The notes beneath the pieces are model-generated. The model saw only the letters and a program-made list of their open reading frames with translations, was not told where the DNA came from and did not search any database. From a virus: a DNA stretch of 30,160 bases. Below, in pieces: positions 1 through 30,160 of the stretch. Both the position numbers and the translations under genes were made by a program. Position 1 is the stretch's first letter. Every line of letters begins with the position of its first letter. The stretch lies in IMG/VR virus record IMGVR_UViG_3300023281_002227, positions 13,538 through 43,697 of that record; one strand, 5' to 3'.

Positions 1-1306
1 GCGTGAGCGGGACATACGGGCAATAGAAGTACCCGCTATCAAGATAGCTATCACCTTTGTAACCCATCAAAATCTGGTTATTTGGGAATAGTGGATCTTT
101 GTACAGTCTCCAACGGTTGTTGACAGTACCAACATACTGAATACCAAGACTTGAAGTAAAGGTTTCAGAAGGGTTTGGTGCGAATCCAGCAGTTGCAGTT
201 TCAAAGATTGAAGCTACTTCTGGTGAAGTTACAATCCAGTTAGCACCACCTCTTAAAGTCTTACGGTGAACAACGTTAGTTAATTCAACGATCTTGACAT
301 AAAGAGCTTCATACTTTTCTTTAATTGTATCTCCAAGTGCTGTTGCAAAGTCCCAGGAAGAAACAGTTCCAGCATTTGTTCGCAAGTCTGTTAGGACTTC
401 ACGATCAATTTCTAGGTTAATTTCTTGGGCTAACACGGCGGTTAGTTCTGCTTCGGCATCAAGGTTGTGCTGAGATCTTAAATCTTGTTGTGCTTCATAG
501 GACCAGACAGCTTTAAGCTTTCTAGTTTTAGCAGCAATAGATTCTGATTCAACAACTAGGTTGATTTCTGGAAGATCAGTATTACATTCCATGTTATACT
601 CATATGATAGTACTAGACTATTGCTACCAGGTGCGTTATTCCAGGTCATAGTGATAAGACCGTTAGTAACGTCAACAGTACCAGCAGTAACTACATCAGT
701 TGGAGTACCAATAGCTGTGAAAGTGAAAGATCCACTTTCGTCAACTACGAATGTTTGAACAGCAGTTGCACCCTGGAAGACAGTACCTGTTATAGTACCA
801 GCTAGGACAGGAGTGTGCTCTAGAGGTGAAAATACTGAAAGAGTATCTGCACCATCATCTGTGCTGCTGCTTTCGTTCTCTATGAATTGATGAGAGTAGA
901 AGATGTTAAGATTAGCATCACCACTAGCCAATTGTTGTAGAGAGTTTACGTCGTCACCTGGGAAACCACCATTGTTATCAGCACCTCGGACAGAGCCTTT
1001 GTTGCTGCTATAACGGAATCTCAAGTAGTATACTAAACCAGTTGGGCCAAGTAGAGGTTGTACGGATACAACTTTATTAGCGATCAACTGAGGATAAATT
1101 CTTCTTACAAGAGGAATAGAAATTCTCTTGAATTGAGAAATGTCACCAGTGTCAGTAGACACTTCATTAATCAATCTTTGGTTTTCTAGCAATACTGCTG
1201 TGCAAGAACGGGTATAGCGGTCTCCGATATTGTCTAGTAAACCAGTTTGTGACCACTTACCTTCTAGGTCACGAGCTTCGTTTAAAAACTTTGAATTTGC
1301 ATTCAT
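1..1306 (-). CDS. 23: Major capsid protein, T4 gp23-like (3' end outside window)
   Basis: This is the main shell protein of the phage head. Reading the minus strand from the ATG at 1306 gives 435 open codons that run off the left edge, so the C-terminus is missing. Recognisable gp23 features are the segment LVRRIYPQLIANKVVSVQP (about residues 67-84) followed by GPTGLVYYLRFRY (87-99), and near the edge the typical YFYCPYVPLT. Residues about 160-240 form a beta-rich, Thr/Val/Gly-rich insertion like the accessory domain of many myophage capsid proteins. The N-terminus contains INE at 46-48, just before the conserved core, which fits the (L/I)xE site cut by the gp21 protease during maturation. 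It follows the scaffold gene by 20 nt, and AAAGG lies upstream of the start. Family assignment is firm; the cleavage point is inferred. Confidence 0.95.
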   Translation of the reverse strand, partial: MNANSKFLNEARDLEGKWSQTGLLDNIGDRYTRSCTAVLLENQRLINEVSTDTGDISQFKRISIPLVRRIYPQLIANKVVSVQPLLGPTGLVYYLRFRYSSNKGSVRGADNNGGFPGDDVNSLQQLASGDANLNIFYSHQFIENESSSTDDGADTLSVFSPLEHTPVLAGTITGTVFQGATAVQTFVVDESGSFTFTAIGTPTDVVTAGTVDVTNGLITMTWNNAPGSNSLVLSYEYNMECNTDLPEINLVVESESIAAKTRKLKAVWSYEAQQDLRSQHNLDAEAELTAVLAQEINLEIDREVLTDLRTNAGTVSSWDFATALGDTIKEKYEALYVKIVELTNVVHRKTLRGGANWIVTSPEVASIFETATAGFAPNPSETFTSSLGIQYVGTVNNRWRLYKDPLFPNNQILMGYKGDSYLDSGYFYCPYVPLT

Positions 1307-1326
1307 ATTTATTTAACCTTTCTTTA

Positions 1327-2241
1327 TTAGTCGTTAAGTTTAGTTCCAGCTAGGACTTGCAACTTATGCAATTCTTCTGGATCAAAAGATTCGACTAAAG
1401 TATTATCGACATTCTTCTGCGGAGTAGGTTCAGCAACATTATGTTCTGAAATAATTTCTACGTCTTCAGTGTGGGAACGTCCTCGACCCTGCACATTCTT
1501 TGCATTTCCAGCCCTCGCTTTTCTTTCATTCGCAGTAGCTTCAGAAATAAGTTCAGCAGCATGGCGAACTTGTTCATCTAGCTTCTTGTTTTCAACATCT
1601 AGTCTGACGTTTCGTGCTTCTAAAATTCTCATTTTGCCTTTTAGATCAGCAGCAAGTGTGTTAGCTTCTTCAATTTTGCTACTTGAAGCAATTGCATAAT
1701 CTTCGTCAGAGATATATCCTTGAACAGTTTCAACAACACGATCTAAAGCGATCTTGTGTTCAACCATACGTGGATCATTAAGAACATCTCTACGAGCTTG
1801 CTCGTATAGTTCTTGGCTTTTATACTCTAAATATGAGTTGACTTTTTCAACCATATATTCTTTCATTTTTGCTAATTTGTCTTCAGAAGCTTCGTAGACA
1901 TCTAATTCGATGTTTTCGTTTTTGCCTCTTTCAGAAATCAACATTTGATAAGCTTCTTCGTAACCTTCGTCGATAGCTTTTTCGTATTCATTCTTTTGGA
2001 TCTCTAAGCGGTTATAAAGATCTTGAATTACAGAATACGCTTCTTTGTATCCAGTAACGGCTGTATCTTCACTGTTCTTTAGCTCAGAATGAAGCTCAAC
2101 ATAAGCTTCTTCCAACTTTTCAGTGTACTCAGCTTCTAGAACTGTTTTAGCATTTTCTAGATATTCGCTGACTGCATTTTTGACTTCACCAATTTGGTCC
2201 TCTGGCAGTAAGCTGCTAAGTGCTTCAATGATTTTATCCAT
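1327..2241 (-). CDS. 22: Prohead core scaffold protein, T4 gp22-like
   Basis: This 304-residue protein is the internal scaffold on which the capsid assembles; in T4 it is degraded by the head protease before DNA packaging. It begins MDKIIEALSSLLPEDQIGEV and continues as a long, charged, almost entirely helical protein. The GYKEAY and GYEEAYQML segments (about residues 64-102) are typical of the family, as is the coiled coil at about 190-235. The C-terminal part is less ordered and ends in DPEELHKLQVLAGTKLND. Its start overlaps the end of the protease gene by 8 nt, so translation is probably coupled, and the capsid gene follows after 20 nt. The gene order protease-scaffold-capsid is the same as in T4. 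Function rests on both sequence character and position. Confidence 0.9.
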   Translation of the reverse strand: MDKIIEALSSLLPEDQIGEVKNAVSEYLENAKTVLEAEYTEKLEEAYVELHSELKNSEDTAVTGYKEAYSVIQDLYNRLEIQKNEYEKAIDEGYEEAYQMLISERGKNENIELDVYEASEDKLAKMKEYMVEKVNSYLEYKSQELYEQARRDVLNDPRMVEHKIALDRVVETVQGYISDEDYAIASSSKIEEANTLAADLKGKMRILEARNVRLDVENKKLDEQVRHAAELISEATANERKARAGNAKNVQGRGRSHTEDVEIISEHNVAEPTPQKNVDNTLVESFDPEELHKLQVLAGTKLND

Positions 2242-2974
2242 TAGTTAACCTCGCTTTGATGTTATTGGCTTCTTTTTGAACTATGCCACCCAAATACGCT
2301 AATAAGAGTTCTTTAGTGACTTTATTATCTATGCTTGAGTCTTCATTTTTAACTTCACTATCTTCATTTTTATGTGGAATAGTAGTCTCAAATGCGTTTT
2401 CTTTCTTATTAGAAACGCGATCTTGGAAGGCTTCAAAAGTTGAAGGATCGGCTACAGCATCGAAGGTTATCAAGCGATAACTTTCTCCAATAACTAGAAC
2501 ACCACTTTCATTAACTTTACCGTTTCCAACACCTCTGCTAGAGATTCCGATTCGCACACCATCATTAATTAAAGCTTTCAATATCTTTCCACATGGAGTG
2601 TTTAAGATATGTCCTTCTCCCATCAATGTATTTTTGTCCCACCAAAGTTTAGTAACTTTATGTGAAGCGTTTGCAAAATGTACTATAGAGTCAGTAGGGT
2701 GGTCTAATTCACCGCATAAACCACCGTTCTTGAGAGATTCATTTAATCTCTCAACGTTACTATTTAGTACCTCAAAAGGGTACGTTCTTTTATTCTTATT
2801 TACAGCGTTTGCTTCTTGGAATTTACCTTTAAACTTGACAGTCTTGCAGCCAGCGTTATCGCTGGCTTCGTGCAAGTCCATCTCATTTAAAATACATCCA
2901 ACGCCACCTCCATAGATCAAACAATCTTGGTAGGTAGTTCCAGGCATTCCGCTGTGTTCTAACAACAGTTGCAT
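2234..2974 (-). CDS. 21: Prohead maturation protease, T4 gp21-like
   Basis: This 246-residue serine protease (herpesvirus-assemblin fold, S77/S78-like) should cleave scaffold and capsid N-termini inside the prohead. Family landmarks are NKRTYPFEVL (near residue 57), the catalytic His in CGELDHPTDS, the SHKVTKLWWD strand, the catalytic Ser in GISSRG, and FDAVADPSTFEAF. The frame is open further to a TTG at 2989, but the strong ribosome binding site at 2980-2987 sits 5 nt before ATG 2974, so the protein starts MQLLLEHSG. That start includes LLE, matching the enzyme's own type of cleavage site and suggesting self-processing. The region after about residue 190 is a charged, low-complexity tail. 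The gene overlaps the scaffold gene by 8 nt and also contains several strong hairpins (2463-2876). Confidence 0.92.
   Translation of the reverse strand: MQLLLEHSGMPGTTYQDCLIYGGGVGCILNEMDLHEASDNAGCKTVKFKGKFQEANAVNKNKRTYPFEVLNSNVERLNESLKNGGLCGELDHPTDSIVHFANASHKVTKLWWDKNTLMGEGHILNTPCGKILKALINDGVRIGISSRGVGNGKVNESGVLVIGESYRLITFDAVADPSTFEAFQDRVSNKKENAFETTIPHKNEDSEVKNEDSSIDNKVTKELLLAYLGGIVQKEANNIKARLTNG
2463..2484. repeat. Hairpin inside the protease gene (3' part)
   Basis: AAGGTTATC and GATAACTTT pair over nine positions (one G-T) around the loop AAGC. It lies in coding sequence for SYRLITFD and is not followed by a T-run, so it is not a terminator. Confidence 0.5.
2730..2754. repeat. Hairpin inside the protease gene (10 bp stem)
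   Basis: TTGAGAGATT and AATCTCTCAA form a perfect 10 bp stem around the 5 nt loop CATTT. It is fully inside the coding sequence and has no terminator T-run. Confidence 0.65.
2843..2876. repeat. Two-part hairpin inside the protease gene
   Basis: An inner stem GCCAGCG/CGCTGGC with loop TTAT is extended by an outer stem CTTGCA/TGCAAG after a 4 nt bulge (TTCG), giving 13 paired bases. It lies in the first fifth of the protease coding sequence. Confidence 0.7.
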
Positions 2975-2979
2975 AAATG

Positions 2980-2987
2980 CTCCTCTC
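2980..2987 (-). promoter_or_regulatory. Ribosome binding site that fixes the protease start
   Basis: On the minus strand this reads GAGAGGAG, an excellent Shine-Dalgarno sequence five bases before ATG 2974. The upstream in-frame TTG at 2989 overlaps this site and cannot use it, so the shorter protein is preferred. Confidence 0.8.
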
Positions 2988-2993
2988 AAATGA

Positions 2994-4862
2994 TTATTGA
3001 TCTATTACTAGGTCGTCTTCCTTACCCTTGTTCATCTTATAAGTTTGTGGTGTTTCAGCTTTAGGAACATAAGGATTCTGTAGATTAGGCCATGTGCTTT
3101 CATCTCCCCAGTGAGCTAATTGTCCACTGTCTGTATCGATATGTTTTTCACCAGAAATCTTATAATCGCCAAATGGCTTCAAGATATAAGGATTATTTAA
3201 AGATGGGTAAACACCGTCGTTAGACCAGTTGCCCCAGCTTCTATTTCTCATTTCATCGGCTAATCCACCTTTATAGCTATCTCCGTCAGATACTGGTGCT
3301 GAGTCGCCCCAATCGCCTGTGAAGTCGCTAGCTGGTGCATAACCTTGTTGTGCTTTCTTAGCCATATCTGGATGGTCACCACTTACAGTAACGTGTGGAG
3401 TGTTAGAAACATTCCAATCTTTACTGTCTAAGTTAGTTTCAACCAAACTCCATAGCCATTCAGCAGCAGATGTTGCAGCTTCCGAAGAAGGCTCGATCTC
3501 TTGTTGAATGATAGATAGCAATTCATTCAAGTGTGTTGCAGCTTCTGCTTGCAACATACCTTCTTGCTTGTCGCCTGCTAATACATGTACGTTGCGAATA
3601 GCTTCGTACAGATCAACAAATACTTGCATTTCCATCTGTGTATTTTCGTCTAGATATGGGAAATAATCGCTGACAACATTCTTGAAGAATGAGTATTTGT
3701 CTTCGACATTTTCTTGTAGACTTGCACCAGATAAAGTAAGGATTTTATTAACACGATCAACATAGTTGTCATGTAATGTACGCAAGATACCTTCTGCCAT
3801 GAAATCACAAGTTTGATCATCATAATTAGTAGCATTAACTGCTTCTAATGAGTTCTTGATAATTTCAGATAGCTCAGTTTCAGTTAGATAAAGAGCTTGT
3901 GGCCATGCACTAGCAATGTTTTCTAATGTCTCAATAAGAGTATCATTATCAGACAAAGCATTTTGACGTTTTAGATCTGAAATTGCTTTCCAGAAGTTAC
4001 TATCTTCGCCAAGTGTTTTAGCACCATTACGTTTGATGATAACGTCAGTGTTAAGAGTTTTCCAATCAAACTCTTTCAATTTAGATTCGTTACGTAGTTC
4101 CATGTTAGGAACTTTTAGTGTAACGACATTGCCTCTCTCATCATGAGAAGCAACAGATTCATTAACTACAGGACCATATTCTTTATAATCTAAGTAATTA
4201 AATACACCTTCGCATAGGTTAAACCATTCTTTAACCATTCTCTTTTCACCAGGAAGCTTAATAATAGCACGATGGCTAGCTTTAGTCTTCTTGGCACCTG
4301 GACCTATTTTCTTTTGGCTCTTAATACGACCTCTAACACGTTTGTTAGTATCGCTAGAGCTTTCTTTAGTTCCATGTGATCTTTCTTTGACTTTTTTATA
4401 TTTTCCAGTACCATGTAATTTACCATCTGGTCCCATTTTTCTTTCTTCTCGTCTTCGGACGATAGTAGAGCCTTCATTGAAGGTTCTTCGGGTCAAAGGT
4501 AGATTTACATAACTTTCAAATAACTGGTCTGCTTTCTCTGTCTCGTCTACTAGAAGAGATTCGACCAAATCAGACAAAATTTCACGAGATTTTTGAATCT
4601 CGGTATCTTCGTCAATTACTAATTGTTCAATGTTTTCAAAGACAATGTGTCCGTTTTTCAATTGATAGTTTGCATGTACAAAGCTACCATCTACGGACTC
4701 ATAAATTACATCCTCGACACCAAAGCAACGTAGCTCGGCGTTAGGTAGGCCCAATGACCTAGCCATAACGTTCTCGGCTTCAGTTAACTCGTGCTGTGCT
4801 GACGATAATGAATCTTTTTCTATTCTCTCGAAAACATCATACCCAATGAGTCGTCTTTTCAT
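2994..4862 (-). CDS. Unknown 622-residue protein in the prohead gene cluster
   Basis: I do not recognise a family. The gene lies between portal and protease, the place of the small prohead core genes 67 and 68 in T4, so a head or prohead role is a reasonable inference. Residues 1-130 are mixed and acidic; about 130-200 form a very basic, glycine-containing stretch (RRREERK, KGKYKKVK-type, GPGAKKTK) that could bind nucleic acid or the acidic core. The middle is helical. The C-terminal 120 residues carry a degenerate Trp-rich repeat: SWGNWS...YPSLNNPYILK (about 542-562) and HWGDESTWPNLQNPYVPK (584-601), with an earlier DWGDSAP. A ribosome binding site (GGGAG) precedes ATG 4862, and 19 nt separate it from the protease start. 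Virion proteomics would settle its place. Confidence 0.75.
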   Translation of the reverse strand: MKRRLIGYDVFERIEKDSLSSAQHELTEAENVMARSLGLPNAELRCFGVEDVIYESVDGSFVHANYQLKNGHIVFENIEQLVIDEDTEIQKSREILSDLVESLLVDETEKADQLFESYVNLPLTRRTFNEGSTIVRRREERKMGPDGKLHGTGKYKKVKERSHGTKESSSDTNKRVRGRIKSQKKIGPGAKKTKASHRAIIKLPGEKRMVKEWFNLCEGVFNYLDYKEYGPVVNESVASHDERGNVVTLKVPNMELRNESKLKEFDWKTLNTDVIIKRNGAKTLGEDSNFWKAISDLKRQNALSDNDTLIETLENIASAWPQALYLTETELSEIIKNSLEAVNATNYDDQTCDFMAEGILRTLHDNYVDRVNKILTLSGASLQENVEDKYSFFKNVVSDYFPYLDENTQMEMQVFVDLYEAIRNVHVLAGDKQEGMLQAEAATHLNELLSIIQQEIEPSSEAATSAAEWLWSLVETNLDSKDWNVSNTPHVTVSGDHPDMAKKAQQGYAPASDFTGDWGDSAPVSDGDSYKGGLADEMRNRSWGNWSNDGVYPSLNNPYILKPFGDYKISGEKHIDTDSGQLAHWGDESTWPNLQNPYVPKAETPQTYKMNKGKEDDLVIDQ

Positions 4863-4908
4863 TGTTTAACTCCCATTTTAACTTAGGCTATAGAAACTTT
4901 GGTTTCCA

Positions 4909-4916
4909 TTTTTATA
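4909..4916 (-). promoter_or_regulatory. Possible late promoter of the head gene operon
   Basis: The minus strand reads TATAAAAA here, close to the T4 late promoter box TATAAATA, 47 nt before the start of the 622-residue gene. No other good candidate lies between this gene and the divergent gene at 5005. The similarity is imperfect and no transcript is known. Confidence 0.3.
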
Positions 4917-4935
4917 GTTTGATGGCACCAACTTG

Positions 4936-4965
4936 TTTACGAATATGATTTGCTGCTGCTATACA
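4936..4965 (+). promoter_or_regulatory. Possible sigma70-type promoter for the 5005 gene
   Basis: TTTACG (4936-4941) and TATACA (4960-4965) are separated by 18 nt, and TGC immediately precedes the -10 box as in extended -10 promoters. The predicted start would leave a leader of about 30 nt before ATG 5005. The 4863-5004 region otherwise shows only a weak GAAAC/GTTTC hairpin at 4893-4906. Confidence 0.4.
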
Positions 4966-5004
4966 TAGGTATGCAGGACACTTCAAAAACAAAGAGGACA
5001 ATCA

Positions 5005-5355
5005 ATGAAAACATTCAATAACTACTGCAAATTAAGAGAGTCTAGTGCCACTAATATAGGTAAAGAAACTATAGGAAATTCATCTTTAAGCAATCAAGAG
5101 GAGACACAATTGAGTGCTCTTTATCAATTAATAGATTATGCTTGGCAAAATTATGAATCTCAAATCAAAAGTGCATTCCAATCTCTAAGACATGACCCAG
5201 AAATTTCAAATCTACTGGATCGAATAGAATCTGAAGGAATAGGCTCTTTAAGGCGAGCCACTAGAAAAACAGACAAAGAAAGCGGTTTTGAAGATACAGA
5301 AGAGATTGTACCTTCAAGTGCAGACACTAGCCCAGGATTAGATCAACAGGAGTAA
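5005..5355 (+). CDS. Small unknown protein with a possible head-protease site
   Basis: This 116-residue acidic protein has no family I recognise. It starts MKTFNNYCKLRE, with LRE at residues 10-12. In T4, internal head proteins have a short N-terminal targeting peptide of this kind that gp21 removes after (L/I)xE, so packaging in the capsid is a possible role; that is inference. The middle (about 30-85) is helical, and the last 30 residues are acidic and probably disordered. GAGG lies before the ATG. The gene is divergent from the head operon and is followed 3 nt later by the small membrane protein gene, with a shared terminator at 5588-5619. Confidence 0.7.
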   Translation: MKTFNNYCKLRESSATNIGKETIGNSSLSNQEETQLSALYQLIDYAWQNYESQIKSAFQSLRHDPEISNLLDRIESEGIGSLRRATRKTDKESGFEDTEEIVPSSADTSPGLDQQE

Positions 5356-5358
5356 ATT

Positions 5359-5589
5359 ATGTTAAAATGGCTTTCGTTTATTGGTAAATCTCTAGTAATT
5401 TTGGCCTTAATGATAGGTTCATATTGCTTGGGACATCTTGCAGTTAATTGTAATTGCCCGTTTATGCACGGTTGGTGTCCATACGAAGAATGTATGTGTA
5501 GAAAACATGAAGAAAAAAGTAATGTAGAAAATATATTGGAAGAGGTTCAAGCTATTAAAAAATCTATTAAAGAAGCTCTTGAAGAATAA
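5359..5589 (+). CDS. Small membrane protein with a cysteine cluster
   Basis: This 76-residue protein has one hydrophobic segment near the N-terminus (about residues 4-29), then a compact cysteine-rich stretch (CNCPFMHGWCPYEECMC, about 31-47), then a charged helical tail (about 50-76) that could form a coiled coil. The six cysteines could bind metal or form disulfides if the segment lies outside the cytoplasm. I do not recognise a family. A good AGGAG site lies 6 nt before the ATG. It forms a two-gene unit with the gene at 5005 and ends directly at a strong terminator. Confidence 0.75.
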   Translation: MLKWLSFIGKSLVILALMIGSYCLGHLAVNCNCPFMHGWCPYEECMCRKHEEKSNVENILEEVQAIKKSIKEALEE

Positions 5590-5619
5590 AAAAAGCCCAC
5601 GCTATGCGTGGGCTTTTTT
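5588..5619. terminator. Bidirectional intrinsic terminator
   Basis: GCCCACGC (5595-5602) and GCGTGGGC (5606-5613) form a perfect 8 bp GC-rich stem with loop TAT, flanked by an A-run on the left and six T on the right. It separates the convergent genes ending at 5589 (plus) and 5640 (minus), so it can stop transcription from both sides. Confidence 0.92.
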
Positions 5620-5639
5620 CTTACATTATATCCTTAATG

Positions 5640-8198
5640 TTATCTTTCTTGACTAAAATCAATTTCTTCATGATCTATTTCTTTAGCATAACCCTGTATT
5701 TCTAGATCATATTGTTTAATTTCGTCGTTTGTAGGATCAGCCAACGGTACGCCTCCAGGTGAAACTCCACCTTCTGGTGCTGCACCTCCTCCTTCTTCTG
5801 GAGGTTGTCCTGACATATCGCCTTCTTGTCCTGACATATCGCCTTCTTGTCCTGGCATACCGCCTTCTGGTGGTGGTGCCCCTTCTGGTCCAAGCATTGG
5901 ATTTGGGCCTCCTGCTTCGGCACCTAATTCGGTTTCGCCTTGGCCTGGCTGTCCTACACCTAACATTTCAGGGTTTTGTAGCAATATTTGAAGTTTAGCA
6001 TCTTCTAATTTCTGGATTTTATTTCTAGAAATTATTTCATCTGCTTCATCATCTGTTAGTTGCATATATCTCGTGTACAAGTCCCAATCTGACATCAACA
6101 ACGACCCTTTAAGACTTGTAATAGTACTAATTCTAGTCTGCATTACTTCTGCACGACTTAATTCTCTCCAATCAGATGGAGGTGTCATTGTAATTTTAAT
6201 ATCATCATACGATTCTTCTGGAAAACCTCTTAATTCTAAGTGTCTTTCGCATAATTCTATAATTCCATCGATCACATGTGACTGGATTCTTTCAATCATT
6301 CTAGCAAATTTAACATCTTGAGCAGACAATGTAATTCTTGTTGCTTGTGTATCTTCATTGCTAAAGTAATTTTTAGGGAAATTAAGAGCAGTATATAACT
6401 TATTACGGAAATACAAAGCATCGTCAATTTCACCTAAATTTTGTGCTCCAGGAAGCGTATCAATTCTAGTATTGGCGTTTGGTCTAATGGGTAGCCAATA
6501 ATCTTCGTCTTGTGCGGGTGCGTGCCATCTTTCTTCAACTTGACCTGCACCACCTTGTCCTGATTTTCCTGTTGCTACTTTTTTCTTACGAAATTGGTCT
6601 TTAAGCCGTTCAATAAATGCTTCTGCTTTAAACGGTGGTAATTGTCCAACATCGATATAAAACACACGTCTTTCAGGTGCTCTGGTCAATCTATAGACAA
6701 GCATTGCATCTTCCATAAGACGAAGTTGATGTGCTGGTCCACGAGCAGGTTCAATTAAAGATTGTCCATAAGGATAGAAAGTTTCTCTATCATCACCAAT
6801 TCTAAAGTGAATAATTTGGTGTGGATCAAATCTAATAGCAGTTGCTTGCATTAAGTCTGCTTCAGTAGCTTGTGTGACTTCGGCCCTTGTTAAAGACTGT
6901 AGATCTGGACCTTCTTTAGACTGTTGAAACTCTACTAATCGTCCTCTTGTAGTTTCTAATCTATACATTGAATCTGGTGGTAATTCTTGTATTTTTAGAA
7001 TCCCATCTTTTGGACTGGCAGGATTAATTACATTCTCTACAAAGTAATCTCCAAAAATACATAATTTTTTAACAATGTTCCAAATCCTTCTATCAAGATT
7101 TAACATCTTGCGATGAAACATTACAAATTCGCATTCTTTTTTAACTTCTTCATTAGAACATTCGAGATGGAATATGTGATCATCTTCGCCTCTTTGACAG
7201 TTGTGCATAACAACTGAGTCCGTACAGAAGTTTTTATGTCCTTCTACAGAAAGGTCGTATACAGGTTGTTTAAGCCACTTAATTTTTCCTATAACACGAC
7301 GACGATCTCTCTTCTTTCCAAGCCATTTTAATTCTTTTAATGTATAGCCAGCTTTTTTTATCCAATCTTCACACGTCTTCCATTGATGACCTGTAATTTC
7401 TTCTATCTGTTTAACAGTAGAGCCAGTTGCGATTAGACGACATATTTGGTTTACTTCTTTATCTCGCTTTTCAGTTTCACCTAGTTTCCATTCGTCTATG
7501 AACTGTCTTTCATTCTTCCATCCATCTGCGAATGTAAAAATACGAGGAAATAATTTTGTACCAATATCGTTTTTAGTTCGATTTGCATCAATTTTATAAA
7601 ACGGCATTAGTTCATCATTTTGTTCTAGATCTTCTGCATTTACCCACTCGCCATCTTGTTTAAGGATTCTATGATCAGGTGTTACTACGAAATCGCTACC
7701 ATCATCTAAAAGTATTTTAATAGTTTGAGCTTCTTCATGAACTCTTCTAGGATCATAAGCCCAACCCAATGTATAGTCGTTTTTGTCGAAATCCCAACAA
7801 TAAACCAAGAAAGGTTCACCGTCATAATGTTCAGTCAGCCATTCAATGGTACGTTGTCCATGAAATAATGTAGCTATTCTTGTATGGCCACCGACACATG
7901 CTTCATCAGCAATAACGGTCATAGCCATTTCAATTTCTGCTACATTTCTAAGGCGTTCGTACTCTTTATATCTTGACTGGCGATTTGTTACAGTAGAAAG
8001 ATCAATGAATTCGTTACTATCACGTAAACGTACTGATCCTCTACCACCTCCCCAATAGCTGCCATCTTGACGTATGTCAGGCACAGCATCGGGACTGCCG
8101 ATACCTGCACCAGTTAGGTCAAGCTTATTAGCTGCCTTAGAGTAGGGGTCTTTTTCAAATGTATATGAAAATAATTTATACCAATCCCACCAGGGCAT
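5640..8198 (-). CDS. 20: Portal protein, T4 gp20-like, containing an intein
   Basis: The portal is the dodecameric ring at one head vertex through which DNA enters. The precursor is 852 residues, of which 101-333 are an intein; the spliced product would be 619 residues (T4 gp20 is 524). Portal landmarks include VTNRQSRYKEYERLR and EMAMTVIADEA before the intein, and after it RRIWNIVKKLCIFGDYFVE, PHQIIHFRIGD, YPYGQSLIEPAR and AMLVYRLTRAPERRVFYIDVG. LPGAQNLGEIDDALYFRNKLY and ALNFPKNYF follow. The C-terminal 110 residues are Gly/Pro/Glu-rich and contain three copies of a seven-residue repeat (5806-5868). A strong site, GAAGGAG, lies 7 nt before ATG 8198. Splicing is predicted, not shown, but the exteins join in frame at a conserved portal position. 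Confidence 0.95.
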   Translation of the reverse strand: MPWWDWYKLFSYTFEKDPYSKAANKLDLTGAGIGSPDAVPDIRQDGSYWGGGRGSVRLRDSNEFIDLSTVTNRQSRYKEYERLRNVAEIEMAMTVIADEACVGGHTRIATLFHGQRTIEWLTEHYDGEPFLVYCWDFDKNDYTLGWAYDPRRVHEEAQTIKILLDDGSDFVVTPDHRILKQDGEWVNAEDLEQNDELMPFYKIDANRTKNDIGTKLFPRIFTFADGWKNERQFIDEWKLGETEKRDKEVNQICRLIATGSTVKQIEEITGHQWKTCEDWIKKAGYTLKELKWLGKKRDRRRVIGKIKWLKQPVYDLSVEGHKNFCTDSVVMHNCQRGEDDHIFHLECSNEEVKKECEFVMFHRKMLNLDRRIWNIVKKLCIFGDYFVENVINPASPKDGILKIQELPPDSMYRLETTRGRLVEFQQSKEGPDLQSLTRAEVTQATEADLMQATAIRFDPHQIIHFRIGDDRETFYPYGQSLIEPARGPAHQLRLMEDAMLVYRLTRAPERRVFYIDVGQLPPFKAEAFIERLKDQFRKKKVATGKSGQGGAGQVEERWHAPAQDEDYWLPIRPNANTRIDTLPGAQNLGEIDDALYFRNKLYTALNFPKNYFSNEDTQATRITLSAQDVKFARMIERIQSHVIDGIIELCERHLELRGFPEESYDDIKITMTPPSDWRELSRAEVMQTRISTITSLKGSLLMSDWDLYTRYMQLTDDEADEIISRNKIQKLEDAKLQILLQNPEMLGVGQPGQGETELGAEAGGPNPMLGPEGAPPPEGGMPGQEGDMSGQEGDMSGQPPEEGGGAAPEGGVSPGGVPLADPTNDEIKQYDLEIQGYAKEIDHEEIDFSQER
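5806..5868. repeat. Three tandem 21 bp repeats in the portal tail
   Basis: A 21 bp unit beginning TGTCCTGACATATCG occurs at 5806-5826 and 5827-5847 (identical) and at 5848-5868 (two changes). On the minus strand each unit encodes a seven-residue Gln-Glu-Gly-Asp-Met-type repeat in the flexible Gly/Pro-rich tail. Copy number could vary between relatives through slippage. Confidence 0.85.
7200..7898 (-). other. Intein in the portal protein (233 residues)
   Basis: Residues 101-333 of the portal precursor form a protein-splicing element. It starts with the nucleophile Cys in CVGGHTRIAT (block A), has the block B motif VVTPDHRIL with the Thr-x-x-His, and ends with VYDLSVEGHKNF (block F) and SVVMHN just before Cys334 (block G, His-Asn/Cys). 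All residues needed for class 1 splicing are present. Between blocks B and F lie about 130 residues without a LAGLIDADG or HNH motif. This part contains a helix-turn-helix-like segment (about 255-285, TVKQIEEITGHQWKTCEDWI) and a very basic patch (KKRDRRR), perhaps the remnant of a homing endonuclease or a DNA-binding domain. The insertion point is in the conserved IADEA region. Confidence 0.93.
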
Positions 8199-8251
8199 AG
8201 TAAATCTCCTTCTTCTAGTTGCTGTTACCTAAGCTATATCTAGGAGTTATA

Positions 8252-8848
8252 ATGAAAAAAGTAGTATTCATTGTTACGCATTTATGTTCAGGCTCTTCTG
8301 ATTTGATGAATGTATTAAATGAAAATCCAAGAATTGATATTAAAAAAACAGATACAGTTTATGATCATCCAGACACTTTAAACTCATTATTTAATTTAGG
8401 ACATAAATTAGATAATACAGCAGCCGTATATGGAGATCAGCTTTTTTATAATATTTCACTCTCTTGTAAGCGTTTTTATGATTTTTCTAAGTTTGTCTAT
8501 CTGATTAGAAGGCCCGATCCGACTATAGCTGAAATAGTAGCTAATCCTAATTTTTCATATTCTATAGAAAGTGCGAGTCGTTATTACTGCTTTAGATTAA
8601 GAAGAATTTGTGAAATGGCTAGAAAAACTCCAGGATCAGTATTTTTAACTTGGGAAGATTTAGTTTATCATAAAGGGCATGAAGTACTTGAAAAGTATTT
8701 TAAATTGAAAGACCCGTTAAACCCATGTAATCCCACTATTGAAAAGCCAAGAGTAGACATACCGATAGATATTTTAGAAAGATGTGAAGCTAGTTATGAG
8801 CGACATCTTTATTACACTAACCAATTAGATTTAAGGCGTGTGCAATGA
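8252..8848 (+). CDS. Sulfotransferase-like protein
   Basis: Sulfotransferases move a sulfate group from PAPS to a sugar, peptide or small molecule. This 198-residue protein has the expected plan: an N-terminal strand and phosphate-binding loop (FIVTHLCSGSSDLMNVLNENP, residues 6-26), a central KFVYLIRRPDPTIAEI (80-95) corresponding to the 3'-phosphate site, and FLTWEDLV (131-138) late in the fold. The loop has Ser-Gly-Ser-Ser but lacks the usual Arg before it, so activity is not assured. It is short for the family. The frame extends upstream to 8219, but AGGAG at 8242-8246 places the start at ATG 8252. Its stop overlaps the next gene (ATGA), making it the first gene of a coupled three-gene cassette with an oxygenase and a glycosyltransferase. 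Confidence 0.7.
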   Translation: MKKVVFIVTHLCSGSSDLMNVLNENPRIDIKKTDTVYDHPDTLNSLFNLGHKLDNTAAVYGDQLFYNISLSCKRFYDFSKFVYLIRRPDPTIAEIVANPNFSYSIESASRYYCFRLRRICEMARKTPGSVFLTWEDLVYHKGHEVLEKYFKLKDPLNPCNPTIEKPRVDIPIDILERCEASYERHLYYTNQLDLRRVQ

Positions 8849-9630
8849 GACTTGTAATGGATACCCCAAAGTTTGCGGTATACGATGATGTTTTACCAGA
8901 AGAAGAATTTAAAAAATTGTGGTTATATGTTCAAAATGATATGTACGCTTACCCACATACACAACAATGGATGAAAGTATGGCGTTTAAATGATGGTACG
9001 CCTGTGGGAAGTAGAGATTATAAATACACAGAACGTCCTTTCAATAACCCAATAGATATAATCTCTGATGCAGTTGAAAAGGTTGTACCAAATCATGATT
9101 TTGTAAAACCTTGGGATGAATTACATATTCGTTCTTATCTTTATCCTAGAAATACAAAATTGTCATGGCATAATGATAGTGGATATGAAGGTGCTTTTAT
9201 TTTCTATACCCACCCTAGATGGGCATCTACTTGGGGTGGAGAATTGATGATACATGAAGTTCCTGAAGAATTACCCAAATGGCATCATGGAGATGAAACA
9301 ACAAAACCACATTTAGATCATCGTTGGGAAGATGCGGTTTTAGAAGCATATGGTATGGGAAATTATATTACTGCTAAACCTAACAGGTTAGTTATTACTG
9401 GAAAAAATGTCTGGCATGCTGTAAATCGAGTAGATGCCGATGCAGGCGATAACTCTCGATGTAGTGTTGTTGGGTTTTATAAAAAATATCCAGAAGAAAT
9501 ACAAGAACTAGAAGATCTACATGAAGAAGTAAGAGAAGTAGATAAAAAGTATCTTCCAGTTAAAAATATAGAGATAGAAACAGTAGACCCAATTCAAGCT
9601 ATGAAGGCAATCAATACAATTAAACTTTAA
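8845..9630 (+). CDS. 2-oxoglutarate/Fe(II)-dependent oxygenase, prolyl hydroxylase-like
   Basis: Enzymes of this family hydroxylate proteins or small molecules using iron, oxygen and 2-oxoglutarate. The 261-residue protein has the iron ligands His109 and Asp111 (SWHNDSG), a YTHPRW...WGGELMIHE strand pair typical of the jelly-roll core, the distal His191 (VWHAVNRVD) and Arg205 (SRCSVVGFY), which should hold 2-oxoglutarate. All catalytic residues are therefore present. The layout fits the prolyl-4-hydroxylase-like group known from several T4-like marine phages, but the substrate cannot be read from sequence. The ATG overlaps the stop of the sulfotransferase gene, and its own stop overlaps the ATG of the glycosyltransferase gene, so the three are translated together. 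An internal ATG at 8857 is an alternative start without a better ribosome site. Confidence 0.85.
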   Translation: MRLVMDTPKFAVYDDVLPEEEFKKLWLYVQNDMYAYPHTQQWMKVWRLNDGTPVGSRDYKYTERPFNNPIDIISDAVEKVVPNHDFVKPWDELHIRSYLYPRNTKLSWHNDSGYEGAFIFYTHPRWASTWGGELMIHEVPEELPKWHHGDETTKPHLDHRWEDAVLEAYGMGNYITAKPNRLVITGKNVWHAVNRVDADAGDNSRCSVVGFYKKYPEEIQELEDLHEEVREVDKKYLPVKNIEIETVDPIQAMKAINTIKL

Positions 9631-10475
9631 TGGAATATATCACTAGCATTGACAACACGCCTTATATGCGATGGCAAGCAGCTTTGTTGCTTGAAAGTTT
9701 TCGTATGAGAGGCATGGAAGACAAATTGCTCATAACATGTGCAGAACATCATTTGGCAAAACCAGTAGAAGGTAGAGTTTTGTATCATGACAATGTTGGA
9801 CAGAATTATGCGTGCTTAAATAGAGCAAAAGGTATTCTAGAAGCTGTTAAAAGAAAAGAAATTAAACAACCGTTTGTTTCTATTGATCCTGATACTTTTA
9901 TGATACGTCCTATAGATCCTATAGAGACACAAGTTGCTGGCAATGATTTATTTTACGCAAGTTATGACAACATTAAAGACAATGATGGATATGATGTTGA
10001 AGAGATGTTTGGCATCTCAAAAGAGAAATGGCCTGGATTAGGAACTGTTTACCATTTTAATGATGTTCCAGAAACATTATTTCAATCCATTTATGATTGG
10101 ACTGAAAAATTATCAATAGATTTAAAAGGCAAGATAGGACAAAAAAGTTATTGGCAAATTGATATAACTGCTTACAATGTAGCTTTTGTCAAAAATGGAA
10201 TTGAATGCACATCTTATCTTTATGAATCACCTCTTGACCCTCTTCTAAAACCATCAGTAGATGATGTTAATTTTGTACATTATTGCAACGGCGTTTTGCC
10301 AGGTTTCAACAAACGTCATCACAATGCTGCTAATTGGTTTTCAATGAACGAAGCATTGCCTTTTGAAACAATTTTAAAAATATCTAAAAAAGGCAAAAGA
10401 ATCAAAGCTTTTAAAAAAGTTGTAAGGTGCTTTTTAAATCGTAAACCTGATTTAACAAATTTTTTAATCGAATAA
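9630..10475 (+). CDS. Glycosyltransferase, resembling hydroxyproline/serine glycosyltransferases
   Basis: This 281-residue protein looks like a GT-A glycosyltransferase. It opens with ITSIDNTPYMRWQAALLLES, has a tract LNRAKGILEAV, and then FVSIDPDTFMIRPID with a DxD motif (Asp86, Asp88) expected to bind the metal and sugar nucleotide. Later come YWQIDITAYNVAF and NFVHYCNGV. The same order (T-x-D-x-Y-x-x-WQ, then EPD-x-x-F-x-RP, then a HY segment) is remembered from plant hydroxyproline O-arabinosyltransferases and peptidyl-serine galactosyltransferases. That resemblance is by eye and needs a profile search. The C-terminal 40 residues are strongly basic. It directly follows the oxygenase gene (1 nt overlap), and its 3' end overlaps the convergent gene at 10464 by 12 nt. 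Confidence 0.7.
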   Translation: MEYITSIDNTPYMRWQAALLLESFRMRGMEDKLLITCAEHHLAKPVEGRVLYHDNVGQNYACLNRAKGILEAVKRKEIKQPFVSIDPDTFMIRPIDPIETQVAGNDLFYASYDNIKDNDGYDVEEMFGISKEKWPGLGTVYHFNDVPETLFQSIYDWTEKLSIDLKGKIGQKSYWQIDITAYNVAFVKNGIECTSYLYESPLDPLLKPSVDDVNFVHYCNGVLPGFNKRHHNAANWFSMNEALPFETILKISKKGKRIKAFKKVVRCFLNRKPDLTNFLIE

Positions 10476-10808
10476 AGTATTTGTGTCTGTTAGAGGATCA
10501 TTTTTATGTTTAAGTTCATTTAGTTTATCTTTTTCATTATCAATCATAGAATCAAGATGATTGATCAAACCATGCTTCAACGTTTCCGTCATAGGATTAA
10601 GCATAGATCCAGTTTTTAAATCTAGCTTCCATTTATCAGCAGGTGTCATTTGATCGTTTACTAATCTCTTAGCCTTTTTATTTTCAGTATAAACGACTTC
10701 TTCTATGGCCCTAACAATATGATTGCGTGCCGTGCTGAAAGCGTTGCTCGGAGGCAACGCTTTCAGTGCTTGTTCTAATAAGCTTAATGATTTTTCAGTT
10801 TTTTTCAT
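10464..10808 (-). CDS. Small unknown protein downstream of terminase
   Basis: This 114-residue helical protein has no family I recognise. Its start codon overlaps the terminase stop by 1 nt, so it belongs to the terminase transcript and may act in packaging, but it lies after gp17 rather than before it as the T4 small terminase does. It begins MKKTEKSLSLLEQALKALPP and contains charged helices to the end. A 13 bp perfect hairpin (10735-10766) lies inside codons 15-25. The 3' end overlaps the glycosyltransferase gene by 12 nt, tail to tail. Confidence 0.7.
   Translation of the reverse strand: MKKTEKSLSLLEQALKALPPSNAFSTARNHIVRAIEEVVYTENKKAKRLVNDQMTPADKWKLDLKTGSMLNPMTETLKHGLINHLDSMIDNEKDKLNELKHKNDPLTDTNTLFD
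10735..10766. repeat. 13 bp perfect hairpin inside a coding gene
   Basis: CTGAAAGCGTTGC (10735-10747) and GCAACGCTTTCAG (10754-10766) pair without mismatch around loop TCGGAG. There is no T-run on either side, so it is not an ordinary terminator. It lies near the 5' end of the gene it interrupts. Confidence 0.85.
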
Positions 10809-12673
10809 TACCAGCCAAATTCCTTGAGTAGTTTGTCATATTTTCTTTTTACATCAAAGTCAACAGGCGGAAGATAGTCTTCGTCTGATAAACTAAATGG
10901 ATCGTCTTTATCTTCAATACTATTTGCAATCCAGTCTTCTGGAGAACCAGATCTAATCTCATTTCTTATTTCCTCATAAGCTTGAGATTTGAAAACTTTC
11001 ATCATTTCTTCAGGCACATTAGCACCAATTGGTATTCCTCGTAGTCTAGTGTCTCTAATAAAGAGAGCAAAACATAGAGCAAAAATAGCATCATCATGTT
11101 TTCCAGACTCTGCTTCTGGTTTTTTCTTTTGTGCATTAAATCTAAATGTCTTTAGTTCATGGACCAATCTTCTGCTGTTTATCCTTAAAGTTCCAGTCAA
11201 TAGTCTATGCTGTAATCCTTCTAAAAACACCATACGGTTTTGAGGTCCAGTTTTTATTCCTGGTCTTCCCGCACGTATATTCTTTTCCTCATAATAAAGG
11301 TTTTCGTATGCTAAGTCATGTTGTAGCGAGTTTAATACCGCACCACCAACAGAAGCATTCTCTACCACTATTAGAGCAGTATTGTAATAAATTCCTACTT
11401 GACTAACAATTTGAGACAAACTATGAGGCGGTACAGAGTTACTATAGAACTCTCCAACTTGTTCTAAAGTTCCTGAATCTAGTATTTGAAAACAACTATT
11501 ATCGCCTCCATTACCAATACCTTCTGCAACATCTACGCCTATTATATATTCGTGTTCATCAATAGGCTCTTTCCAGATCCATAAAGCTCCACCACCCCAG
11601 TCGAATTTAACACGTTCATTATTTTGGTTAATCCATTTAGGGAAGGCAGATCTTACAGGATTGCTATCTCTAGTTGTCCTGTTTAATTCTCCAACAATGT
11701 GACCAGCAATGAATGTTTCGCCTGATCCCAAGAATGATCTTTCAATTTCTTGTTGCCAAGCTTTCTCGCCAATGTTTGCTCTAGTAAGTTTCGCCCATTC
11801 AGGATTTGCATATTGTGGATGTTCCCAATAATCTAGATCGATGACATTAAAGAAGTTATCACCTGCTTCAGCTTCATGATAGATTTCTTCATACCAATTA
11901 CCTAGACCATTAACTGTTGATACAACATTTACATCTCCACCTGTAGCAATAACAGGATACATAGCTTTCCATTCATCGTACATTTGTGGAATAAATGCAG
12001 CTTCATCAATGATAATTAAAGATGCAGATTTACCACGAGCAGCTTTAGGCGTGTAGAAACATATTTTAGATTGTGTAGTATGGAAAACTTTTTCGTGTTT
12101 ACTCAAGGAAGAATTATCTGCCATGTAAATCCATTCTGGCATGTTATCAATTGCTCTTTGTGCAATCTCACCAGCAGCTACACCTTCACGATCTGTTTTA
12201 GACAAAACATAGATTTGTTGATCCATGCTAAACAAAGTTCTCCACAGCCCCCACAAGACAGAAACTGTTGTTAATCCACCCTGACGAAATTTGCTAATAA
12301 TGTTAAATTTATTTTTATTAAAATCATCAATAGTTTTATGTTGATAATTATAAAGAATAAATGGAATTGTACCGTGTACAGGATGCAAAATCTTAACATA
12401 CCTATGACAAAAATATGCAAAATTACCAGCACATTTTTTAATCTCAGCTATCTGTTGCTCAGGTGTAAATTTTTCTAAATCATGCTTTGTCTCGCCAATA
12501 GGTATAGACATTTCCTCTTCGGCAAAAGTATAAAATTTATAATAAATATCCTTCCATTCTTGAGTGTTTAATAAATCAGCCACATATTCATGTCTGTAAT
12601 AAAAATTTTCAAATGGTTCTTTAGGATAAGGATGTATTATCTCTACCTCTAGCTCTTCTTTTTTTTCGTTCAT
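10808..12673 (-). CDS. 17: Terminase large subunit, T4 gp17-like
   Basis: This motor protein pumps DNA into the prohead and cuts it to length; it is 621 residues, close to T4 gp17 (610). The N-terminal ATPase has a Walker A-like FRQGGLTT (129-136) in which Leu replaces the usual Lys, a Walker B SLIIIDEAAF (219-227, Asp223-Glu224) and the coupling motif VVSTVNG (250-256). The C-terminal nuclease has its acidic residues in YIIGVDVAEG (Asp381), ALIVVENAS (Glu438) and GKHDDAIF (Asp527/528). The start follows an AAGGAA site. On the minus strand, ATTAAATAT about 30 nt upstream of the start could be a late promoter. The neighbouring plus-strand genes on both sides are accessory, so this gene is separated from the portal by a foreign-looking cassette. 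Confidence 0.95.
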   Translation of the reverse strand: MNEKKEELEVEIIHPYPKEPFENFYYRHEYVADLLNTQEWKDIYYKFYTFAEEEMSIPIGETKHDLEKFTPEQQIAEIKKCAGNFAYFCHRYVKILHPVHGTIPFILYNYQHKTIDDFNKNKFNIISKFRQGGLTTVSVLWGLWRTLFSMDQQIYVLSKTDREGVAAGEIAQRAIDNMPEWIYMADNSSLSKHEKVFHTTQSKICFYTPKAARGKSASLIIIDEAAFIPQMYDEWKAMYPVIATGGDVNVVSTVNGLGNWYEEIYHEAEAGDNFFNVIDLDYWEHPQYANPEWAKLTRANIGEKAWQQEIERSFLGSGETFIAGHIVGELNRTTRDSNPVRSAFPKWINQNNERVKFDWGGGALWIWKEPIDEHEYIIGVDVAEGIGNGGDNSCFQILDSGTLEQVGEFYSNSVPPHSLSQIVSQVGIYYNTALIVVENASVGGAVLNSLQHDLAYENLYYEEKNIRAGRPGIKTGPQNRMVFLEGLQHRLLTGTLRINSRRLVHELKTFRFNAQKKKPEAESGKHDDAIFALCFALFIRDTRLRGIPIGANVPEEMMKVFKSQAYEEIRNEIRSGSPEDWIANSIEDKDDPFSLSDEDYLPPVDFDVKRKYDKLLKEFGW

Positions 12674-12738
12674 AAAAATTCCTTTCTAAATTGCTAAAGG
12701 TATATATTTAATAACAATATCATTTCTGGAGGAAAGTT

Positions 12739-12969
12739 ATGGAAGGACACGATAAAAACACCGATGAAGACAAAGAATTAGTAGAAGGATACATGGAAGA
12801 AGGGCAGGTAGTCGAAGGACAATTCGTAGATCCTGCTGTTACTATTCCTATAGCTATTTTTATATTTAAAGAAGCGTGTAAAGCAATTGTAGGATTTTTT
12901 ACTGTTAAATTTATTAAAAATTGGTGGGAAAAAAGAGAGAACAGTGTTGACTCAGAGGTAAAGGATTAG
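12739..12969 (+). CDS. Small membrane protein, unknown
   Basis: This 76-residue protein has a very acidic N-terminus (residues 1-30) followed by one hydrophobic segment (about 31-57, with the positive residues KFIKNWWEKR after it) and a short charged tail. It looks like a single-span membrane protein. A holin or a membrane-anchored regulator are possible, but nothing specific is visible. TGGAGGAAAG before the ATG is a strong ribosome binding site. The gene is divergent from terminase and is followed 26 nt later by the M28 peptidase gene, probably on the same transcript. Confidence 0.7.
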   Translation: MEGHDKNTDEDKELVEGYMEEGQVVEGQFVDPAVTIPIAIFIFKEACKAIVGFFTVKFIKNWWEKRENSVDSEVKD

Positions 12970-12995
12970 TTATTTCTATATTGTTAGGAAAAACT

Positions 12996-14174
12996 ATGAA
13001 TAAACCTTTATTAACTTTGCTTGTAATTTTAAGTATAACCTTCGCTGCACTCATGTTTTATAGAGTAAACTCATTAACTGTAGTGCAGCAACCACCACCT
13101 ATAACACCAACAAAACCACCTCCTGTGGTAGTCCCTCCAGTTCCAGAAGTCCCTGTATACACATACGATGATGGAGTAAATTCTATAACTCATGAAGAAT
13201 TAAAGAAAAATCTATATTATCTCGCATCTGATGAACTAGAAGGAAGAATGAGTGGCAAAAAAGGGAATGTTGTCGCTGCTGAATGGATTAAAAAAGAATT
13301 TGAAAAATATGGCCTTAAAACCATGTACCATAAATTTAAAATTAAAAGATTAAATTCTGGTCCAAAAAACGAACAAGGCGATGATTTTACACAAAATATA
13401 TATGGTTGGATCGAAGGCAATGATCCTGTTTTAAAGAATGAGATTGTTGTTATTGGTGCTCATATGGACCATATCGGCTGGGGGCCATCAATGAGCAGAT
13501 CTAGAAATAGACGCGAAATACACAATGGAGCAGACGATAATGCTTCTGGTACTGTGTCTATTCTAGAAGTTGCTCAAGCTTTTGGAATGTTGAAAGGCAA
13601 AGTTAAAAGAACAATTGTCATTCAAGCTTATTCCGCAGAAGAAATGGGATTAATTGGCAGTCGATTTTACTGTAGTAATCCTGTTTTTCCAATTGGAAAT
13701 CCTGATATTAAAAAACACGTCGCTATGATCAATTTAGATATGGTAGGCTACTTGGGAAAAGGCGTGTATTTTGCGGGTTTCCACTCTGGTGAAAGTTCGA
13801 TTGATATTACAAAGTATATTAATCAGTTAAATAATAATTACACTTTTGCTAGAAGAATCACCAGTAGGGGAAGTGGAGGAAGCGATCATGCTTGTTTTTA
13901 CAATAAACGAGTTCCAGTCGCCTTCCTTCATACTGGTGGTCATTCCTATTATCACACGCCAGATGATACACCTGATAAAATTAATTATGATGGTCTAGAA
14001 AAGATCTCTAAATATTGTTTTGAACTAGCTTGGAAAATTGCACAAACTGATGCACCCCCTAGATTTAATGATGCTAGTTTTAAAGAACTGCCATATACGC
14101 ATGATCACGGCAACCCCGAAATACCGTTTCACTCTCACAAAGAAGAAGAACATTTACATTCTCATGAAGAATAA
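12996..14174 (+). CDS. Signal-anchored M28-family zinc aminopeptidase
   Basis: M28 peptidases remove residues from peptide N-termini using two zinc ions, usually outside the cytoplasm. This 392-residue protein has an N-terminal signal anchor (about 4-22), a proline-rich linker (32-53, with several PPP runs), and the full set of metal ligands: His156 in GAHMDH, Asp180/181 in NGADDNASG, Glu215-Glu216 in SAEEMG, Asp248 in NLDMVGY and His320 in YYHTPDD. It ends in a His/Glu-rich tail (after about 360) that could hold metal. An AGGA site at 12986-12989 picks ATG 12996 over the upstream TTG at 12981. The protein is complete and should be active at the cell envelope. Such an exported exopeptidase is unusual in a phage. 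Confidence 0.9.
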   Translation: MNKPLLTLLVILSITFAALMFYRVNSLTVVQQPPPITPTKPPPVVVPPVPEVPVYTYDDGVNSITHEELKKNLYYLASDELEGRMSGKKGNVVAAEWIKKEFEKYGLKTMYHKFKIKRLNSGPKNEQGDDFTQNIYGWIEGNDPVLKNEIVVIGAHMDHIGWGPSMSRSRNRREIHNGADDNASGTVSILEVAQAFGMLKGKVKRTIVIQAYSAEEMGLIGSRFYCSNPVFPIGNPDIKKHVAMINLDMVGYLGKGVYFAGFHSGESSIDITKYINQLNNNYTFARRITSRGSGGSDHACFYNKRVPVAFLHTGGHSYYHTPDDTPDKINYDGLEKISKYCFELAWKIAQTDAPPRFNDASFKELPYTHDHGNPEIPFHSHKEEEHLHSHEE

Positions 14175-14181
14175 ATAATAA

Positions 14182-14451
14182 ATGAAAGATATTTACAACT
14201 TAATACCACCAGACGATCTTCACTGGGTTGAAGATCGTTTTACCCCATTTTCAGATGATGAATATAAAAAGATTATAGATGCTTGTCATGCAAGCAATTA
14301 TCATGAATTAAATGAAATTATGAAAATGGTTAGATGGTGCGAACAAATTAGATGCGGATCGCTCTTTATCAATGGTCTAATGTCTGGTAGATTAAAGTTC
14401 GATTTTAACGAAAATGAAGAACCTAGTTTTAGTGTAAAGGAAATGTTATGA
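14182..14451 (+). CDS. Small unknown protein
   Basis: This 89-residue protein, MKDIYNLIPPDDLHWVEDRF..., is of unknown family and has no signal peptide or membrane segment. It has three cysteines in the middle (about 35-57) and an acidic C-terminus. It starts 7 nt after the M28 gene and its stop overlaps the start of the ferritin-like gene by 4 nt, so it sits in a plus-strand run of coupled genes. The ribosome binding site is weak. Two hairpins lie within its first 120 nt (14213-14238 and a weaker 14280-14296). Confidence 0.65.
   Translation: MKDIYNLIPPDDLHWVEDRFTPFSDDEYKKIIDACHASNYHELNEIMKMVRWCEQIRCGSLFINGLMSGRLKFDFNENEEPSFSVKEML
14213..14238. repeat. Hairpin near the 5' end of the 14182 gene
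   Basis: ACGATCTTCA and TGAAGATCGT form a perfect 10 bp stem around loop CTGGGT. It lies in codons 11-19, and a second 6 bp stem (TGCTTG/CAAGCA) follows at 14280-14296. Confidence 0.6.
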
Positions 14452-14891
14452 CACTTGAAGATTTAATTAATCTTTTAAATGAAGATTTAAGCAAAGAATA
14501 TGCACATTGGAGTTTTTATATTCAAGCAGCAACTAGAGTTACTGGCTTGAATAGAGAAGAACTTAGTGAATTTTTGCTAAAAGAAGCTGCTGGAGAAATG
14601 AAACACATTGAAGAGTTTAAAAGATTAATTATAGGTCTAGGTGGCAATCCTACTACTCATGTTGGTCCTTATAATTCAGACGCATGTACGCCATCTATCA
14701 TTTTAGCAGAAGCTCTTAAAATGGAAGATGAAGTAGTTGAAAGATATGTTTATCGAATTGATGACGCAATAGAACTACAAGGAAATGGTGGTAAAGACAA
14801 AGTTAACGGAAAATACATTGAGCTTTTCTTAGAAGAACAAATTTTAGATTCTCGTGCTGATGCTGACCATATTAGAGAAATGCTAAAGTAG
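14448..14891 (+). CDS. Ferritin-like di-iron protein
   Basis: This 147-residue four-helix-bundle protein resembles bacterioferritin and related proteins that oxidise and store iron. Likely di-iron ligands are Glu17 (LSKEYAHW), Glu50 and His53 (GEMKHIEE), Glu93 (ALKMEDE) and Asp138 with His141 (ADADHIRE). The last pair would be Asp-x-x-His, where Glu-x-x-His is usual. Length and helix spacing fit a single complete domain, without the longer storage-cage features I can recognise. A role in iron handling or oxidative stress during infection is an inference. The start overlaps the previous stop by 4 nt, and the gene ends shortly before a promoter-like sequence for the next unit. Confidence 0.8.
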   Translation: MTLEDLINLLNEDLSKEYAHWSFYIQAATRVTGLNREELSEFLLKEAAGEMKHIEEFKRLIIGLGGNPTTHVGPYNSDACTPSIILAEALKMEDEVVERYVYRIDDAIELQGNGGKDKVNGKYIELFLEEQILDSRADADHIREMLK

Positions 14892-14893
14892 GC

Positions 14894-14921
14894 TTTACAT
14901 TATTCTAATATTTGTTATACT
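14894..14921 (+). promoter_or_regulatory. Sigma70-type promoter, extended -10
   Basis: TTTACA (14894-14899) and TATACT (14916-14921) are 16 nt apart, and TGT just before the -10 box makes it an extended -10 promoter. Each box differs from consensus at one base. It lies 39 nt upstream of ATG 14961, whose gene has its own terminator, so host RNA polymerase may transcribe this gene alone. Confidence 0.65.
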
Positions 14922-14960
14922 TTTAGAACTTAAACCCTACTTCTAGAAGGAGTTAAAATT

Positions 14961-15287
14961 ATGAGTAGAGAATTAAAATATGAGTTGGTAAGGAATCAGC
15001 CTGTAGCTCGCTTTTATTACAAAGGCGATCACACAAAACCTGTTCGTAGGACAGTTGTTTTGGTTAAGGATGGAGTTAAATCTGATACAATAACAGGTTA
15101 TGAAATTCGAGTTGGATCTAACACACGCCCACTACATAAGGCACCTGTTAAGTCCTTTTCACGAAGTAAAATTGCTGTTATTAGTCAATGTGGCATGAGA
15201 TTACGCAATAGAACTCCTAAAAAATTGCATTCAAAATCAACTTTTGAGCGTAAAGGACTTGTAGATTTAGTGCTAAATGGCGAATAA
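14961..15287 (+). CDS. Small basic protein in its own transcription unit
   Basis: This 108-residue protein is strongly basic and predicted to be mostly beta strands. The segment VARFYYKGDHTKPVRRTVVL followed by GYEIRVGSNTR and KSFSRSKI resembles the small beta-barrel (WYL/SH3-like) domains that bind nucleic acid or regulate transcription, but the match is by eye and weak. AGAAGGAG precedes ATG 14961 with good spacing. It is flanked by a host-type promoter (14894-14921) and a strong terminator (15305-15344), the only gene here with such a self-contained arrangement. An early regulatory or host-takeover role would fit but is unproved. Confidence 0.75.
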   Translation: MSRELKYELVRNQPVARFYYKGDHTKPVRRTVVLVKDGVKSDTITGYEIRVGSNTRPLHKAPVKSFSRSKIAVISQCGMRLRNRTPKKLHSKSTFERKGLVDLVLNGE

Positions 15288-15304
15288 TCTATAGGTTTTA
15301 TTGT

Positions 15305-15344
15305 AAAAGCCACTTTGTCGCACAGCGACAAAGTGGCTTTTTTT
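15305..15344 (+). terminator. Strong intrinsic terminator
   Basis: AAAAGCCACTTTGTCGC (15305-15321) and GCGACAAAGTGGCTTTT (15325-15341) pair perfectly around loop ACA, and the T-run continues to 15344. It ends the unit at 14961-15287; the A-run on the left would let it work on the other strand too. Confidence 0.93.
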
Positions 15345-15376
15345 ATTCCTTCATTTAAAAAATAAGAGGTTACTAG

Positions 15377-15385
15377 ATTAAATAC
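15377..15385 (+). promoter_or_regulatory. Possible late promoter before the 15418 gene
   Basis: ATTAAATAC lies 33 nt before ATG 15418. A closely similar CATAAATAC lies 29 nt before the next gene, and both resemble the T4 late box TATAAATA. Confidence 0.4.
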
Positions 15386-15417
15386 AGAGTAAAACAAATC
15401 CAACGTGAGGAAGATAC

Positions 15418-16329
15418 ATGACTTGGTTTCAAAATCCATTCAGCAGTGACTACAAAGGTATTTGGGTACTAGCTGATCGTAGACATACACCGTATTTCAA
15501 TTGTCCCAGGAATGAAGGTAGAGGTGATGATTACGTAGTAGTCTGGAATGAACCTTCTACTACTTACGACCTATCTGGTACTGATGCAGATAGCAATAAT
15601 ACGGATACTTTAAATATAGCAATTGCCCCTGGCACTAATGACTATAAAAATTGGACTGTAATTAGTTTAGACATTTCTGGTTCAACCCCTTCAGCCACAA
15701 ATCCTATTGAAATTGTTTCTGCAATTAATGCAGATAGTACATTTTCTACTTACTTTACTGCAAAACTAGAAGAATTTGATAGTGGGGCAGAGCGAATTAC
15801 TATTCGTCAAAAGAAATCTGTAACTCAATTTAGATTTTATGTCATTAATGGACAGGCAGAAGAGGTATTAAACTTTAATTCTAAAGCAGGAGTAGCAGAA
15901 TTACCTACTTATTTTCATCGTCATATTGTCTGGTTAGGTCTAGATTATGATGAACAATTAAGCTTTACAGATGGCGTAAATGAACTTGTTGAATTAGATC
16001 CAGATGCTTCTGGTGGTGCTTCTGTCGTAGATGACAATATTATTGATAATGCTGTTAATAAAAGATGTAAGAGTTTAGTGTATGATTCCTCAGTCACACA
16101 AGAGGACTGGGACTTATTAGATGGACAATCTGGACTATTCCAGTTTGTAAAAGGACCAAGTGCTGGCCCTGTTTCCACTACAGAAACTCAAATTATCTTT
16201 AATGCTGGAGCATCAGTAGGGGATTTGGCAAAAGAAATTGTTACACAACTTGACGCTAGTAGCGTTATTGTAGCCGTATTTTCAAAGCCTTATACTTTAA
16301 CGTCTAGTGATTTAATAACACCTCCTTAA
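15418..16329 (+). CDS. Putative virion structural protein
   Basis: This 303-residue protein is rich in Thr, Ser, Asp and Asn and looks beta-structured, as phage decoration, tail or fiber proteins often are. I recognise no specific domain and no signal peptide or membrane segment. It begins MTWFQNPFSSDYKGIWVLAD and ends in DLITPP. GTGAGGAAG precedes the ATG. A late-promoter-like sequence lies just upstream, and the gene follows a terminator, so it begins a new transcription unit shared with, or next to, the gene at 16416. A virion role is inferred from composition and the late-type promoter only. Confidence 0.65.
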   Translation: MTWFQNPFSSDYKGIWVLADRRHTPYFNCPRNEGRGDDYVVVWNEPSTTYDLSGTDADSNNTDTLNIAIAPGTNDYKNWTVISLDISGSTPSATNPIEIVSAINADSTFSTYFTAKLEEFDSGAERITIRQKKSVTQFRFYVINGQAEEVLNFNSKAGVAELPTYFHRHIVWLGLDYDEQLSFTDGVNELVELDPDASGGASVVDDNIIDNAVNKRCKSLVYDSSVTQEDWDLLDGQSGLFQFVKGPSAGPVSTTETQIIFNAGASVGDLAKEIVTQLDASSVIVAVFSKPYTLTSSDLITPP

Positions 16330-16378
16330 TTTTTAAGGGATATACTATATTACCAATGATGTTTTTTATCATTGAAAA

Positions 16379-16387
16379 CATAAATAC
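16379..16387 (+). promoter_or_regulatory. Possible late promoter before the 16416 gene
   Basis: CATAAATAC lies 29 nt before ATG 16416 and matches the T4 late box TATAAATA in seven of eight positions. Upstream at 16324-16338 and 16354-16374 are two short inverted repeats of unknown meaning. Confidence 0.45.
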
Positions 16388-16415
16388 AATAAAAACTTTT
16401 CTTATGGAGTAAATT

Positions 16416-16976
16416 ATGTCAGAATCAAAAAAAGAAGCTGTTTGGACCGATGATGGTAGAATGGCAGAAAAAGTTACTAAAATTGTGTCTGAAGATGACA
16501 GTGGTAACAAAATTGAAGTAGAAGAATTATATGTAGAAGCAAAACGCGATAAGCATTTAGCTAAAAGAATCATAAAAAGAACTAAACCAGTCGTTTATGA
16601 AATTGAAGAAGAAATAGTAGATGAAGAATCAGGCTTAGTAGTTGACAAAAAAGTTAGCTCAACTGATCCTGAAAGTAAGATGGAGTTACGTCGTCATCTT
16701 GTTTCTGAAACCAATATCGTACCTGATAAAGCATCAGATTATGTTACTAAACAAGAATTAGTAGCAGCAATTAAAGAAGCTGTTGGTGCAGTCAACAATG
16801 ACGATTGGGGTGTTGATGCTATGTCTTCTTGCCCACATCATGAACATGTTGGCATGCAGAGCGTAATGGAAGATAAAATTGCATCAAAAGGCTCAATGGG
16901 TGTTATGACTGTCGCATTAGGCGGAGTGTGTGTAGCATTGGTTGCAGCAATTGGCTACGTACTGTTTTTAGTTTAA
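16416..16976 (+). CDS. Tail-anchored membrane protein, unknown
   Basis: This 186-residue protein is charged and soluble-looking for its first 160 residues, with repeated Glu/Lys-rich and EEEIVDEESG stretches, then a short His/Cys segment (CPHHEHVG). It ends in one hydrophobic segment (about 161-186) running to the stop. It should therefore be held in a membrane by its C-terminus, with most of the protein in the cytoplasm. I recognise no family. TATGGAG lies before the ATG, a late-promoter-like box lies upstream, and a strong terminator lies 28 nt after the stop. Confidence 0.75.
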   Translation: MSESKKEAVWTDDGRMAEKVTKIVSEDDSGNKIEVEELYVEAKRDKHLAKRIIKRTKPVVYEIEEEIVDEESGLVVDKKVSSTDPESKMELRRHLVSETNIVPDKASDYVTKQELVAAIKEAVGAVNNDDWGVDAMSSCPHHEHVGMQSVMEDKIASKGSMGVMTVALGGVCVALVAAIGYVLFLV

Positions 16977-17004
16977 GAATATATCCATACTCCATTGGAT
17001 TAAG

Positions 17005-17039
17005 AAAAACCTGTACGCTCGGAGAGCGTACAGGTTTTT
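17005..17039. terminator. Bidirectional intrinsic terminator
   Basis: CCTGTACGCTC (17010-17020) and GAGCGTACAGG (17024-17034) pair perfectly around loop GGA, with five A before and five T after. It serves the plus-strand gene ending at 16976 and the minus-strand gene whose TAA stop (17038-17040) lies inside its A/T tract. Confidence 0.93.
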
Positions 17040-17661
17040 ATATGCCCCATCTTAATCTTAATTTTTCCAGCCAATTTTTCTTTTGTCTTTCAGCCTCTTT
17101 AGACATTTCTTTCTTTTCTTCTTTGGCTGTTGATTTACTTTTTGCTTGTGCAGCTTTATAAAGACTGTTAACCCAATTTTCCCATTCATCTAAAGGTGCA
17201 TATCCTTTTAATTCTGAGCTAACTTCATTATACACCTGAAAGCCTTTATAATGCACTGTAAGTTCTTTTACATGATCAATGTATTTTATTTCAAGGTGCA
17301 TACCGCGATTGAGTCCATTAAATATCCATCCGATATTATATGATCCAAACTCAGTAGGCTCTGGTTTATTTGCCCAAAGATCATCTTCATCAGATGTATT
17401 TGGTTCATTGACATTATCGACGTGCATTGTAGGAATGTTAGTTAATAGTTCATTTGGATTTTTAGCTTCATGTAAATCAAATTCTTCATCCCAATCTTCT
17501 CCGAAAGCTGTAGAGTCATATAATCCACCACCTGAATTAGAAATAATTGGTTCACCAAGATTGGTCAGAATAACTCCTAGTTTTCCTTGTTTGCCCATGA
17601 GTTTTTTCTTCATGGCTTCAACGGTACGTTGTTCTATAATTCTTTCTTCTGCATCACCCAT
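17038..17661 (-). CDS. Unknown protein downstream of the channel gene
   Basis: This protein of about 207 residues has no recognised family. The N-terminal 35 residues are a charged helix, the middle is acidic and contains GGGLYDSTAFGEDWDEEFDLHE, residues about 105-160 look like a compact alpha/beta domain (FGSYNIGWIFNGLNRGMHLEIKYID), and the C-terminus is a long Lys/Glu helix. It overlaps the end of the channel gene by 8 nt, so the two are co-translated. An ATG at 17667 is a second possible start, but 17661 has better spacing from AAGGA. Its stop codon is within the terminator at 17005-17039. Confidence 0.75.
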   Translation of the reverse strand: MGDAEERIIEQRTVEAMKKKLMGKQGKLGVILTNLGEPIISNSGGGLYDSTAFGEDWDEEFDLHEAKNPNELLTNIPTMHVDNVNEPNTSDEDDLWANKPEPTEFGSYNIGWIFNGLNRGMHLEIKYIDHVKELTVHYKGFQVYNEVSSELKGYAPLDEWENWVNSLYKAAQAKSKSTAKEEKKEMSKEAERQKKNWLEKLRLRWGI

Positions 17662-18172
17662 TATCATTTTCCTTATTTAGCCAACTCGTACAAACAGGAC
17701 ATCTTATACATTTATAATTAATCATACTTTTACAATATTTACATTCTATTGTATTAACACAACTGATCTTTTCTGGTTTAGGCGGATCAAATATAGCTTT
17801 AGATCTTCTGAATATTATAAATAAAAATACAGATATAATAATAAAGTCTACAAATGATCCTGCAAACTTTCCTGTCTCAAATATAAGTCCTTCTGTCAAT
17901 TGATATGTATGTTCTCTCCAATCATCACCAGTAAATTCCACTGTATAATTTATTATAGGCATTATGATATTTTGAGATAATGCAGTAATTACATTTTTAA
18001 AGGCAGCCCCTAGCATAAATGCTACTGCTATTTGAATCATTTGCCCTTTAAAAGCGAACTTTTTCCAAGATTCAAATCTTTCTTCGCCTATAATCCCTTC
18101 AATTTCTTTTTCTAATTCGGTTTTAGTACGAAGTATTTCTTCATTTACTATTCTTTTCTTATTGTTAACCAT
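17654..18172 (-). CDS. mscL: MscL-like mechanosensitive channel with C-terminal zinc ribbon
   Basis: MscL forms a pentameric pore in the inner membrane that opens when the membrane is stretched and releases solutes during osmotic shock. The 172-residue protein has the family's start FESWKKFAFKGQMIQIAVAF and MLGAAFKNVITALSQNIIMP (residues about 33-72, first membrane helix) and a second helix FVDFIIISVFLFIIF (107-121). After it comes a four-cysteine zinc ribbon (Cys144, Cys147, Cys158, Cys161, ending CPVCTSWL) as seen in some bacterial MscL proteins. The N-terminal 30 residues are an added charged helix. A role in lysis, in protecting the infected cell or in DNA entry can be proposed, but none is shown. 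It precedes and overlaps the gene at 17038. Confidence 0.88.
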   Translation of the reverse strand: MVNNKKRIVNEEILRTKTELEKEIEGIIGEERFESWKKFAFKGQMIQIAVAFMLGAAFKNVITALSQNIIMPIINYTVEFTGDDWREHTYQLTEGLIFETGKFAGSFVDFIIISVFLFIIFRRSKAIFDPPKPEKISCVNTIECKYCKSMINYKCIRCPVCTSWLNKENDNG

Positions 18173-18214
18173 ACTATAACTAGAGTATATCTTTTTCTAA
18201 GTAAGGAGTAACTA

Positions 18215-19699
18215 ATGTTAAATTTAATAAAATTATTTAAACAAGCTTTTGGATTTTCTGAATCTAGTGATATTATTAGCGATCCGCAAGTTATAGAGGC
18301 TATGAGTACGTTAGTGCCTTATTTGCTTAATGATCCGACAACACCTGAATTAGTGATTGATATAGAATTGCCAGATCACCCTAAAAAACTTGATTTTGGA
18401 GTTAAAGGGTATAATCGTGGCATTATCAAAAAGATTGGAAGTCCTCAACATCAAGCTGCAAATTGTTATATCACAGTAGCAAATTGTATTCACTACATGC
18501 AATCTATTATTTCTCAATCTCAGCAACCTGTTCAAAGATGGGCAGCCGTTAAGAAACTAAGTGTAGTTCCTCGTAATGGGAAAATGTTAAATGCTTATTA
18601 CGACAGAAAAGGTTTAAAATTCTTTTGGGCCAACAATCCTAAAACTAAAGGTATAATTTATACAGCAGATTCTGCCGACATTGTTGCACATGAATTAGGA
18701 CATGCAATTTTAGATGCTATGCGTCCTGATTTTTGGAGTGTACAAGCATTAGAGATTTGGTCATTCCATGAAGCTTTTGCCGATGTGACCGCAATGCTTT
18801 CATTAATGCAGTATGATGAAGTTATACTGAAAGCATTATCTGAAACAGATGGCGATCTATCTAAGCCTAATGTCATTTCTAAATTAGGTGAAGAGATGGG
18901 AGATGTAATTAGTCATATGACAAGAGGACAACATAAAGCTGGATCTTTAAGAGATGCAAGTCGTAACTTCAAATATGTTGATCCATCTAAGTTGCCTAAA
19001 CAAGCTCCTCCAACTAAGCTGGCAGCCGAATGCCATAGTTTTGGGCGAATCTTTTTAGGTGCATGGTATGATATATTCGTTGGCATTTACGAAGATAAAG
19101 TTAAAAAAGGCGTTAATCCTCTAAAGGCTGTTAAAAGTGCTAGAGATATAGCAGGCAGTTATTTCATAAAAGCTGTTCCTAAAACACCTAGAGTTGTTAA
19201 ATATTATAATGCAGCAGCAAAATTAATGTTGACAATGGATCGTTTAAAAGGATCACCTTACCAAGCTTTAATGAAAGGCGTTTTCAAAAGAAGAAATATT
19301 TTAATTCCAAAAGTTAAAATGCTTTCATCAACAACTTGGGAAGATTTGCGTCCGAATATAGAAAAGAATGACATTCTATTCAAAAAGAAAAATATGATGG
19401 GCGTTTGCTTATCGCGTCCACATGAAATAAAATTAGAAGATAGCAAAGAAGATATAGGCAGTCTTTCATTTGGTAAATATGATTTATCTAAATTGAGTTT
19501 AGAAGTACCTATGGACTCTTATTATGAGTTCAATGAAGATGGAGTATTGGTTGAAGAAATAACTTCAGACATTGAAGAAGTACATTCAATGGCTCACCTA
19601 TGTGCTACATCTATTGCTCAAGATGGAGATATAGGAGACACCACTGAAACTATGTGGGAAGTAGTAGAAGATAAATTAATAAGAACTATTATTGAATAA
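18215..19699 (+). CDS. HExxH zinc metallopeptidase, M4-like (gluzincin)
   Basis: This 494-residue protein has the zinc motif IVAHELGHAIL (His159, Glu160, His163) and a downstream SFHEAFADVTAML in which Glu186 is the likely third ligand, the arrangement of thermolysin-like and related peptidases. The spacing of 23 residues from the second His is a little longer than in thermolysin. A later ECHSFGRIFLGAWYDIF segment (about 271-287) matches the helical C-terminal subdomain of such enzymes, where an active-site His is expected. There is no clear signal peptide, so it may be virion-borne or cytoplasmic. The C-terminal 120 residues are unrecognised. AAGGAG precedes the ATG. A long two-part hairpin (18793-18837) lies in the coding sequence just after the zinc motifs. 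Confidence 0.85.
   Translation: MLNLIKLFKQAFGFSESSDIISDPQVIEAMSTLVPYLLNDPTTPELVIDIELPDHPKKLDFGVKGYNRGIIKKIGSPQHQAANCYITVANCIHYMQSIISQSQQPVQRWAAVKKLSVVPRNGKMLNAYYDRKGLKFFWANNPKTKGIIYTADSADIVAHELGHAILDAMRPDFWSVQALEIWSFHEAFADVTAMLSLMQYDEVILKALSETDGDLSKPNVISKLGEEMGDVISHMTRGQHKAGSLRDASRNFKYVDPSKLPKQAPPTKLAAECHSFGRIFLGAWYDIFVGIYEDKVKKGVNPLKAVKSARDIAGSYFIKAVPKTPRVVKYYNAAAKLMLTMDRLKGSPYQALMKGVFKRRNILIPKVKMLSSTTWEDLRPNIEKNDILFKKKNMMGVCLSRPHEIKLEDSKEDIGSLSFGKYDLSKLSLEVPMDSYYEFNEDGVLVEEITSDIEEVHSMAHLCATSIAQDGDIGDTTETMWEVVEDKLIRTIIE
18793..18837. repeat. Two-part hairpin in the metallopeptidase gene
   Basis: AATGCTTT/AAAGCATT form the outer stem (8 bp) and CAGTAT/ATACTG the inner stem (6 bp), with an 8 nt bulge on the left and a 9 nt loop. 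No T-run follows. Confidence 0.6.
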
Positions 19700-20125
19700 T
19701 TATTTTTTGACTGGTTTACCGTTAGGACCAAAATCTATTGTTGATAATTCTTCATCAACTTTGTCATAGAAAAGTTCTGCATATGGTTTATCGCCCATAA
19801 AATTAATTCTTACACTTAGTCTAGAAATGTCTTTTTCGACCTCTCTGACTTTAATTTTAAACTTATTATTTTCTCCTGCAATCAAATAATATCCGTCATC
19901 ATCTTTGCCTTCGTCTTCTATGATGGGGATATTCATTTCTTTTAAAGATCTTTTTACAGTACGATAAATTGTGTCTGTATCATGCCTATAACACTTGTGT
20001 GCTTCGCCATTTTTCCATACTAAAAAGAAATTAATTACTGGTCCAATAATCAATTCTGGACCACATCCTACAGTAATAATGTTAAAAAGCATTATAAAAG
20101 CTAAAAAAATTGTTGGTTTTTTCAT
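19700..20125 (-). CDS. Putative lipoprotein, DUF3568-like
   Basis: This 141-residue protein starts with a lipoprotein-type signal, MKKPTIFLAFIMLFNIITVGC, with Cys21 as the likely lipid-bearing residue; the lipobox is imperfect (Thr at -3). The mature part opens with WKNGEAHKCYRHDTDTIYRTV and continues as an alternating alpha/beta protein. This layout matches what I remember of small DUF3568-type lipoproteins of unknown function. It should be anchored in the envelope facing the periplasm. A strong AAAGGAGG site precedes ATG 20125. Phage lipoproteins are sometimes used to block a second infection, but no evidence here points to that specifically. Its 3' end abuts the metallopeptidase stop. Confidence 0.7.
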   Translation of the reverse strand: MKKPTIFLAFIMLFNIITVGCGPELIIGPVINFFLVWKNGEAHKCYRHDTDTIYRTVKRSLKEMNIPIIEDEGKDDDGYYLIAGENNKFKIKVREVEKDISRLSVRINFMGDKPYAELFYDKVDEELSTIDFGPNGKPVKK

Positions 20126-20173
20126 AAGTACCTCCTTTAATATGTATAATCTATAACTGAAAAGGAAATGTTT

Positions 20174-20410
20174 ATGTCTAAAAATTATGACGACGATCTA
20201 GACGACGATTCAGATTTTTCTGGTGACAATAAGTTTTATGATAAAGACGATGATGATTATCTTGAAGATTATGAATGGTATTTGGAATTAGAAGAAGAAG
20301 ATGAATTAGAAGAAGATGAAGAAGAAGAATATGAAGATGAAGAATTAGATGATGATTGGTCTGAATGGGAAGAAAAAGATAAAAAAGAAGAAGTTGATGA
20401 CGATGAATAA
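20174..20410 (+). CDS. Highly acidic small protein overlapping a peptidase gene
   Basis: This 78-residue protein is about two thirds Asp and Glu, with long runs after residue 25 and a few aromatic residues (DYEWYLELEEE). It could bind basic proteins or metal, or mimic DNA. AAAGGAAA lies 9-10 nt upstream of ATG 20174; an in-frame ATG at 20168 is too close to use that site well. From 20269 to 20410 it lies opposite the last 47 codons of the cysteine peptidase gene, whose tail there is almost pure serine. That the two strands give such different low-complexity tails means one of them may be a by-product of the other. I judge this gene real because of the start signal and tandem position, with moderate certainty. 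Confidence 0.55.
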   Translation: MSKNYDDDLDDDSDFSGDNKFYDKDDDDYLEDYEWYLELEEEDELEEDEEEEYEDEELDDDWSEWEEKDKKEEVDDDE

Positions 20411-21159
20411 TTCTTTCGTCTGGGTAAAGGAATGTAATTTTCTGGATATTTGCTTTCTGGATTAAGCATATCACGAATAGGAATCATTCGTGGCAACTTA
20501 CCTAATTTCATTGGTATAACATCATTATCTGCATAAATTACTAAAACCCATGATTTCCACATATTATGAAAACGTGCAATTGTTGTAGTTTGTATTTTTA
20601 AACTTCTATCGCTATTATCAACCCATTTGACTGTATCAGTGTTTTCATCATAGTGAACCAATACCATTGCATGCCCTGGAACTCCAAACAAACAACCTCT
20701 GCCTTCTGCCATCGCTGTTTTAATTAAATTAAGTCCTTTTTTTCTATCTCCATAAGATTGTTTAAATTTAACACCTAACGCACTTAATTTTCTTGCTGCA
20801 TCACTTGGTCCAGAATACCCTTTGCAATTTGATCTACTGGTAATTGGAGGATTTGTTAATTTTGGCTCTTCGGCCCATCTTCCAATCATTTCAATACTAG
20901 AAAAGACACATTGTATTCCTGTGTGGTTTTTTACGCGATTTTCTAGAGGAATTGGACATTGTATGTCAATTGCTTCTTTTTCGCCAACTTCTGATGTATA
21001 TGGTGCTACAAAATTGGTTCTATAAGAAACTTCTTTTGGACTGGCTGGCAGATTTGTATAATATGTTTCTTGAACTTTTGGAGATGTTAATAATTGCATT
21101 CCAAAAAACCCTATAAACAATGAAATGATTATTACAATAAGTCCTTTTAGTTTGCTCAT
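20269..21159 (-). CDS. Membrane-anchored papain/C39-like cysteine peptidase
   Basis: This 296-residue protein has an N-terminal membrane anchor (about 5-24) and a domain with the catalytic Cys84 in GIQCVFSSIEMIGRW, His163 in GVPGHAMVLVHY and Asn182 in WVDNSD, as in papain-like and C39-like peptidases. Glu-rich, Cys110-type extra cysteines and WVLVIYADNDVIP follow. Residues 226-246 (IPIRD...KY...YIPLP) repeat the end of the serine peptidase at 22450, with identical spacing. The last 46 residues are Ser-rich and lie opposite the acidic gene at 20174, so the functional protein may effectively end near residue 250. The ATG overlaps the upstream stop (ATGA), and AAAGG precedes it. It should act on the outer side of the inner membrane or in the periplasm. 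Confidence 0.8.
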   Translation of the reverse strand: MSKLKGLIVIIISLFIGFFGMQLLTSPKVQETYYTNLPASPKEVSYRTNFVAPYTSEVGEKEAIDIQCPIPLENRVKNHTGIQCVFSSIEMIGRWAEEPKLTNPPITSRSNCKGYSGPSDAARKLSALGVKFKQSYGDRKKGLNLIKTAMAEGRGCLFGVPGHAMVLVHYDENTDTVKWVDNSDRSLKIQTTTIARFHNMWKSWVLVIYADNDVIPMKLGKLPRMIPIRDMLNPESKYPENYIPLPRRKNYSSSSTSSFLSFSSHSDQSSSNSSSSYSSSSSSSNSSSSSNSKYHS

Positions 21160-21377
21160 TTCTGCCTTTTCATTTTCTTTTTAGACTTCTTTTTAGACTT
21201 TTTTATAAATCTTGGTGAAGTAGGAGGAAGTTCATCTGATCCTGGCATGTGATAATCTCCAAAAGCATTTGTGCCACCTACTTTAGTAGGATCTTGCTTG
21301 GGTGGCTCCATACCACCACCTGGACCACCACCGCCCATTCCTACTTCCATTAGCCATTGTCGAAAAGTTACTACCAT
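21156..21377 (-). CDS. Small Gly/Pro/Lys-rich protein with possible head-targeting peptide
   Basis: This 73-residue protein starts MVVTFRQWLMEVGMGG. The LME at residues 9-11 fits the gp21 cleavage rule and would leave a product beginning VGMGG. The middle is Gly/Pro-rich and probably disordered, and the end is strongly basic (KKSKKKSKKKMKRQK), as expected for a DNA-binding internal head protein. This is inference from composition; no family is recognised. It is translationally coupled (ATGA) to the cysteine peptidase gene and starts 18 nt from the divergent gene at 21396. Confidence 0.6.
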   Translation of the reverse strand: MVVTFRQWLMEVGMGGGGPGGGMEPPKQDPTKVGGTNAFGDYHMPGSDELPPTSPRFIKKSKKKSKKKMKRQK

Positions 21378-21399
21378 AATACTCTATATACTATTATGG
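21374..21399. repeat. Inverted repeat containing two divergent start codons
   Basis: CCATAATA (21374-21381) and TATTATGG (21392-21399) are inverted copies 10 nt apart. Each includes the ATG of one of the divergent genes at 21377 (minus) and 21396 (plus). It could be an operator or a result of duplicated start regions. Confidence 0.5.
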
Positions 21400-21920
21400 A
21401 ACCTAAATCTAATTGGCATGGAATTATGAAGGTGTTTGAAATTCAGCACCTTTCAAAAGAAAACGAAGTATTGTGGGAAGAAAAGCAACTTTTCAACATC
21501 TTGCATACAGAAGGCGAACAGTTTATCTTAACTGCTTTGTTTGTAGATAACACGGTTATACCTACAGCATATTATTTAGGACTTGATAATCGTCCAACTT
21601 TAGGTGTAAGTGACACAATGTCTAGCGTTATTACTACAGAGCCAGTTGGCAATGGATATGTTAGACAGCCTGTTTTAGCACAGGGAGAATTCGTACTAGG
21701 TACTGCAACTAATGGATTTTCGCAAGTTCAAACGCCTATATTAACATTTCAAGCATCTGGTGGATCTTGGGGTCCAATTATTAACCTATTCATGACAGAT
21801 CAATCAGATTCTTCTGGATCTTTGATTTCTTCTATTAGGCTTTCTACAGAAATTTCTCTAAATGATGGAGAAAAAGTTACTGTTAGAATGGGATTTGGAA
21901 TGCGAGACTGTACTCTTTAA
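21396..21920 (+). CDS. Putative virion structural protein
   Basis: This 174-residue protein begins MEPKSNWHGIMKVFEIQHLS and is mostly beta-structured, with LTALFVDNTVIPTAYYLGLDN, a Gly/Thr-rich middle and SIRLSTEISLNDGEKVTVRMGFGM at the end. Proteins of this composition are often small structural or decoration proteins in tailed phages, but no specific family is recognised. The frame is open upstream to a TTG at 21357, but that stretch overlaps the divergent gene; ATG 21396 is preferred even though no clear ribosome binding site precedes it. Its end overlaps the convergent gene at 21917 by 4 nt. Confidence 0.65.
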   Translation: MEPKSNWHGIMKVFEIQHLSKENEVLWEEKQLFNILHTEGEQFILTALFVDNTVIPTAYYLGLDNRPTLGVSDTMSSVITTEPVGNGYVRQPVLAQGEFVLGTATNGFSQVQTPILTFQASGGSWGPIINLFMTDQSDSSGSLISSIRLSTEISLNDGEKVTVRMGFGMRDCTL

Positions 21921-22435
21921 AGCAAAGATTCATTAAGAAATTCGTTGGATTTAATGCTTATAGAATGAACTACGTTTAATACACCTACTTTTCTTTTTAT
22001 TTTATTTGCTTCTTCAAAATAAAGAGATTTGCCTCCATTGTCCTTATAATCTTTTAAATTTTTAATTGATGGAGTTTTAGGATTTACTTCATTCCATATA
22101 TCTTTTTCAATAACACTTAAATTTTCCCATTCATCAGGCATTTCTATCTCTTCGCATTTGGGTAAAAATATTTTATAACCTTGTATTTCTTTGGTGTACT
22201 TTATATTTTTGGGTTCTTCTTCAGAATCTTTATTCACCAAAAGGTATTTGCAAAACACTTCTGTTGCAGGTTCACTTGTTTTTCCAGTACTTTGTGAAAC
22301 CCATACAGGAAGACTAGAACCATAGGCTTCTATAGTCTCACCTTCTGCTACTTTATATCTTTCTTCTCTAGAAAGAAAAATACTATGGGAGACAATTAAG
22401 CTCCATTTTTTGTTTACAGATTTACCTTTTTGCAT
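21917..22435 (-). CDS. Unknown soluble protein
   Basis: This 172-residue protein begins MQKGKSVNKKWSLIVSHSIF and has no signal peptide, membrane segment or recognisable motif. It has a Lys/Glu-rich, mixed alpha/beta composition with several Trp residues. TAGGTAG precedes ATG 22435. It is divergent from the serine peptidase gene with only 14 nt between the two starts, so any promoter for one must lie inside the other. Its 3' end overlaps the 21396 gene by 4 nt, tail to tail. Confidence 0.7.
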   Translation of the reverse strand: MQKGKSVNKKWSLIVSHSIFLSREERYKVAEGETIEAYGSSLPVWVSQSTGKTSEPATEVFCKYLLVNKDSEEEPKNIKYTKEIQGYKIFLPKCEEIEMPDEWENLSVIEKDIWNEVNPKTPSIKNLKDYKDNGGKSLYFEEANKIKRKVGVLNVVHSISIKSNEFLNESLL

Positions 22436-22449
22436 AACTACCTACTTAC

Positions 22450-23397
22450 ATGAAAAAATATAAAATAACTTCTTTTTTACTTCTAGCTTTCTTTGGAAGT
22501 ATCATAGTTTGTCATCTATTTTTTAGCAAGGCAAAAAGCGATCCTATTATAGGTTGGAATAGAGGATCTATTAGAATGCCTATAGTCTTGGATACCGATC
22601 CAAAGACAGCTTCTTTTAAGTCTATAGAACCTAGAGAACAGCGAGGAATTGAATTTAGGCGTTATTTGGCCGCTAGCGTGCGTATAAACGCCGGTGGATC
22701 ATTTGGGTCTGGAACTATCGTTTATTACGACAAGCTCTCAGGATGGGCTTATGTGGCCTCCTGTGGCCATTTATGGAGTGGTACTAGATCTGCCGAAGAT
22801 TTAAAGAATAATCCTAAAAGGTCTAAGATTACAGTTTGGTATCATAATAATAAAAAGCTTTCAAAACCTTTGGATTACAATGCAGAAGTCTTATTTTGGA
22901 GTAACTCTCGTGGATATGATTCTAGCTTATTAAGATTTCGCCCAAATTGGGTTCCAGAATATTTTCCTATAGCACTTGTTGATTATAAAATTGAAAATGG
23001 AAAACACTACCACTCTTTGGGATGTGATGGTGCTCGTGAAGTCGCTCACTATGATGTTAAAGTTAATGGAATAAGAGGTTCTGACTTAATCACAATCTAT
23101 AACAGTCCTAGACCAGGAAGGTCTGGAGGTGGCTTATTATCAAATGATGGATATTACATTGCTACATGTTGGGGAACAAGTGCTTATGATGGAAGTGGAA
23201 CAGGATATTTTACTCCACTTTCTAGCATCCATAAAATTTATTCTAAAAATGGTTATAGTTGGTTATTAAAAATTCCAGGCGGAATGCTAGCACGTAAAGT
23301 CCCTGTACGAGATTGGCAATTTCCCAATCAAAAATACAATAAAGATTTTATCCCAATTCCAGGCACAGGTATTCTAGAGGTTCCTAACGTAAACTAG
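22450..23397 (+). CDS. Membrane-anchored trypsin-like serine peptidase
   Basis: This 315-residue protein has an N-terminal hydrophobic anchor (about 8-25) and the catalytic triad of the S1 family: His107 in YVASCGHLW, Asp157 in SRGYDSSLLRF and Ser225 in PGRSGGGLLS. A strand AASVRINAGGSFGSGTIVY (74-92) and YIATCWGTSAYDGSG (236-250) are also typical. It should therefore cleave proteins on the outer side of the inner membrane. Its C-terminal segment 284-304 (VPVRDW...KY...DFIPIP) has the same key residues at the same spacing as residues 226-246 of the cysteine peptidase at 20269. No ribosome binding site is visible before ATG 22450. The end overlaps the nuclease gene by 14 nt, tail to tail. Confidence 0.88.
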   Translation: MKKYKITSFLLLAFFGSIIVCHLFFSKAKSDPIIGWNRGSIRMPIVLDTDPKTASFKSIEPREQRGIEFRRYLAASVRINAGGSFGSGTIVYYDKLSGWAYVASCGHLWSGTRSAEDLKNNPKRSKITVWYHNNKKLSKPLDYNAEVLFWSNSRGYDSSLLRFRPNWVPEYFPIALVDYKIENGKHYHSLGCDGAREVAHYDVKVNGIRGSDLITIYNSPRPGRSGGGLLSNDGYYIATCWGTSAYDGSGTGYFTPLSSIHKIYSKNGYSWLLKIPGGMLARKVPVRDWQFPNQKYNKDFIPIPGTGILEVPNVN

Positions 23398-24193
23398 CTG
23401 GCAATTCTGGTTTGTAATTTTTATTTCTAAGGAAAGGACAAATAGATCTGTAGTCACAGCGATTACAATGTTGGCCCACTGTACCCCAAGCATCTTCTGG
23501 TTTTGTTTCTACAATTCTGTCATAAGTTTTTAACAATTCTTCTTCAGCAGCTAATAAAGATTTATTAGAAAATTGTGCTGATGATAGTTTACCACCTTCT
23601 AGGTAATATAATGCTGCTTTAATTTTAGATGCACAAACATCATATTCTTTTTGGACAATTCTAGAGTATACTCTAAGCTGCAAATCACTTACTAATTCAT
23701 TGCTTTCTTTTTGATAGCGACCTTTTTTTGTTGTTTTATAATCAATGATGTAATAAAATCCATCTTTGATTAAAAGACGATCAATAAATCCTGTAACCAA
23801 TTTTTCATTTGGAGGATCTAGATCAAAATTAAAGTTCCATTCTAGATCACCACTAAACCCTATTTTTTCTGTAAGATCATAAATGGATTTTAGAACTCCA
23901 GGAAATCTTTTATTATACTCTTTTGGTATTTTTTTTGGAGCATAAGCAATATTGCCATCATGTTCTTCCAAAGCAATTTTACCAGCTAATACATCTTTTG
24001 TTATTTCTTGAATTGGAGTTTCGCCTTGTCCACGAATATACTCTTCTGCAACTTTATGAACAATTTTTCCGAATACAAAGTAAAACGGCTCTTCTTCTGG
24101 CGAATCTAGTTTTAGATGATAGCGATACTTATAAAGTTGAGTACATTGGTCCCAAACTTGTTTTCTACTTACTGAAATCCTATTAATATCCAC
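23384..24193 (-). CDS. RecB/Cas4-like nuclease with probable Fe-S cluster
   Basis: This 269-residue protein is a PD-(D/E)xK nuclease of the RecB/Cas4 group, which process DNA ends. Motifs are His46 (FGKIVHKVAEEY), Asp138 (GFIDRLL), Asp151 and Lys153 (YYIIDYKTTKKG) and Gln172/Tyr176 (DLQLRVYSR). Cys17 near the N-terminus and CNRCDYRSIC near the end (Cys243, Cys246, Cys252) form the four-cysteine set that holds an iron-sulfur cluster in AddB and Cas4 enzymes. A GTG at 24193 is the start: AAGGAG lies 6 nt before it, while the earlier TTG at 24199 overlaps that site. A role in recombination or end processing during replication fits the neighbouring primase gene. No CRISPR array or cas1/cas2 is nearby. 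Confidence 0.85.
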   Translation of the reverse strand: MDINRISVSRKQVWDQCTQLYKYRYHLKLDSPEEEPFYFVFGKIVHKVAEEYIRGQGETPIQEITKDVLAGKIALEEHDGNIAYAPKKIPKEYNKRFPGVLKSIYDLTEKIGFSGDLEWNFNFDLDPPNEKLVTGFIDRLLIKDGFYYIIDYKTTKKGRYQKESNELVSDLQLRVYSRIVQKEYDVCASKIKAALYYLEGGKLSSAQFSNKSLLAAEEELLKTYDRIVETKPEDAWGTVGQHCNRCDYRSICPFLRNKNYKPELPASLR

Positions 24194-24199
24194 AAACAA

Positions 24200-24205
24200 C
24201 TCCTT
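24200..24205 (-). promoter_or_regulatory. Ribosome binding site that fixes the GTG start of the nuclease
   Basis: The minus strand reads AAGGAG, six bases before GTG 24193. The upstream in-frame TTG at 24199 directly abuts the site, so initiation at GTG is preferred. Confidence 0.75.
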
Positions 24206-24208
24206 GTC

Positions 24209-24237
24209 TTGACAGATTGTAAGTTATAGTCTAACAT
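24209..24237 (+). promoter_or_regulatory. Possible sigma70-type promoter before the primase gene
   Basis: TTGACA (24209-24214) is a perfect -35 box; TAACAT (24232-24237) is a four-of-six -10 box at the ideal 17 nt spacing. The start would lie about 20 nt before ATG 24266. No strong ribosome binding site is visible; TAGGTC is the best candidate. Confidence 0.5.
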
Positions 24238-24265
24238 CTAGTCTAGAAATTATCTAGGTCAAAAT

Positions 24266-25330
24266 ATGAGTATAAGTTACGACAAATTTTTAGATTGGGT
24301 AGAAACTCGCTTCTCGCTAGAAGATATAAAACATGGCAAGAATGGCGAGGTGCGTTTAAATTCAATCTTCCATCCAGAAAAAAGCGATACGAAACATCGC
24401 CTATGGTGTTCGCCTAGCGGCGGCAAACACCATAGGCTCCAAGGCGTTTTTCATTGCTTTGATACAGACGAAAAAGGTAGCCTTATAAGTTTGGTAATGC
24501 TTGTTGATAGTTGCGCCTATCAACAAGCATTGGATACTCTAGATACAACCGATACTTCGCTAAGAGTTTTAGAGCGAAAAGTCAATGATATGTTTAACGA
24601 CGATAAAATCATTGAAGCAATAGTAGATCCAATTGAAAATAATGATGATATTATAAAATTGCCAGATCATGTGTATCCATTTGACGAATTAAGCGATACT
24701 AACTATCACCGTATTCAAGCAGAAGTTTATTTGTTTGGCAGAAGATTAAAAACACAGCATTTGATGGTCGGTACAGCAGGTGAATTTAAAAACAGAATTG
24801 TTATTCCATATTATGATCGCAATGGAAAACTAATTTATTTTAATAGTCGCTATATCGGCACTTCTAAAAAAGCCCTTAGATATATGGGTCCACATAAAGA
24901 TGTTGGTGTTGGTAAAGAAGATGTTCTATATGTTCCTAAATGGCCTGCTAAAGGAAGTAAGATTTATCTAACTGAGGGAGAGTTTGATGCTTTAAGTCTG
25001 ACAATGGCTGGATTTCCTTCTGGAGCCTTTGGTAGTAAAAACTTGTCAGAAAGACATGTGGAGTTTTTAGTTGGTTATCATCCTGTAATATGTGTTGATA
25101 CAGATAAGACTGGAAAAATAGTATTACCTAAAATAGGTGATAAGATGATAGCTCTTGGAATCAATAAAATCTCATTTGTAAGACCTCCAATTGGATTCAA
25201 AGATTGGAATAAAATGCTTGAACAATTAGGGCATAATGTCATGAGAGCTTATGTTGAAAATAAAGAAAAACAATTCAATATGGATTACATGGGTTGGGGA
25301 AAAATTGAATTGGGAATGCAAGACCTATGA
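24266..25330 (+). CDS. DNA primase, DnaG-type with Toprim domain
   Basis: Primases lay down RNA primers for DNA synthesis at the replication fork. This 354-residue protein has an N-terminal domain related to the zinc-binding domain of DnaG (FHPEKSDTKHRLWCSPSG, then GVFHCFDTDEKGSLISLVM), but only two cysteines of a usual set remain, so zinc binding may be altered. The Toprim domain has IYLTEGEFDALSL (Glu237) and VICVDTDKTG (Asp278, Asp280), the metal-binding residues for primer synthesis. A helicase domain is absent. The first 350 nt of the gene contain a run of strong hairpins (24399-24615) with no apparent protein reason. The stop overlaps the next gene by 4 nt, and the divergent nuclease gene lies 72 nt upstream. 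Confidence 0.85.
   Translation: MSISYDKFLDWVETRFSLEDIKHGKNGEVRLNSIFHPEKSDTKHRLWCSPSGGKHHRLQGVFHCFDTDEKGSLISLVMLVDSCAYQQALDTLDTTDTSLRVLERKVNDMFNDDKIIEAIVDPIENNDDIIKLPDHVYPFDELSDTNYHRIQAEVYLFGRRLKTQHLMVGTAGEFKNRIVIPYYDRNGKLIYFNSRYIGTSKKALRYMGPHKDVGVGKEDVLYVPKWPAKGSKIYLTEGEFDALSLTMAGFPSGAFGSKNLSERHVEFLVGYHPVICVDTDKTGKIVLPKIGDKMIALGINKISFVRPPIGFKDWNKMLEQLGHNVMRAYVENKEKQFNMDYMGWGKIELGMQDL
24399..24437. repeat. Compound hairpin inside the primase gene
   Basis: GCCTATGGTGTT (24399-24410) and AACACCATAGGC (24426-24437) pair perfectly over 12 bp. The 15 nt between contain a nested CGCC/GGCG stem with loop TAGC, extending the structure. Confidence 0.8.
24496..24531. repeat. 15 bp perfect hairpin inside the primase gene
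   Basis: AATGCTTGTTGATAG (24496-24510) and CTATCAACAAGCATT (24517-24531) pair without mismatch around loop TTGCGC. It is the longest in-gene stem in the window and has no T-run. Confidence 0.88.
24556..24615. repeat. Two further hairpins in the primase gene
   Basis: TTCGCT/AGCGAA (24556-24578, loop 11 nt) and TCAATGAT/ATCATTGA (24582-24615, loop 18 nt) follow directly after the 15 bp hairpin. Individually they are weak; their position in a row with the two strong ones makes them worth recording. Confidence 0.5.
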
Positions 25331-25689
25331 AATATATACGCTTTGTTGTCGGCTTAGAAGGCGAAAATACACTTGAACAAACAGGTGTATTTATTGAATC
25401 CAGATTGCTTCTAGAAAGTGGAGTGCTTTCAGATCACGAAACTAAATTATTAAAAACCATGTGGTGGTGGTTTAATGAAAATATGCCATGCCCACCTTTT
25501 GAAGAAAATGATTGGAACGATGGGGTTTCTTGGTTTAGAACCGATTGCGATAATAACTTTATTAGTAAATTATGGGCTATTATAAACTTGCTTAAAGAAC
25601 ATAATGTTCCAGTTAGAATTCTTAAATCAAATAATCCTGGCAAAATTTTATATAAGGATTATTGTCAGGTTGTAGCATCCGAATGGTAG
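25327..25689 (+). CDS. Conserved hypothetical protein coupled to primase
   Basis: This 120-residue protein begins MKYIRFVVGLEGENTLEQTG and contains WWWFNENMPCPPFEEN and KLWAIINLLKEHNVPVRILK. This layout (an RxVV start, a WFNxNxPxPPFE middle, a hydrophobic ILxxxxVPVxxL and an end with a Y-x-D-x-x-Q-V/I-V-A motif) recalls a small family of bacterial hypothetical proteins whose role is unknown to me. It has no signal or membrane segment. The ATG overlaps the primase stop by 4 nt, so it is made with the primase and may act in replication, which is only an inference. Confidence 0.7.
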   Translation: MKYIRFVVGLEGENTLEQTGVFIESRLLLESGVLSDHETKLLKTMWWWFNENMPCPPFEENDWNDGVSWFRTDCDNNFISKLWAIINLLKEHNVPVRILKSNNPGKILYKDYCQVVASEW

Positions 25690-25701
25690 CCGCAAGAATC
25701 A

Positions 25702-25857
25702 TCAATGAGATTTAAGCAACCATTCTTTAAAAGACTTTCCGACTTTATGTGGCAGTTTGCCTTTTGTTTTCTTAGACCATGCTTTGCAATCTACTTTGCC
25801 ATTAAATCCATCGCTTGCGTAACAGGCTTTTTGTTGTTGTTTGCTTTTAAAAGGCAT
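25702..25857 (-). CDS. Very small basic protein (51 residues)
   Basis: The protein MPFKSKQQQKACYASDGF... is short, basic and has two cysteines. Similar MPFKSK/MPAKSK-starting small proteins occur in many phages and have no known function. It ends SFKEWLLKSH, the same kind of FKEWL sequence that starts several other proteins here. The frame is open upstream, but ATG 25857 follows AGGGAATG and the upstream gene's TAA (25860-25862), so it is the true start. It is co-transcribed with the gene at 25860. Confidence 0.65.
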   Translation of the reverse strand: MPFKSKQQQKACYASDGFNGKVDCKAWSKKTKGKLPHKVGKSFKEWLLKSH

Positions 25858-25859
25858 TA

Positions 25860-26165
25860 TTACATTCCCTGATCGTTCTTCCGCAAAGTATTTTGCCAAT
25901 CATAATATTTTATTTTTTGTTTTAAGGCATGTAAAAATACTTCCATATCATCATTAGTCCAATCTGGATACAATTCTGCAACATCAGGATTGGTTTGTAA
26001 ATCTTTTAATACTAAAGGTATGTTTTGAATTGGTATATTTTTTACACGTTTCATAACTTCATCATTTGTAGTAGATCTTGTAAGCTTATGCCCTATTTTT
26101 TTAAGCATATCCAATATTTCAGAATATAATTCTTTAGATTCCGCCCATTCACTAAATTTCTTCAT
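25860..26165 (-). CDS. Small helical protein, unknown
   Basis: This 101-residue protein begins MKKFSEWAESKELYSEI, another instance of the MKxF-x-x-W/Y N-terminal sequence seen in the 5005 and 21156 proteins, although here a clean (L/I)xE site is not obvious. The rest is helical with KNIPIQNIPLVLKDL and ends in a basic KNDQGM. An AGAGGAAA site precedes ATG 26165. The 25702 gene starts 2 nt after its stop codon. I recognise no family. Confidence 0.7.
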   Translation of the reverse strand: MKKFSEWAESKELYSEILDMLKKIGHKLTRSTTNDEVMKRVKNIPIQNIPLVLKDLQTNPDVAELYPDWTNDDMEVFLHALKQKIKYYDWQNTLRKNDQGM

Positions 26166-26193
26166 ATTTTAATTTCCTCTACTCTAATACGTT

Positions 26194-26592
26194 ATGTATT
26201 CAGAACTATTAGATCATTTCGTTGGTAAAGTATGTACTATTTTCACAGTAGAAATGAACCGTGACTTTAAAACAGAAGATCCAAAATCTTATCCACAACC
26301 ATTATACACCTATTTCTTAGGTAGAGTTGAAGCTATAGATGATATAGGGATTCTCATTAGTCAACCAAATGGGAATTTAAAAAGTTTCTTCTTTTGGCCT
26401 AATATTGTAAGTATTTCAGAAGAAGAAGAACTTGATCCAACTAATGAAGAAGACGCTAAAACCATAGAATCGCTAAGAGAAAATGCCCAGTCCTTATCAG
26501 ATAAGGTGCAAGCTGTTCAGACTGGACAAAATCTAGATCCTGAGAAACTCAAGGAGATGTCTCAGATGCTTCAAGATAAGTTTGACAAATGA
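26194..26592 (+). CDS. Small unknown protein with a beta-barrel-like N-terminus
   Basis: This 132-residue protein begins MYSELLDHFVGKVCTIFTVEM and has FLGRVEAIDDIGILISQPNG followed by KSFFFWPNIVSISEEEE, a strand pattern like small Sm/SH3-type barrels, then a Gln/Glu-rich helical C-terminus. That fold suggestion is by eye. It starts 28 nt from the divergent gene at 26165 and has no clear ribosome binding site. Its last 44 nt overlap the convergent gene at 26549. Confidence 0.65.
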   Translation: MYSELLDHFVGKVCTIFTVEMNRDFKTEDPKSYPQPLYTYFLGRVEAIDDIGILISQPNGNLKSFFFWPNIVSISEEEELDPTNEEDAKTIESLRENAQSLSDKVQAVQTGQNLDPEKLKEMSQMLQDKFDK

Positions 26593-26926
26593 CAGATTTA
26601 ATATGTTCGTGGAATTTGTGCCTTGTTATATAAATCACTAGTTCTTTAACGGCTTGTCTCAGAGCCATTTCTTCATGATTGATATATTGGTGCTTTAAAG
26701 GGAAAAATTCTTTAGGCGTTCTAATATTATTAAGTTTACATCCTAATGACCAACCACTTCCTTTTTCTTCGTCAAAAATATATTGGATATAGAAATGCTT
26801 GTTTTCTACAAACGCTTTATTTTCTTCAAATACTAGCTCAAAACCACAATGGTTACTGAAAACTGATTGTAAAGTTGAAAAGATGTATTGTTTATAATAT
26901 TGGCTTTTTTGTGAAGACTCACTCAT
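26549..26926 (-). CDS. Small unknown protein
   Basis: This 125-residue protein begins MSESSQKSQYYKQYIFSTLQ and is alpha/beta in character, with aromatic residues throughout (FYIQYIFDEEKGSGWSLGCKLN). It has no signal, membrane segment or known motif. AAGGAAGG lies 7 nt before ATG 26926. The 3' end overlaps the 26194 gene by 44 nt, tail to tail, so the last 15 residues of one or the other may be dispensable. Confidence 0.68.
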   Translation of the reverse strand: MSESSQKSQYYKQYIFSTLQSVFSNHCGFELVFEENKAFVENKHFYIQYIFDEEKGSGWSLGCKLNNIRTPKEFFPLKHQYINHEEMALRQAVKELVIYITRHKFHEHIKSVICQTYLEASETSP

Positions 26927-26975
26927 TTTATACCTTCCTTTTAAATATTATAGCTATTTTTGGTATATATCTGGT

Positions 26976-29900
26976 ATGGAACGTTCATTTTTTTCTTATT
27001 ATTTAAATCGTAAAGATCTTTCTTTAGACGAGATGGCTGCTGATCCTATAACTTCTCTCAAAGACGCTAGAGAAGAAGGTGAGCAAAGTTACGAAAAGCG
27101 TAAAATCCCTATTCTTTTTGACAAATATGATATTCTTTACCTATATCAATTCCCGCCTGAATTTTGGCCACAAGCTTTAGCAAGAAGATACAATGAAAAA
27201 TTATTTAATAGTCATAAAGGATATAATTCTGCACAAGACATTCCAGAAATAGAAGATATAACACTTACTGGAAATCGCGGTAATAAATTTACTTTTAAAA
27301 ATATTAACACATTTTCTAAAAAATTACATGACAAATTAACCAGAGATGTAGATGACGATACTCTTTCTGGACTTGGAAAAGACCAAGAGCATAAAGATCA
27401 CTATTCTGACAAAGGTGGTTATCATGGGTATGTTCTTGACAATCCAAAACATAGCAAAGAACATAATGTTGATGTTTCCGAAGGATATGTAGGATTAACT
27501 AAAGAACGAGCTAGTGAACTGATTAGCAAATGGCTTAAAGGCGTTGATAGTCAATGGTTGAGTAAAATGCCAGAAGATACACCAAGAGAAATAGTCAAAA
27601 GAGGAGGTCGTGGATCTGAAGCTTATGTCCGAGATGGAGATTGGTTGTCATCTAGTCCTCTTAATGGCAAAATGTTTCATGCAAATCCAGAAGGTCGTCC
27701 ACCAGGAACAGTGATGTGGGTTGGTCTTAATGATAAAGGCAGGAAAAAAGCATTTTATAGTCATCTTCCTGTTTTAAAGCCTGGATTACAAATTGATAGT
27801 AAATCTGTCGATAGACATGACAATCTTAGAAAAATGGCAAAAAAAGCAAAAGAAGGTGCTGATCAAGTGCATAAAGCATTAAGTGAAAATCCTGATATGC
27901 ACCTTCATGACGCATTGATTAAAAGTCTAGGTAATGAATATCGTGATTACATGGCTGTATTTGAGCCAGAAACAATGCGTGTTTTGCTATCCAAAAAAGA
28001 TGAATTAACAAGAAAATTAAATCAACAAGGTAGAGCAAGAGAAGGACAAAACGTTTCAATTAGAGAGCAATCTAAAATGAAACACAGAATTAAAGAGATA
28101 GATCATATCTCAGAAATTGCAAGGGATTTTTCACAAAATTACGGAGAAGTAACAAGAGATAATATGCCAGAAGTTCTTAATTGGATTGGCGATCAAATTC
28201 ATAGTTTGGCTGATAACGTAAGAGATGATGCTGATAAATATGATATTCATGATTATTCTGTTCATAGTTCCAATTTAGATTATCCTAAAATATCAAATAC
28301 TACAAGGGGATTTGGAACTAGCGATCCTAATAAACAACAAAGAAAACAGGTTTATGCTTCTGTTCAACAACAGGAAGATCTTGAAGGAAACAGCATAGAA
28401 CCTCATGACTTTAAAAAGATATTAGAACCTTTACTCGTTCAAGCTGGTGTTATGCCAACTACAGAGGATGCAGATGGTCCGGTAATACCTTATGTTACAA
28501 AGAGAGAGAATGACCCTCGTAGAAGAAACAAAGTTAGACATATTGATGGACACAACACTAAAGATGGTGCTGGTAGACATCTATCACCTTTAGCAGTAGG
28601 AATTGACAATGCTTTAAAAGAAGGAAGTGTTGTTGCTAATTCACCTGCGTTTGTTTCTCTTAAAAGTAACTGGTGGCTTATATTCGATAACGCTAAAGAT
28701 TTTTTATGGCACAAAATAGGTGAAACTGAGTTTGTTCAATATCTTAAAGCCAAATTAAAATTAGATAAAGCAATCGAAGAAGGCAGTTCTAGAAGAGTAA
28801 TAAATCAATTAGAAAAAGATGCAGAATTGGCACTTCATGTTGCAGAGAAAAGAACTAGAGAACTCGGTAGTGATTATGCCAAAATGGTATGGCAGATTAA
28901 GAAGAGATTGCATAAAACATCTTTAGACAAAGAAGCTCTAGGTGCTGGTGGAGAAATTGGTTCATTAGGAGACTTCCTTTCACAAGAAGATCAAAAACTA
29001 CATGATAAAACAAGACAAATAGTTTACAATCGTGTTGTTAGACCTGGAGAAACATCTCAGCCTGGACAAAGTGGACATGATATTCAAGTTCTACAACAAT
29101 TGATTGACGAAGAACAAAAAGAAATAGAACAAAGGCTACATTCTGCTGTTAGTATGTCTGATGTTGAAAGTGTGAATGGAGGATCTCATACTCCAGAAGA
29201 AGCTAGTGAAGAAGTTGGCATGATGAAGAACCTTATTAACAGTGGTATAGCATACCAAGCCTATCGTAATTATTACTTGTGGCTAAAAGAGAAGGAACGA
29301 AAAGATGGCGAAGCACAAGGACAACAATATCCAGCCAGGGCAGAATGGTGGGAGGACATTGTTCGTGAAGCTGATGAATTCGCTACACAACAAGCAGCAA
29401 AACAAACAGGAATGCCTGCTTATGGACTTGCAGATAGATTACAATCTACAGGAGATACTAGTCTTGCAACCACTGAAACACAATTTATGAAAGGTCTTAA
29501 AGATCGCATGACTGTTTCTGAAATTAGAGATGCAGGCGATTTACCAACAGGCGATGATCCACAAATGGCTGCTGCTAGAAGAATTGCTGACTTTATTAAT
29601 GATGAAGAAAATTCCATAGAACAGAAAAAAACAAAATTATCTACTTTGTTTACTCACGCAAGATCGAATCCTCAAAATGATGAGATTCATCAAATAGCAC
29701 AAATGGTTATGTCACAAATAGGACCAGAAACTATAGCAAGTTTAGGAATAGATGCTCCTGTCGTGGCAGAGCCGACACAACAATATAGCCAAGCTCATTT
29801 AAATAGAATATCAATCGCAGCTAGAGATCCAAATTTTATTAACAAGTTAGTTCCAGGATCACCAGAGTTTGATCAAGGTAAACGAAATACTTTTGAGAAA

Positions 29901-29996
29901 ATTGTGCAAGAAAAAGGACCATCGTGGCAAGACGTGCAAACTGCATTGACTAAGGCAGATGCTGTGGAATTTTCCTCTGCGAGAAGAGTGGTTTAA
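26976..29996 (+). CDS. Large unknown protein (1006 residues)
   Basis: This is the largest gene in the window and I recognise no domain with confidence. The protein is hydrophilic, helical and free of membrane segments or signal peptide. Residues 1-130 contain FDKYDILYLYQFPPEFWPQALARRYNEK; 130-330 are Gly/His/Lys-rich with SDKGGYHGYVLD; 330-1006 are mostly charged helices with Gln-rich stretches. The N-terminus has SLDE at 16-19, a possible head-protease site. Its size and composition suggest a virion-internal or tail-associated protein, but that is a guess. No good ribosome binding site is visible before ATG 26976; a TATATATCT box lies only about 8 nt upstream. It is probably a separate transcription unit. 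Confidence 0.75.
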   Translation: MERSFFSYYLNRKDLSLDEMAADPITSLKDAREEGEQSYEKRKIPILFDKYDILYLYQFPPEFWPQALARRYNEKLFNSHKGYNSAQDIPEIEDITLTGNRGNKFTFKNINTFSKKLHDKLTRDVDDDTLSGLGKDQEHKDHYSDKGGYHGYVLDNPKHSKEHNVDVSEGYVGLTKERASELISKWLKGVDSQWLSKMPEDTPREIVKRGGRGSEAYVRDGDWLSSSPLNGKMFHANPEGRPPGTVMWVGLNDKGRKKAFYSHLPVLKPGLQIDSKSVDRHDNLRKMAKKAKEGADQVHKALSENPDMHLHDALIKSLGNEYRDYMAVFEPETMRVLLSKKDELTRKLNQQGRAREGQNVSIREQSKMKHRIKEIDHISEIARDFSQNYGEVTRDNMPEVLNWIGDQIHSLADNVRDDADKYDIHDYSVHSSNLDYPKISNTTRGFGTSDPNKQQRKQVYASVQQQEDLEGNSIEPHDFKKILEPLLVQAGVMPTTEDADGPVIPYVTKRENDPRRRNKVRHIDGHNTKDGAGRHLSPLAVGIDNALKEGSVVANSPAFVSLKSNWWLIFDNAKDFLWHKIGETEFVQYLKAKLKLDKAIEEGSSRRVINQLEKDAELALHVAEKRTRELGSDYAKMVWQIKKRLHKTSLDKEALGAGGEIGSLGDFLSQEDQKLHDKTRQIVYNRVVRPGETSQPGQSGHDIQVLQQLIDEEQKEIEQRLHSAVSMSDVESVNGGSHTPEEASEEVGMMKNLINSGIAYQAYRNYYLWLKEKERKDGEAQGQQYPARAEWWEDIVREADEFATQQAAKQTGMPAYGLADRLQSTGDTSLATTETQFMKGLKDRMTVSEIRDAGDLPTGDDPQMAAARRIADFINDEENSIEQKKTKLSTLFTHARSNPQNDEIHQIAQMVMSQIGPETIASLGIDAPVVAEPTQQYSQAHLNRISIAARDPNFINKLVPGSPEFDQGKRNTFEKIVQEKGPSWQDVQTALTKADAVEFSSARRVV

Positions 29997-30160
29997 ATAT
30001 TATTAGCGTCAAACAGTTCGTCCCAATCAGTATCACTCATTGTGCCTGTTTCAGGAAAACCTTCGTCTTCATCTTCTGATTCAGATTCCTCTGGTTCACT
30101 TCCAGGTATAGTCACATCTCCAGAAGTAATACCTCTTCTTATTGGGTCGTCTGCTTTTTT
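29993..30160 (-). CDS. Acidic C-terminus of a protein running off the right edge
   Basis: The minus strand is open from the window edge to a TAA at 29993-29995, giving the last 55 residues of an unseen protein. They are acidic and end TGTMSDTDWDELFDANNI, with a Ser/Glu/Asp-rich stretch (PEESESEDEDEGFP). Only the tail is visible, so no function can be given. It overlaps the end of the 26976 gene by 4 nt, tail to tail. Confidence 0.7.
   Translation of the reverse strand, partial: KKADDPIRRGITSGDVTIPGSEPEESESEDEDEGFPETGTMSDTDWDELFDANNI

Follow-up and report, generated by a model that had tools for sequence, protein, structure and literature searches.

The T4-type portal protein gene of this virus is interrupted by a segment at positions 7200-7898 (minus strand) that is, by its complete set of motifs and its modelled fold, a class 1 intein. 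It appears to be fixed throughout a portal clade, in which it has been inherited mainly vertically and not by homing. In the reading that we favor (probability about 0.62), a splicing-competent class 1 intein was acquired once, in the ancestor of this clade, has been handed down vertically since, and retains a 103-residue insert at the endonuclease position on which its splicing domain has come to depend.

The window, meaning the whole stretch of 30,160 nucleotides that was analyzed, comes from a virus record of 43,697 bases and has the portal gene on its minus strand (Table 1). The reading frame is uninterrupted over 852 amino acids, from which a spliced portal of 619 amino acids is predicted, and portal residues 357-722 match the Pfam family Portal_T4 in a match that starts after the intein. 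The neighboring genes fit a T4-type head module, with a head maturation protease at 2234-2989 and the terminase large subunit at 10808-12673. A 2OG-Fe(II) oxygenase-like gene (8845-9630, plus strand; PF13640, 1e-6) lies two genes away from the portal and on the other strand. The C-terminus of the portal (its last ~110 residues) is Gly-, Pro-, and Glu-rich and contains short repeats such as GDMSGQE, and similar P/G-rich tails are seen in other clade members.

Table 1. Features of the portal gene and its intein in the window (a slash marks an insertion point).
Feature	Position	Strand	Basis
T4-type portal protein gene with intein	5640..8198	-	Open reading frame, 852-aa precursor; PF07230 1.4e-76, phrog_213 1.1e-74
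N-extein, portal residues 1-100	7899..8198	-	Kept in relatives up to the junction
Predicted intein, 233 aa (portal residues 101-333)	7200..7898	-	PF14890, TIGR01445, TIGR01443; AlphaFold2 pLDDT 97.2; Z 21.9 to solved inteins
Cys1	7896..7898	-	Sequence; Cys in 84/84 distinct relatives with both junctions
Block B TPDH, intein residues 73-76	7671..7682	-	Sequence; Thr73 and His76 in 84/84
Insert at the endonuclease position, intein residues 97-199; predicted basic beta-hairpin and helix-turn-helix	7302..7610	-	AlphaFold2; weak Pfam HTH; 100-108 aa in 84/84; dN/dS 0.167
HTH half of the insert, intein residues 141-199	7302..7478	-	AlphaFold2 helices; structural neighbors mostly HTH, Z up to 5.2
Terminal His232-Asn233	7200..7205	-	Sequence; His and Asn in 84/84
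Cys+1 of the C-extein	7197..7199	-	Sequence; Cys in 85/85 carriers
C-extein with stop codon	5640..7199	-	Open reading frame and Pfam match
Site b, YRL/TRAPERR	6684..6689	-	Unoccupied in the window; filled in some relatives

The first-pass annotation had placed an intein here, and its boundaries are correct to the base, with motifs, Pfam and TIGR profiles, and the AlphaFold2 fold in agreement. The splicing residues that it listed (Cys1, the TPDH of block B, the terminal His-Asn, and Cys+1) are all present, and Cys1, the Thr and His of block B, the terminal His-Asn, and Cys+1 are kept without exception among the 84 distinct relatives with both junctions, the window included; the 85th carrier counted for Cys+1 (L101) is without the N side. 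The profile search that it suggested returned PF14890 (3.2e-10), TIGR01445 (2.2e-5), and TIGR01443 (7e-4), all over their cut-offs, and on these matches the intein call lies far above chance. Modeling from 73 aligned inteins predicts the intein (Hint) fold, which aligns with NrdJ-1 over 141 residues at 1.6 A (Z 21.9) and with Ssp DnaB over 136 residues at 1.7 A (Z 21.5). From this anatomy we infer that the segment splices.

The junction, IADEA/CQ, falls in the IADEA region of a T4-type portal, as had been proposed. It had also been stated in advance that conservation of the segment as portal sequence in intein-free relatives would speak against an intein; in such relatives, which are at most 39% identical, the portal runs on through the empty site (for example, ADDS/TQKN), with no gap in any of 26 distinct sister portals, an outcome in favor of the intein. 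The residue at +1 in these 26 sisters is Thr in 24, Cys in one, and Ser in one, whereas every carrier has Cys; retention of Cys+1 in the intein-bearing portals is just what splicing would require. The junction lies within the wing domain of the portal, a placement at the level of the domain only because the alignment to T4 is loose. With the junction in this domain, excision would probably be needed before the dodecamer and the prohead assemble. No synonymous constraint was seen in the codons near the junctions. The first-pass annotation considered the portal a less familiar site for an intein, and this holds only in part: portal inteins are not new as such, with six in cluster C1 mycobacteriophages according to the available portion of one paper (PMC5050341), and what makes this one unusual is its clade-wide fixation, not its position.

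The search for relatives relied mainly on the C-extein by itself, which kept the intein from influencing the selection. The best 80 of 274 relatives were fetched from the C-extein search and the best 80 of at least 594 from a portal-profile search (L078 as query), and 32 more came from a search with a divergent member as query; a first scan with the intein itself contributed 15 loci. Among 188 portal starts (repeats of one contig included), the intein is present in 149, five are cut inside it, and 34 lack it, although one of the 34 (L067) is a contig also cut inside the intein. Among the distinct C-exteins that BLAST matched to the window there are two groups with a gap between them, carriers being 50-100% identical over the first 165 residues and true lacks 25-40%. 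L128, the carrier that has diverged furthest, shares 46% identity with the L078 query. Down to about 46% portal identity, every fetched relative in which the junction can be seen has the intein, with broken inteins or frames in two (L139 and L015). Several loci were dropped before counting: those in which the portal frame starts beyond the junction or is truncated at the contig edge (L072, L081, L083, L085, L087, L090, L091), those cut inside the intein (L014, L061, L067, L089, L122), and those with the C-extein missing (L013), broken (L015, L139), or with the portal in two frames (L152). Most of L203-L232, in which the portal match begins after the first positions, were also left out.

Carriers occur in records of up to 532 kb. 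Among GenBank phages, six records match the intein and just one of them over its full length, the uncultured LR756511 (595 kb), with both intein and portal at 59% identity; it is alone in this among the 2,475 GenBank phage records with a portal match. A DNA pattern for an empty site, run over all viral contigs and able to catch 39 of the 84 carrier junctions if these were joined, found no intein-free allele inside the clade; its sole retrieved stretch was discarded as an unrelated subtilase-like reading frame, judging by the translation. In 20 records searched whole, the intein family is confined to the portal, bar weak matches in one record (G007). It showed no spread in 398 genomes of one bacterial phylum beyond the metagenome-assembled genome already holding L172, and plasmids gave only one N-terminal match, in a gyrB. 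The L172 contig is binned as Neisseriaceae, which may be a binning accident. The matches in G007 (the record of L020) are to both ends of the intein profile (5e-5 and 1e-4) in a 970-aa reading frame at 143398-144633, which reads as another intein-bearing gene in a phage of the same clade. In L139, a close relative of L073, the intein at 5208-6000 is short of ~75 residues including block B and has a frame break, pointing to a defective phage or a misassembly.

The descent of this intein (intein a hereafter) was followed on a tree of 83 carriers and 26 portals lacking it, in which the two groups are split at support 1.0 and a single change explains the distribution. At support 0.95, trees of the intein and of the extein from 81 portals agree on 14 splits and show no conflict. 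At support 0.90 there are 20 shared splits, and five extein splits conflict with four intein splits; it should be noted that the extein region available for these trees is short (225 aa). Given the conflicts at the lower threshold, some intein transfer is possible. Patristic distances of intein and extein correlate at r 0.72, compared with 0.15 or less in 1000 permutations. Intein a is without the hallmarks of a mobile intein, with no recognized endonuclease, no sporadic spread, and no tree conflict at 0.95.

A second intein, inserted at site b of the same gene, provides a built-in control. It occupies L093, L094, L172, L092, L089, and L131-L135 as an insertion of 261-427 residues, mostly about 405-427 (261 in L134), with intein blocks and Cys1 and His-Asn ends. 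Those scanned in L093, L094, and L172 have LAGLIDADG or Hom_end matches, and L134 has a weak Hom_end match only. On the tree used for intein a, site b needs nine changes for nine carriers, no fewer than the mean of 8.7 with shuffled labels. Close pairs differ at this site: L132 has the site b intein and L070 does not, with 97.6% identity over 450 bases of C-extein, and the same is true of L133 and L027 at 93.6%. Intein gain or loss therefore does happen in the portal gene, and intein a behaves differently; the site b intein carries an endonuclease and is sporadic, whereas intein a has no recognized endonuclease and is fixed.

The middle of intein a had been described as having a helix-turn-helix-like segment and a basic patch but no LAGLIDADG or HNH motif, and this description was borne out. 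No endonuclease family, LAGLIDADG and HNH included, is found in the window copy at E<=0.5 or among the 25 commonest of 57 families in 73 relatives. The fold prediction that had been recommended for this region gives a beta-hairpin and a helix-turn-helix-like arrangement with no recognized endonuclease; in the model the insert separates the two halves of the splicing domain and comprises strands at 119-122 and 126-129, a helix at 130-139, and, in its HTH half, helices at 144-157, 162-169, 173-182, and 187-194. Modeled alone, the insert reaches pLDDT 87.8. Several HTH families have matches, in as many as 12 of the 73 relatives and at best with 1.7e-4, the window copy itself matching HTH_7 weakly (E 0.024). 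The structural neighbors of the insert are mostly the HTH of response regulators and of AraC-type regulators, which may reflect just a common arrangement, and Foldseek against the PDB and viral models returned nothing at E<=0.001. Two other leads were rejected. A PDB sequence search with the insert profile put designed helical proteins at the top, with no stretch passing alone, and was put down to composition; and a match to the RtcB intein family NF052663 (E 1.1e-12), considered as kin of the insert, covers profile positions 71-175 only, which are N-terminal splicing blocks.

The insert is basic in all 73 relatives (mean net charge +8.2, minimum +3), with conserved basic positions such as 102, 119, 138, 154, and 200, whereas the splicing part averages -3.8. 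Pooled over 24 independent close pairs, dN/dS for the whole insert (Table 1) compares with 0.195 for its HTH half, 0.109 for the splicing part, 0.073 for the C-extein, and 0.050 for the N-extein, the most constrained part; these ratios are approximate, being Nei-Gojobori counts at dS of about 0.9. A decaying leftover should approach a dN/dS of 1 and shrink, and the insert, under purifying selection, does neither. The presumed outer positions of the recognition helix, chosen by helix periodicity and not from coordinates, change fastest among close pairs (0.375 vs. 0.240 for inner positions). The presumed DNA-reading face is thus the most variable part and the junctions show no codon constraint, both of which argue against sequence-specific DNA reading by the insert. 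The target of selection seems to be the fold, and perhaps also the overall charge.

Several explanations could be offered for a fixed intein that keeps such a domain. The intein may have been domesticated, with the HTH binding nucleic acid and either gating portal splicing, such that heads form only where phage DNA is, or acting as a DNA-binding regulator once excised. Purifying selection on an HTH domain with no recognized endonuclease, together with the conserved basic character of the insert, is consistent with this, and conditional intein splicing is on record for RadA and DnaB in the source material available. However, the outer recognition-helix positions are the most variable even between close pairs, the junctions show no codon-level constraint, and the fold matches to HTH proteins are weak, and we consider domestication unlikely. 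Its fullest version, in which huge phages domesticated an intein in a virion-assembly gene so that an HTH sensing nucleic acid would restrict splicing and head assembly to places where phage DNA is present, or so that the excised product would serve as a DNA-binding protein, strikes us as decidedly unlikely. That the insert is a still active but unrecognized nuclease, and the intein fixed by very efficient homing, is improbable. Residues 97-140 match the splicing part in conservation (mean column identity 0.68 vs. 0.67) and include conserved polar residues such as E130, R131, D135/E136, and K138, as a cryptic nuclease might have. On the other hand, such homing sits poorly with the agreement of intein and extein trees at 0.95, with the lack of a copy elsewhere in the 20 records or of an endonuclease family in the window copy, and with the pattern search (covering 39 of 84 junctions) that found no empty allele to home into; the site b intein with its LAGLIDADG shows what sporadic homing looks like in this gene, and intein a does not follow it. 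We find it highly improbable that the segment cleaves without ligating, as bacterial intein-like (BIL) domains do, or is never removed and plays a structural part in the portal. Fold alone cannot separate splicing from cleavage, and BIL domains are among the structural matches, but Cys+1 is retained by all carriers where the sisters mostly have Thr, and this counts against cleavage alone because the +1 nucleophile matters for ligation. The strong constraint on the N-extein is likewise at odds with it.

A single acquisition followed by dependence of the splicing domain on the insert would proceed as follows. A clade to which huge phages belong would have received the intein in its portal gene a single time, in its ancestor, and passed it on vertically since. 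If it follows class 1 chemistry, Cys1 would undergo an N-S acyl shift, the N-extein would be taken over by Cys+1, and Asn233 would cyclize with the help of His232 to yield the mature portal, probably before the dodecamer and prohead are assembled. The homing-cycle model, as given in the accessible part of its source, holds that, once an intein is fixed, selection maintains splicing alone while the endonuclease degenerates (PMC1654191). In the simplest account, past homing, fixation, and loss of the endonuclease would have left behind an accessory domain on which splicing now leans, and we infer that the insert was most likely the accessory domain with which a formerly mobile intein contacted DNA. 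Its retention would reflect a need of the splicing domain for it in folding or splicing, and possibly also non-specific nucleic acid binding; a benefit to the phage is possible. The intein itself would persist because only an exact deletion could remove it and because the clade yielded no empty allele with which to recombine. The fixed intein has kept a domain of near-constant length under purifying selection, without a recognizable endonuclease, while the portals of the clade diverged to about 50%.

Mini-inteins consist of a splicing domain only and are about 130-170 aa long. The solved Ssp DnaB (1mi8) and Mtu RecA splicing domain (2in0) have the same splicing fold as intein a (Z 21.4-21.5) and likewise no endonuclease, but solved mini-intein chains have 139-158 residues and intein a is longer on account of its insert. 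At 233 aa, with an insert of 100-108 aa in every one of the 84, intein a falls outside the mini-intein class. A closer parallel is the archaeal VMA intein TliVMA (PDB 7qss, Z 19.2), which has a class 1-type splicing fold and, in the portion of the paper available, an HTH-like accessory domain beside an endonuclease (PMC8966425), whereas the HTH-like domain of intein a stands alone; the two accessory domains are likened by description. The same portion reports that deletion of the endonuclease domain impaired splicing in several inteins (PMC8966425). The portal gene with its fixed intein makes two questions testable, namely whether accessory domains become necessary for splicing and whether a fixed intein gains a use for its host.

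The inteins of the C1 mycobacteriophages are likewise within a phage portal. Mycobacteriophage inteins are presented as sporadically distributed in the available part of that study, whereas intein a is fixed in its clade and lies in a T4-type portal (PMC5050341). Intein-rich large phages have been described, as far as the accessible sections of two papers go (PMC12363816, PMC7886860), and the word "intein" is absent from the main text of a paper on huge phages (PMC7162821). In the literature searched, which left most subscription journals outside, no account was found of intein a or of its fixation. Another huge phage (LR756508.1, L195; 484 kb) also has inteins in its portal gene, a reading frame at 1030-5190 whose translation reads as containing three; these apparent inteins are at other sites, one has what reads as an HNH-like stretch, and the best is 30% identical to intein a over the first 97 residues. 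Two further genes were noted from their translations. In L194 (LR756501.1, 735 kb), a frame at 2086-5568 reads as a ribonucleotide reductase with an intein weakly similar to intein a, and in Bacillus phage SP-15 (L193), a 539-aa "hypothetical" protein at 2674-4293 appears to hold an intein followed by a Walker-A-like stretch.

What the first reader, a model, noticed from the sequence alone, without database searches (positions are those of the whole stretch)
8252..10475. Coupled sulfotransferase - 2OG oxygenase - glycosyltransferase cassette
Seen: three plus-strand genes overlap stop-to-start (ATGA at 8845, 1 nt at 9630), so they are made together. The first has sulfotransferase PAPS-site segments, the second a complete 2OG-Fe(II) site (His109, Asp111, His191, Arg205), the third a DPD motif in a context like plant hydroxyproline O-arabinosyltransferases and peptidyl-serine galactosyltransferases. 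Known: prolyl hydroxylation followed by O-glycosylation is a plant and algal pathway, and prolyl-hydroxylase-like oxygenases occur in T4-like phages. Inference: this is a complete hydroxylate, glycosylate, sulfate module for proline-rich proteins, possibly acting on the phage's own Pro/Gly-rich sequences (portal tail, M28 linker) or on a host surface polymer.
Basis: partly seen in the sequence, partly recalled or inferred. Interest (0 to 1): 0.85.

Follow-up and report, generated by a model that had tools for sequence, protein, structure and literature searches.

The report
Phage sulfotransferase-like, oxygenase, glycosyltransferase operon
A large uncultured bacterial virus carries three tightly coupled genes, for a sulfotransferase-shaped protein, a hydroxylating oxygenase and a sugar-adding enzyme; related viruses carry the same operon with a different sugar enzyme in third place, which suggests a hydroxylate-then-glycosylate modification whose target is still unknown.

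Summary
Three ORFs overlap stop-to-start (ATGA, TAATG), and structure or profile evidence assigns each a fold: sulfotransferase (P0001), 2OG-Fe(II) oxygenase (P0002), GT-A glycosyltransferase (P0003). P0001 is not a cassette gene: it is a clade-wide gene beside the portal in large T4-like phages, usually present without the other two. Its family has lost the canonical PAPS-site Lys/Arg and 3'-phosphate Ser, so sulfation is doubtful. P0002 is intact and optional. P0003 is a divergent member of a phage family that otherwise sits at another conserved locus; its relatives touch the HPAT profile only below threshold, and the exact trio was found nowhere else. The same class order, ST-2OG-GT, does recur in a related clade with an unrelated GT2 enzyme, and a third lineage couples the 2OG gene to another GT2. 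I therefore favour a hydroxylate-then-glycosylate module with interchangeable glycosyltransferases. The target is probably a virion or fibre protein or a surface glycan; proline is not shown. Portals of 2OG-bearing phages have fewer tail prolines, not more. The recurrence rests on few independent events, and a phylogeny-corrected test was not significant.

The parts
8252..8848 (+). P0001, compact (198 aa) sulfotransferase-fold protein; first gene after the portal, divergent from it
   Evidence: AF2 pLDDT 96.7, pTM 0.92; human TPST1 5wri Z 15.2, 182 of 198 residues, rmsd 2.7; Foldseek tick TPST E 1.9e-5; Sulfotransfer_3 weakly matched by 7 of 49 family members
8845..8848 (+). ATGA overlap of P0001 stop and P0002 start
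   Evidence: sequence; the same 4-nt overlap follows from coordinates in L005, L021, L023 and L031
8845..9630 (+). P0002, 2OG-Fe(II) oxygenase with intact H109-x-D111, H191, R205
   Evidence: PF13640 30.1 bits against cut-off 27; residues invariant in 33 homologues
9628..9632 (+). TAATG, 1-nt overlap of P0002 stop and P0003 start
   Evidence: sequence
9630..10475 (+). P0003, GT-A-fold glycosyltransferase, DPD at residues 86-88
   Evidence: AF2 pLDDT 85, pTM 0.87; glycogenin Z 14.8, LgtC Z 14.5, LgtC Foldseek E 3.9e-6, COLGALT1 E 2.8e-5, LH3 Z 12.5
5640..8198 (-). T4-like portal (gp20) with an intein; left border of the variable slot
   Evidence: PF07230 1.4e-76, PF14890 3.2e-10
10464..10808 (-). 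conserved small gene before the terminase; right border of the slot
   Evidence: homologues in L005, L006, L007
10808..12673 (-). terminase large subunit
   Evidence: phrog_2 4.6e-35

Best explanation
The portal-terminase slot of these large T4-like phages holds a clade-wide sulfotransferase-fold gene. In some lineages it is extended into a translationally coupled operon that adds a 2OG-Fe(II) hydroxylase and then a glycosyltransferase. Shown here: the folds, the coupling, and replacement of the third gene by unrelated glycosyltransferases. Inferred: the hydroxylase places a hydroxyl on a phage-controlled acceptor, most likely a tail-fibre or other surface protein, and the glycosyltransferase caps that hydroxyl with a sugar that differs between phages. 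P0001 acts on or recognises the same kind of acceptor, either with a remodelled active site or as a non-catalytic binding partner.
For: Fold and site assignments. Coupled overlaps. ST-2OG-GT order with a GT2/GT7C-type enzyme in a clade of 15 portal sequences, 12 of them with both 2OG and GT. P0003 fills the same position in the window although it is unrelated to that GT2. In a third lineage (L078, L083, L085, L087) a different GT2 (E 8.6e-20 to 3.1e-17) abuts or overlaps the same 2OG family from upstream. In cyanophage-type phages, including S-CAM4, the P0002 homologue directly follows tail-fibre or structural genes. In several slot relatives opposite-strand repeat genes that look like tail fibres follow the operon (by eye, no profile hit). 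Nearest solved relatives of P0002 by sequence profile, both below threshold, are a prolyl 4-hydroxylase (E 0.076) and a putative hydroxylase (E 0.14).
Against: No substrate is identified. The co-occurrence rests on about two independent gains of a GT in the slot; the tree-corrected test is not significant. Two relatives have the GT without 2OG and four have 2OG without GT. The P0003 family elsewhere is never next to the 2OG family. P0001 is usually alone. No mass-spectrometry data exist.
Confidence: 0.42

Rival explanations
1. The operon modifies the host cell surface: the oxygenase and glycosyltransferase act on an envelope polysaccharide or a small-molecule precursor to alter receptors or block superinfection.
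For: Large cyanophages carry polymorphic glycosyltransferase clusters, some with 2OG oxygenases, that have been read as capsule or O-antigen modification (PMC7824862). Some slot relatives add further sugar genes: GT17- and GT25-type and a possible glycosidase. The record also holds a Gly_transf_sug enzyme. The closest solved GT folds include LgtC, an LPS galactosyltransferase.
Against: No sugar-nucleotide synthesis genes were noticed in the slot, the P0002 family is next to fibre genes in cyanophages, and P0001's best fold match is a protein-tyrosine sulfotransferase.
Confidence: 0.3
2. There is no joint pathway: the slot is a cargo site in which unrelated enzymes accumulate one after another and are co-transcribed by position only.
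For: Other slot insertions are unrelated to modification: 2'-5' RNA ligase/Acb1-like and probable homing endonuclease-like genes. The exact trio is unique to the window. P0003 is a long-branch member of a family with its own locus. Phylogeny-corrected co-occurrence is not significant.
Against: Different glycosyltransferases are coupled by a few bases to the same 2OG family in separate lineages, on either side of it.
Confidence: 0.22
3. DNA hypermodification: the oxygenase hydroxylates a base and the glycosyltransferase caps it, as in TET/JBP systems or, by another route, T4 glucosyl-hydroxymethylcytosine.
For: The logic of hydroxylate then glycosylate is known for phage DNA; three P0002-family homologues graze the Tet_JBP profile (12.3-12.7 bits against a cut-off of 34.9).
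Against: The window record has no Tet_JBP match at E<=10 and no C5-cytosine methylase, although it is only a fragment; only 2 of 15 records in that set carry one. The best profile is PF13640.
Confidence: 0.05

Closest known systems
PAPS sulfotransferases, especially protein-tyrosine sulfotransferase TPST1/2
   Same: Whole-chain fold match (Z 15.2, 182 of 198 residues, rmsd 2.7); 3'-phosphate-site Arg86 kept in 44 of 48
   Different: Catalytic 5'-loop Lys/Arg is Gly, Cys, Phe or His in nearly all (1 Lys of 48), the 3'-phosphate Ser is kept in 3 of 48, and new invariant residues H10, N67, Y112, R115, E121 appear
2OG-Fe(II) oxygenases of the PF13640 group (prolyl 4-hydroxylase-like), common in T4-like cyanophages
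   Same: Complete facial triad and 2OG-binding Arg; same family adjacent to fibre genes in Synechococcus phage S-CAM4
   Different: No prolyl substrate shown; about 30% identical to the cyanophage form; C-terminal extension of about 45 residues in the window
GT8/GT6-like GT-A glycosyltransferases (glycogenin, LgtC)
   Same: Fold over residues 1-280, Z 14.5-14.8
   Different: 8-15% identity, no Pfam GT8 match, first Asp of DxD replaced by His in most of the family
Hydroxyproline O-arabinosyltransferases, HPAT (PF23452, GT95)
   Same: The only Pfam family matched by more than one member, at the N-terminal region (residues 4-133 on profile 4-139); none of about nine other phage GTs scanned hits it
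   Different: Below cut-off (18.2 against 23.9 bits), P0003 itself has no hit, acceptor unknown
Viral collagen-type hydroxylation plus glycosylation (mimivirus lysyl hydroxylase L230 and a separate collagen glucosyltransferase; PMC9546862)
   Same: Virus-encoded hydroxylate-then-glycosylate logic; COLGALT1 and LH3 are among the fold matches of P0003
   Different: Giant eukaryotic virus, different oxygenase family, separate genes, lysine not shown here
Virion glycosylation in mycobacteriophages (Freeman et al. 2023, cited in PMC12619734)
   Same: Phage-encoded glycosyltransferases acting on virion proteins
   Different: No 2OG oxygenase step known to me

Membership tests
PAPS sulfotransferase | sulfotransferase fold | tested here: met
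PAPS sulfotransferase | catalytic Lys/Arg of the 5'-phosphosulfate loop | tested here: not met
   position 12 is G34 F4 C3 H3 K1 M1 E1 Y1 of 48; register from the alignment to SULT7A1
PAPS sulfotransferase | 3'-phosphate-binding Arg and Ser | tested here: not met
   Arg86 44 of 48 kept, Ser at position 94 only 3 of 48
PAPS sulfotransferase | PAPS binding and sulfate transfer | not testable with these tools
   needs protein
2OG-Fe(II) oxygenase | HxD...H triad and distal Arg | tested here: met
   H109, D111, H191, R205 in 33 of 33
2OG-Fe(II) oxygenase | profile score above curated cut-off | tested here: met
   PF13640 30.1 against 27 bits
Prolyl 4-hydroxylase | relation to P4H enzymes and a prolyl substrate | tested here: inconclusive
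   nearest solved relative is a P4H but E 0.076; substrate not testable
GT-A glycosyltransferase | GT-A fold with metal-binding DxD | tested here: met
   Z 14.8 and DPD at 86-88; DxD is mostly HxD in relatives
HPAT / GT95 | PF23452 above cut-off | tested here: not met
   P0003 no hit; relatives at best 18.2 against 23.9 bits; the genome-search control rang nowhere, so that search alone is uninformative
HPAT / GT95 | transfer of arabinose to hydroxyproline | not testable with these tools
   needs enzyme assay
TET/JBP base oxygenase | PF12851 match | tested here: not met
   window record no match at E<=10

The most novel reading that the evidence does not exclude
A prokaryotic virus lineage has its own protein hydroxylation-glycosylation system. 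A 2OG hydroxylase makes the acceptor, interchangeable glycosyltransferases diversify the sugar, and a clade-wide sulfotransferase-fold protein with a rebuilt active site works with them on virion proteins.
Probability: 0.25. Interest if true: 0.8.

Novelty: new variant of a known kind. Interest (0 to 1): 0.55.

Why it matters
Cyanophages carry many 2OG oxygenases whose function has not been specifically investigated (PMC9602691). An operon that ties one to a glycosyltransferase, with the partner exchanged between lineages, gives a concrete testable role: making acceptors for glycosylation. If true, phages would have their own analogue of collagen- or extensin-type modification. A core sulfotransferase-fold protein without the canonical catalytic residues beside the portal of a widespread large-phage clade is itself unexplained.

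Tried and rejected
Direct look-ups of P0003 found nothing (viral and genome contigs; phages by tblastn; Pfam, PHROGs and PDB). Relatives appeared only after whole records of the clade were searched and an alignment was used. HPAT search across 51 records rang nowhere, controls included, so it neither supports nor excludes. The portal Pro/Gly tail as substrate was tested and not supported (median 12.5 prolines with P0002, 18 without, p 6e-5 before correcting for relatedness). The raw Fisher test for 2OG with GT (p 5e-8) should not be used: the labels cluster on the tree, and the independent-pair test is not significant. The T4 late-promoter consensus TATAAATA is not enriched and sigma-70 hits are below chance. 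P0003 against the second glycosyltransferase of the record: no relation. The PHROG label 'DNA endonuclease V' on P0002 relatives is taken as a misannotation.

Full report
What is there. The window is bases 13538-43697 of a 43.7-kb virus record from a large T4-like phage: portal with gp20 profile, terminase and prohead protease flank the finding. Between the portal (5640-8198, minus) and a small conserved minus-strand gene before the terminase lie three plus-strand ORFs at the stated coordinates, overlapping by ATGA and TAATG.

First gene, P0001. Alone it gives only a weak Sulfotransfer_3 hit (E 0.012), but seven of 49 family members hit that family and two hit Sulfotransfer_1. AlphaFold2 on 48 relatives gives pLDDT 96.7; the best solved matches are protein-tyrosine sulfotransferases (Z 15.2, 182 residues, rmsd 2.7). 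The fold is secure. The chemistry is not: aligned to SULT7A1, the catalytic Lys position is Gly/Phe/Cys/His in nearly all 48, and the 3'-phosphate Ser is kept in 3. Instead H10, N67, Y112, R115 and E121 are invariant. The gene is a clade feature: in 60 of 71 non-redundant loci that hold both genes it starts within 400 bases of the portal start, divergent from it, and most often it is the only gene of the slot. Some loci were fetched through this gene, so its universality is somewhat overstated; a few portal-scan loci lack it.

Second gene, P0002. PF13640 above cut-off, and the full 2OG-Fe(II) site is invariant in 33 homologues. It follows P0001 in 17 of 70 scored loci (L105 re-scored by hand because its ORF call began upstream, L053 left out as rearranged). 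The same family lies after tail-fibre or structural genes and before a second 2OG oxygenase in cyanophage-type phages including S-CAM4. In four loci of another lineage it abuts or overlaps an upstream GT2 gene. Nearest solved relatives by profile are a prolyl 4-hydroxylase and a putative hydroxylase, both below threshold.

Third gene, P0003. No direct match in any library. Searching whole records of the clade found seven relatives, and an alignment search then found 44 viral loci and one MAG contig. AlphaFold2 on 33 sequences: pLDDT 85, pTM 0.87; fold GT-A, nearest glycogenin and LgtC (Z about 14.5-14.8), with collagen hydroxylysine galactosyltransferase COLGALT1 and LH3 also listed. Its relatives sit elsewhere in their genomes, recurrently near SprT-like, histidine-phosphatase-like, ClpP-like and nucleotidyltransferase-like genes (read by eye), not beside the 2OG family. 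P0003 is a long branch of this family. The two relatives nearest to it touch PF23452 HPAT below cut-off; other phage glycosyltransferases scanned do not.

Does the trio recur? The exact trio does not. The class order does: ST-2OG-GT2 with the same short overlaps in one clade (for example L021, L031), and P0003 in the window is a second, unrelated enzyme in that position. Counts are 13 with both, 4 with 2OG only, 2 with GT only, 51 with neither. On the portal tree this is about two gains of GT in the slot and up to five changes for 2OG; the independent-pair test has three pairs and is not significant. The recurrence is suggestive, not proven.

Mechanism. The best reading is a hydroxylase that makes an acceptor and an exchangeable glycosyltransferase that caps it, attached to a core sulfotransferase-fold gene whose own role is open. 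Virion or fibre protein is favoured over host glycan by the cyanophage neighbourhood, the TPST-like fold and the repeat-protein genes downstream in relatives; this is inference. Proline as residue is not shown, and the portal tail is a poor candidate. DNA hypermodification was checked and is unlikely.

Known ground. Large cyanophages with glycosyltransferase clusters and 2OG enzymes have been read as surface-polysaccharide systems (PMC7824862). Phage 2OG oxygenases with structural similarity to the human prolyl hydroxylase EGLN3 are widespread (PMC12774648), and their function in viruses has not been specifically investigated (PMC9602691). Mimivirus provides a viral precedent for hydroxylate-then-glycosylate (PMC9546862, abstract-level). 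I found no report of a phage operon joining the two steps, though the paper search was limited.

Noticed in passing
window 5640-8198 minus; intein about 7200-7898: The portal protein holds an intein (Intein_splicing E 3.2e-10, residues about 101-333) that is kept across much of this phage clade; several relatives (L006, L021, L036, L044, L045, L050) have longer portals, suggesting a second insertion.
   Followed up: partly
L002 1-807 and 807-1895 (same virus record, outside the window): A Cys/Gly/Pro-rich gene at the start of the record overlaps stop-to-start (TAATG) with a Gly_transf_sug (DXD) glycosyltransferase, E 4e-8: a second glycosyltransferase in this phage, next to a possible surface protein.
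   Followed up: partly
L003 8539-9111 and 16 other slot loci: In many relatives the slot holds a 2'-5' RNA ligase-like / Acb1-like (anti-CBASS) gene on the minus strand in place of the 2OG and GT genes (PF13563 1e-4, Acb1 2.7e-4, both below cut-off).
   Followed up: partly
L004 5001-5600, phrog_19810 and phrog_274: 2OG oxygenases of the P0002 family carry the label 'DNA endonuclease V' in PHROGs and in cyanophage records, which looks like a propagated misannotation.
   Followed up: no
window about 8199-8251 and the same gap in relatives: The portal-P0001 intergenic region of many relatives holds repeated TAGTTA-type elements, often directly before the P0001 start (ACTCTA-n-TAGTTATG); possibly a phage-specific promoter.
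   Followed up: no
L216 and L217, P0003 relative at 4001-4801, P0001 relative at 6048-6710: In two near-identical loci a P0001-family and a P0003-family gene lie about 1.2 kb apart on opposite strands, without a portal nearby, amid other genes shared with the window (ferritin-like and others).
   Followed up: partly
window 14448-14891: Ferritin-like protein (PF00210 8.5e-14) encoded by the phage.
   Followed up: no
L002 7303-8295 and 1892-3163: The record also encodes a GlpX-type fructose-1,6-bisphosphatase (E 3e-94) and a class-III aminotransferase (E 3e-85), unusual cargo for a phage.
   Followed up: no
window 10732-10769: A 17-pair stem with a 4-base loop lies inside the coding region of the small minus-strand gene 10464-10808.
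   Followed up: no
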